Source of the DNA: Methylophaga sp.
GTDB taxonomy: Bacteria > Pseudomonadota > Gammaproteobacteria > Nitrosococcales > Methylophagaceae
Assembly: GCA_026988435.1 (NCBI GenBank)
Contig: JALSLH010000088.1
Coordinates: 1 to 64,000, forward strand
Length of the DNA stretch: 64,000 nt
Direction: 5' to 3'
The position numbers were made by a program, and so were the translations under genes. Every line of letters starts with the position of its first letter. The stretch's first letter is position 1. Of this stretch, positions 1 through 64,000 are shown one piece after another. The notes below the pieces were generated by a model, which worked only from the letters and a program-made list of their open reading frames with translations, searched no databases and was not told where the DNA came from.

Positions 1-864
1 CGCTATCTTGATTCTGGTAATTATTATTGGAATAGCGGCATGTTTATGTTTAAGGCTTCAACCATTATCAGTGAGTTGGAGCGTTTTGCTCCCGATATGT
101 TATCGAGTTGTCAGCAGGCTTTAGCAGAGTCAAAGACAGATCTTGATTTTATTCGATTAAACCAAGAACAATTTGAAAAATGTCCATCAGATTCATTAGA
201 TTATGCCGTGATGGAAAAAACCGATAAAGCGGTTGTGATTCCTCTTGATGCAGGTTGGAGTGATGTTGGCTCATGGCCTTCACTTTGGGAAAATCATCAA
301 AAAGATCAACAAAATAATGTAATAGTGGGTGATTCAGTTATTGAAAATGTCACTAATTCTTATATTCATAGTGAGCATCGCTTGGTCAGTGTCTTGGGGG
401 TAGATAACCTCATTGTCGTCGACACACCCGACGCGGTGATGATTGCCAGTAAAGATCAAGCTGAAAATATAAAATCAATCGTGGCGAGTTTAAGCAAACA
501 AAATCGTGATGAAGCGACAATGCACCGCAAAGGTTATCGCCCATGGGGTTATTATGATTCAATTGATAGCGGTGAACGATTCCAAGTAAAACGCTTATCA
601 GTCAACCCTGGTGCATCACTGTCATTGCAGCTACATCATCATCGTGCTGAACACTGGGTTGTGGTTAAAGGCATAGCTGAGGTAACGTGTGGCGATAAAG
701 TGGTGTTATTAAGTGAAAATGAATCTACATTTATACCTGTAGGCGTAAAACATCGCTTGCATAACCCTGGGCGCGTACCAGTAGAGATTATTGAAGTACA
801 ATCAGGTTCATACTTAGGTGAAGATGATATTGTCCGATTTGATGATGTTTACAATAGGGCTTAG
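1..864 (+). CDS. manC: Mannose-1-phosphate guanylyltransferase / mannose-6-phosphate isomerase, C-terminal part (5' end outside window)
   Basis: The frame is open from base 1, so the gene begins upstream; 287 codons are visible. It makes GDP-mannose from mannose-1-phosphate and GTP, and the fused cupin domain interconverts fructose-6-P and mannose-6-P. The first residues read YLDSGNYYWNSGMF, a typical nucleotidyltransferase stretch, followed by the DAGWSDVGSW motif. The last ~110 residues are the type II phosphomannose isomerase cupin, with PWGYYDSI and the metal-binding pattern HHHRAEHW near residue 212. It heads the exopolysaccharide island and would supply GDP-mannose to its glycosyltransferases. 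The family call is firm; the length of the missing N-terminus is unknown. Confidence 0.93.
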   Translation, partial: RYLDSGNYYWNSGMFMFKASTIISELERFAPDMLSSCQQALAESKTDLDFIRLNQEQFEKCPSDSLDYAVMEKTDKAVVIPLDAGWSDVGSWPSLWENHQKDQQNNVIVGDSVIENVTNSYIHSEHRLVSVLGVDNLIVVDTPDAVMIASKDQAENIKSIVASLSKQNRDEATMHRKGYRPWGYYDSIDSGERFQVKRLSVNPGASLSLQLHHHRAEHWVVVKGIAEVTCGDKVVLLSENESTFIPVGVKHRLHNPGRVPVEIIEVQSGSYLGEDDIVRFDDVYNRA

Positions 865-978
865 TATGAGATTATTACAACGCATATCCAAGCAACTTGA
901 AGATGTAGTTTTTCAACTCCGTCATTCCCGAGATCATTCAATTTGCAAAAAAATCACGTCATCTTGCAAAAAAATCCA

Positions 979-1052
979 CGTCATCCCGGTATGTTTTAAG
1001 CCGGGATCTCTGCACAAGAAAGACTCCGGCTTAAAACATACCGGAGTGACGG
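979..1052. repeat. Dispersed inverted-arm repeat (CGTCATCCCGG family), paired copy
   Basis: Two ~31-base arms face each other (979-1009 and 1022-1051). Each arm starts with CGTCA and contains its own CCGG...CCGG palindrome around ATGTTTTAAG. The whole can fold into one long hairpin or two small ones. A partial arm lies at 919-932. The element fills most of the gap between manC and the next gene (865-1113), where I see no coding gene. Related arms recur at 2649, 5657, 31203, 35360 and elsewhere in this window. Confidence 0.8.
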
Positions 1053-1113
1053 AGAAGCAAAAATGCACAAATTGAATGATAGAGGGTATATACAGAATAG
1101 GATAGAAAAATAG

Positions 1114-2523
1114 ATGGCTCGTCAAGGTAAAATTAGACGTTACGATTCTAAAATAAATGCAATATCGCGGCTTATAGATGGCGGCATTATACTGCTGACA
1201 TTTTTTGCATTAATTGATATCTTTCATATCGAGTGGCAGCCCGTTTATACGTGGGGCTTGCTGTTTTCAATTCTTTTATTTAATTTCTTTGCTGAATCTC
1301 AAGATGCATATCGTTCATGGAGGGGTTCTAACCTACGTGAAGAAATAGAAATTGTCCTTATCTCGTGGTTTACGGGTATTTTTGTACTTGTATTATTAGA
1401 TGTTTTTGTTATTCACTCTCAGGTTTATTCCGAACCCTTCGTTGCCGTATGGATTCTAGCGAGTCCTATTGAGCTAATATCATGGCATGCAATGGTGAGA
1501 ATGTTATTAGGTATTATACGCTCGAGAGGATATAACACTCGCAAGATAGCCATTGTAGGTGCCACACCGCTTGGAAAACGCTTAGAATTTGCCTTTAATC
1601 AGATGGATTGGTCTGGCTATCGTTTTGTAGGCTATTATGATGATAGAAAAATAAAAAACACTGAGGGCGAAGCGCGGTTTGAACCTGTAGACATTAAAGG
1701 CAATATTGAGCTGCTAATAACCGACTGCAAACAAGGGAAGGTTGATTCTGTTTATATAACCTTAGCAATGTCAGCCGAACATCGAATAAAAGGCTTAGTA
1801 GAAGATTTAGCAGATAGCACTGTTTCTGTTTATTTTGTACCGGACTTTTTTACCTTTAACTTGCTTAATTCACGTTGGATTGATCATCAAGGTATCACCG
1901 CTGTCAGTATATATGATTCACCATTTACTGGCTTAGACAGCATGATAAAAAGACTAGAAGATATTCTATTAAGCATTGTTATTTTATGTATTGTTGCGCT
2001 ACCGATGATAATGATTGCCATAGGAATCAAATTAACATCAAAAGGCCCAGTGTTTTTTAAGCAAAAACGTTATGGTATTGATGGAGAAAAGATAAGAGTG
2101 TGGAAATTTCGCTCCATGACCGTTGCTGATGATGGCAATAATATAGTGCAAGCCACCAAAGGCGATAGTCGCATCACCCCATTTGGCGCATTTTTAAGAA
2201 GAACATCATTAGATGAATTACCACAATTTTTTAATGCTTTAAGCGGAGATATGTCAATAGTCGGCCCAAGACCACACGCAGTAGCACATAATGAAGAATA
2301 CAGATCGAAGATACAAGGCTATATGCTGAGACATAAAGTAAAGCCCGGCATCACCGGTTTAGCGCAAATTAATGGCTTTAGAGGTGAAACAGATACCTTA
2401 GATAAAATGGAGGGCCGCATTCATTATGACCTGCAATATATTCAGTCATGGTCATTATGGTTAGATTTAAAAATTATATTTTTAACGATATTCAAGGGCT
2501 TTACCCATAAAAATGCCTATTAA
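1114..2523 (+). CDS. Undecaprenyl-phosphate hexose-1-phosphate transferase (WcaJ-like initiating enzyme)
   Basis: This integral membrane enzyme starts repeat-unit synthesis by transferring a sugar-1-phosphate (usually glucose-1-P) to undecaprenyl phosphate. At 469 residues it has the normal length. The N-terminal ~120 residues hold several hydrophobic segments. A Rossmann-like part follows (KIAIVGATPLGKRL, about residues 143-157). The C-terminal catalytic region from about residue 275 has one membrane segment and the signature motifs KFRSM (about 330), LDELPQ (about 365) and SIVGPRP (about 381). The start ATG at 1114 follows a repeat-filled gap. Which sugar it uses cannot be read from sequence. 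Confidence 0.93.
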   Translation: MARQGKIRRYDSKINAISRLIDGGIILLTFFALIDIFHIEWQPVYTWGLLFSILLFNFFAESQDAYRSWRGSNLREEIEIVLISWFTGIFVLVLLDVFVIHSQVYSEPFVAVWILASPIELISWHAMVRMLLGIIRSRGYNTRKIAIVGATPLGKRLEFAFNQMDWSGYRFVGYYDDRKIKNTEGEARFEPVDIKGNIELLITDCKQGKVDSVYITLAMSAEHRIKGLVEDLADSTVSVYFVPDFFTFNLLNSRWIDHQGITAVSIYDSPFTGLDSMIKRLEDILLSIVILCIVALPMIMIAIGIKLTSKGPVFFKQKRYGIDGEKIRVWKFRSMTVADDGNNIVQATKGDSRITPFGAFLRRTSLDELPQFFNALSGDMSIVGPRPHAVAHNEEYRSKIQGYMLRHKVKPGITGLAQINGFRGETDTLDKMEGRIHYDLQYIQSWSLWLDLKIIFLTIFKGFTHKNAY

Positions 2524-2648
2524 ATAAACCGCCATTCTATGCTTACACCAGCCATATAACTAAGTAATGTGGTACAAAGACAGCACACGCTGCAAACCGT
2601 CAACCTATACATATACCTATCAGATTACTGAATAAGGACAGTACAAAC

Positions 2649-2680
2649 CGTCATCCCGGTAGGCTTGTAGCCGGGATCTA
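2649..2680. repeat. Single arm of the CGTCATCCCGG dispersed repeat
   Basis: One arm (CGTCATCCCGG, loop AGGCTTGTAG, then CCGGGATCT) lies in the 614-base gap 2524-3137. The first part of this gap, up to about 2970, shows no open reading frame I would support. The second part carries an AT-rich dyad and a probable riboswitch, listed separately. Confidence 0.7.
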
Positions 2681-2971
2681 GCTGTTAAAATAATAACCCC
2701 ACACCAACTAAATAAACACGTAGGATCTGCTTCAGCCGCGAATAGACGCAAAGTGACCACACCCCTAGTATTAGGGTGTTGTGATAAAAGGCCTATCTAG
2801 TATAATAGCTACCATGAATTGGTTATTTAGAAATAAAATCAGCGACTAGTACCAAAGTACAATAGTCATCAATTTTATTCTGATGTAATCTATAGTCATC
2901 TACTCACACTGTGTATGTGAAAAGTAGGTGTAAGTATATTGTCATATGATCTTTGTATGATGGTTGTACGG

Positions 2972-2995
2972 TTATAAATACATGAGTATTTATAA
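2972..2995. promoter_or_regulatory. Perfect AT-rich dyad upstream of the PEP-CTERM gene leader
   Basis: TTATAAATAC and GTATTTATAA form a perfect 10-base inverted repeat around ATGA, followed by seven T. It stands 17 bases before the riboswitch-like leader. It could be an operator overlapping a promoter (the right arm contains TATAAT) or a weak AT hairpin ending upstream transcription. The sequence does not decide between these. Confidence 0.35.
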
Positions 2996-3012
2996 TTTTT
3001 TTGGAATTTAGT

Positions 3013-3095
3013 TAAAAAGCCAAACCTGTTGTGAAGCAGGGTCGGAAAGTTTCAGGTCTTAAAGTTTTTATATTGAGATGGCTGGGCTGCATTAC
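3013..3095 (+). ncRNA. Probable GEMM-I (c-di-GMP-class) riboswitch, diverged
   Basis: The leader of the PEP-CTERM gene can be folded by hand into the GEMM-I layout. AAACC precedes stem P2: CCTGTT (3025-3030) pairs with AGCAGG (3035-3040) across a GUGA (GNRA) tetraloop. GGGTCGGAAAG follows, in place of the usual GGGACGCAAAG. Stem P3 pairs CAG and GTCTTAA (3053-3062) with TTGAGAT and CTG (3073-3084). The closing GGCTGGGCTGC resembles the family's 3' conserved block. The core departs from consensus (CGGAAAGTTT instead of CGCAAAGCC), so ligand type and function are uncertain. Its place just upstream of an exopolysaccharide-linked secreted protein fits c-di-GMP control of matrix genes. Confidence 0.6.
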
Positions 3096-3137
3096 TTGAT
3101 TTTTTATTTTTTTATATTCGAAATAAGGAATAGTATT

Positions 3138-3764
3138 ATGAAAAAAGTAATGCTTTTATTAGTAAGTGCAGTATTTTCTGTGTCAGCAAGTGCGGCAAGT
3201 TTTGATTTTGCTAATTATGCAGATACCGAAGGTGAAGCTGGTTATGCCTCTTATGTGAAAACAGAAGGTGTAATCACGGTAACAGCAACGGGAACTGCAA
3301 ATGTTAGCACTACGCCAACATCAGCGTTTGCATATCTTGATGCTGGTGGTGCTGGTCTAGGTGTTTGTAAAAACATTGGATCAACTGCTCAATGTGAGCC
3401 TTCTAGTGACGATAATGCTTTGCGAGATGAAGCTATTAAATTATCATTTGACCAAGCGGTATGGGTGACAGATGTTGATTTTGTTAATGGTAGCCATGGT
3501 ACTAGTTTCACTGGTACATATGAATTAATCGTTGATGGTATTTCTCAAGGTACTCAAGCCTTAGCAAGTTTAGCTACGCTAAATATCTTTGGTACAGTAT
3601 TTGAGTTCATTAATAATTCAGTGGGCAATAAAGATTTAGCAAGCAATCAGTTCTACATCAATGTATTAGATGCTCAAGTTCCAGTTCCAGCAGCATTGTT
3701 CTTATTTGCACCAGCTCTATTAGGTTTCTTTGGTTTACGTCGTAAAGCTACATTAGCGGCATAA
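3138..3764 (+). CDS. Secreted protein with VPVPAA-type PEP-CTERM sorting signal
   Basis: This is a 208-residue exported protein, the only evident exosortase substrate in the window. The start at 3138 was chosen because AAGGA lies 8 bases upstream and the product begins with a clean signal peptide (MKKVMLLLVSAVFSVSASA); the longer frame from 3078 lacks both. The body is Ala/Thr/Gly-rich with two close cysteines (GVCKNIGSTAQC). The C-terminus has VPVPAA, a hydrophobic helix (LFLFAPALLGFFG) and an LRRK stop, the tripartite signal cut by exosortase. XrtA is encoded at 31412-32938. A strong terminator follows, so it is its own transcription unit. The matrix role is inferred from the family. Confidence 0.88.
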   Translation: MKKVMLLLVSAVFSVSASAASFDFANYADTEGEAGYASYVKTEGVITVTATGTANVSTTPTSAFAYLDAGGAGLGVCKNIGSTAQCEPSSDDNALRDEAIKLSFDQAVWVTDVDFVNGSHGTSFTGTYELIVDGISQGTQALASLATLNIFGTVFEFINNSVGNKDLASNQFYINVLDAQVPVPAALFLFAPALLGFFGLRRKATLAA

Positions 3765-3805
3765 GTCTAGTTTAAGAAATTGAGCTAACAATATTGTTTG
3801 TTTAA

Positions 3806-3837
3806 GAAAAAGGGGGCTTCGGCTCCCTTTTTTGTTT
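3806..3837 (+). terminator. Intrinsic terminator after the PEP-CTERM gene
   Basis: AAAAAGGGGGC, a TTCG tetraloop, then GCTCCCTTTTTT form a GC-rich hairpin flanked by A and T runs, 42 bases past the stop codon. Confidence 0.88.
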
Positions 3838-3884
3838 TAATTAATGCTATGATATGTTTAACTTTTACATAAGGATGTAAATAT

Positions 3885-4442
3885 ATGTTTTCAATGATAT
3901 TACGATCTAGTTTAGCCATCTGTTTGGTTTTTGTTTTGAATGGCGTGGTGAACGCTTCAGAACGTTACTTATTAAATGCAGGCGATGTATTAGAAGTGTC
4001 AGTTTGGAATGAAGAAACCTTGCAAAAACAAGTTATTATTTTGCCTGATGGTACAATTTCTTTTCCACTAGCAGGTCAGCTTGAAGCGCAAGGTAAATCG
4101 GTTACCGATGTGCAACTAGCATTAACAGAAAAATTAAAAGAATATTTATCAGATCCAGTTGTAACTGTTTCAGTGACCAGTGTCGGTGGCAATTCAATAC
4201 ATATCATGGGCAAAGTAAACACGCCGGGTTCTTTTGTGATGGTGCAAAGATTAGATGTAATGCAAGCACTTAGTTTGGCTGGCGGATTATCACCTTATGC
4301 TGAAGAAAATAATATTATTGTGTTACGTCGCAATGGCACAAAACAACAGACTATTCCGGTACATTATGCCTCGATTAAAAAAGGGCATGACTTAGATACT
4401 AATGTCTTGTTAAAAAGCGGCGATGTTATCGTTATACCATAA
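3885..4442 (+). CDS. Polysaccharide export (OPX/Wza-family) protein, short form
   Basis: This 185-residue periplasmic export component has a signal peptide ending near NGVVNA-SE. The polysaccharide-export domain (LNAGDVLEVSVWNEETL, DGTISFPLAGQL) covers about residues 28-105, and one SLBB-like domain follows (IHIMGKVNTPGSF). There is no lipobox cysteine and no C-terminal amphipathic helix, so unlike Wza it has nothing that would cross the outer membrane. AAGGAT at 3871 supports the start. Fifteen bases downstream is a beta-barrel gene that could supply the missing outer-membrane pore. It begins the export operon running to 9387. Confidence 0.9.
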   Translation: MFSMILRSSLAICLVFVLNGVVNASERYLLNAGDVLEVSVWNEETLQKQVIILPDGTISFPLAGQLEAQGKSVTDVQLALTEKLKEYLSDPVVTVSVTSVGGNSIHIMGKVNTPGSFVMVQRLDVMQALSLAGGLSPYAEENNIIVLRRNGTKQQTIPVHYASIKKGHDLDTNVLLKSGDVIVIP

Positions 4443-4457
4443 GCCTAGGTATTGCAG

Positions 4458-5621
4458 ATGATAAATAAACAAGTTCTTTTTGCCTTGGTGGTGGCTACTT
4501 CTATCCAAGTAGCTCACTCAGCAGAATGGTCACTCACATCAACACTTAATCCATCCGTGACCTATGATGACAATGTGTTTTTGAGTGAAAATGAGCAAAG
4601 CAGTATGCATTATGCAATGACGCCAACAGTTTTGCTGAGTCGTGCAGTTGAAGACATGGTGTTGAGTTTGAGTGCTGGCTACCAAATCGATAGATATTCT
4701 TCCTTATCATCTGATAATGATACTGAAAATCCATTTGTCCGTTTCGATAGTTCATATAATATGGAACGAAGCCAGTATGGTTTGTCTGCTAGTTATCAAG
4801 AGGCAACATCGCGATCAACCGCGGCTGAAGATACGGGTGACTTTGCAACGCAATCAATCAACCGAACACGTTCTATTTCACCATCGTATAGTTATCAATG
4901 GACAGAGCGAGATACATTATCATTGAATGGCTCATACAGCGAGAGATTGTCGTCAACATCTAGCTTTTCTGATACAGAATCAAAATCATTAACAGCCGGT
5001 TGGCAACATCAATATAGCGAAAGATTGAGTGCAGGTTTAAATGCAACATTCTCAAATTATAAATCTGAAGGGCTGACATTAAATACCGATGATGATAACT
5101 ATAATTTATCAACAAGCATGACCTATGCGTTATCAGAGTTATGGAGCCTCACGGGTAATATTGGCGCACGAAAGCTTAATAGTGAGAGAACATCGACTCT
5201 GACAGGAATAACTAGCGACGATACTAGCACGGGTTCAACCTTTGGTTTTTCAGCCATTCGAACAGATGACATAAATACTTATACACTTGATTTATCGCGA
5301 GGCGTATCGCCATCAGGAACAGGGGATGTCAATGAAAGCGACAGCATCAATGCATCTTGGTCCCACCCTATTTCTGAACGATTAACAGCAAATGTTTTAG
5401 CTGGTTATCGAGAAACAACATCAGCATTAGAAGAATCTAGTGGAAAGCGGAAAAATATTACCTTTTCTCCTTCACTCAGCTGGCAATTAGAAAGAAATTT
5501 GCGTTTAAACTTTAAATATAACTATCGCAAACAAACTCAAGATTCAGGTCGTTCGACCGATAGCAATGCTGTGAGTGTCACATTAAATTATGACTGGGAT
5601 GGGATTCGGGTCTCACGGTAG
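4458..5621 (+). CDS. Outer-membrane beta-barrel protein of the exosortase A export locus
   Basis: This is a 387-residue protein with a signal peptide ending at VAHS-AEW. After it come many alternating polar/hydrophobic strands rich in Ser, Thr, Tyr and Asp (for example TLNPSVTYDDNVFL, LSLSAGYQIDRYSSL) and a final strand NYDWDGIRVSR. This is the pattern of the PEP-CTERM-system outer-membrane family found beside OPX and Wzz genes. I chose ATG 4458 over the in-frame TTG at 4452 because it sits better after AGGT. It probably partners the short OPX protein just upstream as the outer-membrane pore. No enzyme motif is visible. Confidence 0.82.
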   Translation: MINKQVLFALVVATSIQVAHSAEWSLTSTLNPSVTYDDNVFLSENEQSSMHYAMTPTVLLSRAVEDMVLSLSAGYQIDRYSSLSSDNDTENPFVRFDSSYNMERSQYGLSASYQEATSRSTAAEDTGDFATQSINRTRSISPSYSYQWTERDTLSLNGSYSERLSSTSSFSDTESKSLTAGWQHQYSERLSAGLNATFSNYKSEGLTLNTDDDNYNLSTSMTYALSELWSLTGNIGARKLNSERTSTLTGITSDDTSTGSTFGFSAIRTDDINTYTLDLSRGVSPSGTGDVNESDSINASWSHPISERLTANVLAGYRETTSALEESSGKRKNITFSPSLSWQLERNLRLNFKYNYRKQTQDSGRSTDSNAVSVTLNYDWDGIRVSR

Positions 5622-5656
5622 TAAGTTGTAGATATCTTACAGCCACATATTTAGAA

Positions 5657-5735
5657 CGTCATTCTGGCAGGTTTGTAGCCGGAATCTCTAAACTGAATGA
5701 AATAGATCCCCGATAAAAGCTCTCGGGGATGACGG
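5657..5735. repeat. Dispersed inverted-arm repeat, paired copy
   Basis: Left arm CGTCATTCTGGCAGG...GCCGGAATCT and right arm AGATCCCCGATAAAAG...CGGGGATGACGG face each other after the beta-barrel gene. The two arms belong to different subtypes of the family, so the element looks composite. It occupies the first part of the 382-base gap 5622-6003; the second part is the tandem hairpin array. Confidence 0.75.
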
Positions 5736-5807
5736 ACGTAGGAAAAAACAAGTAGTATGAGTGAGCAGCGGCTATATTACTCATGTTGCTTCAATTTGCA
5801 GTTCTTA

Positions 5808-5983
5808 CCAAGTTGTCATTCCCACATGTAGTTAGTGGGAATCAAGAAGTAAAACAAAGTTGTCATTCCCACATGTAGTTAGCGGGAATTAAGAATCAAA
5901 ACCAAGTTGTCATTCCCGCATGTAGTTAGCGGGAATCAAGAAGTAAAACCAAGTTGTCATTCCCGCATGTAGTTAGCAGGAAT
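5808..5983. repeat. Tandem array of four 47-bp hairpin units
   Basis: GTCATTCCC occurs at 5815, 5862, 5909 and 5956, exactly 47 bases apart. Each unit contains a stem of the form ATTCCCGC, loop ATGTAGTTA, then GCGGGAAT. Copy 1 has CCCAC paired with GTGGG, a change on both sides of the stem. Copy 2 (CCCAC/GCGGG) and copy 4 (CCCGC/GCAGG) carry one-sided changes. The array ends 20 bases before the chain-length gene. Confidence 0.9.
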
Positions 5984-6003
5984 CTAAGTTAGATAGGAAT
6001 AAA

Positions 6004-7629
6004 ATGGAAGAAGAAGTAAAAGAAATTGGCGATTATCTAGATATAATACGTCGCCATAAATATTGGGTAATAATCCCAGCGGTTCTATTAATCGCTTTAA
6101 GTGGATTAGTAGCGTATTTATTGCCAGCGACCTATAAATCAGAAGGTTTGATTCTTATTGAATCGCAAGAAATCCCAAATGATTTAGTGCGTTCAACGGT
6201 TACGAGCTACGCTGATCAGCGTATTGAGGTGATTAAGCAACGTATTATGACAACTAGTAAAATTATGACACTAGTTAAAAAATATAACCTTTACCCTGAA
6301 TTACGTAAAAAATCACCAGTTTCTGCAATTGTTGGTTTATTTCGTGAAAATATTGCAGTAGCAATGGTCGAAGCAAATGTAACCGATCCTAATAGTGGTC
6401 GTTCTCGCCGTGCAACTATCGCGTTTAAAGTCTCCTTTATGGATAAGTCACCGCAATTAGCTCAAAAAGTAGCGAATGATTTAGTGACAGAATTTTTGGT
6501 TGAAAATACAAAAGTTAGAACAAATCGTGCAAGCGAAACAACTAAATTCTTAGAAGCAGAAGCCAATAAATTTCAAAAACAAATACAAATAACAGAAAAG
6601 AAAATCGCCGAATTTAAAGACCAATATAGTGATAGCCTGCCTGAATTATTAGATCATAACTTATCAGTGCAAGAGCGATTGCAAACAGAATTAGCTTATA
6701 ATCAAAACCAAATTGCAGCACTAAAAGATCTTGCCACGACACTACGAACACAAATCTTAGGCATATCGCCTTTTATCACAACGCAAATTCGGGGTGCAGG
6801 CGTGACACAAGTCCCTATTGCAACTGCGGCTCAGAAATTAGCTCAAGCAGTTGCAGAATATGACAGTCTGTCAGCTAAATATTCAGAGAGTCATCCTGAT
6901 ATCAAAGCATTAAAGAATCAAATTACTGACTTAGAAAAACAAGCGAAAGAAGAAGAGAGCTCCCTAGATAAACCAGCATCGAATTCATCTTTTAGCCGTA
7001 CTCGTAATCCATTATATGCACAGCTAGCGGCAAAAATAACCGCCTCAGAGCGTGAAGCTATTCGTTTGCAAGAACGTAATGAAATTGTTCAACAAAAAAT
7101 AGCAGAGCAAGATGAACGAATTGCACGAACCCATCAGGTGAAACGGGCTTATGATGATTTAACGCGTGATCATGAGAATAAATTAAGAAAATACGAAGAG
7201 TTAAGAGCAAAACAACTTGAAGCAGAACTGGCTCAGAATTTGGAGTCTGAAAATAAAGGTGAGAGCTTTACACTCATTGAACCCCCTTTAGTGCCTAGCA
7301 AAGCAGAAAAACCAAATAGAAAGAAAATATTCTTAATGGGGGTAATAGGTTCAGTCGGTCTAGGTCTAGGTTTGGCACTATTGGTTGAAATGCTCTTTGG
7401 TGGCGTACGAGGTTATAATCAAATAACCCGAGTATTAGCTAGCGCGCCTTTAGTCGTTATACCAATAATAACAAGCCCACAAGATATTAAAAAAACAAAA
7501 CGGAATAGACTCAAAATAATACTGGCAGCTATCTTACTTCTAGGCTTATGTGTTGCAGGCTTTCATTACTTTGTAATGGATTTGGAAGTTCTTTGGTTTA
7601 AAATTTTACGAAAAATAAGTTTACTGTAG
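6004..7629 (+). CDS. Exopolysaccharide chain-length determinant (Wzz/GumC-like, XrtA system)
   Basis: This 541-residue inner-membrane co-polymerase sets chain length and links polymerase to export. The N-terminal Wzz domain starts at DYLDIIRRHKYWVIIP with a membrane helix (about residues 20-40). A long periplasmic coiled-coil region (about 170-420, rich in Gln/Glu/Lys) follows. A second membrane helix at about 440-463 has the Pro-rich entry PPLVPSKAEKPNRKK. A third hydrophobic stretch near the C-terminus (LAAILLLGLCVAGF) is typical of the exosortase-linked subfamily. It carries no kinase domain; that function is the separate next gene. AGGA precedes the start. Confidence 0.9.
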   Translation: MEEEVKEIGDYLDIIRRHKYWVIIPAVLLIALSGLVAYLLPATYKSEGLILIESQEIPNDLVRSTVTSYADQRIEVIKQRIMTTSKIMTLVKKYNLYPELRKKSPVSAIVGLFRENIAVAMVEANVTDPNSGRSRRATIAFKVSFMDKSPQLAQKVANDLVTEFLVENTKVRTNRASETTKFLEAEANKFQKQIQITEKKIAEFKDQYSDSLPELLDHNLSVQERLQTELAYNQNQIAALKDLATTLRTQILGISPFITTQIRGAGVTQVPIATAAQKLAQAVAEYDSLSAKYSESHPDIKALKNQITDLEKQAKEEESSLDKPASNSSFSRTRNPLYAQLAAKITASEREAIRLQERNEIVQQKIAEQDERIARTHQVKRAYDDLTRDHENKLRKYEELRAKQLEAELAQNLESENKGESFTLIEPPLVPSKAEKPNRKKIFLMGVIGSVGLGLGLALLVEMLFGGVRGYNQITRVLASAPLVVIPIITSPQDIKKTKRNRLKIILAAILLLGLCVAGFHYFVMDLEVLWFKILRKISLL

Positions 7630-7654
7630 CAGCGTAGGCAGGAAAATAAGAATA

Positions 7655-8488
7655 ATGGATAGAATACAAAAAGCACTAGACAAGGCAAAGGCAAAACATA
7701 CCGAACAAGCTAGAGTTGTGGTGCCTGAAGCTAAGAATGATAAGAATACAAAATTGGCAGCAGATCCACTCAAATCACCTATTGAAAATATCTCTTATCA
7801 GCAAACAAGAGTTAAAGAGTCATCAAGGGAACATTTAGAGAAAAATCGCATTATTGCTGGAATGTACAATAACCCACAATCAGCTGTTTTTCGCATGTTG
7901 CGTACGCAGGTATTACAAAAGATGCGTACTAATCATTGGCAAACCCTAGCAATTACTTCGCCAACAGGGGGAGAGGGAAAATCGCTTGTTGCATCAAACT
8001 TAGCCATAGCCATAGCCATGGAACTTAACCAAACAGTGATGTTAGTTGATATGGATCTTCGTAACCCAACGTTAAACAATTACTTCGATTTACAGGCTGA
8101 AGTTGGATTGAAAGATTATCTTGAACAGGATCTTGAACTAAAAGATGTACTGATCAACCCAGGCATTAAACGAATGGTGATTTTACCCGGCAATGGACGA
8201 GCAGAAGATTCTGCCGAATTATTATCAAGTCCAAAGATGGCGCGTTTAGTAGAAGAGTTAAAAGCGCAATATGACTCGCGGTTAATTATCTTTGATGTGC
8301 CACCTCTGCTGCAAACGGATGACGTGTTACTATCAGAAAAATACTTTGATTGCAGTTTATTAGTATTAGAAGATGGTAAAAATAAAGAGTCTGAAATCAC
8401 CCGTTCACTGCAAATGTTAGAAAACAGTCATTTGCTAGGTTCAGTATTGAATAAATCAGACAAACCACCCACACATCAGTACTATTAA
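7655..8488 (+). CDS. Tyrosine-protein kinase-like ATPase (CpsD/CapB family, XrtA system)
   Basis: This cytoplasmic BY-kinase-type ATPase pairs with the upstream Wzz-like protein to control polymer length or export. At 277 residues it has a Walker A motif TSPTGGEGKS (about residues 104-113), a Walker A' motif VMLVDMDLRNPTL and a Walker B motif LIIFDVPPL. The C-terminal tyrosine cluster used for autophosphorylation is very short, ending HQYY, so phospho-control may be reduced. AGGAAAA precedes the ATG. The next gene follows two bases after the stop. Confidence 0.9.
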   Translation: MDRIQKALDKAKAKHTEQARVVVPEAKNDKNTKLAADPLKSPIENISYQQTRVKESSREHLEKNRIIAGMYNNPQSAVFRMLRTQVLQKMRTNHWQTLAITSPTGGEGKSLVASNLAIAIAMELNQTVMLVDMDLRNPTLNNYFDLQAEVGLKDYLEQDLELKDVLINPGIKRMVILPGNGRAEDSAELLSSPKMARLVEELKAQYDSRLIIFDVPPLLQTDDVLLSEKYFDCSLLVLEDGKNKESEITRSLQMLENSHLLGSVLNKSDKPPTHQYY

Positions 8489-8490
8489 TA

Positions 8491-9387
8491 ATGTATACAG
8501 AACACTTTGGTTTAGTCCATAAACCGTTTAATCTCGTTCCCGATCCAGCTTTTTTCTATTTAAGTCCAAATCATAGAAAAGCACTAACGATGTTGGAATA
8601 TGGCCTAATGAGCCAGGCTGGATTTACAGTTGTAACAGGTGAAATAGGGGCAGGTAAAACAACCTTAATCCGAAAGCTATTAAGAAAAATTGCAAAGAAT
8701 TGTGTTATTGGCTTAATCAATAATACCCATGAATCCTTCGGTGAGCTAATGACATGGGTGTTAGATGCCTTAGATATTGAATCAACAGCGACAGATAACG
8801 CAGGCCGCTATCGAGACTATATTAACTTTGTAGTGGAGCAGCATGCACAAGGCCGACGTGTTGTATTAATTGTTGATGAAGCCCAAAATTTATCAGTGCA
8901 AGCATTAGAAGAATTGCGATTATTATCAAATATAAATATCGATTCAGATATCTTTATGCAGATAATCTTAACGGGCCAACCCGAATTAATTGAGAAGTTA
9001 AATCAGCCAGAATTAGTGCAGTTTGCACAGCGAATAGGCGTAGAATATCACCTTAAAGCACTTAATCACCCAGAAACACAGCGTTATATTGAATATCGCC
9101 TACAAATAGCAGGCGCAAAACAATATAGAGAAATTTTTAGTGATGAAGCCTGTGCAATGATCTATTGCTACAGCGAAGGCATTCCTCGCCGAATTAATAG
9201 CCTTTGTGATTTTTCCTTGGTATACGCGTTTGCAGATGGCAAACAAATAGTTGATTCCGATACGATTACTGAAATGATGAAAGAGAAAAAAGCAACGCGT
9301 ATAATAGAAACCAAGCAAGCCGATAATCAAGATGTGAAGCGTGTCAAAGATTGGCTACTAGAGAAACATAAAATACAGCTAATATAA
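8491..9387 (+). CDS. XrtA-associated AAA ATPase (ExeA/GspA-like)
   Basis: This 298-residue ATPase starts with the family's MYTEHFGLVHKPFNLVPDP. It has a Walker A motif GEIGAGKTTL near residue 50, Walker B with VVLIVDEAQNL near 125, and a sensor region IILTGQPEL. It resembles the ExeA component of type II secretion but lacks the C-terminal peptidoglycan-binding part. In exosortase A loci this gene regularly follows the tyrosine kinase gene, as here with a two-base gap. Its exact job in export is not known to me. Confidence 0.87.
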   Translation: MYTEHFGLVHKPFNLVPDPAFFYLSPNHRKALTMLEYGLMSQAGFTVVTGEIGAGKTTLIRKLLRKIAKNCVIGLINNTHESFGELMTWVLDALDIESTATDNAGRYRDYINFVVEQHAQGRRVVLIVDEAQNLSVQALEELRLLSNINIDSDIFMQIILTGQPELIEKLNQPELVQFAQRIGVEYHLKALNHPETQRYIEYRLQIAGAKQYREIFSDEACAMIYCYSEGIPRRINSLCDFSLVYAFADGKQIVDSDTITEMMKEKKATRIIETKQADNQDVKRVKDWLLEKHKIQLI

Positions 9388-9474
9388 AAATCTGTGCCCC
9401 ATTTCGCATTATAAGCCTAGCGAGCTAGGTATTATGCAAGCCACATCAAACCTTATGCCCCAACGGGAGTTATC

Positions 9475-11439
9475 ATGAAATCAATACAACTATTCTTTGC
9501 CCTTGTTTTATTAGCAGTGTTTACTACATCTGTTTCTGCTAAAAATTATTATGTGTGCGATACAGGTGATGATAGAAATAATGGCTCGCAGTCAAGCCCT
9601 TTCCGTAGCTATGCTAAAGCAATGGATACATTTAATAAGATGTTTGCTGGCGATAGTGTTTTATTTTGTCGTGGTGGAAAGTTTACAGTAAGTAAAAATA
9701 GCTATTTATTTAACAAAAGGTGCAGCCGGTCATCAGTGTGTACGTTAGCAGATTATGGAAATTCGACTCTTCGAGCCCCCTTTATTGTTATTAACAAGCA
9801 AGGAGTGAACGGTCTCTCGTTTTCAGATGGGGGAAATGCTAACCAAGATGGAGGATATTTTGTAAAGAATTTAACCCTTAAGTCTGACGCAGGAAAAGGA
9901 AGTGGCATATTCTTATTTAATGATATAGATGATTTAACAATTGATAATTTGCATATCGAAGGATTCAATGTAGGTCTGCAGGCCGCGGGGCATAATGCAT
10001 TGGACCGTGGAGCTAATAATTTCAATGAGCGGATAGTGTTAAAAAACTCTACAATTATTAATAATTCGTTACAAGGTTGGCTAGGTGGATGTAGCGATTG
10101 TCGTATAGAAAATAATCATTTCGAGGGTAATGGATCAACAAAGACATTTGATCATAATATATATATAGCATCCCAGAATGGGAATGCTGTGCCAGATAAA
10201 GGGATAACAATTAAAGGAAATACATTATATAAGTCTGCAGTTGTTGATGGGAAATGTTACGGCGTTTCTTTAGTTGTTCATGGGTTAATTGATGACCTAA
10301 CGATTGAGGGTAATACTATAAAAGAAGATGCTGGCACAGTGAACGATCGTTGCTGGGGTATTAGCGTCGATCCAGGGTATGGTTCAATTGATGAGGCTTT
10401 TCACAATGTAGTGATAAAAAATAATACACTGATTAATATGGGTAATGTAGCCATAGGTTGCGCATCATGTGATGGTGTCATAATACAAGATAATTTCATT
10501 ATTGATGAGGGCGGAATTTTAACACATGGAATTTCAGTTCCTGTTCGGAAAGAAGATACTGTTAAGTCTAAAAATGTAACCATTTCTGGAAATACCACTA
10601 TATTGAGTAATGCTAATGGTTCAGGGATTAGCATTAACGGTGAACATAAATTTGAGGTGAAATTAAACACCATCAGCCAACCAGCCGGTGCTAAGTCTTC
10701 GTGTATTTTAAAGAAAGGTGCAAATTCTTCCACAAATACTGCGAATAATACTTGTAAAAATCACACATCTTTACCCAGTATTGATCAAGTGCAAATTAAT
10801 GCGATTAAAACAGAAGTAGTAATTTCTCAGAATATAGAGTCTGAAGTCCAAGCCCAAGCCCAAGCCCAAGCCCAAGCCGTAGCACAAGCAAGAGCTAAAG
10901 AAGATGTAAGAGCTGCAGCTCAAGAGGCTGCAATTGCGGCCGCAAAAGCTGCACAAGCAAAAGCAGCGGCAATTCAGGCTAAAGCCGTGTTAGCGCAAAC
11001 ACAGGAGAAAGTACAAGCACAGAAAGAACAACGTGCTCGAGCACAAGCTGCATCTGAAGCAGCCGCTAAAGCCGAAGCACAAGCACAAGTCGCTGCAGCT
11101 AAGCAAGAAAAAGCTCAACAAGCAGCAGCAAAAGTTAAAGAAGAGGCATTACCCGTTAAGCAAGTAGTAGATCAATCCCAGGTTTCTAAAAATGAAAATA
11201 GTAAACCTGCTGACCCTGATACTTATAAACAAGAGATGAAACTGGGTGGATCAGGTGCAGGGGCAAGATCTGGCTGGTCTACAGGAACTTCTGCTTCATC
11301 AGGGACAGGTTGGTCAGGAACTAAAAGCACAGTTACATACACAGACGTTGTAAATGCAAGGGATAATATTGATAGTACACAACCTAAAGCAGATGATGAT
11401 TGTCGGGCAACAGCAAATGGTAAATGTTTATTGAAGTAA
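9475..11439 (+). CDS. Secreted right-handed parallel beta-helix protein with Ala/Gln-rich coiled tail
   Basis: This is a 654-residue exported protein; GGGAG precedes the ATG and the signal peptide ends near SVSA-KN. Residues about 25-430 show parallel beta-helix rungs (repeated IxNNxI/xGNT patterns such as IENNHFEGNG, IKGNTLYKS, IEGNTI). The start YYVCDTGDDRNNGSQSSPF is typical of secreted polysaccharide-active beta-helix proteins. A TolA-like Ala/Gln/Lys/Glu coiled-coil region (about 455-565) follows, then a Gly/Ser/Thr-rich tail with two cysteines near the end. It probably binds, cleaves or epimerises the exopolysaccharide made by this locus. I see no conclusive catalytic signature. Confidence 0.8.
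   Translation: MKSIQLFFALVLLAVFTTSVSAKNYYVCDTGDDRNNGSQSSPFRSYAKAMDTFNKMFAGDSVLFCRGGKFTVSKNSYLFNKRCSRSSVCTLADYGNSTLRAPFIVINKQGVNGLSFSDGGNANQDGGYFVKNLTLKSDAGKGSGIFLFNDIDDLTIDNLHIEGFNVGLQAAGHNALDRGANNFNERIVLKNSTIINNSLQGWLGGCSDCRIENNHFEGNGSTKTFDHNIYIASQNGNAVPDKGITIKGNTLYKSAVVDGKCYGVSLVVHGLIDDLTIEGNTIKEDAGTVNDRCWGISVDPGYGSIDEAFHNVVIKNNTLINMGNVAIGCASCDGVIIQDNFIIDEGGILTHGISVPVRKEDTVKSKNVTISGNTTILSNANGSGISINGEHKFEVKLNTISQPAGAKSSCILKKGANSSTNTANNTCKNHTSLPSIDQVQINAIKTEVVISQNIESEVQAQAQAQAQAVAQARAKEDVRAAAQEAAIAAAKAAQAKAAAIQAKAVLAQTQEKVQAQKEQRARAQAASEAAAKAEAQAQVAAAKQEKAQQAAAKVKEEALPVKQVVDQSQVSKNENSKPADPDTYKQEMKLGGSGAGARSGWSTGTSASSGTGWSGTKSTVTYTDVVNARDNIDSTQPKADDDCRATANGKCLLK
10849..10878 (+). repeat. In-frame CAAGCC hexamer repeat (five units)
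   Basis: Five perfect CAAGCC units encode (Gln-Ala)5 at the start of the coiled-coil region of the beta-helix protein. Slippage here would change the tail length without shifting frame. Confidence 0.95.
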
Positions 11440-11701
11440 CATGGGTATAAAGCTTATGCAAAAGAAGATCAATTTAAAACATCTAATCTCTTAACTTTAC
11501 CCTACCTAATAAACAAAAACTTTTTGATCAATAAGTTTATCGATAAATATGGCATAAATAACTGAAAAAGTTACAGTCATCATAATGAGGAGAAATGAGT
11601 TTCCATAATTGAAGTTATGAAATTGTAATAACTTAATCAGAAAGTGATGAATTAAATATATCGAATATGAATATATTCCAAGTTTACCAGTTAAACTTGA
11701 A

Positions 11702-12616
11702 TTAGAACTGTCTGGCTCTATCCATTGTCCACGGCTTATCTTTTAGAATGAACCATATATAACCAGGGTCAACACGTAATACTCTATATAAGTGCCAAGA
11801 AAATTTGACTATAGAAGAAGGCTTTAATGAAGTATGGAATGATAATATCGAATTCCACCATCGCATTCTATGCCTAAGAAGCCGTTCAGTCAATAAAGCG
11901 TCAAGTTCAGTATTATTATCGGTATATTGATACAGCTTTTTGGTTAATATAACCGCATATTTATGTAGCCGAAGTGAATTTTTTGTAATTGAATTCTCAA
12001 CTGGCCTATAGGCGGCATAGCCGCCTTCGGTTCTAACAAATGTAGCACCACTGAGCATAATACGAAGTCGTAGATCGGAATCAGCGAAAGCTCGCATAGA
12101 TTCGTCATAACCATCGTAGTTTTTAACAACAGAGCTTCGATAAAGTTCGCACGCTGGAAATGGTGGGGGATTCAGTAGAAATAAAGAAAGAGGGCAATCT
12201 GGCTCATCAGGCCAATTACATCGAGTTAATTCACCTTCCTTACCTGAGGCATCAATAAAAACACTGTCAGTACAATATATACTAACAGATGGCCATTTTT
12301 TTGTCGCTTCGATATGTTTTTCAACAATATCATCCGATAACCAGTCATCAGAATCTAGAAAAATAATAAATTCGCCCTTACTGACTTTAAAGCCAACATT
12401 TCGCGCGGCATTAACACCACTATTTTTTTGCTCTATAAGCTTTATTTTGTCGCCAAACCGTCTGAGAACTGCAACCGAAGTATCTGTTGAACCATCATCA
12501 ACAACAATGATTTCTATATCTGAATATGTTTGCCTTAGCGCACTATTTACGGCATCGGAGACATAATTTTCACGGTTATAGCAAGGGATAATAATACTTA
12601 CAAGTGATGAAGACAT
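11702..12616 (-). CDS. Family 2 glycosyltransferase
   Basis: This 304-residue GT-A enzyme is on the reverse strand. I start it at 12616 (MSSSLVSIIIPCYNRENYV), where the fold begins. The longer frame to 12715 adds a hydrophobic leader that overlaps an IS remnant. Visible motifs are VSIIIPCYN, VVDDGSTD and the metal-binding IFLDSDDW. It is the last gene of a reversed cassette (with an epimerase and a GT4 enzyme) but is separated from them by the IS3 remnant. The gap 11440-11701 downstream holds nothing I can support. Donor and acceptor are unknown. Confidence 0.87.
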   Translation of the reverse strand: MSSSLVSIIIPCYNRENYVSDAVNSALRQTYSDIEIIVVDDGSTDTSVAVLRRFGDKIKLIEQKNSGVNAARNVGFKVSKGEFIIFLDSDDWLSDDIVEKHIEATKKWPSVSIYCTDSVFIDASGKEGELTRCNWPDEPDCPLSLFLLNPPPFPACELYRSSVVKNYDGYDESMRAFADSDLRLRIMLSGATFVRTEGGYAAYRPVENSITKNSLRLHKYAVILTKKLYQYTDNNTELDALLTERLLRHRMRWWNSILSFHTSLKPSSIVKFSWHLYRVLRVDPGYIWFILKDKPWTMDRARQF

Positions 12617-12711
12617 ATAATATAAATGACAAGTTAATAAATAGAGGTACCAAGTGTACTGTAAAAAAAAGATGTGTAAATAGCTGATAGTTAAATAATG
12701 AAGTGTCAACC

Positions 12712-12830
12712 TCATTTCGTACCTAGAGTATTGTCAATCTGAGCCTCCTTGTCCAGCCTGATCTTTTCAAACTGATTCGGTGACAAATAGTCGTTCGAAC
12801 TATGAGGTCTATCATGATTGTAACAACTGG
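12712..12830 (-). pseudogene. IS3-family transposase (OrfB) C-terminal remnant
   Basis: On the reverse strand the bases read YNHDRPHSSNDYLSPNQFEK and continue to a stop codon at 12712-12714. This is the typical end of IS3-group integrase-type transposases. Upstream of it the frame is lost within about 30 bases; bases to 12960 look like other element debris. The rest of the 346-base gap 12617-12962 has no gene. It marks a past insertion or rearrangement beside the reversed sugar cassette. Confidence 0.85.
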
Positions 12831-12962
12831 AGTGGCTCAGTTTTCAACCGTTGTTGACAATTGGAAATGAGCGCTAACGTAGCATCTCGTCCGACATTAA
12901 AAGAGCGGTTGTAGATTCAAGAAATCATTGCAACAGTCTTTTCAATCATGTGTGATGGCGTT

Positions 12963-13895
12963 TTAAATTTCAAGGTTTTTCTGGTTACTTTTATACCAAT
13001 CGTAGTGAAGGCAAACACCTTGTGGAAGCGTATATTTAGGAGACCATGCAAACTTGTCTTTTGCTAGATTGGAATCTAATACCAGTTCTTTAACATCAAA
13101 GCTACGAGCTGGATCGAACTTCACTTTGGCTGTTTCCTGGGTACATTTCTCAATTTCTTTGATAATATCAAGTAAAGAATAACCCATGCCACTGCCAATA
13201 TTAAAAGTACCTTGTACGTCTGAGTTGACCGCAGCTAGACAGGCATCGACAAGATCTGAAATATAAATATAATCGCGAATAACTGAGCCATCCCCCCATA
13301 TATTGATAGGTTGGTGGGATATTATTTGCTTCATAAACGTACCAATCACCCCCTGTGCACCATAATGCCCTTGTCTAGGCCCATAAGGGTTTGATGGTCT
13401 TAAAATAGTTGGCTTGAAACCATATAGTTCTTGGAACATATATAAATAATTTTCTATTGCTAATTTAGTTATACCATATGAGCAGATAGGGTGTGTTGAA
13501 TGGTTTTCAGGGATTGGAACTTGATTGGGATTACCATACACCGTACCACCTGAAGAAAAGTAAATTATTCTTTTTACCTCAGCATGCCTCATAGCTTGAA
13601 ATAATTTTACTGAATTAATGAGGTTGCTTTGTATATCAGCTACAGGATCTAAGTTTGAACTTCCTGGAACTGTGGTAGTGACTAGATGGATAACAATATC
13701 AATCCCAATTAATGCTTCGGATAATACAAATGAGTCACCATAGTCTGCTTGAATGTATTGAACTAATAATGGATTATTAGTTTGAATATGTTTTAGGGTG
13801 CGATCAATCACCTTGACTTGATGACCGTTATTAACAAGTGCATCTACGATATGTGATCCAATAAACCCTGTTCCTCCTAATACAAGCACTCGCAT
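12963..13895 (-). CDS. NAD-dependent epimerase/dehydratase (extended SDR)
   Basis: This 310-residue nucleotide-sugar enzyme has an N-terminal NAD-binding motif GGTGFIGSHIV, a catalytic region SSGGTVYG with YGITK (YxxxK), and the substrate-side motifs NPYGPRQG and WGDGSVIRDYIYISD. These resemble UDP-glucose 4-epimerase relatives, but the exact substrate cannot be assigned. It is a clear paralogue of the product of 42835-43755, which shares ICSYGI-KLAIE and IWGDGSVIRDYI. One base separates it from the upstream GT4 gene, so the two are co-transcribed on the reverse strand. Confidence 0.88.
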   Translation of the reverse strand: MRVLVLGGTGFIGSHIVDALVNNGHQVKVIDRTLKHIQTNNPLLVQYIQADYGDSFVLSEALIGIDIVIHLVTTTVPGSSNLDPVADIQSNLINSVKLFQAMRHAEVKRIIYFSSGGTVYGNPNQVPIPENHSTHPICSYGITKLAIENYLYMFQELYGFKPTILRPSNPYGPRQGHYGAQGVIGTFMKQIISHQPINIWGDGSVIRDYIYISDLVDACLAAVNSDVQGTFNIGSGMGYSLLDIIKEIEKCTQETAKVKFDPARSFDVKELVLDSNLAKDKFAWSPKYTLPQGVCLHYDWYKSNQKNLEI

Positions 13896-13896
13896 A

Positions 13897-15045
13897 TTAT
13901 TTCCCTTCTAATTTTTCTAACAATAACTTAGATCGCTGGCGACCTACATTTTCCCACAAGAAAGTCTTTGAGCTTGCTCTAGCTGCCTTGGATTGTGCTT
14001 CTCGTAAAGATGGCGATGTGAATAATTTTTGTAGTGCAGTAACCCAGCCATTCTTATCATGTGGCTCTATAATAAAACCTTCTTGACCATCGGTGATAAC
14101 ACCAGCACCGGCCATGGGAGAAACCAAACAGGGTAATCCTGCACCTAATGCCAAATAAGTGACAAGAGGGCTACCTTCTTCGAGGCTAGGCAATATAAAA
14201 ATATCAGCACTTTTATACGCTTTTTCAATCTCAGGAAGAAAGTTAATAAATTGAATATTACTTACATTTTGGTAGTTCGCGATTAAGCTACGTACGGAAT
14301 CTTCAATATTGCCAATAATTTTTAAAGTGCCATTAATATTAGCAGATTTCCAATAATCTAATAATAAGTGGATGCCCTTTCGCATTCCTACACGACCAAC
14401 AAAGATTGCAGTAATGGGGCGTTCTGACTTTTTAAATTCGCTAGACGTATCTAATTGTTGGTATTTATGCAGACCATAGCTGGATTGTAGGATTTTTTCC
14501 TGCGCTATATTGGTATCAATTAATGATTGGGTAACTAAAGGACTTGGGCTGAAAATAAAATCACTTAATCTGTGTATTTCAGTTTCATTTAGAATCGACT
14601 TTTTGGTGATCATATGTGTACCTGTAAAACCAAGCCTTTGTTCCTCAGTATCTAGAATTTTTTTGCTGATTTTCTGATGGCAATTAATATTTTCAGAAAT
14701 AATAATATTTCCTTTAGCTTTAATCTTACGATATAAGGTTAATGATGTACCGGGCCATAGATAGGCAATATCATTTGGTTTTAATTGATGATAAAAATAA
14801 GCTTCAGAAAGAGTGTGTAGAATATGAGGTAGATTAAATTTATATAATGCTCTTGAAACGAGTGAAGGCATGGCATTTTTTTGGTAGTGTGAATGTATAG
14901 TACTTGTACTTGATGGGCTAATAAGGCGGGCGTTTAGTCTGTCAGTATTCATTGATTCGACAATTGATATCGCTGCATGACCAATACCAGAATTGAGAAT
15001 GGGAAGGGGGCTGAAGGCCAATAGCTTATGTTGTTGCGTCGCCAT
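13897..15045 (-). CDS. Family 4 (GT-B) glycosyltransferase
   Basis: This 382-residue GT-B enzyme is first in the reversed cassette. The N-terminal half begins LAFSPLPILNSGIGHAAISI. The C-terminal half has VGRVGMRKGIHLLLDYW and the donor-binding E-rich motif ILPSLEEGSPLVTYLALGAGLP. It would transfer a sugar onto a growing lipid-linked repeat unit. The divergent gap to the Wzy-like gene at 15175 (130 bases) probably holds both promoters. Confidence 0.88.
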   Translation of the reverse strand: MATQQHKLLAFSPLPILNSGIGHAAISIVESMNTDRLNARLISPSSTSTIHSHYQKNAMPSLVSRALYKFNLPHILHTLSEAYFYHQLKPNDIAYLWPGTSLTLYRKIKAKGNIIISENINCHQKISKKILDTEEQRLGFTGTHMITKKSILNETEIHRLSDFIFSPSPLVTQSLIDTNIAQEKILQSSYGLHKYQQLDTSSEFKKSERPITAIFVGRVGMRKGIHLLLDYWKSANINGTLKIIGNIEDSVRSLIANYQNVSNIQFINFLPEIEKAYKSADIFILPSLEEGSPLVTYLALGAGLPCLVSPMAGAGVITDGQEGFIIEPHDKNGWVTALQKLFTSPSLREAQSKAARASSKTFLWENVGRQRSKLLLEKLEGK

Positions 15046-15174
15046 TTGTATAGATTCTAAGTGATATATTGAAGTTGATTCTGTTTTAATGCAGAGTATA
15101 GCAGTACAATAGTATAAAGTCTCATGTCAGCGTATGTAACCCTTTAATAATTGAGAGCCTCATAGGTTAAATAA

Positions 15175-16506
15175 ATGCCCAATACTTTTTCTTACTTTGC
15201 TTTAATGGTCTGGCCATTAGTGACCTTATTTTTCTTTTTGACAAAAGAAATTCGCAAAGCAATTTTATTTAGTCTGCTGGGCGGTTATTTGTTTTTACCC
15301 GTTGCCGTTAAAATTGATCTTCCTGGCTTGCCTGCACTGAATAAATATACTATAGCAACGTTATCAGTATTATTCTGCCTCAAATTTATCAAGAATCAAA
15401 GAATTGGTTTTTTAAGCTTAAAGGGGATCCCTAAAGTCCTTTTTATCATGCTATTAATTTCACCATTTTTAACGGCATTAACAAATAAAGATCCAGTAGG
15501 ATTTTTACCAGGTTTAACAATGTATGATGGATTATCAAACGTCTTTGTTAGTTTTGTTTTTATGAGTCCATTTTTCTTGGGTAGAAAGTTTTTTTCGCAA
15601 CAAGAAGATCAATTACTTTTATTTAAATACATTGTGCTTGCGGCATTGATTTATTCTATTTTCATCTTATATGAAATACGAATGAGCCCCCAATTGCACA
15701 AAATGCTCTACGGATTCTTCCCTCATTCATTTTTACAACAGGTTAGAAATGGTGGTTTTAGAGCTGTGGTTTTTATGGGACATGGCTTGTGGGTGGGCTT
15801 CTTCGTTTCAATTAGCGTCATTGCCGCAGCAATCTTATGGCGTTTGAAAATTCAGTTTATCAGTCTGAAAACGAGTTTCATCCTATTTTTTCTACTTATT
15901 GTCTTAGTCTTGTCTAAAACATTGGCGAGTCTTATTTATGCTTTCGCCGTAATTATTGCTTTGATGATGTTTTCTCCCAAAAAACAAGTTAAAATTGCTC
16001 TGATAATGGCGATAATCGTAATGAGTTATCCCATTTTGAGTATTAATAAATTATTTCCTCATGATACGTTTCTAGAGGTGGCAACGACGATAGGTGGCGC
16101 TGCTCGTACAGAGTCTCTGGAATTTAGGTTTAGAAATGAAAAGATGTTATTAGAGCATGCTTACGAGAAACCGCTATTTGGCTGGGGTGGCTGGGGAAGA
16201 AACCGTATTTTTAATGACCAAGGTAAAGATGTTTCAGTTACTGATGGGAAATGGATTTTAACATTTGGTGTCTATGGTTGGTTTGGATTGATAGCTGAAT
16301 TTGGCCTTATTTTTATAACAATTTTTTTAGCCTCACGCAAGTTGAAATATGGACATTCATCACAGGAAAAACTATTGATATCTTCTCACGCATTACTTAT
16401 TTCAATAATACTTATTGACCAAATCCCGAATGCTAGTATTACACCATTATATTGGCTTTTTATAGGATCATTATTTGGGCGAGTGGAACAGATCAACAAA
16501 AAATGA
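15175..16506 (+). CDS. O-antigen ligase/polymerase-like membrane protein (Wzy-like)
   Basis: This 443-residue polytopic membrane protein has about ten or more hydrophobic segments. It starts with NTFSYFALMVWPLVTLFFFL and has a large periplasmic loop in the second half (about residues 285-360) containing PLFGWGGWGRNRIF, similar to the conserved loop of Wzy/WaaL proteins. Sitting directly before the flippase and the glycosyltransferases, it is the best candidate for the repeat-unit polymerase. A ligase role (O-glycosylation ligase type) cannot be excluded. Confidence 0.8.
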   Translation: MPNTFSYFALMVWPLVTLFFFLTKEIRKAILFSLLGGYLFLPVAVKIDLPGLPALNKYTIATLSVLFCLKFIKNQRIGFLSLKGIPKVLFIMLLISPFLTALTNKDPVGFLPGLTMYDGLSNVFVSFVFMSPFFLGRKFFSQQEDQLLLFKYIVLAALIYSIFILYEIRMSPQLHKMLYGFFPHSFLQQVRNGGFRAVVFMGHGLWVGFFVSISVIAAAILWRLKIQFISLKTSFILFFLLIVLVLSKTLASLIYAFAVIIALMMFSPKKQVKIALIMAIIVMSYPILSINKLFPHDTFLEVATTIGGAARTESLEFRFRNEKMLLEHAYEKPLFGWGGWGRNRIFNDQGKDVSVTDGKWILTFGVYGWFGLIAEFGLIFITIFLASRKLKYGHSSQEKLLISSHALLISIILIDQIPNASITPLYWLFIGSLFGRVEQINKK

Positions 16507-16627
16507 AGACTCTACCAAAGCACAGGTAATCATTAAATATTCGGTGTAATGACATACTATATTACCAAATACTTAAGTAAATTAGTTTTAAAATCAAAAT
16601 TAATAAAATAACTATAGAACCTATCAA

Positions 16628-17983
16628 GTGAATCAAAGTAAAAAATCATTAAAACAGAGAAGTATCAACTCAGGTATATGGGTATTGTCTGGGCGGATCA
16701 CATCTCAAATATTACGACTAGTAAGTAATTTGATACTGACTAGATTATTAATGCCTGAAATGTTTGGTGTCATGGCCATCGTGACTGTTTTTATGATGGG
16801 GATCAGCATGTTTTCTGATGTGGGTCTACAGAAAAATATTGTTCAAAGTAAGAGAGCCGAAGAAAAGCTTTATATAGATACTGCATGGACTATTCAAATT
16901 ATAAGAGGTTTTATAATATTTGGAATAGCAATCATTGTGAGTTTTTTCTTGCATTATTTAGGGCAGAATAGCACGGTTTTAACAGGGTCTGTTTATGCTG
17001 ATCATCAACTCCCTTTTTTGTTAGCAATGGTTTCAATTACTGCAATTATTTCAGGTTTTAATTCCATTAATTTGCTCATATTGAACCGGCGATTAATAAT
17101 TGGTCGTGCAGTGATGATTGATCTGATAAGTCAGATATGTGGTCTGATATTTACAGTTCTTGCCGCTTGGTATTGGCGTGAAATATGGACGCTCGTATTG
17201 GGGAGTATCATTTCAGCTACGATAAAAATGCTCTTGTCACACCATGGGTCTTTAGGAGAAAAAAACCAGATAAAATGGGACAAGGCAAGTGTAAGTGAAA
17301 TTATTAATTTCGGAAAATGGATATTTTTATCATCTATTTTAGGGTTTTTATTGGCACAAGGTGACCGAATTTTACTTGGTTTTTGGATTTCACCAGAAAT
17401 GTTAGGTATCTATACGATTGCTTTTTTTCTGGCAACAGCATTCAAAGGAATCTTGCAACAAATTATATCGTCAGTTTTTTACCCCATCTTAAGTGAAATA
17501 GTAAGAGATAATCCGAGTCAATTAAAACATGTTTACTACCGAATACGGGCTAAAATAGACTTGTTGGTTATGATAATTGCTGGTTTTATGGCAAGTGGTG
17601 GCGAATTTATAATCAATTTTCTTTATGATGACCGATATTCTGAAGCGGGATGGATGTTGCAGGTTTTATCAGTATCAATTGTGTTTTTGGGATACAGTCT
17701 TGCTGGTGTGTGTTTGATGGCAAGAGGTGATGCTAAAAGTAATATGATACTTACCTTGGTAGCAACTATGTTTTTATATATAAGTGTGCCATTTGCATAT
17801 TTCTATTATGGTTTATATGGTGCGATTATTGCTATAGCACTAAATTATATTGTTGATATTCCCAGTACATTTTATATGATGAGGAAAATTCATTTGTTGG
17901 ACATAAAAAAAGAATTTAGAATGTTACCATTTTTGTTTATAGCCTACGGTATAGGTGAATACGCACAATCGTTGTTTATGTAA
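16628..17983 (+). CDS. Polysaccharide flippase (Wzx/MATE-like)
   Basis: This 451-residue inner-membrane protein would flip undecaprenyl-linked repeat units to the periplasm. It opens with the family pattern GIWVLSGRITSQILRLVSNLILTR and has about twelve hydrophobic helices, including DVGLQKNIVQSKR and a mid-protein GDRILLGFWIS. The start codon is GTG. Its stop overlaps the next gene by one base (TAATG), implying translational coupling. Confidence 0.88.
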   Translation: MNQSKKSLKQRSINSGIWVLSGRITSQILRLVSNLILTRLLMPEMFGVMAIVTVFMMGISMFSDVGLQKNIVQSKRAEEKLYIDTAWTIQIIRGFIIFGIAIIVSFFLHYLGQNSTVLTGSVYADHQLPFLLAMVSITAIISGFNSINLLILNRRLIIGRAVMIDLISQICGLIFTVLAAWYWREIWTLVLGSIISATIKMLLSHHGSLGEKNQIKWDKASVSEIINFGKWIFLSSILGFLLAQGDRILLGFWISPEMLGIYTIAFFLATAFKGILQQIISSVFYPILSEIVRDNPSQLKHVYYRIRAKIDLLVMIIAGFMASGGEFIINFLYDDRYSEAGWMLQVLSVSIVFLGYSLAGVCLMARGDAKSNMILTLVATMFLYISVPFAYFYYGLYGAIIAIALNYIVDIPSTFYMMRKIHLLDIKKEFRMLPFLFIAYGIGEYAQSLFM

Positions 17984-18894
17984 TGGAGAAAAAAGTGCAA
18001 CCTAGAATTTCAGTTGTAATGCCAGTTTATAATGCAGGAGAATATCTCGCAGAAGCTATAGATAGTATTTTAAATCAATCGTATGTGGACTTTGAGTTCA
18101 TCATAATAGATGACGGCTCTTCAGATGGAACGCTTTCCATTCTCCAGCATTATGCGGAAAATGAGACAAGAATAAAGTTGATTAGCAGGCATAATAAAGG
18201 GCTTATATTTACATTGAACGAGGGCGTTTCAATTGCACAGGGCGACTTTATAGCAAGAATGGATCAGGATGATATAAGCTTGCCAAAACGTTTTGAGAAG
18301 CAACTGGATTTTTTGATAAATCATCCTGAGCATGTTGCTATTGGCTGCTTAACCACGTTGATAGATAGTGATGGGGATATAATTACCCCATTTGGTGAAT
18401 GGTTAACGCATGATGAGATTGATAAGGCTCATATTCAATGTATAGGTGGAGCTATTGCTCATCCTTCAGCTATGATAAGAAAGGATGGACTTTTAAAGGT
18501 TGGAGGCTATTCAGAAAAATATAAAGATGCTGAAGATATTGACTTATGGCTAAAATTGGCGGAGGTTGGAAAACTTGCAAACTTAAAAGAAAGGTTGTTC
18601 TTATATAGGCAACATGTGGACAGTATTGGTTATACAAAACGCCTATCTCAGTTAAAAAGTGCAAGAAGGGCCGTAGAGAAAGCATGCGACCGAAGGAAAC
18701 TTGAATATAAAGAGAGCGCTGAGCAGGAGATAGAGCTACCAACGTTAGTTGAGATATATTGCAAGTGGGCTTGGTGGGCATTAAATAGTTCAAACATTGC
18801 AACTGCCCGAAAGTATGCGGTGAAAGCTTTTCTAAAAAAACCTTATGATTTAACTGTATGTAAACTTTTAGTATGCAGTATAAGAGGATATTGA
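17983..18894 (+). CDS. Family 2 glycosyltransferase
   Basis: This 303-residue GT-A enzyme has ISVVMPVYNAGEYL at the N-terminus, IDDGSSDGT, and the metal site ARMDQDD. The acceptor-side HPSAMIRKDGL and EDIDLWLKLA motifs follow. It overlaps the flippase by one base and the next gene by 22 bases, so it lies inside a tightly packed operon. The sugar added is unknown. Confidence 0.9.
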   Translation: MEKKVQPRISVVMPVYNAGEYLAEAIDSILNQSYVDFEFIIIDDGSSDGTLSILQHYAENETRIKLISRHNKGLIFTLNEGVSIAQGDFIARMDQDDISLPKRFEKQLDFLINHPEHVAIGCLTTLIDSDGDIITPFGEWLTHDEIDKAHIQCIGGAIAHPSAMIRKDGLLKVGGYSEKYKDAEDIDLWLKLAEVGKLANLKERLFLYRQHVDSIGYTKRLSQLKSARRAVEKACDRRKLEYKESAEQEIELPTLVEIYCKWAWWALNSSNIATARKYAVKAFLKKPYDLTVCKLLVCSIRGY

Positions 18895-19925
18895 GCTTGG
18901 GAACAATTTATTATTTAATACCAGATCTGTATAAAAAAAATTTTAAAGTTAAAGGCTTTATAAAATCAATTCTAACTAGAAATGTCAGCGGTTATTTACA
19001 AAATAATGTTTTTAAGAAGCATAAGCCTGTTGGGGGTGTAAAAGTCATGTATCAACATTGTATTATGTTGAAGGAAATGGGTTATGACGCATATCCACTT
19101 GTAATGGGTGATTACATAGGTAACTTTTTTGGCTACGATTTAGATATTAGGTATATTAACGATGTGGGATATGCTCTTTCAGCTAATGATATTATAGTAG
19201 CGTCAGAATTTCTGCCATATATGGGGCTTGAGTTCTCTGGTTGTACAAAAGTATTGTTTAACCAAAGTCAAAGCTGGAGATATTATGATGAAAAATTAAG
19301 GAAAGAAGATAAAGGTAAAAGTTATATTGATTTAGGTTACGATTATGTTATTAACTGCAGTGGCTTTTTAAGCCGAATGCTGAAAAAGAAAATGAACGTA
19401 GATTCAACTGTAATTACAAATGGCGTGGATCAAATGAGATTTTTTCCTGATCCGTCAATTCGGGTGCCTAATCGTGTTTTGGCTTTATCAAGAAAGCACC
19501 CGGAACATATAGATGCAATTAAGCAAGCAACTAAAGATCTTAATTATGAATTTCGTATAGTTGATGGTTTAACTGAAAGTGAGTTGATTGAAGAATATCA
19601 GCGGGCTGATATATTTCTGGCTACAGGTTACCCTGAGGGTTTTTCGCTTCCTCCATTAGAAGCGATGAGTTGTGGATGCGCTGTTGTGGGATTTAGTGGT
19701 GGCGGTGGTGAAGAATATATGGTTAATAATGATACTGCATTAGTTTCTATTGACGGAGATTGTATTGATGCCGCTAATCAATTAGAACGGTTATTAGCTG
19801 ATAAAGAATTAAAAGAGAGAATAAGAGAAGCAGGACTTGCTAAATCAAAACAATATTCACTAGAGAATACGAAAGCAATGTTGGATGACTTTTATCAAGA
19901 AGTTAATCTAAAAACAAGCAAATAA
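18873..19925 (+). CDS. Family 4-like (GT-B) glycosyltransferase
   Basis: This 350-residue protein has the C-terminal donor-binding region ATGYPEGFSLPPLEAMSCGC followed by VVGFSGGGGEEYM. Near the middle, CSGFLSRMLKKKM and VITNGVDQMRFFP match GT4 enzymes. The N-terminal half (VGGVKVMYQHCIMLKEMGYD) is less standard. It overlaps the previous gene and is followed after 11 bases by the NRPS gene. Confidence 0.82.
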   Translation: MQYKRILSLGTIYYLIPDLYKKNFKVKGFIKSILTRNVSGYLQNNVFKKHKPVGGVKVMYQHCIMLKEMGYDAYPLVMGDYIGNFFGYDLDIRYINDVGYALSANDIIVASEFLPYMGLEFSGCTKVLFNQSQSWRYYDEKLRKEDKGKSYIDLGYDYVINCSGFLSRMLKKKMNVDSTVITNGVDQMRFFPDPSIRVPNRVLALSRKHPEHIDAIKQATKDLNYEFRIVDGLTESELIEEYQRADIFLATGYPEGFSLPPLEAMSCGCAVVGFSGGGGEEYMVNNDTALVSIDGDCIDAANQLERLLADKELKERIREAGLAKSKQYSLENTKAMLDDFYQEVNLKTSK

Positions 19926-19936
19926 ATTGGAATGAA

Positions 19937-22900
19937 ATGTCGCACGTAATTACACATCCATTAACTCATCGGCAAGAAGCATTGTGGATAGATGAAGAGA
20001 TACATCCTAATATTCCTGTTAATAATGTTTTAACACGACTCACGATTCGAGGGCAGTTAAATACTGATTTGTTTAGAAATTCTTTTAATCGACTTTGTGC
20101 TGAACACTTTATATTTAATTCTGTTATTGATTCGGACTCAACAAGTGGAAAGCGTGTTTTTAAACAGATAGAAAGAACGAATGCTATAGAGGTAATTGAA
20201 GTCGACAATGATCTTTCAGATTTTGAAAGATCTGATAAATTTCAACAATGGTGTACTCATAAATTTATTATGGGTGAATGTCTTTATAAGGCACAACTAA
20301 TTAAATTCTCAAATGAGTTGTATGTTTTTTATTTAAATCAACATCATGTTATTACTGACGGCTTTTCGTGTGATCAGATACATCAAGCTTTATCTGGATA
20401 TTACCAGACTGAAGCCGCAAGTGATGATAAGACCTATTTTTTACCTACTCATGATAATTATACTGACTTTTTAGCTGAAAACAGTGTGCAGAGACAATCA
20501 GTATTATTCGAAGAAAAAGAGACATTTTGGCGAGCTCATTTCGACAAGCCAGTGGAGCCTATACAGTTTTATAACCAGCCACCTTATAATAAAACTGCAA
20601 AAACGACACGGCTTTCATATAAACTTGATACAAAAACAGTTTTGCAGCTAAATGAGTTGTCGAACTCTATTTCAACATCAATTATTTTTACAAGTGTTTT
20701 TCTTGCGTATCTTAATCGAGTCACATTGAATAATGATTTATCGATAGGTATTCCATTATTGAATCGAAAATCACCCTATACACATTCTATTGGTCTTTTA
20801 ATGGAAGTCTGTCCTAACCGGATTAACGTGGATAATGATGATACCTTTCAAGCTATTGTTGAAAAAGTGCGAATGGAAATTGATACAGTTCGGGAATTTA
20901 GGGATCATTTCGTTTCGGCAAAATTATCTGGCTATGAAACCATACTTAATATTCATAGTGCTATGCCTGATGATTTTGCTGGATTTCCAGCTGAATATGA
21001 ACTAACTACACCCCTCAATATTTTAAAAAATATTGAATCAGACTTGCCAAGCACGGAGTGGTCGGGTAGAGAAAGCTTGGCAATACAGGTTAATAAATTA
21101 AAAGATGGTCATGAATATGAGTTGAGTTTTGATTTTAATATGGGTGTATGGACATCTTCGGTTCTTAGGAAGCGGGCAATCATACATTTTGAAATGCTAC
21201 TCATACAGTTTCTCAATAACCGAAGTCAAAAGATAGCTGAAGTTGACCTATTAACAGCAGAAGAAAAGAACTTACTTTTCCCTAAGGAAGATAGTGCTTA
21301 TGTTCGTGGTGATGTTGTGCCGACGGTTACCACTATTTTTAAGCAACGGGTTTCTGACAAGCCTAATAAGATAGCAGTACAGTTTAAAGATCAAGAAATA
21401 TCATACTTATCGTTATCTGAACAGGTTGATGAGTTATCTCAACAATTATGTGAACTTGGGGTGAAGCCTGGGGATTTGGTTGGGGTTTGTATTGATAGAA
21501 CACCTAAAATGGTCATATGCTTACTTGCAGTTATGCAAGCAGGAGGTGCTTATGTTCCTATTGACCCTAAGCAGCCATCTGATCGAATTGCTATTATTCT
21601 TGAGGATGCGGATCCGATAGTATTAATAACTGAAACCGAATTAAAACAGAAGGTTGATGGTAGGAATAGGAAGGTAATTATTGTAGATGAGCCTGTTATT
21701 AGGACAACAAAAAACATTTACAAATATCCTATTGTAAAAAATACCGACTTAGCTTATGTGATTTTCACCTCTGGTTCGACAGGCAGACCTAAAGGTGTTG
21801 AGGTTCGACACCATGGTTTGACAACATTTTTACAAGCAATGACTAAACAGCCAGGAATGGAAAGTCATGACACTATTTTATCAGTTACAACTATTTCTTT
21901 TGATATTGCTGCTTTAGAGTTGTTTTTACCTTTAATTATTGGAGCTACAGTCAGGATTGCACCTTATGAGTCAACAATAAACGGTGATGATTTAATCGAA
22001 TTGTTGGACTGTAATATTACGGTATTTCAGGCAACCCCAGCCACATATCGATTATTGATTTCAAGTGGTTGGAAAGGTAATTCAACATTAAAAATAATGT
22101 GTGGCGGAGAGGCCCTCCCTTATGAGTTAGCTCAAAAAATACTTCCAAGATGCCAGAGTTTATGGAATATGTATGGGCCGACGGAAACTACAATCTGGTC
22201 ATCAGTTCATCAGGTTTTGAAAGAAGAAAAAAATATTTCGATTGGGAAGCCAATAGATGGAACGCAGATGTTTGTTTTAAATGCAAAGATGTTACCGGTT
22301 CCTATCGGCGTTGCTGGGGAATTATATATAGCAGGTGATGGCGTTGCCAATGGGTATTATAAAAATTCAGAGTTAACGGGAAAGCAATTTGTACCAAACA
22401 TATTCACAGGCCTGAATGATTCAACGATGTATAAAACAGGTGATATGGTTAGATATAATTTAGACATGGATCTTGATTATATTGGGCGTATAGATTTTCA
22501 GGTGAAAATTAGAGGTTTTCGAATAGAAATTGGTGAAATTGAGACTGTTTTAGAGAAGAATAGTTCTGTTGGTCAAAGTGTTGTTATCGCTAAGGCTGAT
22601 GAAAAAGGTGAGCAGCATTTGATTGCTTATCTAGTGGAAGAGAAAGGTATCAGCATCGATGGCAAAGGCCTTCAGCGATACTTAAAGTCTAAGTTACCAG
22701 ATTATATGATTCCATCAAAATATGTTCTGTTAGATGCTTTACCCCTGACACCAAACGGTAAGGTAGATCGAAAATCATTACCTATCCCAGAGCGTTCATT
22801 ATTAATTTCAGTCGGTGGTGAGTTTCAGTTGGCCAGAAACGATTTTGAGCGAAGTTTAATAGCTGTTTGGCAGGAAGTTCTTAAATTACCCAAAATTGGG

Positions 22901-23803
22901 ATAACAGATAATTTTTTCGATTTGGGAGGTGATTCCTTGATGACCGTTCAACTGATCCATGAAATGGAACGAGCTACAGGCATTAAATTTAACATAGGTG
23001 ATATTTTTAACTCGCCAACAATCGAACAACTCTCTGAAATACAAAACAGTGATATGGGTAAAGTAGCATCCAGTATTGTTCCTCTTCAGTCCAATGGCAC
23101 TAAAACCCCATTGTTTTGTTTATGTGGAATAAATATTTATCAAGATTTCGCTGATAGTCTTGGTGAGTTGCAACCGGTATATGGCATTTATGTAGCCGAT
23201 GAACAAATGTTTTTGGAAGGGGTTATGCGAGGGGAGAGCACAGACATTTCAATTGAGAAGCTCGTGACTTCTTATTATGAGGCAATATGCCGGCAACAAC
23301 CAGAAGGACCTTATCAATTATCAGGGGTTTCTTTTGGAGGGTTTTTAGCAATTGAAGTAGCCAAAATGTTACAAAATAATAATAAAGAAGTTATTTCTGT
23401 AACGTTATTAGATACAATACTGCCAACAGAAATACAACGTACTTTTTTGAGTAAAATGAAAGTCATTATTAAAAAGTCCATTAGCAAATTCACTCAAATA
23501 GTTAAATTTAAAAGCGATAATATGACATCACAGGATGTTGCTAATATTCGTGAAGAAGCTTATTTAAAGTGTATGGAAACCTATGTGTTTTCGGGAAAAC
23601 GATATAAAGGACATGTTATCCTGATGAAGGCAACAAATCATGACGCTTGGGGTAAAGGAATATCTTTTTTACCTGATTACGGCTGGGGTAGGTATGTGAG
23701 TGAAAGGGTTGAATGCTATGAAATTGAAGGTGATCACTTGGGTATAATTAAAAAACAGAATGTTTCTCAAATAGCGCATTACTTGCTGCCCCACCTAAGA
23801 TAA
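19937..23803 (+). CDS. Single-module nonribosomal peptide synthetase, C-A-PCP-TE
   Basis: At 1288 residues this is one complete NRPS module. The condensation domain (about 5-440) has the active motif HHVITDG at 136-142. The adenylation domain (about 460-960) has TSGSTGRPKG near 611, YGPTETTIW, GELYIAGDGVANGYY, YKTGDMVRY, the QVKIRGFRIEIGEIE block and a final PNGKVDRK. The carrier domain has FDLGGDSLM with the phosphopantetheine Ser near 999. The thioesterase (about 1045-1288) has GVSFGG with Ser near 1131 and GDH near the end. My hand alignment gives a specificity code close to that known for glycine. Flanked by glycosyltransferases with 11- and about 12-base gaps, it may attach an amino acid to the glycan or make a co-produced small amide; this is inference. 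No other module or phosphopantetheinyl transferase is visible in the window. Confidence 0.93.
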   Translation: MSHVITHPLTHRQEALWIDEEIHPNIPVNNVLTRLTIRGQLNTDLFRNSFNRLCAEHFIFNSVIDSDSTSGKRVFKQIERTNAIEVIEVDNDLSDFERSDKFQQWCTHKFIMGECLYKAQLIKFSNELYVFYLNQHHVITDGFSCDQIHQALSGYYQTEAASDDKTYFLPTHDNYTDFLAENSVQRQSVLFEEKETFWRAHFDKPVEPIQFYNQPPYNKTAKTTRLSYKLDTKTVLQLNELSNSISTSIIFTSVFLAYLNRVTLNNDLSIGIPLLNRKSPYTHSIGLLMEVCPNRINVDNDDTFQAIVEKVRMEIDTVREFRDHFVSAKLSGYETILNIHSAMPDDFAGFPAEYELTTPLNILKNIESDLPSTEWSGRESLAIQVNKLKDGHEYELSFDFNMGVWTSSVLRKRAIIHFEMLLIQFLNNRSQKIAEVDLLTAEEKNLLFPKEDSAYVRGDVVPTVTTIFKQRVSDKPNKIAVQFKDQEISYLSLSEQVDELSQQLCELGVKPGDLVGVCIDRTPKMVICLLAVMQAGGAYVPIDPKQPSDRIAIILEDADPIVLITETELKQKVDGRNRKVIIVDEPVIRTTKNIYKYPIVKNTDLAYVIFTSGSTGRPKGVEVRHHGLTTFLQAMTKQPGMESHDTILSVTTISFDIAALELFLPLIIGATVRIAPYESTINGDDLIELLDCNITVFQATPATYRLLISSGWKGNSTLKIMCGGEALPYELAQKILPRCQSLWNMYGPTETTIWSSVHQVLKEEKNISIGKPIDGTQMFVLNAKMLPVPIGVAGELYIAGDGVANGYYKNSELTGKQFVPNIFTGLNDSTMYKTGDMVRYNLDMDLDYIGRIDFQVKIRGFRIEIGEIETVLEKNSSVGQSVVIAKADEKGEQHLIAYLVEEKGISIDGKGLQRYLKSKLPDYMIPSKYVLLDALPLTPNGKVDRKSLPIPERSLLISVGGEFQLARNDFERSLIAVWQEVLKLPKIGITDNFFDLGGDSLMTVQLIHEMERATGIKFNIGDIFNSPTIEQLSEIQNSDMGKVASSIVPLQSNGTKTPLFCLCGINIYQDFADSLGELQPVYGIYVADEQMFLEGVMRGESTDISIEKLVTSYYEAICRQQPEGPYQLSGVSFGGFLAIEVAKMLQNNNKEVISVTLLDTILPTEIQRTFLSKMKVIIKKSISKFTQIVKFKSDNMTSQDVANIREEAYLKCMETYVFSGKRYKGHVILMKATNHDAWGKGISFLPDYGWGRYVSERVECYEIEGDHLGIIKKQNVSQIAHYLLPHLR

Positions 23804-23815
23804 TAGTTGGTCGAA

Positions 23816-24778
23816 ATGGAATTAAGCGATCAAATGCGGTTAGTCGTTGTTATTATTAATTATAAAACTCCAGATCTTGTAATTGGAGCTTTAGGCTCGT
23901 TGGAAAGTGAAATACACTATGAAAAAGATAAAGTTGTTGTAGTTGACAATGCGTCAAACGACGGTTCTTTAGATAAAATTTCAGCGTACATTAAAAAAAG
24001 AAAGTGGACCGATTGGATCGATATTATAGCTTCCCCTGTCAATGGAGGCTTCTCCGCGGGTAATAACCTTGGCTTTGAACATATGCAGGCAAAATATTAT
24101 TTATTATTGAATGGCGATGCTTGGGTTCATCCAAAATCAATTTCCACAATGATAAAGACTATGGAAAAAGAAAAGTATCTAGGTTTAGTTGGGCCAAGAA
24201 TAGAATGGGAAGACGGTACGCAACAGGTAAGTTGTTTCCATAATGTAACTCCATCGGCCTCTTTTCTTAACGCCGCTAGAACGGGGGTATTCACTAGACT
24301 TGCTGGGCTTTTAGGTGTCAAGGAGGTCGCGATTCCGGTAGAAGATAAATATGAACAACCTGATTGGTTAAGTTTTGCATGTGTGTTATTAAAATATGAA
24401 ATGGTTAAAGACGTTGGGTTAATGGATGAAGGCTATTTTATGTATTACGAAGATAATGATTACTGCAGAAGAGCGCTGGATTCAGGGTGGCAACTAATAT
24501 TTGATAATGGTGCTCGCGTTGTTCACCTAAATAAAGGTGATTCTAATCAAAATGGCATAAAACGATTACCTCACTATTATTATAGATCTAGAAGTCGATA
24601 TTTTTTAAAATTTTATGGTCGTTTTGGCTTGTTGAGGGCAAATACTTTTTGGTTTCTGGGGCGATGTGTTTCATTGCTTAGGGAATTATTTGAACGAAAG
24701 CAAGCCGCTTTTCATTCGATGATGTGGTGGGATATTTGGATTGGCTTTTGGGATGACTATGATAAATATCGAAAATAA
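23816..24778 (+). CDS. Family 2 glycosyltransferase (rhamnosyltransferase-like)
   Basis: This 320-residue protein has VVVIINYKTPDLV, VDNASNDGS, NGGFSAGNNLG and LLNGDAWVHP, the arrangement of WbbL-type rhamnosyltransferases. The C-terminal half has FMYYEDNDYCRRA and RSRSRYFLKFYG. I start at ATG 23816; a TTG at 23807 in frame is possible. The dTDP-rhamnose pathway at 36948-40327 could supply its donor, but donor specificity is inferred from resemblance only. Confidence 0.85.
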   Translation: MELSDQMRLVVVIINYKTPDLVIGALGSLESEIHYEKDKVVVVDNASNDGSLDKISAYIKKRKWTDWIDIIASPVNGGFSAGNNLGFEHMQAKYYLLLNGDAWVHPKSISTMIKTMEKEKYLGLVGPRIEWEDGTQQVSCFHNVTPSASFLNAARTGVFTRLAGLLGVKEVAIPVEDKYEQPDWLSFACVLLKYEMVKDVGLMDEGYFMYYEDNDYCRRALDSGWQLIFDNGARVVHLNKGDSNQNGIKRLPHYYYRSRSRYFLKFYGRFGLLRANTFWFLGRCVSLLRELFERKQAAFHSMMWWDIWIGFWDDYDKYRK

Positions 24779-25739
24779 TAAAATAGGTGTCGTTGTTATA
24801 GGCCGTAATGAGGGGCCGCGACTAATTTATTGTTTGGAGTCAGTGCTTGTAGCTGGTTTCCCCATTATTTATGTTGATTCTCAGTCAATAGATAGCAGTG
24901 TAAATGAAGCATTGAAGAGAAATGTTGAAGTCATACAGCTGGATTCAACCAGGCCTTTAAGTGCGGCTAGAGCTAGAAATGAAGGGTTTAAAAGGCTTGT
25001 CGTTCTAAATCCATCGATAAAATATGTACATTTTATTGATGCAGATTGTGAGCTAGAACCAGAATGGTTACAGAGGGCTTCTATACACCTTGAACGTCAA
25101 GAAGAGGTCGCTGTTGTTTGTGGTAGATTAAGGGAAAAACACCGAAATGATTCTGTATACATGATCTTATGCGATATAGATTGGTATCGTTCACCAGGAA
25201 TTATAAATTCATGCGGGGGAATTGCAACTTATCGCCGTTCAGTATTTGAATCACTAGATGGTTTTAATGAAAATTTAATTGCTGGAGAAGAGCCTGAGCT
25301 ATGCTCAAGAATTAGAAGTGATAACCAAAATATTTTATGTCTAGAGGCAGAAATGGGCACTCATGATTCTGCAATGAAACACTTTTCCCAATGGTGGACC
25401 CGTTCGGTAAAAGTTGGTTATGGTTTTATGAGTGGCTCTCAGTGGGGTGGGTGGGTTAAACAATATAAAAGCTCACTTTTTTGGGGTGGACTATTACCTT
25501 TTCTTATATTAATAACAATTTTTTTTAGTATTAATTTAGCTATAGTTTTTTTTATCCTTTATCCTGTCCAAATATATCGAATATATTCTAATTTCAAAGG
25601 AGATCCCAGTTTGACAAACAGAGAACGGTGGCTATACGGTATTTTTTGTATCTTGGCAAAATTTCCTGAAACACAGGGTATTTTGACCTACTATGTGAGT
25701 AAAATATTAAAGAAAAACCAAATCATTCAATATAAATGA
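24759..25739 (+). CDS. Family 2 glycosyltransferase with C-terminal membrane segments
   Basis: The protein is about 326 residues and begins IGVVVIGRNEGPRL. It has DSQSIDSS, SAARARNEGF and the metal site FIDADCELEP, plus a later GEEPELCSRIR. A hydrophobic region near residues 235-275 (GLLPFLILITIFFSINLAIVF) anchors it in the membrane. I chose ATG 24759, preceded by GGGA; ATG 24753 and TTG 24741 are alternatives. All of them overlap the end of the previous gene. Confidence 0.85.
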   Translation: MINIENNKIGVVVIGRNEGPRLIYCLESVLVAGFPIIYVDSQSIDSSVNEALKRNVEVIQLDSTRPLSAARARNEGFKRLVVLNPSIKYVHFIDADCELEPEWLQRASIHLERQEEVAVVCGRLREKHRNDSVYMILCDIDWYRSPGIINSCGGIATYRRSVFESLDGFNENLIAGEEPELCSRIRSDNQNILCLEAEMGTHDSAMKHFSQWWTRSVKVGYGFMSGSQWGGWVKQYKSSLFWGGLLPFLILITIFFSINLAIVFFILYPVQIYRIYSNFKGDPSLTNRERWLYGIFCILAKFPETQGILTYYVSKILKKNQIIQYK

Positions 25740-25748
25740 ACTTTTAAC

Positions 25749-26279
25749 ATGATGACTGAAACACAAGTTAGGAAAAAACTAATTAAACAAAATTGGAAAG
25801 AGGACTTGAAAAGATACCCTCCAAGACCATGGTTAAAGGAGGTGTCAATCATTGCTATTGCTTGGTATCGCCGCGGTCAGCATGTTGATAATATGTCTGA
25901 AGGGATATGGAAGAAAATTTCGTTAAAGATTTATTGGTTTGTTTTTCATTTGATTGAGATTATTACTGGTGTTAGCTTACCTAAAGATGCAAAAATTGAA
26001 GGAGGACTCAGGATTTATCATTTTGGGAATGTTTTTGTCCACAGTAATGCAAAAATAGGAAAAAACTGTACACTTCGCCAAGGAGTAACAATAGGGAATA
26101 GGTATAATGATGAGGTTGCTCCTACGCTGAGTGATAATGTCGAGTTAGGCGCATACGCTCAGATTCTAGGAGATGTAACGTTGGGGGAAAACTGTAAAGT
26201 AGGTGCAATGGCTGTTGTGCTTCATAACGTACCGGCAGGTAAGACAGTATGTGGAAACCCTGCTAGGGTAATAGAATAA
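25749..26279 (+). CDS. Serine acetyltransferase-like hexapeptide acyltransferase
   Basis: This is a 176-residue left-handed beta-helix acyltransferase. The C-terminal half shows hexapeptide rungs (IYHFGNVFVHSNAKIGKNC, LRQGVTIGN, VELGAYAQILGDVTLGENC, VGAMAVVLHNVP) and ends AGKTVCGNPARVI. The N-terminal half is too short for the CysE oligomerisation domain. In this setting it most likely O- or N-acetylates a sugar of the repeat unit rather than making O-acetylserine; that is inference from context. Confidence 0.85.
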   Translation: MMTETQVRKKLIKQNWKEDLKRYPPRPWLKEVSIIAIAWYRRGQHVDNMSEGIWKKISLKIYWFVFHLIEIITGVSLPKDAKIEGGLRIYHFGNVFVHSNAKIGKNCTLRQGVTIGNRYNDEVAPTLSDNVELGAYAQILGDVTLGENCKVGAMAVVLHNVPAGKTVCGNPARVIE

Positions 26280-26328
26280 AGTTCTTTAGTTTATAGAATC
26301 TTTTACATTTAATTAAGAGAAACAAAAA

Positions 26329-27495
26329 ATGAAAATAGCAGTTGTCGGTACAGGATATGTCGGACTTTCTTTGGCTATGTTATTAGCAAAAAATAATGAG
26401 ATAGTGGCTCTAGATGTATCTGACGAAAAGATTACATTATTACAAAATAAACAATCTCCAATTGCTGATACTGAAATTGAAGATTATTTGGCTAATAAGT
26501 CGCTTAATTTTACGGCAACATTAGATAAAGAAGTTGCATATAAAAATGCTGAGTTTATCATTATTGCTACACCTACTGATTATGATGAAGAAACGAATTA
26601 TTTTAATACATCAACCGTTGAATCAGTGATTGCAGATGTGATTAAACTAAACCCTGATGCCACTATGGTGATAAAGTCGACGGTTCCAGTTGGTTATACT
26701 CAAAAAATAAAAGAACAGTTTGATACAGAAAACATTATCTTTTCACCTGAGTTTTTACGTGAAGGTAAGGCGTTGTATGATAATTTACATCCTTCTCGTA
26801 TTATTGTTGGTGAGCAGTCGGAGCGAGCAACCAAGTTTGCTCAATTATTAATTAAGGGTGCCGATAAAAAAGATATTACTGTTTTATATACGGATTCAAC
26901 TGAAGCTGAGGCGATTAAATTATTCTCAAACACCTATTTAGCGATGCGTATTGCTTATTTTAATGAGCTAGATTCCTATTGCGAAACACATGATTTGAAT
27001 AGTAAACAGGTAATCGACGGGGTTGGCCTAGATCCTAGAATAGGTGGGCATTACAATAACCCATCATTTGGTTATGGAGGCTATTGTTTACCAAAAGATA
27101 CCAAGCAATTATTAGCGAACTATCAAGAGGTACCAAGCAATATTATTAAGGCAATTGTTGATTCAAATACAACACGGAAAGACTTTATTGCGAACCAGAT
27201 CATTAATAAAAACCCTAAAGTTGTCGGTATTTATCGTCTAATTATGAAGCAGGGTTCAGATAACTTCCGAGCATCCGCAATACAAGGTATTATGAAACGC
27301 GTGAAAGCGAAGGGGATAGAGGTCGTTGTGTATGAGCCTGAGTTAAAAGAAAGTGAGTTTTTCCGATCTAAAGTTATCAATGATTTAGATGAATTTAAGG
27401 CAATGGCTGATGTGATAGTAGCGAATCGCTTAACTGATGAGATCAATAATTGTGAAGATAGAATTTATACGCGTGACCTTTTTGGCAATGATTGA
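26329..27495 (+). CDS. ugd: UDP-glucose 6-dehydrogenase
   Basis: It oxidises UDP-glucose to UDP-glucuronate with two NAD+. At 388 residues it has the Rossmann motif [15 protein letters not shown] at the start, the [13 protein letters not shown] and STVPVGYT regions, FSPEFLREG, and the catalytic cysteine motif [13 protein letters not shown]. Its presence implies an acidic sugar (GlcA or a derivative) in the polymer. It is preceded by a 49-base gap with AAGAGAAAC as a modest ribosome binding site. Confidence 0.94.
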
Positions 27496-27541
27496 GTTTA
27501 TACACGGTAGATTTCGAGAAATTTTAAGGTAATGAAATAAA

Positions 27542-28480
27542 ATGTCGGTCAAAGAACAAAAGTATGTATTAGTTTCACCTTGCCGGAATGAAGCCGATTA
27601 TATGAAATTAACGCTAGATAGCGTTGTTTCTCAAACTGTTGTGCCTGATTTGTGGGTCATTGTTGATGATGGGTCAACGGACGAAACACCACAAATTTTA
27701 GCTGATTATGCTAGAGAATATCCTTTTATACAGATTGTAACGAGGGAAAACCGAGGTCATCGTAGTGTTGGCCCTGGGGTGATTGAAGCTTTTTATCATG
27801 GTTATGATGCGATTGATGTGAGTCAGTTTGATTTTATTTGTAAGTTTGATTTGGATTTAGACTTGCCTGCGAAATATTTCGAAATTTTAATTCAGCGAAT
27901 GAATGATAACCCCAGGATTGGCACATGTAGTGGTAAGGCCTATTTTAAAGATAAAAAAACAGATGAATTGGTCAGTGAGAAATGCGGTGATGAAATGTCG
28001 GTCGGGATGACAAAATTTTATCGTCGAGGTTGTTTTGAAGATATTGGTGGATTTGTTAGGCAAGTGATGTGGGATGGCATTGATTGCCATAAATGTCGAC
28101 AATTAGGTTGGATTGCAGTGAGCTGGGATGAGCCTGAGTTGCGGTTTATTCATTTACGCCCAATGGGATCGAGTCAACAAGGAATTTTTACTGGGCGGAT
28201 GCGCCATGGCTTTGGCCAGTATTTTATGGGAACAAGTCTGATCTATATGACGGCGTCTTCTGTCTTTCGTATGTTACATCCTCCTTATTTTATTGGTGGA
28301 TATGCTATGTGGTGGGGCTATGTTAAAAGTGCTTTGACCCGTAATCCACGATTTGAGGATAAGGTGTTAGTTAAATTTATACGCAAATATCAAATAAAAT
28401 GCCTCTTTCAAGGAAAGGCAAAAGCAACAGAGCAATTAAATAAAGAACAAGAACAGATCTGGTTAGAGAATCATTCGTAA
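27542..28480 (+). CDS. Family 2 glycosyltransferase
   Basis: This 312-residue enzyme begins KYVLVSPCRNEADYMKLTLDS, has IVDDGSTDETP, and carries the metal-binding FDLDLDLP in place of the common DxD. A later MWDGIDCHKCRQLGW and IHLRPMGSSQQG form the acceptor side. It lies between ugd and a GT4 gene in the same direction. The sugar is not assignable. Confidence 0.87.
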   Translation: MSVKEQKYVLVSPCRNEADYMKLTLDSVVSQTVVPDLWVIVDDGSTDETPQILADYAREYPFIQIVTRENRGHRSVGPGVIEAFYHGYDAIDVSQFDFICKFDLDLDLPAKYFEILIQRMNDNPRIGTCSGKAYFKDKKTDELVSEKCGDEMSVGMTKFYRRGCFEDIGGFVRQVMWDGIDCHKCRQLGWIAVSWDEPELRFIHLRPMGSSQQGIFTGRMRHGFGQYFMGTSLIYMTASSVFRMLHPPYFIGGYAMWWGYVKSALTRNPRFEDKVLVKFIRKYQIKCLFQGKAKATEQLNKEQEQIWLENHS

Positions 28481-28511
28481 TCTGTTTTAATAATATAGGC
28501 GGGATAACGCT

Positions 28512-29744
28512 GTGACACAACCTTTGACAATTGCTTATTTAGCTCCTGAAATACCCGCATTATCAGCTACATTTGTTTACAATGAAATTTTGCAATTAGA
28601 ACAGCTGGGAACTGACGTTATTCCATTTTCTGTTCATGCTTCTACATCCAATATAGAAGAGCCGCGAGTTCAAGCATTAGCTACAAAAACGTTTAATTTA
28701 TATGCTCAATCTAAATTGTCTGTTATTGCTGATAATTTGGTGATGTTGGCAAGTCGCCCCATTAATTATTCTAGAACATTAGGTTTGCTTTTGTCAGATA
28801 TGTGGCGAGTGGGTCTGTTTTCTCGAACAGCATTTGGGCTAGCCTATCGCATGCTGTTTTCTGCTAGCTTGGCTAGACGTTTGATACAAAAAAAATGTAA
28901 GCATTTGCATGTTCATTTTGCTCATATTCCAAGTGATATTGCTATGTATGCTTCTTCGATATCAAGTATTCCGTTTAGTATTACTGCTCATGCTAATGAT
29001 CTTTATGAGCGAGGTTGGCTTTTAAAGGAAAAAGTTGAGCGATCTAAATTCTTTGCTACTATTTCAGAGTTTAATCAACGGTATTTAGCCGATCAAGGTG
29101 TTGATTTAGATAAAGTCAAAATAATACGTTGTGGTGTTGATCCTGCGCAGTTTAGTCAACGGCAGGAAATGCCTAATAATACAATCCCTAGAATTGGTGT
29201 GATCGGTCGTCTAGTTGAAAAAAAAGGGATAGATACGCTTATCGAAGCAGTTTCATTGCTTAAAAAACAAGGCCAAAAGGTTGAGTTACAAGTTGCGGGT
29301 TCAGGGCCATTGGATTCAACATTAAAAGCATTAGTCGCCCAAAAAAAATTATCAATAGAAGATGTATGTTTTTTAGGGGCAATACCACATTCTGAAGTAG
29401 CCGATTTTATTAAGTCATTAGATATGTTTGTTTTACCCTGTAAACAAGATGAAAATGGTGATATTGATGGTATTCCCGTCGTGTTGATGGAGGCTATGTT
29501 GTCTGGTGTGCCGGTTATTTCATCAAGGCTATCTGGCATTCCTGAGCTTGTTATTGATAATAAAACAGGTTTGCTGATAGAGCAAAATGATAGTGTGGCA
29601 TTAGCTAAGGCAATATCTATTATTATTAATGACTCGGTGTTAAAGGCTAATTTGATTGAGCAGGCAGTTGTTAGAGTGAAGCAGGAATTTTCTCAAATAG
29701 ATAACGCACAAAAACTTAATGATTTATTTGGTTTAACAAAATAA
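28512..29744 (+). CDS. Family 4 glycosyltransferase (colanic-acid-type)
   Basis: This 410-residue GT-B enzyme begins IAYLAPEIPALSATFVYNEI, has HVHFAHIPSDIAMY and ITAHANDLY in the N-terminal half, and IGRLVEKKGIDTLIEA plus LPCKQDENGDIDGIPVVLME in the donor half. The start is GTG, supported by GGCGGGA upstream. The stop overlaps the next start by one base (TAATG), so the two are coupled. It resembles glycosyltransferases commonly seen next to exosortase A genes. Confidence 0.87.
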   Translation: MTQPLTIAYLAPEIPALSATFVYNEILQLEQLGTDVIPFSVHASTSNIEEPRVQALATKTFNLYAQSKLSVIADNLVMLASRPINYSRTLGLLLSDMWRVGLFSRTAFGLAYRMLFSASLARRLIQKKCKHLHVHFAHIPSDIAMYASSISSIPFSITAHANDLYERGWLLKEKVERSKFFATISEFNQRYLADQGVDLDKVKIIRCGVDPAQFSQRQEMPNNTIPRIGVIGRLVEKKGIDTLIEAVSLLKKQGQKVELQVAGSGPLDSTLKALVAQKKLSIEDVCFLGAIPHSEVADFIKSLDMFVLPCKQDENGDIDGIPVVLMEAMLSGVPVISSRLSGIPELVIDNKTGLLIEQNDSVALAKAISIIINDSVLKANLIEQAVVRVKQEFSQIDNAQKLNDLFGLTK

Positions 29745-30856
29745 TGAATGCAACAGCAATTATTGACCGTGATATGCAGTGTTTATTAGGGCTACCCTTT
29801 GATGCTATTACATTAGAACAGTCAGTTATTCATTTATTGAAAGCGATTGATGATAAAGAAAGATGTTTTTTGTCTACCCCAAATCTTAATTTTGCAATAT
29901 CGACACAGTCTGACAATGCTTTCTTTGACTCAGTAGTTGATAGTGATTTAAGTGTGGCTGATGGGATGCCTTTAATTTGGGTAGCTAAGTTGTTGGGTAT
30001 TCCTATTACAGAGCGCGTTGCCGGTTCGACATTATTTGATGAGTTATCTAAACAAAAAGTTAGCGATAAAAAGATAAAGGTCTTTTTCTTTGGTGGTCAA
30101 GAAGGGGTGGCAGAGCTAGCTCATCAGAATTTAAATGAAACTAGTGCTGCAATGGAAAGTTGTGGTTTTTATGATCCGGGTTTTGTTTCTGTGGATGAGA
30201 TGAGTAGTGCCAATATTATTGAGACTATTAATAGTTGTGAACCGGATTTTATTGTGGTGGCATTGGGTGCTAGAAAAGGCCAGGAGTGGATTCAGCAAAA
30301 TAAAGAGACATTAGATGCATCCGTGATTAGTCATTTGGGGGCGGTGATTAACTTTGTTGCAGGGAATGTTGAGCGAGCTCCTGTTGTATGGCAACGATTA
30401 GGTATGGAGTGGTTGTGGAGGATTCGGCAGGAACCTTCACTATGGAAGCGATATTTATTTGATGGTTTAGCGTTTATTCGTTTAATGCTCATTAATGTAT
30501 TGCCATTAGCTGTCTATGATCGTTTTTTACGGCGAACAGCTTCTTTTCATATTCCGAGCGATATTAAACTAGAGAATCAGGAAACATTAACTCTGCGCTT
30601 GACAGGTAGCATTCATCATGGCGTTATGGATGATATTAAACAACAATTTTCAAAGGTGATTGAAGATTTTGATGAAGATGTCGTTATAGATTGTGAGCAT
30701 CTTGCGTATCTTGATAGTGCGTTTATTGCCTCGACTTTATTGTTTCAGCGTTATTTAAATGAACAGGGACGACTTTTGGTGCTGAGTAATGTGCCAGCGA
30801 GGATAGTTAGGTTATTGAGTTTAAGTAGCGTTAGTGAGCGTTTCACGTTATCCTAG
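29744..30856 (+). CDS. WecG/TagA/CpsF (GT26) glycosyltransferase fused to a C-terminal STAS domain
   Basis: This is a 370-residue two-domain protein. Residues about 10-250 are a GT26 enzyme: FLSTPNLNFAISTQSDNAFF, SDLSVADGMPLIWVAKLLG, RVAGSTLFDEL, VALGARKGQEWI and LGAVINFVAGNVERAP. This family adds a UDP-activated hexose or N-acetylmannosamine-type sugar to lipid-linked acceptors. Residues about 283-370 (LTLRLTGSIHHGVMDDI, VVIDCEHLAYLDSAFIAST, RIVRLLSLSSV) look like a STAS/anti-sigma-antagonist domain with a Ser in the LDSAF position where partner-switch proteins are phosphorylated. The fusion is uncommon to me. It could tie enzyme activity to the HATPase regulator at 41817-42677. Confidence 0.85.
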   Translation: MNATAIIDRDMQCLLGLPFDAITLEQSVIHLLKAIDDKERCFLSTPNLNFAISTQSDNAFFDSVVDSDLSVADGMPLIWVAKLLGIPITERVAGSTLFDELSKQKVSDKKIKVFFFGGQEGVAELAHQNLNETSAAMESCGFYDPGFVSVDEMSSANIIETINSCEPDFIVVALGARKGQEWIQQNKETLDASVISHLGAVINFVAGNVERAPVVWQRLGMEWLWRIRQEPSLWKRYLFDGLAFIRLMLINVLPLAVYDRFLRRTASFHIPSDIKLENQETLTLRLTGSIHHGVMDDIKQQFSKVIEDFDEDVVIDCEHLAYLDSAFIASTLLFQRYLNEQGRLLVLSNVPARIVRLLSLSSVSERFTLS

Positions 30857-31059
30857 CGTAGCGTTATAGGTGATGACTTGTGTATGTCTCAGTGGAATAG
30901 GTTTGTAGATTTTTATTAGCCCGTTGCTCATGCATATTTTAGTGGGGGTATTTAGATTCCGGCTAAAAGCTACCGAAACGAAGTAACCGCAGGGTAAATG
31001 ACGAGGGATAGAAGCTAGAGATCGCTATCCTTGTGGCTTTAAGTGTGGATCTGATTGTG

Positions 31060-31269
31060 AGATTCCCGATAGCAAGAAATTGCTCCTGCATTTCTTGCAT
31101 ACACACCGTCCATGGTGATAAAAGATTTCGAGAATGACGGGGGGGGACCTCTAGAATGACGGGTGTGTGATCTTGAGGATGCCGTGGTGTGTAAAAATAG
31201 ATCGTCATCCCCGTAGCTTTAAGCGGGGATCTGAAGGAGATTCTCGATAAAAGATCTCGAGAATGACAG
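31060..31269. repeat. Degenerate cluster of dispersed hairpin repeats
   Basis: The 555-base gap 30857-31411 holds no gene I support. It carries decayed repeat units. At 31060-31140, ATTCCCGATAGCAAGAAAT...ATTTCTTGC continues to GATAAAAGATTTCGAGAATGACGG. At 31203-31269, CGTCATCCCCGTAGC...GCGGGGATCT faces GATAAAAGATCTCGAGAATGACAGG. Several loose GTGTGT/GAATGACGGG pieces follow to about 31385. The first unit recurs at 35610-35689 and, reversed and truncated, at 36727. Confidence 0.65.
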
Positions 31270-31411
31270 GGTGTGTGGCCTCGAGTTTGATGTTTGTATG
31301 ACCTCTAGAGTGACGGGGTGTGATCTTGCGAGTGACGTGGATGTGGCTTTGAAGATGTGGCGTGTGTGGTTACGAGAATGACAGGTAGAATATATTTTAA
31401 GGAGCAAGCTT

Positions 31412-32938
31412 TTGTTAAGTGTGAAACAGACTATATTTTTCAGCATAGCATTGCTTTTTGCGATGATAGCTTACTGGGGTGGCTTGTCAGATGCTGTTTT
31501 CCGTTGGAACAATCAAGAAGAATACAGCCATGGCTTTTTAATTCCCTTTGTTTCACTGTATATATTATGGGAAAAAAAGGAACAAATTAAAGCTGCAATG
31601 GGTCCGCCATTATGGTCAGGCATTGCGGTTATTCTGATTGCAATTGCGATATTTATTGTCGGTGAGATAAGTGCTTTATTTCTGTTAATTCAATATTCAT
31701 TTGTGATGGTGTTATTAGGCCTATCTATGGTGACGATTGGTCGAGCAACAAAATATACTGTGGCACCCATCTTATTGTTACTGTTTGCTATTCCGCTACC
31801 TTACGTTATTGAGGTGTTGCTAACTGCAAAATTACAACTTATTTCTTCGTGGTTGGGTGTTGAGTTTATTCGCCTTTTCCGCATTCCAGTTTATTTGGAA
31901 GGTAATGTTATTGACTTGGGTGTCTATCAACTACAAGTTGTTGAGGCATGTAGTGGTTTAAGATATTTATTCCCATTAATGAGTTTAGGTTTTATTGCTG
32001 CTTATTTTTATCAAGCCGCATTTTGGAAGCGAGCAATTGTTTTTTTAGCCACGATTCCTGTTACGATTTTGATGAATAGCTTTCGTATTGGTGCTATAGG
32101 CGTCATGGTTGATAACTGGGGCATTTCGATGGCTGAGGGATTTTTACATGACTTTGAAGGTTGGATAATATTCATGGCGTGTGCCGTAATTCTGTTTTTA
32201 TTAATTTGGATAATGGAAAAGCTAACTAATAAAAATGGTTCATTGGCCGCTGTTTTTGGTGTGGTCGATGTGGTTGAGCCTTCGGCAGGTGAGCATTACA
32301 TTTCTAATAATGGTACTAATAAGCCTTTGATAGTGTCAATCATCATGCTTGTTGCTGTGCTAGCAATGACGCAATTTATAGGTAAACGGGTAGAGACGAT
32401 ACCTGGCCATGTATCGTTTGTAAACTTCCCGACAACTTTGGGTAAATGGAAAGGACAACACGATACACTTGATAAAGATGTCATAACTAAATTAGGCATG
32501 ACAGATTATTTATTGGCTAATTATAGTAATGATAAACAGCCACCAGTGAATTTTTATGTTGCCTATTATGAGTCACAACGTAAAGGTGTTTCGCCGCATT
32601 CTCCGCGTGTTTGTATACCGGGTGGCGGTTGGGAAATCTCATTATTTGAACGAATTATGGTAGATGATTACCCTGTTAATAGATCAGTTATTAAAAAAGG
32701 CGAACAAACCCAGTTAGTTTATTACTGGTTTCAAGAGCGTGGCAGAATTATTGCTAATGAATATATTAAAAAATGGTATTTATTCTTAGATGCATTGTTT
32801 GAGAATAGAACCGATGGCAGTTTAGTTCGAGTTGTTACAAATGTTGCACCGAATGAAACCTTGGAAGAAGCTGATGCACGCATATTAGACTTTATCGCCA
32901 TCGCTAAACCTGAATTAAAACAGTATCTTTTAGATTAA
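31412..32938 (+). CDS. xrtA: Exosortase A fused to EpsI domain
   Basis: This 508-residue inner-membrane transpeptidase cuts PEP-CTERM signals. The N-terminal ~285 residues are polytopic and carry the exosortase triad: Cys in VEACSGLRYLFPL (about 178), Arg in MNSFRIGAIGV (about 225) and His in LHDFEGW (about 247). The C-terminal ~200 residues are the EpsI part (FPTTLGKWKG, YYESQRKGVSPHSPRVCIPGGGWEI). The start is TTG, fixed by a strong AAGGAG seven bases upstream; no ATG is suitably placed. Its visible substrate is the protein at 3138-3764. Confidence 0.94.
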   Translation: MLSVKQTIFFSIALLFAMIAYWGGLSDAVFRWNNQEEYSHGFLIPFVSLYILWEKKEQIKAAMGPPLWSGIAVILIAIAIFIVGEISALFLLIQYSFVMVLLGLSMVTIGRATKYTVAPILLLLFAIPLPYVIEVLLTAKLQLISSWLGVEFIRLFRIPVYLEGNVIDLGVYQLQVVEACSGLRYLFPLMSLGFIAAYFYQAAFWKRAIVFLATIPVTILMNSFRIGAIGVMVDNWGISMAEGFLHDFEGWIIFMACAVILFLLIWIMEKLTNKNGSLAAVFGVVDVVEPSAGEHYISNNGTNKPLIVSIIMLVAVLAMTQFIGKRVETIPGHVSFVNFPTTLGKWKGQHDTLDKDVITKLGMTDYLLANYSNDKQPPVNFYVAYYESQRKGVSPHSPRVCIPGGGWEISLFERIMVDDYPVNRSVIKKGEQTQLVYYWFQERGRIIANEYIKKWYLFLDALFENRTDGSLVRVVTNVAPNETLEEADARILDFIAIAKPELKQYLLD

Positions 32939-32960
32939 ATGAATTAAAGAGTATAAAGAA

Positions 32961-35342
32961 ATGAATGTAATTAAATATGTAGGAATAGCTGGCTTATTGT
33001 TGAGTCTTTTAGTCGGTTGTGGATCTTCAGCAGATAGTGCAGCTGGTTTTGTGGAAAGTGGCAAAGCCCTAGTCGAAGAGGGAAAGACTGCAAAGGCGAG
33101 GCTGGAATTTAAAAATGCAATTCAGATTGACCCGCGTATGGCCGAACCTTTTTATCAATTAGCTTTGCTCGATGAGAAGGAGCAAAAATGGAAAGGGATG
33201 TTTGCCAACTTAACTACGGTTGAGCAGTTAGACCCTACACACTACGATGCCATTGTTAAATTAGGCCAAATTCATCTTTTAGCAGGTAACTTTGATGTTG
33301 CCCTAGAAAAAGCCAATAAAGTATTGGATGCGGATACAACTAAAGTGATGGCATGGGTTTTACGTGCGACTATTGCGATGAAGCAACAAAACTTAGGCTC
33401 GGCGATGAAGGATGCCGAGCAAGCTTTAGTCTTAGAACCTGAGAATATTGAAGCATTATCAGTTAAAGCACTGATTTTAAATTTGCAAGGTAAACCAGAG
33501 CAGGCATTAACGCTTTTAGATAAAGCCTTAGCAATCGACCCTAAGCAGTTATCGCTAACCATGATTAAGCTATCAATCTTAGAGAAAAAGAAAGATTATG
33601 CAGCTGTTGAAGCGATCTATCGTAAATTATTAACACAACGCCCAGATGAACGCTGGGTGGCAATGGCATTGGCAAAGCTACTCAATATACAAGGTCGTTA
33701 TGATGATGCTAAGCAGGTTTTAGAACAATATATTGCAGGTCATCAAGATGATAAAGATGCAAAATTATTATTGGTATCTCTTGTTAAAACAAAAAGCCCA
33801 GAAGAAGCTATTGCTTTATTAGACGGTTATATTGAAAACGATAAAAATAATTATGAACTTTATTTTGCTAAAGCTAAATTACAATTAGATTTAGGTCACA
33901 ACGATGAGGTGATTGCCGGTTTAAAACAAATTGCTAGTTTAGATGCTGATGGTAATGATGGGCGTAGAGCCACAATGATGTTAGCGGGCAATGAGTTTAA
34001 ACAAGGTGATATTGAGGCAGCTCAAACAAAAGCAAAAGCAGTTTTGGCTGTTGCACCAGAAGACGAAGCCGCACTATTATTAATGGCCCGAATTGAACTT
34101 GTTAATAAAAATGTAGATGCTGCTGTGACTAATTTACGACTTATATTAAGAAATAACCCTGATTCAGAGCAGGCGCTTGTTTTATTGGCCCAAGCTTATA
34201 TAAATAGTGGTTCTGCTGAATTGGCTGACGATAATTTCCGTCAGGCTTTAGCTGTGAATCCAGGCAATTCTGTCGCGGCCTTGTTTGTTGCTAATAAGTT
34301 AATGAAAGAGAAGGATTTGGATCGTACAGAAGAAGTGTTAACAAAAGCATTAGCGACTGCGACTAATAAAGAAGCGTTATTACAAGCGTTAGCACAAGTA
34401 AAGATCATGAAAAAAGATTGGCAAGGAACACAGTCTGTCATCGATTCATTACGTGTGGATAAAGAAGACACGGCATTAACATTGTATCTTGATGGTCAGA
34501 TTGCACAGGGTTTGAATAACTATGAAGATGCAATCGAAACCTATAAGGCTGCACTGGTTAAAAGCCCTGGTCTAATGCGTGCACTACAAGGTCTAGCTTT
34601 CAGTTATATGCAGCTGGATCAAAAGCCGCAGTTATTAGAATATCTAAATACTTTTATTGAGAGTAACCCCGAACAAATAGCAAGTTATGGTGTGTTAGCG
34701 AGCATGTATTCTCAAGATAAAGAATGGGATAAAGCGCTTGCAACGCTTAACAAAGGCTTAGCGGCTGAGCCTAAATGGCAAGATGGTTATAGTGCGATAG
34801 CGGCTATTTATGTTTCTCAGAATCAACCAGAGAAAGCAATGGAAACGTATCAACGCGGTATTGATACTATTGAAAATAATACATTTTTAAGGCTACAAAT
34901 GGCATCAGCCAGTGAGCAAAGGGGTGATTTTGAAAAGGCAAAAGCACTATATGAAGAGATTTTATCTAAAGATCCTGATGTTGAACCTGCGATTAATAAT
35001 CTAGCAAGCTTGTTAACTGATCAATTTCAAAGTGAAGAAAATTTGCAAAAAGCTAAAGAATTATCGGAGCGCTTTTCATCAGCAACACAACCTTTCTATT
35101 TAGATACCTATGCATGGACACGCGTTCTATTGGGTGAATTGGATAAAGCACAAACAGTATTGGAACGCGTAGTGTCGTTATCACCGGATGTAGCAATTTT
35201 TAATTATCACTTAGGCGCCTTGTATTTGAAGCAAGGCAATAAATTAGAGGCAGATAAATACCTAAATATAGCTAAGTCATTGGCAGAGAAACAAAATGAT
35301 GCAGCGTTGCTTGAGAAGGTGGAGGGAGCGTTAGTACAATAA
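32961..35342 (+). CDS. prsT: PEP-CTERM system TPR-repeat lipoprotein PrsT
   Basis: This is a 793-residue lipoprotein with signal peptide and lipobox LLVGC at about residue 20. The rest is TPR repeats (for example AEPFYQLALLDEKEQKW, VALVKSP-type helices, PEQALTLLDKALAIDP, PEKAMETYQRG). The PrsT family usually follows exosortase A, as here 22 bases downstream, and is a little longer on average. It would act as a periplasmic scaffold in polymer assembly or protein sorting; the precise role is not established to my knowledge. Confidence 0.88.
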   Translation: MNVIKYVGIAGLLLSLLVGCGSSADSAAGFVESGKALVEEGKTAKARLEFKNAIQIDPRMAEPFYQLALLDEKEQKWKGMFANLTTVEQLDPTHYDAIVKLGQIHLLAGNFDVALEKANKVLDADTTKVMAWVLRATIAMKQQNLGSAMKDAEQALVLEPENIEALSVKALILNLQGKPEQALTLLDKALAIDPKQLSLTMIKLSILEKKKDYAAVEAIYRKLLTQRPDERWVAMALAKLLNIQGRYDDAKQVLEQYIAGHQDDKDAKLLLVSLVKTKSPEEAIALLDGYIENDKNNYELYFAKAKLQLDLGHNDEVIAGLKQIASLDADGNDGRRATMMLAGNEFKQGDIEAAQTKAKAVLAVAPEDEAALLLMARIELVNKNVDAAVTNLRLILRNNPDSEQALVLLAQAYINSGSAELADDNFRQALAVNPGNSVAALFVANKLMKEKDLDRTEEVLTKALATATNKEALLQALAQVKIMKKDWQGTQSVIDSLRVDKEDTALTLYLDGQIAQGLNNYEDAIETYKAALVKSPGLMRALQGLAFSYMQLDQKPQLLEYLNTFIESNPEQIASYGVLASMYSQDKEWDKALATLNKGLAAEPKWQDGYSAIAAIYVSQNQPEKAMETYQRGIDTIENNTFLRLQMASASEQRGDFEKAKALYEEILSKDPDVEPAINNLASLLTDQFQSEENLQKAKELSERFSSATQPFYLDTYAWTRVLLGELDKAQTVLERVVSLSPDVAIFNYHLGALYLKQGNKLEADKYLNIAKSLAEKQNDAALLEKVEGALVQ

Positions 35343-35359
35343 GAATTGTTTGAGTCTCA

Positions 35360-35430
35360 CGTCACTCTCGCATGTTTTAAGCGGGAGTCCCGTTTATGCT
35401 TAGATTCCGGCAGGCTTGTAGCCGGAATCT
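35360..35430. repeat. Dispersed inverted-arm repeat copies
   Basis: One arm at 35360-35389 (CGTCACTCTCGCATG...GCGGGAGTCC) is followed by a second arm at 35403-35430 (GATTCCGGCAGGC...GCCGGAATCT). With the MITE at 35446-35608 and the hairpin unit at 35610-35689, repeats fill the 392-base gap between prsT and the YdcF-like gene. Confidence 0.7.
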
Positions 35431-35445
35431 ACCTACAATACAATA

Positions 35446-35608
35446 TATACCCGTGACCAATGAACTTGCAGATTTCTAGTGCGCATCCTGATTGCGCTAG
35501 CGGTGTTATATTCTTGAGCAATAGAGCGACTATTACATCAATAATATGCCTTGCTATCACAACCATTATGCGCACTATAAACATGCATGTTCAATGATAA
35601 CGGGTATA
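35446..35608. mobile_element. 163-bp MITE-like element, copy 1
   Basis: It begins TATACCCGTGACCAATGAAC and ends with the imperfect inverse TTCAATGATAACGGGTATA. The terminal arms pair over about 40 bases (TAGTGCGCA with TGCGCACTA inside). Copy 2 at 43958-44120 has the same length and differs at two bases by eye. There is no coding capacity. The near-identity of the copies suggests recent mobility. Confidence 0.85.
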
Positions 35609-35609
35609 G

Positions 35610-35689
35610 ACCCCCGATAACAAGAAATTGCTCCTGCATTTCTTGCATGCACACCATCCATGGCGATAAAAGAGCTGGGGGATGACGGG
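35610..35689. repeat. Dispersed hairpin repeat unit (CCCCCGATAACAAG type)
   Basis: The unit runs from CCCCCGATAACAAGAAAT through ATTTCTTGCATGC to GATAAAAGAGCTGGGGGATGACGGG, so outer arms (CCCCCGAT / GGGGGATGACGGG) and inner arms (AAGAAAT / ATTTCTT) can pair. A close relative is at 31060-31140. Confidence 0.65.
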
Positions 35690-35734
35690 CGAAAGAAACG
35701 ACATACTTATTGAGTAAGGACCTAAATTATTAGT

Positions 35735-36433
35735 TTGAAATCGACACTATTTTTTCAGCAACGTGTTGTTTGGTTGCCAAAAGTGTGGCTGATTGTTGTC
35801 ATGCTGTTGTTGGTTACCATAATCATAGCATGGGCATTTAAAAATTTAGCCTTGTATTTGGCAGTAAATCAACCAAAGCACGCTGAATATCTGCTTGTTG
35901 AAGGCTGGCAGAGTGAACAAAGCTTATTGCAAGCGTTAAGTGTATTTCGGGAAGGCGGCTATAGATTATTGATTACAACAGGTGGGCCTGATAATCGAAC
36001 GATTACGCCTAAGTATAAGTCATTTGCGGAAGAGTCAGCTGCTTTTTTATTGGCGCAAAGTATTGAGCCTGATAAAATTGTTATTGTTTCAGCACCGGCA
36101 TCAGCTCAAAATAGAACCTTTTTGAGTGCAGTGATGGTGCGAGAGTGGTTTATCAAACAAGAATTGTTGCCAAAATCGATTGATGTATTTACTGAAGGGG
36201 TGCATGCGAGAAGAACGCACGCTTTATATCAATTAGCATTTGGAGATAGTGTTGAAATTGGTATTTCTGCCTCGCGGCCCGAAAATTATAATTTAAATAG
36301 ATGGTGGCAGACTAGTAGTGGAGCTAAATCAGTGATAACTGAAGTGATAGGTGTGATCTGGGTAACATGTTGCTTTACTCCAGGAGAACATGGATCACAT
36401 CAGGAAAAGTGGGGAGTTGTAAAGAATAACTAG
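35735..36433 (+). CDS. YdcF/ElyC-like (DUF218) membrane-anchored protein
   Basis: This 232-residue protein has one N-terminal membrane helix (VWLIVVMLLLVTIIIAWAF) and a periplasmic DUF218-type fold: AEYLLVEGWQSEQSLLQAL, LLITTGGPDN, and SAPASAQNRTFLSAV. The start is TTG at 35735, with AAGGA 14 bases upstream; no better start exists. Members of this family sit in many exopolysaccharide loci. The molecular role is not known. Confidence 0.75.
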   Translation: MKSTLFFQQRVVWLPKVWLIVVMLLLVTIIIAWAFKNLALYLAVNQPKHAEYLLVEGWQSEQSLLQALSVFREGGYRLLITTGGPDNRTITPKYKSFAEESAAFLLAQSIEPDKIVIVSAPASAQNRTFLSAVMVREWFIKQELLPKSIDVFTEGVHARRTHALYQLAFGDSVEIGISASRPENYNLNRWWQTSSGAKSVITEVIGVIWVTCCFTPGEHGSHQEKWGVVKNN

Positions 36434-36437
36434 TTTG

Positions 36438-36701
36438 TACCCGTAACCATTCAATCTGCAGATTTCAGAGTTTAGCACAAGCGTCAGAGCAAGGCGCAAT
36501 GTGAAGGCAATGACTAGTCCTTGTCAAGTATTGCAACGCGGCACTGGCGTTTGTGCTAATCTCCCACAGGGCAAGAGAATAAGCCACACTCTTCGTCGTT
36601 ATAAAGTCTTAAATTAGAATGACTAATTCTGCGACTTTATGCCTAGAATAGTATGGCTTCTTCTCTTGCTGAATTCAGCAGATTGCATGGTCACGGGTAT
36701 A
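36438..36701. mobile_element. About 264-bp MITE-like element, full-length member with TACCCGT termini
   Basis: It starts TACCCGTAACCATTCAATCT four bases after the preceding stop and ends AGATTGCATGGTCACGGGTATA, an imperfect inverse. Two internal modules match the element at 51603-51872 with many substitutions: GGCGCAATGTGAAGGCAATG near the left, CTTCGTCGTTATAAAG near the right. It shows no coding capacity. The remaining gap up to 36947 holds further repeats and the rfbA ribosome binding site. Confidence 0.8.
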
Positions 36702-36726
36702 CACAACAGATGTAGGAATATAAATT

Positions 36727-36842
36727 TATACTCGTCCATCATCCTCGAGATCTTTTATCGCCATGGATGGTGTGTATGCAAGAATGGTGAGCTTGTCGAA
36801 CCATAGTAAAGCCTGCTACCCTTCGACAAGCTCAGGGCGAAC
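36727..36842. repeat. Truncated hairpin unit plus TTCGACAAGCTC palindrome
   Basis: From 36727, CATCATCCTCGAGATC through GTGTGTATGCAAGAA is a reversed, shortened copy of the unit seen at 31060 and 35610. It is joined to an inverted repeat GAGCTTGTCGAA (36788-36799) / TTCGACAAGCTC (36821-36832), a REP-like palindrome common in proteobacterial intergenic DNA. Confidence 0.65.
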
Positions 36843-36947
36843 GGAGTTTGTTTTCTAAAAAATGCAGTTAAAATGGCTATAGGTATAAAAGTTTTGTACG
36901 AGAGTGACGGACTGATGAAAACAATAGCAAGAGAATTGAGGAAGAAT

Positions 36948-37829
36948 ATGAAAGGCATTATATTAGCCGGTGGTTCAGGTACACGTTTATATCCCATAAC
37001 ACGAGGTGTTTCGAAACAGCTTGTGCCTATTTATGACAAACCAATGGTGTATTACCCAATGTCTGTTTTGATGCTGGCTGGCATTAAAGAGGTGCTTATT
37101 ATTACCACCCCTGAAGATCAAAGTAGCTTTCAACGTTTATTAGGTGATGGCAGCGAGTTAGGGATGACATTTGAATATATTGTGCAACCTTCACCTGATG
37201 GTTTGGCACAGGCATTTATATTAGGCGAAGATTTTATCGGTGATGATAATGTTTGTTTGGTATTAGGTGACAATATTTATCATGGTAATGATTTGACTGA
37301 GTTACTTTCTGTTGCTGTAAACAATGCACAAACTGAAAATAAAGCAACCGTATTTGGTTATCGTGTCGCTGATCCTGAACGTTATGGTGTGGCTGAGTTT
37401 GATGATGCGGGCAATGTGATCAGTATTGAAGAGAAGCCAAATCAACCGAAAAGTAATTATGCCGTTACAGGGTTATATTTTTACCCTAATGATGTTATTC
37501 AAAAGGCCAAAACTATTACACCATCACATCGTGGTGAATTGGAAATAACTTCTGTTAATCAGGCCTATCTTGCTGAACAACGCTTAAAAGTAGAATTGAT
37601 GGGCCGAGGTTATGCATGGTTGGATACGGGCACACATGAAAGCTTATTAGAAGCCGCACAATTTATTGAAACCATTGAAAAACGCCAAGGCCTAAAAGTG
37701 GCGTGTTTAGAGGAGATTGCTTTTGAACAAGGTTACATCAATAAAGAGCAACTCATTGAGTTAGCGAAGCCTTTAGCTAAAAACCAATATGGTCAGTATT
37801 TGTTAAAACGTGCAGAAGAGGGTATTTAA
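36948..37829 (+). CDS. rfbA: Glucose-1-phosphate thymidylyltransferase
   Basis: It makes dTDP-glucose, the first step of dTDP-L-rhamnose synthesis. At 293 residues it begins [18 protein letters not shown] with the nucleotide-binding GGSGTRL, followed by [24 protein letters not shown] and [14 protein letters not shown]. The start at 36948 is set by GAGGAAG eight bases upstream; a longer frame from 36873 has no support. It is the first gene of rfbA-rfbC-rfbD-rfbB. Confidence 0.97.
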
Positions 37830-37831
37830 AG

Positions 37832-38407
37832 GTGCAATTTATTCCACAATCCATCCCTGATGTTTTTGTAATTGAACCAAAGGTTCATGGCGACCATCGT
37901 GGTTATTTTATTGAGACCTTTCGTCAAGACAAGTTGGAAGAAGCTTTAGGATACAAAATAAATTTCATCCAAGATAATGAATCGAAATCATCAAAAGGCG
38001 TGTTACGTGGTTTACACTTTCAGTTAGCGCCGCATGCTCAAAGCAAGCTAGTTCGGGTGATTGAAGGCAGTGTATTAGATGTGGCAGTTGATATTCGCCG
38101 TGGTAGCCCAACATTTGGCCAGCATGTTGCTGTTGAATTAAGTGGTGATAATAAAAAGCAGATGTTTGTTCCCCGTGGTTTTGCTCATGGCTTTATTGTG
38201 CTCTCTGAGACGGCCACATTTGCCTATAAAGTAGATAATTATTATTCGCCTGAATGTGATCGTGGCCTAGCATTTGATGATGCTGATCTCAATATTGATT
38301 GGTTATTAGCCAAGGATTCATTAAGTTTATCCGAAAAAGATACTAAACAGCCAAGTTTTGCTGAGTTAGAATCCTGTTTTGATTACTCAGTGAATTATTA
38401 TGCCTGA
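37832..38407 (+). CDS. rfbC: dTDP-4-dehydrorhamnose 3,5-epimerase
   Basis: This 191-residue cupin enzyme has DVFVIEPKVHGDHRGYFIETF, the catalytic-site regions VLRGLHFQ and VDIRRGSPTFG, and FVPRGFAHGF. It converts dTDP-4-keto-6-deoxyglucose to the L-lyxo epimer. The start is GTG, two bases after the rfbA stop. It overlaps rfbD by eight bases. Confidence 0.96.
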   Translation: MQFIPQSIPDVFVIEPKVHGDHRGYFIETFRQDKLEEALGYKINFIQDNESKSSKGVLRGLHFQLAPHAQSKLVRVIEGSVLDVAVDIRRGSPTFGQHVAVELSGDNKKQMFVPRGFAHGFIVLSETATFAYKVDNYYSPECDRGLAFDDADLNIDWLLAKDSLSLSEKDTKQPSFAELESCFDYSVNYYA

Positions 38408-39284
38408 GATTAAAACTGTTTTAGTGACGGGTAGTAATGGTCAGCTTGGACAATCACTAAAAAAAATAGCCAGCCAATATCCCCAATATGAAATAAGTTT
38501 TGCTACGCGGTCTGACATCGATCTCAGTGACTGTATTGCTCAGTTTTTTCAAGGTAAACAGTTTGATCTGATTATTAATTGTGCTGCGTATACTGCTGTT
38601 GATAAGGCTGAATCTGAAGCTGAATTGGCAGATCAAATTAACCATCTTGCTGTTCAACAGTTAGCTGAAATAGCCAAGCAACAGCATGCTAAATTAATCC
38701 ATATTTCAACTGATTATGTATTTAATGGCCAACAATGCCGGCCTTATATTGAAATGGATGATGTTGAGCCACAAGGTATATATGGTTTAACAAAGCTTAA
38801 AGGTGAGCAAGCCGTATCAAAAATAATGGCTGACAATGCGCTCATTATTAGAACGAGCTGGGTGTATAGCGAATTTGGTAATAACTTTGTGAAAACAATG
38901 TTACGGCTAGCGAGTGACCGTGATTCATTAAGTGTTATTTTTGATCAAGTGGGCACACCCACTTATGCTACTGATTTAGCCAAGACGATAATGACGATTA
39001 TACAAAATGAGGCTTTTCAGCAAGAATTCAGTAGTGATATCGTCCACTATAGTAATGAGGGTGTGTGTAGTTGGTATGATTTTGCTAAGACAATATTTGA
39101 ACTGAGTGGAATCGAATGTGATGTTAGCCCAATTGAAACAAAAGATTACCCAACACCGGCAACTCGACCTCATTATAGTTTATTAAATAAAGCGAAAATT
39201 AAACAAGACTTTGATGTAGTGATTCCTTATTGGAAAGATTCATTACAGCAGTGTTTAAAAGCATTACAGGAAGAAGTTAAATGA
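38400..39284 (+). CDS. rfbD: dTDP-4-dehydrorhamnose reductase
   Basis: This 294-residue SDR enzyme catalyses the last step to dTDP-L-rhamnose. It shows [34 protein letters not shown] and [12 protein letters not shown] (YxxxK). It overlaps rfbC by eight bases and rfbB by four, so the pathway genes are translationally coupled. Confidence 0.96.
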
Positions 39285-40327
39285 AAACAATTTTAGTCAC
39301 CGGTGGTGCAGGGTTTATCGGTTCAGCAGTCGTCAGGCACCTGATTAATGAGACGGAATACCAAGTCGTTAATGTTGATAAATTAACTTATGCAGGCAAT
39401 TTAGAGTCGTTACTTTCAGTTAGTAACAGTGATCGTTATCACTTTGAAAAAGTTGATATTTGCGATGTGGCACAAATTAAACGGGTCTATGATCAATATC
39501 AGCCCGATATTATTATGCATCTTGCGGCTGAATCTCATGTAGATCGTTCTATCGATGGTCCGGGTGAGTTTATTCAAACTAATGTTGTTGGTACTTATAA
39601 TTTGCTGGAACAGGCGCGTCACTATTGGAATGATCTTGATGAAGACAAAAAAGCGAACTTCCGCTTTCATCATATTTCAACGGACGAGGTTTATGGTGAT
39701 TTAGAAGGCACGGATGATTTGTTTACTGAAACGACACCCTACGCACCAAGCTCACCTTATTCAGCGAGTAAAGCAAGCTCTGATCATTTAGTGCGCTCAT
39801 GGCTGCGAACTTTTGGTCTACCAACGATCATTACCAATTGTTCTAATAATTATGGGCCTTTTCATTTTCCTGAAAAATTGATTCCACTTGTTATTTTAAA
39901 TGCACTAAAAGGCAAACCACTGCCTGTTTATGGCAAAGGTAATCAGATAAGAGATTGGCTATTTGTTGAAGATCATGCACGCGCATTAGTATTGGTCGCA
40001 ACAACTGGTGAAATTGGTGAAACTTATAATATTGGTGGCCATAACGAAAAACAGAATATTGAAGTGGTCAAAACGATTTGTGAATTGCTTGAAGAATTAG
40101 CACCTAATAAGCCAGAAAGTATCGATAAATACCAAGATTTGATTACTTTTGTAACCGATCGTGCTGGTCACGATGTTCGATATGCAATTGATGCTAGTAA
40201 GATAGCTAAAGAGCTAAATTGGACGCCACAGGAGAGTTTTGATACGGGTATTCGCAAGACAGTGCAATGGTACCTTGATAATCAGGCTTGGTGTCAGCAT
40301 ATAGAGGATGGCAGCTATCAAAATTGA
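39281..40327 (+). CDS. rfbB: dTDP-glucose 4,6-dehydratase
   Basis: This 348-residue extended SDR has [42 protein letters not shown], the [15 protein letters not shown] active site and [17 protein letters not shown]. It makes dTDP-4-keto-6-deoxyglucose, which feeds rfbC and rfbD. Its end overlaps the mutase gene start by 20 bases. Confidence 0.97.
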
Positions 40328-41807
40328 TATTAATGATTTGATGGTAAGTAGTGGTGTAAATTTTGGCACCAGTGGCGTGCGTGGGTTAGTGGCAGATATG
40401 ACAGATAAAGTCTGCTTTGCTTATGTAACGGCTTTTCTGCAAACTATGCAACAGCAAAACTTTATTTTTCAATCATCAAAAGTGGGCATAGCTGGTGACT
40501 TGCGTTCAAGCACACCACGAATAATGAATGCTGTGGCAGCGGCATGTGTAGAGCTGGGGTTTGAGCCTATAAATGCTGGTAATATTCCTTCACCAGCCAT
40601 TGCTTTATACGGTTTAAAGCATGCCATTCCAACTATTATGGTGACGGGAAGTCATATACCGGACGATAGAAACGGTATTAAATTTAATACACCTTTGGGT
40701 GAAATTCTAAAGCCTGACGAAGAGGCGATAAGAATCCAGCAGGTAACTGTTGCTGATGCGTTATTCTTAGAATCCAATCTCATTCAGTCAGATTATTTAG
40801 CAGAAGTACGGTCAGATGCACAATCAGACTATATTCAACGATTTATTGATTTTCTACCAGCAAACTGTTTGCTGGGAAAAAATATTGGTTTATACGAGCA
40901 CTCTTCTGTTTCACGAGATTGTCTAAAAGAAATTTTGCAGCAATTAGGGGCAAGTGTAACTTCTTTAGCTAGAACAGATACCTTTATGCCGGTTGATACG
41001 GAAGCGATCCGGCCTGAAGATATTGCTTTAGCAAAACAATGGAGCGAACAATATAAATTTGATTGCATCATATCAACCGATGGTGATGGCGATCGGCCAC
41101 TGGTCAGTGATGAAAAGGGCAATTGGCTTCGAGGTGATGTGGCGGGTATTTTATGTGCAAACTACTTAGCCGCGGATAGTGTTGTTACGCCGGTAAGCAG
41201 TAACTCAGCAGTGGAAAAAAGCAACTATTTTGATGAGGTCATCAGAACAAAAATTGGTTCTCCTTATGTAATTGAAGCAATGCAAAGCAGTGATCAGCAT
41301 AAGTGTGTGGTGGGGTATGAAGCTAATGGCGGTTTCTTACAACAAACATCACTTAAACAAAATGGCAACGTTTTATCGCCATTGCCTACACGAGATGCAG
41401 TGATTGTGCCCCTTGCTATTATCCTGCTCGCTGCGCAACAACAACTTACGATTTCAGAATTACTAACGACGTTGCCTCAGCGTTATACGCATAGTGATAG
41501 AATTAAGGAAATCCCCACATTATTAAGTCAACAAATCATCAAGAAACTGATAGAAGGCAATTGGGATGAACAGCAAGCGGCTATTCAGTCCCACTTTAAA
41601 ATGGCAGGACAAGCTAAAACTATAAATACAACAGATGGATTAAGAATTACTTTTACTAATAATGATATAGTGCACCTGCGCCCATCCGGGAATGCACCTG
41701 AGCTTCGCTGTTATACTGAGTCAGATAGCCAGCAAGGGGCTGAAGAATTAAATGTAGAAGCAATAGATGTGCTGAGAAATTTTTCTAAATTGAGCTTGAG
41801 CTTATAA
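40308..41807 (+). CDS. Phosphomannomutase/phosphoglucomutase family protein
   Basis: This 499-residue alpha-D-phosphohexomutase has the N-terminal GTSGVRGL, the phospho-serine loop [12 protein letters not shown], the metal-binding STDGDGDRP, the sugar-binding GYEANGGF and a C-terminal phosphate-binding [10 protein letters not shown]. It could feed mannose-1-P to ManC or glucose-1-P to RfbA. The ATG at 40308 overlaps rfbB; an ATG at 40341 is also possible. The next gene starts nine bases after its stop. Confidence 0.92.
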
Positions 41808-41816
41808 GGATTTTGA

Positions 41817-42677
41817 ATGGATATAAAATCGCAGATATTGATTGTTGATGATGAATCCAGCAATATTGATCTGATTGTTGATATATTAGACGGTCAAAAT
41901 TATCAATTGAGTATGACTGAGAGTGGTATAGCTGCTTGGGAATTATTAAGTAATGAACCAGATAAATTTGATGTTATCTTATTAGATAAAGCGATGCCTG
42001 AAATGGATGGCGTAGAACTCACCAAAAAGATAATGCAACATGATGAGTTGCATTGCACTGTTATCTTACAAACAGAGGGTGATGAATATATCGATGCTGG
42101 AGCGCAATATTACATTAGTAAACCTTTAGATAAAGCACTTTTAATAACAGTTGTAGACTCTGCAGTTAGACATCAAATTAGTTATAAGCACAGAGTTAAA
42201 AATAGAATTGGCTTGGCCTTAATGAAAGAGGCAACATTTGAATTTAAAACTATTCATGAAGCTCATGCGTTAGCGTCGTTATTAAGCGAAAATTATCCCG
42301 AACCATATAAGGTTATTACAGGTTTAACTGAATTAATGGTGAACGCAGTAGAACATGGTAATTTAGCGATTGATTATGCTGAAAAAACAGTATTCACAGT
42401 GCAGGGAACGCATAACCAAGAAATACAACAAAGGCTGAATATGCCTGAGTATAAAGATAGATATGTAACAGTACAGTTTGAGTTACTAGAAACCATGATT
42501 ATATTTACTGTAAAAGATCAAGGTGCCGGATTTGACTGGGAAAAATATATGGAATTTGATCCAGCAAGATTAATGGACCCTCATGGTCGAGGAATTGCTA
42601 TTTCAAATAAGCTCAGTTTCGATGAGCTAGAATACAAAGGTACTGGCAACGAAGTGGTCGCTAGATTACATCTTTAA
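41817..42677 (+). CDS. Response regulator with C-terminal RsbW-like HATPase domain
   Basis: This is a 286-residue regulator. Residues 1-125 are a receiver domain: VDDE near 11, phospho-acceptor Asp in LLDKAMPEMDG near 57, and the conserved Lys in ISKPLDK. Residues about 140-286 are a GHKL ATPase of the anti-sigma kinase type, with ELMVNAVEHGN (N box), DQGAGFDW (G1) and HGRGIAI (G2). There is no DNA-binding domain and no PP2C domain. Such a kinase usually phosphorylates a STAS-domain partner. A STAS domain occurs in this island on the GT26 enzyme at 29744-30856. It is co-transcribed with the mutase gene. Confidence 0.87.
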   Translation: MDIKSQILIVDDESSNIDLIVDILDGQNYQLSMTESGIAAWELLSNEPDKFDVILLDKAMPEMDGVELTKKIMQHDELHCTVILQTEGDEYIDAGAQYYISKPLDKALLITVVDSAVRHQISYKHRVKNRIGLALMKEATFEFKTIHEAHALASLLSENYPEPYKVITGLTELMVNAVEHGNLAIDYAEKTVFTVQGTHNQEIQQRLNMPEYKDRYVTVQFELLETMIIFTVKDQGAGFDWEKYMEFDPARLMDPHGRGIAISNKLSFDELEYKGTGNEVVARLHL

Positions 42678-42694
42678 ATGGGTTAGATTAAAAG

Positions 42695-42728
42695 AAAAAA
42701 AGCCCTAATATAAATGCTAGGTTTTTTC
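42695..42728. terminator. Bidirectional-type intrinsic terminator
   Basis: An A-rich run, GCCCTA, a ten-base loop, then TAGG and TTTTTT, 17 bases after the regulator stop codon. It resembles the hairpins at 43841 and 44815 near the tRNA site. Confidence 0.65.
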
Positions 42729-42834
42729 TATCTAGATAGGATTTGAAACTATGAAATCATGCTTACAAATTTTGAGATAAATTAGTTCAGTCGAACAGCT
42801 GGTTTAGTCATTAAATAGTGGTAGAGGAAAGGGT

Positions 42835-43755
42835 ATGAAGTGTCTGGTTTTTGGTGGGAATGGGTTCTTGGGGGCTGATCTTTGTAGAAACTTATTGTCT
42901 CAAGGCTATAGTGTACGAATCTTCGATAGACCACTGAAAAATAAAAGTGAAATTCCCTCTGAGGTTGAATTTTTTGAAGGGGATTTTATTAACGAATGTG
43001 ATGTTGATACGGCCGTCAAAGGTTGCGATATTATTTTCCATTTAATATCAACAACTATTCCTAAAACCTCGAATGATAATCCTATTTATGACGTGGAAAG
43101 CAATGTTGTTGGGACGATCATGATGCTACAACTAGCCCAAAAAAATGGTGTTAGAAAAATTGTCTTTACATCTTCTGGCGGTACTATTTATGGGGTTCCA
43201 GAGGCAGAATTAATTAATGAATTGCATTCTACTAATCCAATATGCTCATATGGCATTAGTAAATTGGCAATTGAAAAGTACCTTCATCTTTTTCATGAAT
43301 TGTATGGTCTTGAGTATACCGTATTGCGTCTTTCAAATCCATATGGCGCAGGTCAGAGAATAAAAGCAATGCAGGGTGTTATTGGCGTTTTCATTGGCTG
43401 CGCATTGTCTGGGCAAGAGGTTGAAATTTGGGGCGATGGCAGCGTTATTCGTGATTATATTCATGTCTCTGATGTGAGTCAGGCTCTGATAAAATCAATC
43501 AATTATGCTGGTGTCCAACGGGTAATGAATGTGAGCAGCGGGCAAGGGGTTAGCTTGAATGAAATCTTAGATAAAATTGAAGATTTAATTGGGAAGCAAA
43601 TCAAAAGGGTTTACTTAGAAGGAAGGAATGTTGATGTCCCAGTGAATGTTCTTGACAATAGCCTTGCAAAGAAATCTTTAAATTGGGATATTAAAGTTCC
43701 TTTAGATGAGGGAGTGAATCGAACTATAAAGTTTTATTCAGAACAGCTGAACTAG
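42835..43755 (+). CDS. NAD-dependent epimerase/dehydratase (extended SDR), paralogue of 12963-13895
   Basis: This 306-residue protein has GGNGFLGADLCRNLL (NAD site), SSGGTIYG, YGISK (YxxxK), LSNPYGAGQR and WGDGSVIRDYIHVSD. It follows a terminator and has its own transcription start region. Similarity to the reverse-strand enzyme at 12963-13895 is obvious along the whole length, so one derives from the other or both from a common duplicate. A UDP-hexose 4-epimerase-type reaction is plausible but unproven. It is the last gene of the polysaccharide island. Confidence 0.87.
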   Translation: MKCLVFGGNGFLGADLCRNLLSQGYSVRIFDRPLKNKSEIPSEVEFFEGDFINECDVDTAVKGCDIIFHLISTTIPKTSNDNPIYDVESNVVGTIMMLQLAQKNGVRKIVFTSSGGTIYGVPEAELINELHSTNPICSYGISKLAIEKYLHLFHELYGLEYTVLRLSNPYGAGQRIKAMQGVIGVFIGCALSGQEVEIWGDGSVIRDYIHVSDVSQALIKSINYAGVQRVMNVSSGQGVSLNEILDKIEDLIGKQIKRVYLEGRNVDVPVNVLDNSLAKKSLNWDIKVPLDEGVNRTIKFYSEQLN

Positions 43756-43840
43756 TATAAATTTGGTAACTAAGTAAGATCATTTTAAAAATAGAAAAAG
43801 ATAAGTTTAGGAATGAACATTACCCTATGATTTGGAAAAT

Positions 43841-43873
43841 AAAAAAGTCCTAACAAAAATGCTAGGGCTTTTT
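43841..43873 (-). terminator. Terminator-like hairpin beside the displaced tRNA-Thr fragment
   Basis: AAAAAAGTCCTA, loop, TAGGGCTTTTT; on the reverse strand it would end transcription out of the tRNA fragment. The similar hairpin next to the intact tRNA suggests that both descend from tRNA-Thr terminators. Confidence 0.6.
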
Positions 43874-43879
43874 CATATA

Positions 43880-43923
43880 TGGAGCCGGTGATAAGACTTG
43901 AACTTACGACGCTCTGATTACAA
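43880..43923 (-). pseudogene. Displaced 3' fragment of tRNA-Thr (attachment-site remnant)
   Basis: These 44 bases match the 3' part of the intact tRNA-Thr at 44868-44911 with two differences, including the encoded CCA. Identity stops in the anticodon loop. The fragment's acceptor strand (CACCGGC) pairs perfectly with the 5' strand GCCGGTG of the intact tRNA. The gene's present 3' strand (CTCCGGC) leaves a U-U mismatch. This is what is expected if an element integrated at the tRNA, supplied a new 3' end and pushed the old one away. Confidence 0.82.
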
Positions 43924-43957
43924 GTTAGGCGGGCTACAGATTGAATGGTCACGGGTA

Positions 43958-44120
43958 TATACCCGTGACCAATGAACTTGCAGATTTCTAGTCCCCATCC
44001 TGATTGCGCTAGCGGTGTTATATTCTTGAGCAATAGAGCGACTATTACATCAATAATATGCCTTGCTATCACAACCATTATGCGCACTATAAACATGCAT
44101 GTTCAATGATAACGGGTATA
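43958..44120. mobile_element. 163-bp MITE-like element, copy 2
   Basis: It is the same length as the element at 35446-35608 with two base changes (TAGTCCCCA against TAGTGCGCA), which break the inner pairing of its arms. Its left end abuts another element end (CAGATTGAATGGTCACGGGTATA at 43938-43960), so two elements are nested or fused here. With the tRNA fragment it fills most of the 537-base gap 43756-44292. Confidence 0.85.
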
Positions 44121-44230
44121 TAACAACCGAGACTGATACCTTGAGAGAGAATATCAATAAAATAGGCCGCTTTATTAATGCTAAAGCAACCTAAAAAGAT
44201 AACGTTATTTAGTTGAGGGTGAAGAAGCAA

Positions 44231-44267
44231 TTGATCGTATTAGGTATGATGGTGATATACTTGTATA
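44231..44267 (+). promoter_or_regulatory. Candidate promoter/operator of the toxin-antitoxin pair
   Basis: TTGATC (44231-44236) and TATACT (44256-44261), 19 bases apart, could be -35 and -10 boxes. A dyad TATAC-TT-GTATA (44256-44267), with outer TG/CA also pairing, covers the -10 box. That is a typical place for a ribbon-helix-helix antitoxin to bind and repress its own operon. Confidence 0.4.
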
Positions 44268-44292
44268 CCAGAAATATTATGGAGATATTATT

Positions 44293-44526
44293 GTGAGCAA
44301 ACAAACAGCCGTAAGACTTGAGGATGACACTTATTCACGCCTTCAAGCATTAGCAACACAAACAGGCAGAACAGCGACATATTACATTAGGGAAGCCATA
44401 GAAACGCACCTTGAAGATCTTGAAGATATTTATTTGGCAGAAAAGACGCTAGAAGCCGTAAGACGTGGAGAACAGAAAACGTACACACTAGACGAAGTGG
44501 AGCGTGATCTTGACTTGGCAGATTGA
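44293..44526 (+). CDS. Ribbon-helix-helix antitoxin (RelB-like)
   Basis: This 77-residue protein begins SKQTAVRLEDDTYSRLQALA, a ribbon-helix-helix DNA-binding strand and helix, with YYIREAIETHL as the second helix and an acidic tail that would wrap the toxin. The start is GTG with GGAG ten bases upstream. It overlaps the toxin gene, the usual antitoxin-first layout. It sits between the tRNA-Thr fragment and the intact tRNA. Confidence 0.9.
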   Translation: MSKQTAVRLEDDTYSRLQALATQTGRTATYYIREAIETHLEDLEDIYLAEKTLEAVRRGEQKTYTLDEVERDLDLAD

Positions 44527-44779
44527 GTTGACCGATGATGCCGCCAAACAATTAAAAAAGTTAGATCGTCGCGAAGCCAAACAGATCACTGACTATTTGC
44601 GTAAACGTGTTGAAGTTTTAGATGATCCACGACAATTAGGCAAATCATTGAAAGGCCAATTTGCCAGTTTATGGCGTTATCGAATTGGTAACTATCGCGT
44701 GATCTGTGAACTACAAGATAGCGAATTTATCGTGCTGGTGGTTGGACTAGGACACCGCAAAGAGATATATCACCACTAA
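44510..44779 (+). CDS. RelE-family toxin
   Basis: The protein is about 89 residues and reads TWQIELTDDAAKQLKKLDRREA at the start. It has the RelE core LGKSLKGQFASLWRYRIGNYRVICEL and ends VVGLGHRKEIYHH. RelE toxins cut mRNA on the ribosome; the basic Arg/Lys and terminal Tyr/His residues are in the expected places. I take TTG 44510 as start (GTG 44504 is the alternative); both overlap the antitoxin gene. Confidence 0.9.
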   Translation: MTWQIELTDDAAKQLKKLDRREAKQITDYLRKRVEVLDDPRQLGKSLKGQFASLWRYRIGNYRVICELQDSEFIVLVVGLGHRKEIYHH

Positions 44780-44814
44780 AACCAGTTAAGCTAATAAGGG
44801 GCGATTCAGGCAAT

Positions 44815-44848
44815 AAAAAGCCCTAACTGTTTTATCAGCTAAGGCTTT
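44815..44848 (-). terminator. Terminator-like hairpin downstream of tRNA-Thr
   Basis: On the reverse strand AAAGCCTTAGC, loop, GTTAGGGCTTTTT follows the tRNA 3' end by about 20 bases. In the forward direction it also lies after the toxin gene, so it may serve both. Confidence 0.65.
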
Positions 44849-44867
44849 GATATTTATTACATATTAA

Positions 44868-44943
44868 TGGAGCCGGAGATAAGACTTGAACTTACGACCC
44901 TCTGATTACAAATCAGATGCTCTACCAACTGAGCTACACCGGC
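44868..44943 (-). tRNA. tRNA-Thr (anticodon UGU)
   Basis: This is a 76-base cloverleaf with encoded CCA. Acceptor GCCGGTG/CTCCGGC has one U-U mismatch at pair 6-67. The D arm is GCTC/GAGC, the anticodon arm TCTGA-TTTGTAA-TCAGA with anticodon TGT, and the T arm has TTCAAGT. The gene is on the reverse strand, 70 bases after tRNA-His in the same direction. Confidence 0.95.
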
Positions 44944-45013
44944 TTGAAGAACGCAGATTATACGGATGACCTTGGTTTAAGGCAAGGAAAAAATAATATA
45001 ATCTTAAAAGAAA

Positions 45014-45090
45014 TGGGGTGAATGATGGGGCTCGAACCCACGACAACCGGAATCACAATCCGGGGCTCTACCAACTGAGCTACACTCACC
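45014..45090 (-). tRNA. tRNA-His (anticodon GUG)
   Basis: This is a 77-base cloverleaf on the reverse strand, with the extra 5' G pairing to C73 that marks tRNA-His. The anticodon arm is CCGGA-TTGTGAT-TCCGG, anticodon GTG. The T loop is TTCGAGC and CCA is encoded. Confidence 0.96.
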
Positions 45091-45206
45091 ATTGTCTTTG
45101 TAAATTTACCTGCTCTGTAGAAGTGCTGGTAAAGTTAAGGTGTGTATTCTACGTTCTTTATTATTTAGGTCAAGCGTTTTGAGTATAAATCCTAAGTAAG
45201 CTTACT

Positions 45207-47372
45207 TTAAACCTGTTCTAAATCGATTTTCTTTTCATCAAGATCAACACGAACAACTTTTACTTGAATTTTATCGCCAAGCCGATAGGTTTTCCCTGAC
45301 CGCTCTCCTGTTAAACGATGTGCGCCTGAATCAAACTGATAATAATCATTTTTCAGTGATGTGACGTGTACGAGACCTTCAATATACATATCACTGAGCT
45401 CAACAAATAAGCCAAAACCAGTTACGCCACTAATAATTCCTTCATGCACTTCGCCGACACGATCTTGCATAAATTCACATTTTAGCCAATCACTGACATC
45501 GCGTGTTGCTTCGTCTGCACGACGTGATGTCATTGAACAATGTTCGCCTAATTGCAGCATGTTTTCATGCGATAAAGGCCAAGCCTTTTTAGTCTTCGAA
45601 ATAATATGTCGAATAGCGCGATGCACTAATAAATCTGGGTAACGCCTGATGGGCGAGGTGAAGTGTGCATAAGCATCTAATGCCAAACCGAAGTGACCCG
45701 CATTATCAGGGCTATAAACGGCTTGTTTCAAGCTGCGTAGCATCACTGTTTGTATAAGGTGTGCATCAGGCCGTTTCTTGGCCTTATTAAGTAGTTCGGC
45801 ATAGTGTGCTGGTGTAGGTTCGCTACCACCGCCTATCGATAAGCCTAATTCGCCTAAGAAGTCACGTAAGCCCGAGAGTTTTTCTTCAGAAGGTGTTTCG
45901 TGAACACGGAATAAAGTGGGAAGCTGGTGCGATAATAAAAAACGGGCAGCAGCCACATTGGCCGCAACCATAAACTCTTCAATTAAACGGTGAGCATCAT
46001 TACGTTCACGAGGTGTAATGGCTTTTAGTTTACGATTATCATCAAAAATAAATTGTGTTTCGGTCATGGCGAAATCTATCGCGCCACGCTGGTCACGCGT
46101 TGTTAACATAACTTTGAATAAGTCATACATGGTTTCTAAGCCAGGCAAAACTGCGTTATATTTTTGATGCAATGTTTTGTCATTATCAACAAGCATTGCG
46201 GCAACGTCAGTATATGTAAGTCGCGCTTTAGAGTTCATAATGGCTTGATGAAATTGGTAAGATTCAATTTCACCAGCGGTATTGAGCACCATTTCACACA
46301 CCATGCAGAGACGATCTACTTCAGGGTTTAATGAGCATAAGCCATTAGATAGCGCCTCTGGTAGCATGGGGATAACTTGGCTTGGAAAATAAACAGATGT
46401 ACCACGTTGATGTGCTTCATTATCTAATGGTGTATTTGTTTCAACATACGAAGAGACGTCGGCAATAGCAACCCATAGTTTCCAGTTGCCCGAGTCTAAT
46501 TTTTCAGCGTAAACGGCATCATCGAAGTCGCGAGCATCTTCGCCATCAATGGTGACTAATGGTAATGAACGGAGATCTAAACGATCTTTAGTGGCGGATT
46601 TAGGTATTTCTTTGCCATAAGCTTCTGCTTGTTTTAAAACATCAATAGGCCAAACATGTGGCAAGTCAAAAGCACGCAGGGCAATGTCAATTTCCATTCC
46701 CGGTGCCATGTGGTCGCCCAATACATTGACTATCTTCCCTAACGGAGAACGATGTTTATTAGGATGCTCGGTAATTTCTATTTCAACAATTTGACCTTCT
46801 GTTGCCTCCATTAACGCTGAAGGAGGAATTAAAATATCCTGACTAATACGGCGATTGTTTGGCACTAAATAAAACATACCTGCATCGGCAATAAGGCGAC
46901 CAACAATACGTTCATTGCCATGTTGAATGACTTCGACAATAGCACCTTCTTTACGACCACGGCGATCTGTTCCAGTTACTCTCGCGATGACTTTATCACC
47001 ATGAAGAACTACACGCATTTCACGATCACTTAAAAATAAATCATCGCCACCTTCATCGGGAATAAGAAAACCATAACCGTCAGGGTGTCCCATTACTCGC
47101 CCAGTTATAAGGTTCATTTTAGATACGATACCGTAAGCATTTTTACGATTACGCAATAGTTGGCCATCACGCTCCATGGCGCGAAGGCGACGACGAAGTG
47201 CTTCAGTTTTTTGTTCACCCTTTATACCAAGCAGTTTTGAAATACTACGCCGTGATAATGGACGGTTATTTTGTTTAAGTATTTCTAAAATAAATTCACG
47301 GCTGGGAATGGGGTTGTCATATTTATCCGCTTCGCGCTTAGAATAAGGATCGTTAGATTTTTTTTTGCTCAT
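45207..47372 (-). CDS. rnr: Ribonuclease R
   Basis: This is a 721-residue 3'-to-5' exoribonuclease for structured RNA. The N-terminal winged-helix part (SREFILEILKQNNRPLSRRS) is followed by cold-shock-like OB domains (GRVMGHPDGYGFLIPDEGG). The RNB catalytic domain has the acidic cluster DGEDARDFDDAVY near residue 277. An S1 domain (GIISGVTGFGLFVELSDMYI) ends the protein. It lacks most of the long basic tail of the E. coli enzyme (813 residues). It is transcribed away from cheV. Confidence 0.96.
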   Translation of the reverse strand: MSKKKSNDPYSKREADKYDNPIPSREFILEILKQNNRPLSRRSISKLLGIKGEQKTEALRRRLRAMERDGQLLRNRKNAYGIVSKMNLITGRVMGHPDGYGFLIPDEGGDDLFLSDREMRVVLHGDKVIARVTGTDRRGRKEGAIVEVIQHGNERIVGRLIADAGMFYLVPNNRRISQDILIPPSALMEATEGQIVEIEITEHPNKHRSPLGKIVNVLGDHMAPGMEIDIALRAFDLPHVWPIDVLKQAEAYGKEIPKSATKDRLDLRSLPLVTIDGEDARDFDDAVYAEKLDSGNWKLWVAIADVSSYVETNTPLDNEAHQRGTSVYFPSQVIPMLPEALSNGLCSLNPEVDRLCMVCEMVLNTAGEIESYQFHQAIMNSKARLTYTDVAAMLVDNDKTLHQKYNAVLPGLETMYDLFKVMLTTRDQRGAIDFAMTETQFIFDDNRKLKAITPRERNDAHRLIEEFMVAANVAAARFLLSHQLPTLFRVHETPSEEKLSGLRDFLGELGLSIGGGSEPTPAHYAELLNKAKKRPDAHLIQTVMLRSLKQAVYSPDNAGHFGLALDAYAHFTSPIRRYPDLLVHRAIRHIISKTKKAWPLSHENMLQLGEHCSMTSRRADEATRDVSDWLKCEFMQDRVGEVHEGIISGVTGFGLFVELSDMYIEGLVHVTSLKNDYYQFDSGAHRLTGERSGKTYRLGDKIQVKVVRVDLDEKKIDLEQV

Positions 47373-47636
47373 GGTTCTGATTGTCTTTGTTTTTTATTGA
47401 AAACCGAAGATATTACTCGGCGGTATCTTATTGGGTATAAGTCATCATTCTATACTAAATCTAAGAAAATCTAATGTTTTCTCTACTAATAGCAGAATTA
47501 GGCGTGCTTTTTGCACGGTAAAAAGTGCTTAACGTATGAACGGTGTAATAAATGCTGGTTTGATATACATCAGGCAATAATTGCCGAAAAAGCGGCAAGA
47601 TACATCAACTTTAATGACTTTATAGAGAATTTTAAC

Positions 47637-48596
47637 ATGGCTACACTGATCGATTCCATTGATGAACGTACTAAGTTGGCGGGCACAAACCATTTGGAGG
47701 TTTTACTTTTTAGCTTAGGGACGAATGATGATACTGGGCGAGATGAAGTTTTTGGTATTAACGTCTTTAAGGTGCGAGAGGTTTTAAATATTCCTGAAAT
47801 AACCAGTGCGCCTGAAATGCCTGACGGGGTTGAGGGCTTTGTGAGTCTACGGGACGATATGGTACCTATTATTAATTTACAAAAATTTTGTAATTTAACA
47901 TCAACAGATGAACCTAAGATTTTGATGATTACTGAATACAATACTCATGTACAAGGTTTTTTAGTTAACTCGGTTGATACCATTCAGCGCCTGAACTGGG
48001 AGCAAGTAAAAGCGCCGCCTCCTCTGTTATCAAAACGGATGGGGGGATTGGTTACAGCTGTTTCTGAGCTGGATAATAACCGATTAGTTATGATTATGGA
48101 TGTTGAAAAAGTCTTGGCAGACGCAGGTGGTTTTTACGAAGAAGAGAATTTATTTGGAGGTATTGATAAACTGGAAGGTAATCATTCTATATTATTTGCT
48201 GATGATTCTAAGGTTGCTCGCTCGCAGATTACAAAAGCACTTGATCACTTGGGTGTTGCTCACCGTAGCGCAGTTAATGGTGCAGAAGCATGGAAAATGT
48301 TGAAAAATATAGCAATAAAGTGTGAAGAAAAAGGGCTGGATATTACCAGTGAAGTCGAGCTTGTATTGACGGATGTAGAAATGCCAGAAATGGATGGTTA
48401 TGTATTAACACAGAAAATTAAGGCAGATCCGCGAATGCAACATTTACCCGTTATTATGCATTCATCATTAACTGCGGCAGCCAATATGAGTATGGGCACA
48501 AATGTGGGGGCAGATGCCTATGTGCCTAAATTTCAACCAAAAGAATTGGCGAAAACATTAAAAGAGTTTTTTGATAAAGGCACTAACGATAGTTAG
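47637..48596 (+). CDS. cheV: Chemotaxis protein CheV (CheW-receiver fusion)
   Basis: This is a 319-residue coupling protein. The CheW domain (about residues 20-165) starts MATLIDSIDERTKLAGTNHLE, the usual CheV beginning, which is why I start at 47637 rather than the earlier in-frame start at 47511. The receiver domain (about 180-315) has ADDSK, phospho-acceptor Asp in LVLTDVEMPEMDGY, and a Lys in VPKFQPKEL. It links chemoreceptors to CheA and may adapt the signal. In the upstream gap 47373-47636 I see only a small hairpin TTGCCG/CGGCAA at 47579-47596. Confidence 0.93.
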   Translation: MATLIDSIDERTKLAGTNHLEVLLFSLGTNDDTGRDEVFGINVFKVREVLNIPEITSAPEMPDGVEGFVSLRDDMVPIINLQKFCNLTSTDEPKILMITEYNTHVQGFLVNSVDTIQRLNWEQVKAPPPLLSKRMGGLVTAVSELDNNRLVMIMDVEKVLADAGGFYEEENLFGGIDKLEGNHSILFADDSKVARSQITKALDHLGVAHRSAVNGAEAWKMLKNIAIKCEEKGLDITSEVELVLTDVEMPEMDGYVLTQKIKADPRMQHLPVIMHSSLTAAANMSMGTNVGADAYVPKFQPKELAKTLKEFFDKGTNDS

Positions 48597-48602
48597 TGTT
48601 TT

Positions 48603-48810
48603 GTGGGAGCGGCTTTAGCCGCGAATCAAGATCTCATCGATTAATAGTCTGATCGCGGCTAAAGCCGCTCCCGCAGGGCAAGAGGATAAACCATTATCTT
48701 CGTCGTTATAAAACTTAGAATTAGAACGACTAATTCCTGCGTTTTATGCCTAGAATATAATGGCTTCTTCTCTTGCTGAAACCTGCATCTTCAAGTATTT
48801 TGGGTATATA
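48603..48810. mobile_element. Mosaic MITE-like element with REP-type hairpin
   Basis: The right 144 bases (48667-48810, ending TTTTGGGTATATA) are, by eye, an exact inverted copy of 51603-51746. The left part is instead a strong palindrome: GGGAGCGGCTTTAGCCGCGA (48605-48624) facing TCGCGGCTAAAGCCGCTCCC (48653-48672), a REP-like unit. The element starts seven bases after the cheV stop and fills the gap before coq7. Confidence 0.82.
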
Positions 48811-48845
48811 CTATATTCAAGTATGAGATTGAAAAGGTATTGAAT

Positions 48846-49490
48846 ATGTCAGTGCAAATTCCCACTTTATTAGATAGCCTAATTATTGAAACAGACAAGG
48901 CCCTTAGAACAGTCTTTGGACGACCAGAAACCACCGCTCGCCCAATACCTAGTAGTGATATTGAGGATGAATCCTTAACCGCACAAGAGCAAGCTTATTC
49001 AACACGGTTAATGCGAATAAATCATGCAGGTGAAGTCTCTGCACAAGCTTTATATCAAGGGCAAGCCCTTACCGCTAAGTTGCCCGATGTTAGGCAAGCA
49101 ATGGAGCAGGCCGCAATAGAAGAGAATGATCACTTAGTTTGGTGTCAGCAGCGTATTAATGAACTTGACGGGCATACAAGCATTTTAAACCCATTATGGT
49201 ATGCCGGTTCCTTTGCTATTGGTGCTATGGCAGGAAAAATAGGCGATAAATGGAGTTTGGGTTTTGTTGCTGAAACAGAAAAACAAGTTGTACATCATTT
49301 GGATGAACATTTATCCAGCATCAGCAAACAGGACCGAAAAAGCCGAGCTATTCTAGAACAAATGAAGATTGACGAACTTCACCATGGCACTATTGCTCTA
49401 CAAGCGGGCGGTGCCAAATTACCCAAACCAGTAAAATTAGTTATGGGTCTTATGTCTAAGGTTATGACTAAATCAAGTTATTGGATTTAG
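48846..49490 (+). CDS. coq7: Demethoxyubiquinone hydroxylase (2-polyprenyl-3-methyl-6-methoxy-1,4-benzoquinone monooxygenase)
   Basis: This 214-residue membrane-associated di-iron enzyme adds a late ring hydroxyl in ubiquinone synthesis. Iron-ligand motifs are visible: MRINHAGEVSAQALYQG, IEENDHLVWCQ, AETEKQVVHHLDEHL and IDELHHGTIALQAGG. I start at ATG 48846 (MSVQIPTLLDSLI) with AAAGG eight bases upstream. It converges with the PilZ gene, the stop codons four bases apart. Confidence 0.95.
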   Translation: MSVQIPTLLDSLIIETDKALRTVFGRPETTARPIPSSDIEDESLTAQEQAYSTRLMRINHAGEVSAQALYQGQALTAKLPDVRQAMEQAAIEENDHLVWCQQRINELDGHTSILNPLWYAGSFAIGAMAGKIGDKWSLGFVAETEKQVVHHLDEHLSSISKQDRKSRAILEQMKIDELHHGTIALQAGGAKLPKPVKLVMGLMSKVMTKSSYWI

Positions 49491-49494
49491 AACT

Positions 49495-49794
49495 TTATTT
49501 AACGGTTAATGAAATTGAGATATCAAACGTTTTATTATCGTTATTAGCGACACGTAACACCTTACCATCTGCAATAAAAGGCGGGAGGCGTTCATCAGTA
49601 GCATTCATCACAACTTCTATTTCATCACCCACCGCAAGTTTATAATCAGTTGTCATTGCCAACCCTGTTGCACTAAGATCATGGCTAGTCCCATGATGAG
49701 TTGTATCAGAAGAACTTTTGACGGTATATGCCACCTGCGTATCTATGCTCATTCTGGCAAAATCACGCTTTTCATCATAGCTATAATCAATCAT
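49495..49794 (-). CDS. PilZ-domain protein (c-di-GMP binding candidate)
   Basis: This is a 99-residue single PilZ domain. The N-terminal DEKRDFARM holds the RxxxR-type arginines (KRDFAR) and HDLSATGLAM matches the D/NxSxxG motif, so c-di-GMP binding looks intact. The beta-strands VGDEIEVVMN and DGKVLRVANND follow. With no fused output domain it may regulate a partner such as a pilus or exopolysaccharide component. Link to the riboswitch upstream of the PEP-CTERM gene is conjecture. Confidence 0.85.
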   Translation of the reverse strand: MIDYSYDEKRDFARMSIDTQVAYTVKSSSDTTHHGTSHDLSATGLAMTTDYKLAVGDEIEVVMNATDERLPPFIADGKVLRVANNDNKTFDISISLTVK

Positions 49795-49956
49795 TATTTG
49801 AGCTCCATAACGAGTAAATAAGTTTTGGATAAACGTCTTAGTAAATATATTATCACGTACTCAGCATAATTGTTTTTTCTTTATTAAATTAAATAAGCTA
49901 ATGAAATGATGGGCGTGGGTCAGTATTAATGCCAGTAATACTGACCCATACTAATG

Positions 49957-50697
49957 CTAGTGAGTATATAAATTTAGCGTAATCGTGACTCTTCGGTCAT
50001 AAAATAATTCTTCTCCCCATGAACCATTATTCATATTGTTGCTTTCACCATAATTTGTCGTCAAGAATTGCATCTTATTAGCACCTTTCATAACTAAATA
50101 CTTTTCAACAGAATCAAGTCTGGTTTTAGCTAATTTGTAATTATTATCATTGCTACCGCGCCAATCACTATGCGCTTCTATATTCGCTTTAATATTAGGA
50201 TTAGATTTTAATAGCTCAGCTAACAGTAATAAACCTTGCTGTGCGTGCGAATGAACAATATCACTATTACTTAGAAAGTACACATCAAGCTGATAGCTAT
50301 TTATAATCTGTTTAGTATTGTCATTATGGTTTTGTTGTGACAGATCAAAATCAGTCTGTAATTGCTGCTTACTGGACTCTAACCGGGATATTTTAGATTG
50401 TGATTGTGATAACTCAGTGCTAATTATGTCAAGATCCTTTTCTAAGGCTGTAATAAAATGTTGTTGCTCTGTTATAGTTTCAGTCTGAGTTTGCTGGTGG
50501 CCTGTTAAAACGCCTAGAGAACCTCCAATAATGGCGCCAAACGGACCGGCAATAAGTGAACCCGCAACTAAGCCAACACCGCCAACAGTGGCTTCATGAT
50601 GTGAGCTGTCAGCGGATTCAGGCTGGTAAACTGGGGTTGCGATAATTGCAGGGCTAGCGATGAGTAGTAAGCTGCATAATAGTGTTTTTGTGTGCAT
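49957..50697 (-). CDS. pdsO: OmpA-family protein, PdsO-like
   Basis: This 246-residue exported protein has a signal peptide ending near IIATP or the following VYQP. A glycine-rich segment (GGVGLVAGSLIAGPFGAIIGG) that can insert in or cross a membrane follows, then a short coiled coil (about 80-120). The C-terminal OmpA-like peptidoglycan-binding domain (VYFLSNSDIVHSHAQQGL, IEAHSDWRGSNDNNYKLA) follows. Divergent from a response regulator and histidine kinase, it matches the PdsO member of the proteobacterial dedicated sortase system. No sortase is visible in this window. Confidence 0.78.
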   Translation of the reverse strand: MHTKTLLCSLLLIASPAIIATPVYQPESADSSHHEATVGGVGLVAGSLIAGPFGAIIGGSLGVLTGHQQTQTETITEQQHFITALEKDLDIISTELSQSQSKISRLESSKQQLQTDFDLSQQNHNDNTKQIINSYQLDVYFLSNSDIVHSHAQQGLLLLAELLKSNPNIKANIEAHSDWRGSNDNNYKLAKTRLDSVEKYLVMKGANKMQFLTTNYGESNNMNNGSWGEELFYDRRVTITLNLYTH

Positions 50698-50894
50698 AAT
50701 TAAGATCCTTTGTATTGTTATTGGTTCAGCGGGTCATCCATGACACTTGGAACTGTGCAAATAGAGGAAAATGTTGAACTCCATTTCTGCGCCGAGTGGT
50801 GACTATTTAACCGCAGTGAAATGGCAACAACAGGTCATGAACTTGGCGATGTGGCGATAAAATAAGGCAGAAATATGGCAAAGGGGAGAAAATA

Positions 50895-51590
50895 ATGGGG
50901 CGTAGGATCGCAATTGTAGAAGATGAACCGGATATTAGAGATAACTATGCTGAAGCGCTAAGACGGCAAGGCTATGAGGTATCAACGTATGCTAATAGAA
51001 AGTCAGCCTATGAGGCTTTTCAAGAGCGCTTGCCCGAATTAGCCATTATTGATATCGGTTTGAATGATGAACCTGAAGGTGGTTTTGATTTATGTCGCGA
51101 TCTAAGAGCCATGTCTGAAACATTACCGATTATTTTTCTTACTGCGCGAGATAATGAGCTAGATACCGTCTCGGGGTTTCGCCTTGGCGCGGATGATTAT
51201 TTGACTAAGGATATCGGCTTATCACATTTACAAGCACGTATTGCGGCCTTATTTCGTCGCTTAGAATTAATGAAAACGCCCGCTGTAGCAGAAGATTTGA
51301 TTAGCCAAGGTGATTTAGTATTAGATGCAGATAGGATGACAGTGAGTTTTAACGGTAAGCCTGTAGCGTTAACCGTGACAGAATTTTGGTTGGTGCATGC
51401 CTTAGTGCGATTTGTAGGGCATGTTAAAACACGGGAGCAATTAATGCAGGCGGCTAATATTTACGTTGATGAGGACACTATTAGCTCACATATAAAACGG
51501 ATCCGTAAGAAATTTCAAACCGTTGATACTGAGTTCTCCGCAATTGAAACGGTATATGGTTTGGGGTATCGTTGGATTGAGCAAGCTTAA
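50895..51590 (+). CDS. pdsR: OmpR-family response regulator, PdsR-like
   Basis: This is a 231-residue regulator. The receiver domain has VEDEPDIRDNYAEAL, Asp in IIDIGLNDEPEGGFDL, and the conserved Lys in YLTKDIGLSHL. The winged-helix output domain covers about residues 135-230 (LTVTEFWLVHALV, DTISSHIKRIRKKF, ETVYGLGYRW). It is divergent from pdsO across a 197-base gap and followed by the kinase gene after a 292-base gap filled by a MITE. Confidence 0.87.
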   Translation: MGRRIAIVEDEPDIRDNYAEALRRQGYEVSTYANRKSAYEAFQERLPELAIIDIGLNDEPEGGFDLCRDLRAMSETLPIIFLTARDNELDTVSGFRLGADDYLTKDIGLSHLQARIAALFRRLELMKTPAVAEDLISQGDLVLDADRMTVSFNGKPVALTVTEFWLVHALVRFVGHVKTREQLMQAANIYVDEDTISSHIKRIRKKFQTVDTEFSAIETVYGLGYRWIEQA

Positions 51591-51602
51591 TCAGAGCCTC
51601 CT

Positions 51603-51872
51603 TATATACCCAAAATACTTGAAGATGCAGGTTTCAGCAAGAGAAGAAGCCATTATATTCTAGGCATAAAACGCAGGAATTAGTCGTTCTAATTCTAAGT
51701 TTTATAACGACGAAGATAATGGTTTATCCTCTTGCCCTGCGGGAGCTTAGCACGAATGCCAGCACTGCGTTACAATGCTCGACAAGGACTAGTCATTGCC
51801 TTCACATTGCGCCTTGTTCTGACCTTCGTGCTAAGCTCTGAAATCTGCATCTTCAAGTAATTTGGGTATATA
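51603..51872. mobile_element. 270-bp MITE-like element between pdsR and pdsS
   Basis: Termini TATATACCCAAAATACTTGA and TCAAGTAATTTGGGTATATA are imperfect inverse copies of about 34 bases, extended by GATGCAG. It fills the pdsR-pdsS gap almost exactly: 12 bases after the pdsR stop and 10 before the pdsS start. Its left 144 bases recur inverted at 48667-48810. Both its modules recur in diverged form at 36438-36701. Confidence 0.85.
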
Positions 51873-51882
51873 ACAACTATTA

Positions 51883-53997
51883 ATGCGTATTTGGCCAACA
51901 ATAAAATTAAAATTAAGAAGTAAGCTATTACTGGTTTCATTGGTGTTATTACTTTTACCTTGGCTGGGAGTACGTTATATTCAAGCGATGGAAGACTTGT
52001 TGCAACAGCAGCAAGCACAGTCGATGGCGACTATTGCCAAAGCCAGTGCCATATTAATGGCACAATATTCTGATCCTTTAATTGAGAGATCTGAACTTTT
52101 AGATCATAAAACACGAACACAAAAAATTGCAGTATCAACACTTTCTACTCCCATTGAGATTGATGGTTACAAAAGTGAATGGAAAGCCCTTCATGGCTTA
52201 ATGACGACACTTCCTGCCACCAACCAACTATCTTATGGGCACAAAATTGATCCTCAAGATGTGACGGCACGATATCTATGGGCAAAACAGCAACGGTCGT
52301 TAATGATGCTATTAGATGTGGCTGATGATTCGATTGTATTTCGAAATCCACATAGTTCAAATAGGCATGGTGGCGATGCTATTGTATTGGCGGTTGTGGA
52401 CCATAAACAGCGCGTTCGTCGCTATTTATTAACAGCAAGTGCACCAGGGCAGATTAACGCCTTTGAATATATTGGAAGTTATCTCGACCCCGTGGTTATT
52501 GGGCGACAAAGTGGTATTCAGGCAGCATGGCAGCTATCACCTTATGGCTATCGCTTAGAGCTTGCCTTGCCTGAAGCAATGATTGATTCATCCATAGCGA
52601 TAGCGGTTATTGATGTAGATAAAAATGAAGCAGAACCTCAAGTCATTGGAATAGGTGATGTACGAGATAGTGCACTTTTTGCTGATTTACTTTTACCTTC
52701 TACACAGTTAGCAGAAGCACTGTCAGAGATGGCTACAGAGGGTACCAGAATTTGGTTAATTGATAATGAACGCAATACACTCGCTAGCGCAGGCCAAGGT
52801 GAAGTTTTGGTCGCCGAGCAACCGTTCAATTCACTGACAGATTTTTTTTATAATCTTTTTTTAGAAACGGCTGTGTCAGATGATGAGTCATTACGGCATG
52901 AACAAGCTGTTTTTAGAGGCAATGCGGTGCAAGCAGCACTCAAAGGTATAGCAGAAACAGAGCGTCGGAAGGTAAAAGATAGTAAGCAAACGGTAATTGT
53001 GGCAGCCCAGCCTATTTTGATAGACGGGATAACGGTTGCTACTATCGTAGCAGAAAAAAATACTAATACTATTATGGGGCTACAGAATAAAGCGGTCAAA
53101 ACCTTAGTCAATACTAGCTTATGGGTGATGGCGTTAGCACTGATTGTCCTAATCGGTTTTGCTAGCCGTCTTTCTTTTAGAATTAGGCGATTAAACCGTG
53201 ATGTTTCTGCTGTAGTGAGTGGTGAGGGTCGCGTGTCAGGCGTATTGGCACAACGTGAAGAATATGACGAATTAGGTGAATTACGCCAAGGATTTGAACA
53301 ACTTTTTGAGCGTTTAGGTTTATATACGCATTACCTAGAAGCCCTATCATCGCGGTTGACACATGAGCTGCGCACGCCTGTAGCAGTGATTAGAACGTCA
53401 TTAGAGCATTTGGAGCAATCTCCTGAGGATAGCCAAATTTATATTGATCGCGCTCGTTCAGGCAGTGAGCGGCTTAATAATATTATTGCTCGAATGAGTG
53501 AGGCAAGCCGATTAGAACAAACCGTTAATAATGTCGTTTTAGAAAAATTTGATTTGACAGCTTTACTGCAAAATATCACACCGGTATACCAAGATCTTCA
53601 TCCGCAGGTCACATTTGAGTTAACTATAGTAGAAGAAGGTATTATGGTAAATGGCTGCCAAGAATTAATTGTGCAAATGCTGGATAAATTGATTGCCAAT
53701 GCGGTCGATTTTCATTTGCCTAAAACAGCAATAGTGATAAGCCTTGAAAAAAGTAGCAGGTCAGCGGCAGGAGTGCTCACAATAAGGAATTCAGGCCCAC
53801 ATTTGCCTGAAGGTATGGAGCAGCAATTATTTCAGCCGATGGTTTCTATTCGTGAGGCTGTTACGCAATCACCTGTACCTCATTTGGGCTTGGGTTTATA
53901 TATTGTCAAACTGATCGCTGAATTACATGGTGGACAGATCACCGCCCATAATTGGCAACAAGGGGTAGAGTTTAGGCTTAAGCTGCCGATAACATAA
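51883..53997 (+). CDS. pdsS: Membrane histidine kinase, PdsS-like
   Basis: This is a 704-residue sensor kinase. An N-terminal membrane helix (LLLVSLVLLLLPWLGVRYI) is followed by a large periplasmic part (about 35-400). That part includes a carbohydrate-binding-like beta domain (IEIDGYKSEWKALHG, LMMLLDVADDS, WQLSPYGYRLELALP). A second membrane helix lies near 410-430. HAMP, the H box SRLTHELRTPVAVIRTSLEHL, the N box LDKLIANAVDFH and the G2 HLGLGLYIVKLI follow. The long periplasmic region is the hallmark of the dedicated sortase-system kinase. It pairs with the upstream regulator. Confidence 0.87.
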   Translation: MRIWPTIKLKLRSKLLLVSLVLLLLPWLGVRYIQAMEDLLQQQQAQSMATIAKASAILMAQYSDPLIERSELLDHKTRTQKIAVSTLSTPIEIDGYKSEWKALHGLMTTLPATNQLSYGHKIDPQDVTARYLWAKQQRSLMMLLDVADDSIVFRNPHSSNRHGGDAIVLAVVDHKQRVRRYLLTASAPGQINAFEYIGSYLDPVVIGRQSGIQAAWQLSPYGYRLELALPEAMIDSSIAIAVIDVDKNEAEPQVIGIGDVRDSALFADLLLPSTQLAEALSEMATEGTRIWLIDNERNTLASAGQGEVLVAEQPFNSLTDFFYNLFLETAVSDDESLRHEQAVFRGNAVQAALKGIAETERRKVKDSKQTVIVAAQPILIDGITVATIVAEKNTNTIMGLQNKAVKTLVNTSLWVMALALIVLIGFASRLSFRIRRLNRDVSAVVSGEGRVSGVLAQREEYDELGELRQGFEQLFERLGLYTHYLEALSSRLTHELRTPVAVIRTSLEHLEQSPEDSQIYIDRARSGSERLNNIIARMSEASRLEQTVNNVVLEKFDLTALLQNITPVYQDLHPQVTFELTIVEEGIMVNGCQELIVQMLDKLIANAVDFHLPKTAIVISLEKSSRSAAGVLTIRNSGPHLPEGMEQQLFQPMVSIREAVTQSPVPHLGLGLYIVKLIAELHGGQITAHNWQQGVEFRLKLPIT

Positions 53998-54099
53998 ATA
54001 TGAGGGTTTAGAACGAGTTGTCTTTTTCGCACTGTCTTAACAAAAATACTTATCATGAGAAGCTCTCATTATGCTATAAATTTATGGAGTGTTATCAAA

Positions 54100-54513
54100 A
54101 TGAAATCTTTACGAGCTATAGTAGTAGTTAGTTTAATGCTATTTTTATCAGCAGTAGAAGCCGATGTTCCGATGCCGCCGATACCTATTGAGCCTATTTA
54201 TTTTGAACCGCCGATAGTAGAAGCATCACAACAAGACAAACAGTTAAATTGCATTGATTTGGATAATACAATTCGTTATTTGCATCCTTATCGTTATACC
54301 TACAAAGATAAGTTCTATGAAGACGATACTAATACCATCGCTGTCACACTGATTACAGCAGATTCAGTCCCGATTGTAGGTGGATTGCTAGGCTTAGGAT
54401 ATTTGACCTATTCATCACTGGTTGAAGAAAAAGAAAGTCGGCGCATGTTAAATGTGGAGCAACAAATCAGCATGTTGCAGCAGTTAAAATCAGAATTACA
54501 CTGTTTTGAATAA
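54100..54513 (+). CDS. Small exported protein of unknown function
   Basis: This 137-residue protein is not recognised. I start at 54100, where MKSLRAIVVVSLMLFLSAVEA forms a signal peptide and GGAG lies upstream. The mature part opens with a proline-rich stretch (DVPMPPIPIEPIYFEPP), then has two cysteines (LNCIDLD and LHCFE), a hydrophobic segment VPIVGGLLGLGYLTYSSL, and a charged helical end. It lies about 100 bases after pdsS and 127 bases before the repeat-protein gene, same strand. A periplasmic or membrane-attached location is likely. Confidence 0.7.
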   Translation: MKSLRAIVVVSLMLFLSAVEADVPMPPIPIEPIYFEPPIVEASQQDKQLNCIDLDNTIRYLHPYRYTYKDKFYEDDTNTIAVTLITADSVPIVGGLLGLGYLTYSSLVEEKESRRMLNVEQQISMLQQLKSELHCFE

Positions 54514-54640
54514 ACGTGAACAAGTAAATTATAAAAAAACGTGATTGAGATGTGGCTCGCAATAAGCCGTTTTATTGCTTGTAGTTACCTCGAGATATCA
54601 TGTACTATCAAGGTAATGAATTAGCAGAGAGGTAGCTACA

Positions 54641-55366
54641 ATGACAACTACAATCGATATAAAAAAAAAATGGTACGAAGCTAACTTAAAGGCAGCACGT
54701 GAAAGCCGAAAAAAATGGTATAAAGCGAATGAAAAGGTGGCGACAACATTGCCTCAAAAACATTGGTATGAAATCAATGAAACGCGCAAAGCTGATACAG
54801 GAAAGCCATGGTATGAAGCTAATCTGGCTGGTCATTTAGATGCTAAGAAAAAATGGTATGAAGCGAACCTAAAAGCTGCGGTAGATTCAATTCGAGAAGA
54901 ACGTACAAAATGGTATGAGGCTAACGAGCAACAAACAGAAAAAACAGGCCAACCATGGTATGAAGCTAATACACAATTTGATCCTCATATGGAAATAAAG
55001 AGAAAGTGGTACCGTTCTAATCTTGAAATGGCGCATGCAAAGCAAGAAAAATGGTATGAGGCGAATCAGCAACCGACAAATCAGACAGGTCAACCATGGT
55101 ATGAAGCAAATATACACGCTGATCCACATATGGATCAGAAGAAAAAATGGTATAAAGCAAATCTTGAACTTGCTAGAACCAATATGGACAATAAAAAATG
55201 GTATGAAGCAAATACACATGTAGATCAGTATGCTGATGCCAAACAAAAATGGTTTATGGCAAATCTTGCACTGACACGTAAAAAAACTGAAAAGCAGAAA
55301 TGGTATGAAGCTAACCTTGAAGCTACGCGTCAAGGCCAGAAAAAATGGTATGACAGCAATAAATAA
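54641..55366 (+). CDS. KWYEAN-repeat protein, unknown function
   Basis: This 241-residue protein is built almost wholly of one motif, consensus [KP]-W-Y-E-A-N. Tryptophans stand at residues 11, 26, 42, 57, 72, 91, 106, 123, 138, 153, 170, 187, 204, 221 and 236. All 15 are followed by an aromatic residue (14 Tyr, 1 Phe) and by Asn four places on. Spacing is 15-19 residues. A higher-order unit of about 47-49 residues is marked by TG[KQ]PWYEAN at 53, 102 and 149 and by DPHM at 114 and 161. Linkers are Lys/Glu/Gln-rich; there is no signal peptide, membrane segment or cysteine. AGAGAGG precedes the ATG. Synonymous codons differ between copies (AAC/AAT, GCT/GCG/GCA), so the repeat is old and kept at protein level. 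The next gene's ATG directly abuts its stop. I know no family for it. Confidence 0.85.
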   Translation: MTTTIDIKKKWYEANLKAARESRKKWYKANEKVATTLPQKHWYEINETRKADTGKPWYEANLAGHLDAKKKWYEANLKAAVDSIREERTKWYEANEQQTEKTGQPWYEANTQFDPHMEIKRKWYRSNLEMAHAKQEKWYEANQQPTNQTGQPWYEANIHADPHMDQKKKWYKANLELARTNMDNKKWYEANTHVDQYADAKQKWFMANLALTRKKTEKQKWYEANLEATRQGQKKWYDSNK

Positions 55367-56005
55367 ATGATTGAAGTTAAATGCCTCACCGTTGGGGCAT
55401 TTCAGGTGAACACCTATTTAATTAAAGATGCGGCAACGGGAGCCTGCGCGGTTATTGATACAGGGGAAAGTGATGATTTAGTTGAGCGCCTGCAAGCGTT
55501 ACAGCCAAGCCCCGATGTTCAAATGATTTTGCTAACACATGCACATCTTGATCATGCAGGCGCTTTAGTCGCTTTGCAGAAAGTGTTCGATGTGCCTACA
55601 TATCTACCTAGATTAGAAATACCTTTATTTGAAACATTACCGGAGCAGGGGACATGGTTTGGTGCGCCTCATATGAATCGTCCTTGTGGTCGAATTGATC
55701 ATCTTGTTGATGATGGCGATGTAATTCAGTTAGGTGAAACAACATTGCAGTTTATTTCAGCGCCAGGCCATACTCCCGGTCAGGGTTGCTATTACGATGA
55801 ATCGAATATCTTTGTCGGTGATACAATATTTGCAGGAAGTGTCGGCAGAACGGATCTACCAATGGGGGATCCTATCCTCGCACAAAAAAGTTTAGCAAAG
55901 CTAATGAAGTTATCTGGTAAGCTACAGGTTCACAGTGGCCATGGAGCGGTTACTACGCTGGCGCAAGAACTGACCAGTAATCCTTTTTTACAATTCTTGA
56001 GATAA
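55367..56005 (+). CDS. Metallo-beta-lactamase-fold hydrolase (glyoxalase II/YcbL-like)
   Basis: This 212-residue cytoplasmic hydrolase has the zinc motif THAHLDHAG (HxHxDH) near residue 58, APGHTPGQG, VGDTIFAGSVGRTDLP and a final HSGHG. Members hydrolyse thioesters such as S-lactoylglutathione or related substrates. It starts immediately after the repeat-protein stop codon and is followed by carbonic anhydrase after one base, so the three genes form a tight unit. Confidence 0.9.
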   Translation: MIEVKCLTVGAFQVNTYLIKDAATGACAVIDTGESDDLVERLQALQPSPDVQMILLTHAHLDHAGALVALQKVFDVPTYLPRLEIPLFETLPEQGTWFGAPHMNRPCGRIDHLVDDGDVIQLGETTLQFISAPGHTPGQGCYYDESNIFVGDTIFAGSVGRTDLPMGDPILAQKSLAKLMKLSGKLQVHSGHGAVTTLAQELTSNPFLQFLR

Positions 56006-56006
56006 A

Positions 56007-56639
56007 ATGGCAAAAACACAAAAGTTAATTGATGGGTTCAAACGTTTTCAAGCACAATATTTTGGAGATGATAGACGCCTTTATGACAGTATGATTTCGG
56101 GGCAACCAGCAAAGACTATGATGATAGCGTGTTGTGATTCACGTGTTGACCCTGCCATTGTGACCGATTGCGATCCTGGTGACTTGTTTATTGTGCGCAA
56201 TGTGGCAAATTTGGTGCCACCCTGTGAAAATGATGGACATCACCATGGTACAAGTGCCGCCTTAGAATTTGCGGCTAATAGCCTAGAAGTAGAAAATATT
56301 ATTATTATGGGCCACGCAAACTGTGGTGGTATTAATGCTTTATGGCATGATGATGGGGATGAAATGCAATCTCAGTTTTTACATCATTGGATGTCAATTG
56401 CTAAGCCATCAAAAGACTGGGTAATTAATAAGTTATCAAGTTCATCACAGGAAGATAAAATCAAAGCATGTGAACAGCGTGCAATTTTAGAGTCATTAGC
56501 GAACTTAATGACATTTAACTGTATTCGCGAGAAAGTAGAGCAGGGTACGCTTAGCTTACATGGTTGGTACTTTGATATCCCTACAGGTCAGCTACTTTAT
56601 TTTAATTCACAAACAGGTGCGTTTGAACCCGTAAATTAG
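56007..56639 (+). CDS. can: Beta-class carbonic anhydrase
   Basis: This 210-residue enzyme interconverts CO2 and bicarbonate. Zinc ligands and catalytic dyad are visible: CCDSRVDP (Cys, Asp, Arg) and GHANCGGI (His, Cys). [12 protein letters not shown] and GTSAALEFA are typical. It is the third gene of the repeat-protein unit and overlaps bamE by four bases at the convergent ends. Confidence 0.95.
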
Positions 56640-57166
56640 GATTCTTCTTCTACCGCTTTGTCCACATCTTCACCCGTTTCTTCAGTAGAAGTATTATCAT
56701 TAATTATATCAGGCTCACTATCGCCACCCAAACCGATTGTATTCAATAAGCCTCGAAAGAACCCTGTTTTCTTCTCAGTCAAAGGCACAATGACATTTTC
56801 ACTTTCTTTATTTGATTGCGGTAAGTCTTCACGCGCTACTGTTCGGGTATCACCTTCAACATAGTCTAATAGGTCATTCTCAAAAAACAGTGTGATGCGG
56901 CGCTGTTCACGGCTGTCATTTCCTGGATGGAAACTATAGATATAATCCCAGCGATTTGGATGGAAAGTATCAATTAGAAGTGGTGTCCCCATAATGTAGG
57001 TCACTTGGCTTTTAGTCATATCAGGTTTGAGCTGATTAATCATATCTTGGGTAACATCGTTACCTTGTTGAATGTCAATGCGATAAACACCGGGGATCTT
57101 GTCTTTATTACACGCGCTAATAAATACGGTGAAGCTTGCAAGGATGCAAATGAGAAAAGTTTTCAT
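56636..57166 (-). CDS. bamE: Outer membrane assembly lipoprotein BamE
   Basis: This is a 176-residue lipoprotein with lipobox FISAC near residue 19. The SmpA/OmlA fold shows [21 protein letters not shown], the [21 protein letters not shown] core and [11 protein letters not shown] long acidic C-terminal extension (rich in Asp, Glu, Thr) makes it larger than the E. coli protein. It is divergent from fur, the common gammaproteobacterial arrangement. Confidence 0.94.
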
Positions 57167-57336
57167 TTATATTCAATATCTATATTAATTTCCAAACTGA
57201 AATGATACGCTATAGCTAAATAACTTGAAACCTACATTTGCAAGTTTTACCATCCCGTCATTCCGTTAGCAGGAATCTGAATACAAACAAGACATCTTCC
57301 TTTTAAAGCATGTGTGGGAGTGACGACGCAATGGGA

Positions 57337-57364
57337 ACCTGCAGCTTGAATGGCCACAGGTATA
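57337..57364. mobile_element. Solo MITE terminus upstream of fur
   Basis: ACCTGCAGCTTGAATGGCCACAGGTATA resembles the right ends of the TATACCC elements (compare AGATTGCATGGTCACGGGTATA at 36680-36701). No matching left end remains. It lies 27 bases before the fur start, so it may contribute to the fur leader. A dispersed-repeat arm (CCGTCATTCCGTTAGC) is at 57254. Confidence 0.6.
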
Positions 57365-57391
57365 ACCTTAGTTTGAGAGAGCGTATTTATA

Positions 57392-57802
57392 ATGGAAAGC
57401 CAAGACTTAAGAAAAGCCGGCCTAAAAGTTACCTTGCCAAGATTAAAAGTATTAGAGATCCTCGAAACAGCAGAGCAGCGACACTTAAGTGCTGAAGATG
57501 TTTATAAAGCTATGTTAGAAATGGGCGAAGAAATTGGTCTTGCTACGGTTTACCGTGTTTTAACGCAATTTGAAGGGGCTGGCCTAGTTTCACGGCTCAG
57601 TATCGATGGCGGCCATGCCGTATTTGAGTTAGAAGATGGCTCGCATCATGATCATCTATTATGCGTGCGTTGTAATGGCATTGAAGAATTTGTCGATGAA
57701 GTGATTGAGCAGCGTCAGCGAGAAATTGCTAAGAAAAAAGGCTTTGAAATGACTGACCATGCTTTATATATATACGGCATTTGCAAAAAATGTCAGAAAT
57801 AA
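57392..57802 (+). CDS. fur: Ferric uptake regulator Fur
   Basis: This 136-residue metal-dependent repressor has the DNA-binding helix EEIGLATVYRVLTQFEGAGL, the regulatory metal-site stretch HHDHLLCVRCNGIEEF with CxxC, and a second CxxC at the end (CKKC). Its length and start (MESQDLRKAGLKVTLPRLKVLEIL) are standard. It is followed after one base by a small unknown gene. Confidence 0.97.
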   Translation: MESQDLRKAGLKVTLPRLKVLEILETAEQRHLSAEDVYKAMLEMGEEIGLATVYRVLTQFEGAGLVSRLSIDGGHAVFELEDGSHHDHLLCVRCNGIEEFVDEVIEQRQREIAKKKGFEMTDHALYIYGICKKCQK

Positions 57803-57803
57803 A

Positions 57804-58109
57804 ATGGCATTTGATTTTTATTTAGGTGAAGAAAATACTTTCATAGACCATCATGAAGAAGGACTTTTTGAACTCATCAATGATGAGGGGAAATATCCTC
57901 AACTCAATTGCTTATGGGATAATTTTTATGATGGCCCATTAATCACACCCACTATAGCTAATAAATTGGTGCATGAGTTAATCGAATTAAGGCAGCAAAT
58001 TTATCAGAGCAATGAAAATCACTATTTATTAAAAGCGATCGATAGAATATTACCGCTATTGAGCAAAGCCTATGTGGGCAATAGTCAAGTTAAATGCATG
58101 AGTGATTAA
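57804..58109 (+). CDS. Small hypothetical protein downstream of fur
   Basis: This 101-residue protein is not recognised. It starts at 57804, one base after the fur stop, as MAFDFYLGEENTFIDHHEEG; the longer frame into fur lacks a plausible start. It is acidic, predicted mostly helical (ELIELRQQIYQSNENHYLLKA), and has no signal peptide or membrane segment. It overlaps recN by four bases at the convergent ends. Coupling to fur suggests co-expression. Confidence 0.7.
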   Translation: MAFDFYLGEENTFIDHHEEGLFELINDEGKYPQLNCLWDNFYDGPLITPTIANKLVHELIELRQQIYQSNENHYLLKAIDRILPLLSKAYVGNSQVKCMSD

Positions 58110-59779
58110 CAAGCTGATTTATCTAACATTTCCTCAGCATGGAGCCGTGTTTTTTCTGTTAGCGTTACGCCACCCAACATTCGTGCTATTTCTTCAATAC
58201 GCTGCTTTTTATCAAGAGCAGTAATATCAATATGGGTGCTATCTTTTAGGTTAGTTTTACTCACTTGTAGTTGCTGATGCGCTTGAGCAGCAACTTGCGG
58301 TAAATGAGTGATGCAAATAACTTGACGGTTTTCAGCAAGTTTTCGCAGATGATTACCGACGATCTCAGCAATACCCCCACCAATACCTACATCCACTTCA
58401 TCAAACACCAATGTAGGCACACTCCGGCTACTAGCGGTGACAACTTGGATTGCCAGACTAATTCGAGCTAATTCTCCGCCTGAAGCTACTTTGCCCAATT
58501 CGCCTGCCGGCTGACCGGGGTTAGCAGTGACAAGTAACTGAATGTTATCTGCACCTGTTTCATTGAAGTTGTCATTTGCCATCGGCGACACGATAAATTC
58601 AACTTGGCCGCTTGGCATTGCGAGCTCTTGAATAGAATGACTAATTTTTTTAGCTAATGGGGCCGCTGTTTGTTGTCGCTTTTTAGTGATTTTATTGCAC
58701 AGATCTCGACATGCCGACATTTGTTGGGTTTGCTGTTGTTGCAACTCTTCAGTATGGACTTCGATATTGGCTAATGAGGTGAGCTCTTGTTGAAGCTGTT
58801 CAAAATGAGCTGGTAATTGCTCAATTTCGATATGATGCTTACGAGCCTGGTCATGCAATGTCGCTACTTCTACTTCGATTTGCTGTAAACGTTGAGGGTC
58901 GTTATCGGTAGTATCTAAATAATGGCGTAATTCATTTGATACTTCGTCAAGTTGAATAACGGTTGAGTTAAGGGTTTCAATTAAATTTGTGAATTGAGGT
59001 TCAATATCTTGATGAAGCGTAATCTCAGTTAAGGACTGGCTTATTAGCGAATAGGCCGCACCTTGTTCTTGCTCGAATAACTGATGTTGTGCCGATTGGG
59101 CGGCTTCAATTAATTGTGATGCATTATTGCGTTGTTGATGTTCTTGAATAAGCTGTTCCACATAATCTTGACTAAGATTCAGCGCTTGCAATTCAGTGAC
59201 TTGATAGTCTAATAAGTCATGGCGAGCGGTTTGATCTTGAGATTGTTGTTTGATCGTATCTAATGCTTTTTCAGTGGCTTTTAATTGTTGATAGTGTGTT
59301 GCGAGCTCATCGAGCAAAGATTGTGTGCCTGCAACGGTATCTAATAACTCTCGTTGTGTTTCACTTCGGATAAGTGATTGGTGCGCATGTTGGCCATGAA
59401 TATCGATACTGCGAATACTAATTTCACGCAGCTGTGCTAGTTGCACGGCACGACCATTGATGTAAGCGCGTGAACGACCTTCTTTGTTAATTGTTCTGCG
59501 TAACTCACATTGGCCATCGTCATCTAGCTCTTCATCAAGCAACCATTGTTGCAAGGCGGAATTCTTTTTAATATCAAAACTAGCTGCTATTTCCGCCCGC
59601 TCACTACCTTGTCTTACCATTTTTGAATCAGCGCGGTCACCTAAGACTAAACTAAGTGCATCCACTAACATTGATTTTCCTGCGCCGGTTTCACCTGTTA
59701 ATGAGGTCATACCCTTTTCGAAGCTTACTTCGATATCTTCAACGACAGCTAAATTACGAATGCTGAGCGCGGTGATCAT
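58106..59779 (-). CDS. recN: DNA repair protein RecN
   Basis: This is a 557-residue SMC-like ATPase for double-strand break repair. The N-terminal IRNLAVVEDIEVSFEKGMT leads into Walker A GETGAGKSML. A long Gln-rich coiled coil spans about 160-375. The C-terminal ABC signature SGGELARISLAIQV, Walker B TLVFDEVDVGIGG and the late CITHLPQVAAQA complete the ATPase head. It overlaps nadK by four bases (ATGA), a common gene pair. Confidence 0.95.
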   Translation of the reverse strand: MITALSIRNLAVVEDIEVSFEKGMTSLTGETGAGKSMLVDALSLVLGDRADSKMVRQGSERAEIAASFDIKKNSALQQWLLDEELDDDGQCELRRTINKEGRSRAYINGRAVQLAQLREISIRSIDIHGQHAHQSLIRSETQRELLDTVAGTQSLLDELATHYQQLKATEKALDTIKQQSQDQTARHDLLDYQVTELQALNLSQDYVEQLIQEHQQRNNASQLIEAAQSAQHQLFEQEQGAAYSLISQSLTEITLHQDIEPQFTNLIETLNSTVIQLDEVSNELRHYLDTTDNDPQRLQQIEVEVATLHDQARKHHIEIEQLPAHFEQLQQELTSLANIEVHTEELQQQQTQQMSACRDLCNKITKKRQQTAAPLAKKISHSIQELAMPSGQVEFIVSPMANDNFNETGADNIQLLVTANPGQPAGELGKVASGGELARISLAIQVVTASSRSVPTLVFDEVDVGIGGGIAEIVGNHLRKLAENRQVICITHLPQVAAQAHQQLQVSKTNLKDSTHIDITALDKKQRIEEIARMLGGVTLTEKTRLHAEEMLDKSAC

Positions 59780-60642
59780 GTTAGTTTTTTACCCCATTCA
59801 AGTTTTGCACGTAGAATGGAATAATGGTCATGGTTTTCTTGGTGTAGCAATTGAATGGTGCTGGTGTGACGTTGAATACGAATAGAATCACCAGGCTGCA
59901 TAATATGGCCCGGTCGTCCATCACAGGTCGCCATGGCTGTATTGGTATTATTTTCACTGAGAATAATATCAATGACGCTATTTGCAGCAATAACCAGGGG
60001 GCGGTTACTGAGTGAATGGGGGCATACAGAAGCCAGAACAAGCGCATCTAAATCGACATCAAGAATAGGCCCGCCAGCTGACATGGCATACGCTGTCGAG
60101 CCAGTAGGCGTAGCGATTACTAGACCATCAGCTCGCTGACTGTTCAGAAAACGCCCATTGATATAGGTTTCAAATTCGATCATATGTAAGCTTTGATGGG
60201 CATGAACAACGACATCATTCATTGCTTTTCCCACAGGATCTTTAGAATTATTGATGGTGGCATACATTAAAAAACGCGTATCTTCACGATAATCGCCATC
60301 AAGGATTGCAGTCAGCTGCTGTTCAAGTTTAGATAAGGTGACATCGGCAAGAAAACCAAGACGACCTACATTAATTCCCACTAAAGGTAAGTTTGAGCCA
60401 GATAACGCGCGTGATGCGGATAACAATGTGCCATCGCCACCAATCGCAATGGTGAGATCACAGTGTTGTGGAAAATCATTAATTGAAACGACATCTAATT
60501 CTGGTAAAAAGGACATCGGTTCATTGATTACAATGCTGAGTGAACGGCTGCGTAAAAAATCGGTCACACGTACAACCGCATTTTCCATAACAGGATCATC
60601 CTTACGGATAAATAGACCGATTCGTTTAAAAGATGAACTCAT
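59776..60642 (-). CDS. nadK: NAD kinase
   Basis: This 288-residue enzyme makes NADP+ from NAD+ and ATP. Motifs are AIGGDGTLLSASRAL (GGDG), VGINVGRLGFLADV, VATPTGSTAYAMSAGGPI and CPHSLSNRPLV. I start at 60642 (MSSSFKRIGLFIRKDD); the longer frame to 60711 adds an unlikely cysteine-bearing leader. It is translationally coupled to recN. Confidence 0.95.
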   Translation of the reverse strand: MSSSFKRIGLFIRKDDPVMENAVVRVTDFLRSRSLSIVINEPMSFLPELDVVSINDFPQHCDLTIAIGGDGTLLSASRALSGSNLPLVGINVGRLGFLADVTLSKLEQQLTAILDGDYREDTRFLMYATINNSKDPVGKAMNDVVVHAHQSLHMIEFETYINGRFLNSQRADGLVIATPTGSTAYAMSAGGPILDVDLDALVLASVCPHSLSNRPLVIAANSVIDIILSENNTNTAMATCDGRPGHIMQPGDSIRIQRHTSTIQLLHQENHDHYSILRAKLEWGKKLT

Positions 60643-60725
60643 TTTTGCTATTAGCCTGCCGATATATTGGGAACATTTCATGCATTCTAACTGGTGCTTT
60701 GATTTATGCAAAGTATTAAGAAATC

Positions 60726-60779
60726 ATTAGGGTCTGTTGCTCTTTCATAGTCGCCTCTGAAAGATCAACAGACCCTAAT
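60726..60779. repeat. Long inverted repeat between nadK and ndk
   Basis: ATTAGGGTCTGTTG at the left and CAACAGACCCTAAT at the right are exact inverses. An inner CTTTCA/TGAAAG pair extends the stem around a short loop. There is no T run, so it is not an obvious terminator. It resembles the ends of small non-coding elements. Confidence 0.75.
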
Positions 60780-60862
60780 ATTTCAATAGTTCTAACATGT
60801 CAGTTATATATGATAAAATGCCGTGTTTTGTATTTAACTTTTTATAATCTTGAGGATGAACA

Positions 60863-61294
60863 ATGGCGATCGAACGTACTATTTCTATTATTAAACCAGA
60901 TGCTGTGGCAAAAAATGTAATCGGTGATATTTATTCACGCTTTGAAAAAGCAGGTTTAAAAATTGTTGCTGCACGCATGATTCACTTAACACAAGGCCAA
61001 GCAGAAGGCTTTTATGCTGAGCATAGCGAACGTCCATTTTTTGGAGCACTTGTTAGCTTTATGACTTCTGGTCCAGTAATGGTGCAAGTTTTAGAAGGTG
61101 AAAATGCAGTATTAACTAACCGCGACTTGATGGGGGCAACAAACCCAGCCGATGCTGATGCAGGCACTATTCGTGCTGATTTTGCAGCAAGTATTGATGA
61201 AAATGCTGCACATGGTTCAGATTCAACTGAAAGTGCGGCACGTGAAATTGCATACTTCTTCACGGAAGATCAACTTTGTGCGCGTACTCGTTAA
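60863..61294 (+). CDS. ndk: Nucleoside diphosphate kinase
   Basis: This 143-residue enzyme balances nucleoside triphosphate pools. It has [18 protein letters not shown] at the start, [16 protein letters not shown], and the catalytic histidine loop [20 protein letters not shown] precedes the ATG. It begins the ndk-rlmN-pilW-rodZ run typical of gammaproteobacteria. Confidence 0.97.
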
Positions 61295-61314
61295 GAAAAG
61301 CTGAGTTATTTATA

Positions 61315-62412
61315 GTGGCACGCACTAATCTTGCAGGGTTAGACCTTAATGGTCTGGAAACTTTTTTTGCTGAAATAGGTGAGAAAAGTTTCCGGGCGCG
61401 CCAACTAGCACAATGGATCCATCAATATCGTGTGGTGGATTTTGCTGAGATGACCAATTTGAGCAAAGTCTTGCGACAAAAGTTAGAAGAAAAAGCTGAA
61501 ATAACGCTGCCAGAAGTTTTAGAAGAACATATATCCAAAGACGGCACGCGCAAATGGATTATTCGCTTATCTTGCGGTAACTCTATTGAAACGGTGTATA
61601 TTCCCGAAAAAGGTCGTGGCACTTTATGTGTTTCTTCGCAAGTGGGCTGTACTCTAGCATGTACCTTTTGTTCAACAGGGCAGCAAGGTTTTAATCGTAA
61701 TCTAGATGCCAGTGAAATCATTGGCCAATTGTGGTTAGCAAACGAATATTTAGGTAAAGATCCTAAAGGTAAGCGAGTTGTGACCAATGTTGTCATGATG
61801 GGCATGGGTGAACCACTGGCTAATTATAATAATGTCGTCACTGCAATGAAGCTGATGCGGGATGATTTAGCCTATGGTATTTCATGGCGACGCGTAACCC
61901 TGAGCACATCAGGCATGGTGCCATTGATTGATAAGTTGCGTGAAGATTGTCATGTCAGCTTAGCTATTTCATTGCATGCCGCCAATGACAAGTTGCGCAG
62001 CGAAATTATTCCATTAAATGATAAATATCCCATTGCAGAGCTATTAGCTGCCTGTAAACGTTATGTTGATGTGCAGCAACGCAGGCATATTACGGTTGAA
62101 TACGTGATGCTAGAGGGCATTAATGACTCGGCGCAGGATGCTAAAGATTTAATTCGTATTTTGAAAGGATTACCGACAAAGATTAATTTAATTCCATTTA
62201 ATCCTTTCCCCGGCACAGATTATAAATGTTCATCAAGAAATGTAATTGTCCGTTTTCAACAACAATTATCGGATGCGGGTTTAGTTGCAACCGTGCGTAA
62301 AACCCGTGGAGATGATATTGTTGCAGCCTGCGGACAACTAGCAGGTGAAGTGCAAGATCGTACACGTCGTACACAAAGGAAAGCGCAATCGGGGGCTCGG
62401 GTAGCACAATGA
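61315..62412 (+). CDS. rlmN: Dual-specificity 23S rRNA/tRNA adenine C2-methyltransferase RlmN
   Basis: This is a radical SAM enzyme of about 365 residues. The cluster motif CTLACTFC (CxxxCxxC) is near residue 112, preceded by [33 protein letters not shown] and the C-terminal [14 protein letters not shown] (catalytic Cys) follow. I start at GTG 61315 ([17 protein letters not shown]), which matches the usual N-terminus and clears ndk; an in-frame start at 61276 would overlap ndk. Confidence 0.95.
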
Positions 62413-63167
62413 AGCGATTAGGTATAATTTTATTATTGATGATGATTGCCGGATGCCAATCAACAGGCACAACAACACGCCCAACACAACATGCAGCCCC
62501 TAATTCAAAAGCAGCTGCGATAAATGCGGCGGCGGGCGCAGAATATATTCGTTTAGGTGAATATAAGTTCGCTTTAGAAAAATTACAAAAAGCATTACAA
62601 CAAGACCCTAATTTAGTCGAAGCACACAATATAATAGCCGTTCTTTATCAACGACTAGCTAAAATGAAAAAGGCTGAATATCATTTTAAACAAGCAATAG
62701 CACGGGCGCCTGACTATTCCGAGGCGCACAATAATTACGGTGTTTTTCTGTGTGGAGAAGGGCGATATTCTGAATCAGAGCAGCAATTTCTAAAAGCAAT
62801 TTCTGATCCGCTATATCCTAACCCTGCAAATGCTTATGAAAATGCCGGCTTATGTGTTGATAAAATTCCAGATGCAACCTTGGCTGAAAAATATTTTCGT
62901 ACGGCTTTACAACTTAATCCAAACTTAAGAAAATCATTGTCTAAGATGGCTGATTTAAGCTACCAAAATATTGATTATTTAGCTGCGCAAGACTATATCG
63001 CAAGGTATCGTAAGGTTTTTCGTTGGACTTCTAGAATATTGCTGATTGCCATTAAAACAGAACATAAGTTAGGCAATCAAGATAAGGTGGCAAGTTATAC
63101 ACTGTTATTAAAAGGACAGTTTCCAGATTCAAATGAAGCGCTAGAAGTAAGACAAGGGAAATATTGA
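62409..63167 (+). CDS. pilW: Type IV pilus biogenesis/stability lipoprotein (PilF/PilW)
   Basis: This 252-residue lipoprotein is the pilotin for the PilQ secretin. The signal peptide ends with lipobox MIAGC near residue 15. TPR helices follow ([65 protein letters not shown]). It overlaps rlmN by four bases and is followed by rodZ after one base. Confidence 0.93.
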
Positions 63168-63168
63168 T

Positions 63169-64000
63169 ATGACAGAAATTTCTGATGATAGCAGCCAGCC
63201 AAATAGTGGCTATTCTCCAACAGTAGGAGAAAGACTACGCCTTGCTCGTGAAGCAAAAAAAGTGACTATTTCGGAAGTGGTCGCCCAGTTAAGGCTGATG
63301 AAAGAAAATATTGTTTATCTCGAATCTGATCAGTGGGATAAACTGCACGGCAGACCTTATGCCCGAGGTTATTTCTCAAGTTATGTCAATTTTCTTGGCT
63401 TGCCACATGCAGAAATGTTAGCGCTGTTTAATATGGAATACACCTCAAAAGAACCCTCTATTGATGGTTTTAAACGTTCTGGAAATAACGATCAAAATGG
63501 TGCCGGATCAGCTTGGTTTAAATCGCTATTGTTGATTATTCTGCTCGCCGCTGCTTGGTTTGCTTATCAGTATTGGCTAGAAATGCAGGAGAAAACACAG
63601 CCGTCAGATGCTACCATAGGCTCGATTTCACCTGACTCAGATAACGAGAAAATCATTAATGATAGCTTTAGTACAAGTATAGTAGAACGGCTTCCAACTG
63701 TAGAAAATGAGCCATTAAACTTTGCTGAAGCAGAAGAAATATCAGCCACTTCTGCCGTTGAAGAACCAGTAATAGAGCAGCAAATAACAGAGCTTGAAGT
63801 ACCTGTGCCTAATGAATTAGCAGATACTGATGAGCAAGAAGTTATTGAAGAGCTCAAACTTGTTCAGCCGATTAAGCAAAGTCAATTAGAAAGTAATCAA
63901 ATCAGCGCATTCAATATTAGTGAACCAGAAATAGCAACTGAAATTAAAATGCTCATTATGCAGTTTTCCGAAGACTGTTGGGTAGAGATAACAGATCGAA
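63169..64000 (+). CDS. rodZ: Cytoskeleton protein RodZ (C-terminus cut by window end)
   Basis: The reading frame stays open to the last base. The N-terminal helix-turn-helix domain (VGERLRLAREAKKVTISEVV, YLESDQWDKLHGRPYARGYF) is the RodZ type. It is followed by a membrane helix (WFKSLLLIILLAAAWFAYQYW, about residues 122-142) and an acidic periplasmic linker. The final visible part (MQFSEDCWVEITDR) begins the C-terminal beta domain. RodZ links MreB to the membrane for rod shape. Confidence 0.92.
   Translation, partial: MTEISDDSSQPNSGYSPTVGERLRLAREAKKVTISEVVAQLRLMKENIVYLESDQWDKLHGRPYARGYFSSYVNFLGLPHAEMLALFNMEYTSKEPSIDGFKRSGNNDQNGAGSAWFKSLLLIILLAAAWFAYQYWLEMQEKTQPSDATIGSISPDSDNEKIINDSFSTSIVERLPTVENEPLNFAEAEEISATSAVEEPVIEQQITELEVPVPNELADTDEQEVIEELKLVQPIKQSQLESNQISAFNISEPEIATEIKMLIMQFSEDCWVEITDR

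Follow-up and report, generated by a model that had tools for sequence, protein, structure and literature searches.

The window analysed here, a 64,000-nucleotide stretch of a Methylophaga sp. contig, contains a gene whose product carries 15 W-[YF]-x-x-N motifs and which we term the WYEAN array gene (Table 1). A preliminary description of this DNA had reported 15 Trp residues, each followed by an aromatic residue and by Asn at +4, at spacings of 15 to 19 over 241 residues, and a recount and shuffled sequences confirm this pattern. The W-[YF] pairs begin at residues 11, 26, 42, 57, 72, 91, 106, 123, 138, 153, 170, 187, 204, 221 and 236, with successive spacings of 15, 16, 15, 15, 19, 15, 17, 15, 15, 17, 17, 17, 17 and 15, and Asn is present at +4 in 15 of 15 motifs. 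By chance, W[YF]xxN occurs 0.07 times on average and at most 3 times (10,000 shuffles of equal composition), versus the 15 seen. Over the whole window, 16 motifs are found in the array's frame (15 inside the open reading frame (ORF)), versus 6 in the other five frames together. The super-repeat of 47 to 49 residues that had been proposed is also borne out, as the period found by TRF equals 47 codons.

The protein is basic and hydrophilic (pI 9.4, GRAVY -1.49), and its 241 residues include no Cys, as had been claimed. Inspection of the N-terminus by eye agrees with the earlier statement that an export signal is absent, and this lack of a signal peptide suggests that the array protein is cytosolic. 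LEA proteins generally avoid Trp. A role as a LEA-like protectant was set aside because Trp makes up 6% of the protein.

Table 1. Features at the WYEAN array locus, in window coordinates
Feature	Position	Strand	Basis
Exported small two-cysteine protein, 137 aa, constant upstream neighbour	54100..54513	+	Conserved start 54100; ORF list 54055
Conserved promoter-like element: TTGTAG (54579-54584), 18-nt spacer, TACTAT (54603-54608)	54579..54608	+	Aligned upstream regions
Likely ribosome-binding site GAGAGG	54627..54632	+	Read from sequence; aligned GAGG-like stretch
WYEAN repeat protein, 15 W-[YF]-x-x-N units	54641..55366	+	241-aa ORF, ATG to TAA
Super-repeat, 141-nt period (47 codons), 1.9 copies, 76% match	54907..55168	+	TRF
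Metallo-beta-lactamase (MBL)-fold hydrolase, downstream neighbour	55367..56005	+	ATG directly after array stop codon
Beta-carbonic anhydrase, downstream neighbour, non-obligate companion	56007..56639	+	Model match

Upstream regions aligned across the family share the pattern TTGT-spacer-TAnTATC. The TAnTATC part is exact in 49 of 52 regions and lies 33 or 34 nt before the ATG in 25 of these 49; when the -35 part is picked automatically, the spacer is 18 nt in 25 of 49 and 15 nt in 18 of 49, and near-identical species inflate both the -10 and the spacer counts. Because the automatic choice is split between 18- and 15-nt spacers, the -35 assignment is less certain than the -10. The element was absent from the output of a generic promoter scan, which found sites no more numerous than in shuffled sequence. 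The pattern was rejected as the mark of a regulon, since it has 3 exact matches in the genome versus 2 for a reversed control; of the two matches elsewhere, one appears by eye to lie inside a gene.

The window holds several other features. At 3009-3764 (+ strand), a c-di-GMP-I riboswitch (Rfam, 57.5 bits) is located just ahead of an exported protein whose end resembles, by eye, a PEP-CTERM sorting signal, in an exopolysaccharide-type gene cluster. A 165-bp repeat occurs twice (35444-35608 and 43956-44120), with 98.8% identity between the copies and partial self-complementarity, and may represent a small transposon-like element. Near the second copy are ORFs that resemble a putative RelB/RelE pair.

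Distribution and chromosomal position of the array

The Methylophaga-group family consists of methylotrophs. Among 95 genomes near that of the window, homologues of the array are present in 53 of 57 from the window's own family (Methylophaga and relatives) and in 0 of 38 others; in the genome collections each species is represented by a single genome. With a profile built from 13 relatives, matches were obtained in 53 of 63 genomes of the order and 4 of 369 genomes of the class, all of them in this family. A peptide scan of 84,980 species (one genome each), which reaches close relatives only, yielded 20 relatives from 24 matched stretches, labelled Methylophaga, Piscirickettsiaceae (one with the scaffold name Methylophagaceae) or unclassified Gammaproteobacteria. 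The WYEAN array gene is a real, conserved gene, and in the genomes sampled here it is confined to a single bacterial family.

Four family genomes lack a match. In two of them (G051 and G023) the assembly breaks at the position expected for the array, the contig starting inside the carbonic anhydrase or bamE gene. A third (G031) retains bamE-fur-recN and has different genes where the array is expected, and the fourth (G029) is a 1.1-Mb genome that lacks a RecN match as well.

The array is conserved family-wide at one chromosomal place. The widely kept gene order is coq7, pilZ, a set of variable genes, the small exported protein, the array, the MBL hydrolase, carbonic anhydrase, bamE, fur and recN. 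The hydrolase or the carbonic anhydrase was not found beside the array in several loci, and neither was found in G013 (L008). In the window, the variable genes are pdsO, a dedicated-sortase response regulator and a kinase (49957-53997); the regulator scores above the model cut-off, and the kinase and the PdsO-like protein score just below it. The sortase match of this genome is on another contig (G000:C53). These dedicated-sortase two-component genes were rejected as part of an array system because they are found in only part of the relatives.

The most constant neighbour is the exported protein, present in 51 of 57 family genomes and not found in two that bear the array (G019 and G055). Outside the family, 13 of 365 class genomes contain weak relatives of it (E 0.01), and no array of at least four motifs was found near them (ORFs of at least 60 aa, 10 of the 13 loci). 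Because these relatives occur without the array, the exported protein was rejected as a dedicated array partner, and the link between the two is probably one of shared position only. The exported family (L236-L245 and the window copy) has two invariant cysteines, some members that are lipoprotein-like by eye, and relatives in other Gammaproteobacteria. It shows no consistent Pfam match. The structure model of the exported protein reaches a pLDDT of 77.5 with no fold match in the PDB (best E 3.4), and the hydropathy of its possible membrane segment reaches 1.6 in 9 of 34 cases.

Repeat units, selection and predicted structure

Composition statistics cover 50 of 55 array loci, from 53 genomes. 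Five loci were left out: one with a run of N (L066), two without a start (L070 and L072) and two contig-end pieces of less than 190 aa (L069 and L075). Two that run off a contig end (L042 and L071) and one whose gene is in two separate open pieces (L064) were counted as is, by the larger or visible piece. The 50 proteins are 202-427 aa long, with 11-24 motifs and a net charge of +4 to +32. Variation in repeat number, a point raised in the preliminary description, is therefore seen between species. All 50 lack Cys, and all 50 are basic (pI 8.8-9.8); two full-length members (412 and 410 aa) have net charges of only +6 and +8.

Neighbouring motifs are 15 residues apart in 370 of 902 pairs, with 17 (216 pairs), 14 (107) and 19 (59) also common, and spacings of 10 and 13 occur. 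Recurring unit types are KKWYEANLxxARxSR (15 residues), HLDTKKKWYEANLxxAVxSVRxxR (19), PWYEANxxxDPHADxK (17) and KWYEANLDNTPTEKHWYEFSDE. The first unit is [KR]-W-Y-E-A-N-L in 31 of 52 N-termini counted by eye; the others begin with WF, KWYESN or a divergent first unit. Glu is present in 74% of 15-residue motifs, and the residue after the motif Asn is most often L, I or M.

In 15 longer relatives (alignment A2), a module of 154-156 residues is present twice. The two halves are 56-95% identical within a protein, which implies that some species recently homogenised or re-copied the module. The window protein is shorter, and its sequence suggests a form with a single module. Pfam matches of the 15 longer relatives are scattered, with 1-3 members each, and phrog_37791 (unknown function) matches 9 of the 15 (best E 2e-4).

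Comparison of the window gene with four relatives gave dN/dS values for the motif of 0.009, 0.024 and 0.04 (three usable pairs, the fourth being saturated), versus 0.15-0.34 for the spacers (four pairs); these values are rough, since dS ranges over 0.56-3.6 when the whole gene or the spacers are compared. In addition, the codon strings of the 15 window motifs differ from one another at synonymous positions. Selection on the peptide, as first proposed from synonymous codon drift, is upheld: purifying selection is stronger on the motif than on the spacers, and the spacers are also conserved.

This conservation bears on the proposal that the gene encodes a multi-core peptide precursor, with the W-Y motif as the site of cleavage or modification. 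Repeated, near-identical short cores are what such a precursor would contain. However, the spacers are conserved along with the motifs, Cys is absent from 50 of 50 proteins, there is no leader-plus-core layout, the gene keeps one chromosomal position, and no modifying enzyme, peptidase or other maturation neighbour was recognised among the ten window proteins scanned. We consider a precursor scarcely credible.

The unit types suggest short helices parted by Asn, Asp-Pro or Thr-Pro breaks. An AlphaFold2 model of the window protein, built from 13 aligned sequences, has a mean pLDDT of 48, a pTM of 0.20 and zero residues at or above 70; most residues are helical, in patchy helices. We read this as an array protein that probably lacks a stable fold on its own, bearing in mind that shallow repeat alignments are hard for AlphaFold2. 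The helical content would suit a folded alpha-helical solenoid with a W-Y face, which was among the original suggestions. The low confidence of the model leaves that fold unsupported, although for a repeat protein with a shallow alignment this is weak evidence either way. A unit length that is mostly 14-19 residues and the presence of Pro before W in 22% of 15-residue and 30% of 17-residue units also speak against a solenoid, which we regard as very improbable. Another of the original suggestions, a sticker-spacer protein with regularly placed aromatics, is a possible reading.

Similar arrays in phage nucleases

The window protein has no match among Pfam and NCBIfam models or PDB sequences. 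No catalytic domain was recognised in it by these searches, and specifically no nuclease domain of the HNH, endonuclease VII or GIY-YIG type fused to the array. Plasmids and annotated phages, searched with the same protein, likewise gave no match (tblastn in annotated phages, E 0.01). Its sole PHROG match is weak (E 0.071), to the HNH-endonuclease profile phrog_7091 at positions 56-95. Arrays of phages match this same profile at 57-97 (L251), 53-103 (L257) and 58-99 (L129).

A scan of viral contigs for codon sets encoding W-[YF]-x-x-N, three of them at set distances, gave at least 120 loci. Among the loci listed, in-frame inspection left 42 segments in 38 loci, of which two look by eye like protein-like arrays (L129 and L160), the rest being low-complexity or off-frame reads. 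Pfam recognises an HNH domain in L160 (E 6.6e-9), and L129 has an endonuclease VII match (E 3.8e-6). A stricter scan for two WYEAN-type codon sets gave 12 loci, all 12 with in-frame arrays, such as KAWYEANKEKRKASKKAWYEANKE or KAWYEANKEK...KAWYEANKEK with a period of 15. Because five of these loci look near-identical (L247, L248, L249, L255 and L256), about eight of the 12 are independent. Nine viral array proteins were scanned for domains, namely eight from the stricter scan and L246. Seven of the nine match the endonuclease VII profile phrog_1035, and L246 has a GIY-YIG match (Pfam E 1.2e-8). The matches of L254 are limited to those parts of profiles that are themselves array sequence.

Annotated phages also yielded matches to the L129 array, 5 of 10 of which were examined. 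One is annotated as endonuclease VII (L211). In three, sequence next to the array looks HNH-like or zinc-ribbon-like by eye, and Pfam supports this weakly or not at all (L209, L210 and L212; HNH E 0.027 for L210), and one, from Chlorobiaceae phage CV-1-33 (L208), has neither. These five arrays use YY, WR and similar pairs in place of WYEAN. Phage HNH, endonuclease VII and GIY-YIG nucleases share an accessory 15-residue W/Y-x-x-x-N array (L208-L212, L246-L258). No Pfam model lies over the array part above cut-off in the 14 array proteins scanned. The preliminary description had stated that no described family shows this pattern; this holds for Pfam and NCBIfam models, but the motif is carried at a 15-residue period by phage nuclease proteins. 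Among the open-licence PMC papers listed by literature searches, none was seen from title and abstract to concern the Methylophaga protein or the phage array.

Like the Methylophaga protein, the phage arrays are basic repeats of [WY]-[YR]-x-x-N with 15 as the commonest period, and some carry WYEAN itself, an agreement that is partly built in because the stricter scan asked for WYEAN. They differ in several respects. The phage arrays are mostly fused to nucleases (L208 and L254 lack a recognised catalytic domain), whereas the Methylophaga protein stands alone. The phage period is nearly fixed at 15, whereas Methylophaga spacings are mostly 14-19 and do not keep to a constant 15. After the Asn, a K-E-K or P-E-K stretch follows in phage arrays, in place of the L, I or M commonest in Methylophaga. 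Finally, net charge per residue is +0.10 to +0.21 in six phage arrays versus a mean of +0.05 in Methylophaga.

Common descent was assessed by scoring phage arrays with family profiles against decoys. With the A1 profile, L129 scores 43.0 bits as a whole and 40.7 over its repeat stretch, and decoys of it in which nothing but the W, second-residue and N letters is preserved score 41.4 +/- 5.5. With the A2 profile, the corresponding decoys score 33.9 +/- 5.7, versus 36.4 for the repeat stretch and 31.7 for the whole. When five motif residues are kept, ten of eleven arrays give z values of -0.35 to 2.7 with A1 (positive in 9 of 10) and -0.36 to 1.95 with A2 (positive in 8 of 10). L208 alone stands out, with z values of 7.7 (A1) and 8.0 (A2), which may reflect a motif without Tyr, in which the flanking K and E would carry more weight. 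For the spacer columns, the in-register correlation is 0.316, a value reached by 11% of permutations. Although 77 viral stretches match family peptides, the only confirmed relative among them is L246. A phage array query of 369 class genomes (E <= 1e-6) recovered only array-family proteins, in 2 of the 4 family genomes of the sample. The motif and period shared with phage arrays are clear. The decoy tests indicate that motif and spacing account for most of the resemblance, and descent of the Methylophaga array from phage arrays is possible.

Candidate functions and known repeat systems

The constraint on the motif, its many copies, the lack of a recognised catalytic domain and the low-confidence model together point to multivalent binding, and the nuclease context of comparable arrays makes nucleic acid the likeliest partner. 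Our leading explanation, which we hold only tentatively, is that the Methylophaga protein is a nuclease-free array of short conditional helices that makes multiple contacts with an extended partner, of which nucleic acid is the most likely. The stand-alone array would comprise 11-24 short units, each consisting of K/P-W-Y-E-A-N and a spacer of about 9-14 residues. Judging from the low-confidence model, the chain is probably mostly unfolded alone and may be able to form short helices. Each unit would serve as one weak binding site, and the array would bind an extended or multi-site partner along its length. In phage endonucleases of two unrelated folds (HNH/endonuclease VII and GIY-YIG), the most plausible role of the accessory array is to tether the enzyme to nucleic acid, although such binding by the phage arrays is itself presumed. 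By analogy, the Methylophaga protein may be a small protein that coats or bridges DNA or RNA and has no nuclease, and any binding function assigned to it is likewise presumptive.

It is also conceivable, but in our estimate unlikely, that the bacterial family took over a phage nucleic-acid-holding array, lost the nuclease, and lengthened and diversified the units, such that the array now functions as a core cellular DNA- or RNA-organising protein. If so, it would represent a novel type of nucleoid or RNP protein composed of W-Y-E-A-N units only, and would give a hint at the role of the phage array.

The lower charge density relative to phage arrays, together with the frequent Glu in 15-residue motifs, argues against simple binding to a nucleic-acid backbone and keeps a protein scaffold close. 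In this main rival, which is possible although somewhat doubtful, W-Y units would act as stickers for a folded oligomeric client that the array clusters or condenses. A hydrophilic, basic, Cys-free protein with a W-centred motif repeated 11-24 times, looser spacers, a low-confidence model and a copy number that shifts through whole-module duplication is consistent with such a scaffold, as is the likeness to PYCO1 described below. The gene also often precedes the hydrolase and carbonic anhydrase genes. However, unit order and spacing are strongly conserved (the modules of 154-156 residues in 15 species), beyond what a free sticker-spacer chain needs, and the obvious clients, RuBisCO and carbonic anhydrase, fail by phyletic mismatch.

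PYCO1, EPYC1 and CsoS2 are scaffolds of the RuBisCO-linker type, and PYCO1 and EPYC1 cluster or condense RuBisCO. In composition, as a basic repeat protein with short aromatic motifs, the array matches such linkers, and the predicted disorder that it would share with them comes from the low-confidence model. RuBisCO large-subunit matches are found in the window's genome (G000:C71) and 28 further family genomes. RuBisCO was rejected as an obligate client because it is present in 29 of 57 family genomes and 26 of the 53 array-bearing genomes gave no match to it. Carbonic anhydrase was rejected in the same role, as it was not found in 7 of 53 array genomes, including G013 (99% complete) and G018 (93%). 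Both enzymes are present in two genomes that lack the array (G029 and G031).

The grouping of short units into longer super-repeats (47 residues in the window protein, and the core of 154-156 residues in 15 longer relatives) would also suit a filament-binding ruler, a nebulin-like string whose short units would each touch a single subunit of a polymer, cytoskeletal or otherwise. Spacing that varies within one protein is awkward for a strict match of one unit per subunit, and no filament protein was found among the kept neighbours scanned. We consider a ruler improbable.

The gene is conserved throughout a family yet has no name, model or function, and its single tryptophan motif is under strong selection. 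Because the array resembles a phage accessory array over which no Pfam model lay in these scans, one binding experiment would inform both. In addition, proteins with 11-24 units provide a compact natural series for relating valency to binding or condensation.

Two known repeat systems offer comparisons by description. PYCO1, a diatom RuBisCO linker, has a pI of 10.03, is predicted to be mostly disordered and requires the Trp of a repeated KWSP motif (PMC10288592). As described there, it shares with the Methylophaga array tandem repeats, a short Trp-centred sticker, basic character and low predicted order, and differs in having six repeats of about 80 residues and RuBisCO as its client. Nebulin has SDXXYK simple repeats in modules of 35-40 residues, seven-module super-repeats and actin as its client (PMC7109182). 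Like the array, it groups short motif repeats into a super-repeat, and it differs in module length and client; the likeness is one of analogy. Short-motif array proteins are thus already known, and the nearest in sequence pattern appear to be the accessory arrays of phage nucleases. As far as these searches go, the nuclease-free, family-wide core version of the W-Y array found in Methylophaga and its relatives is new.
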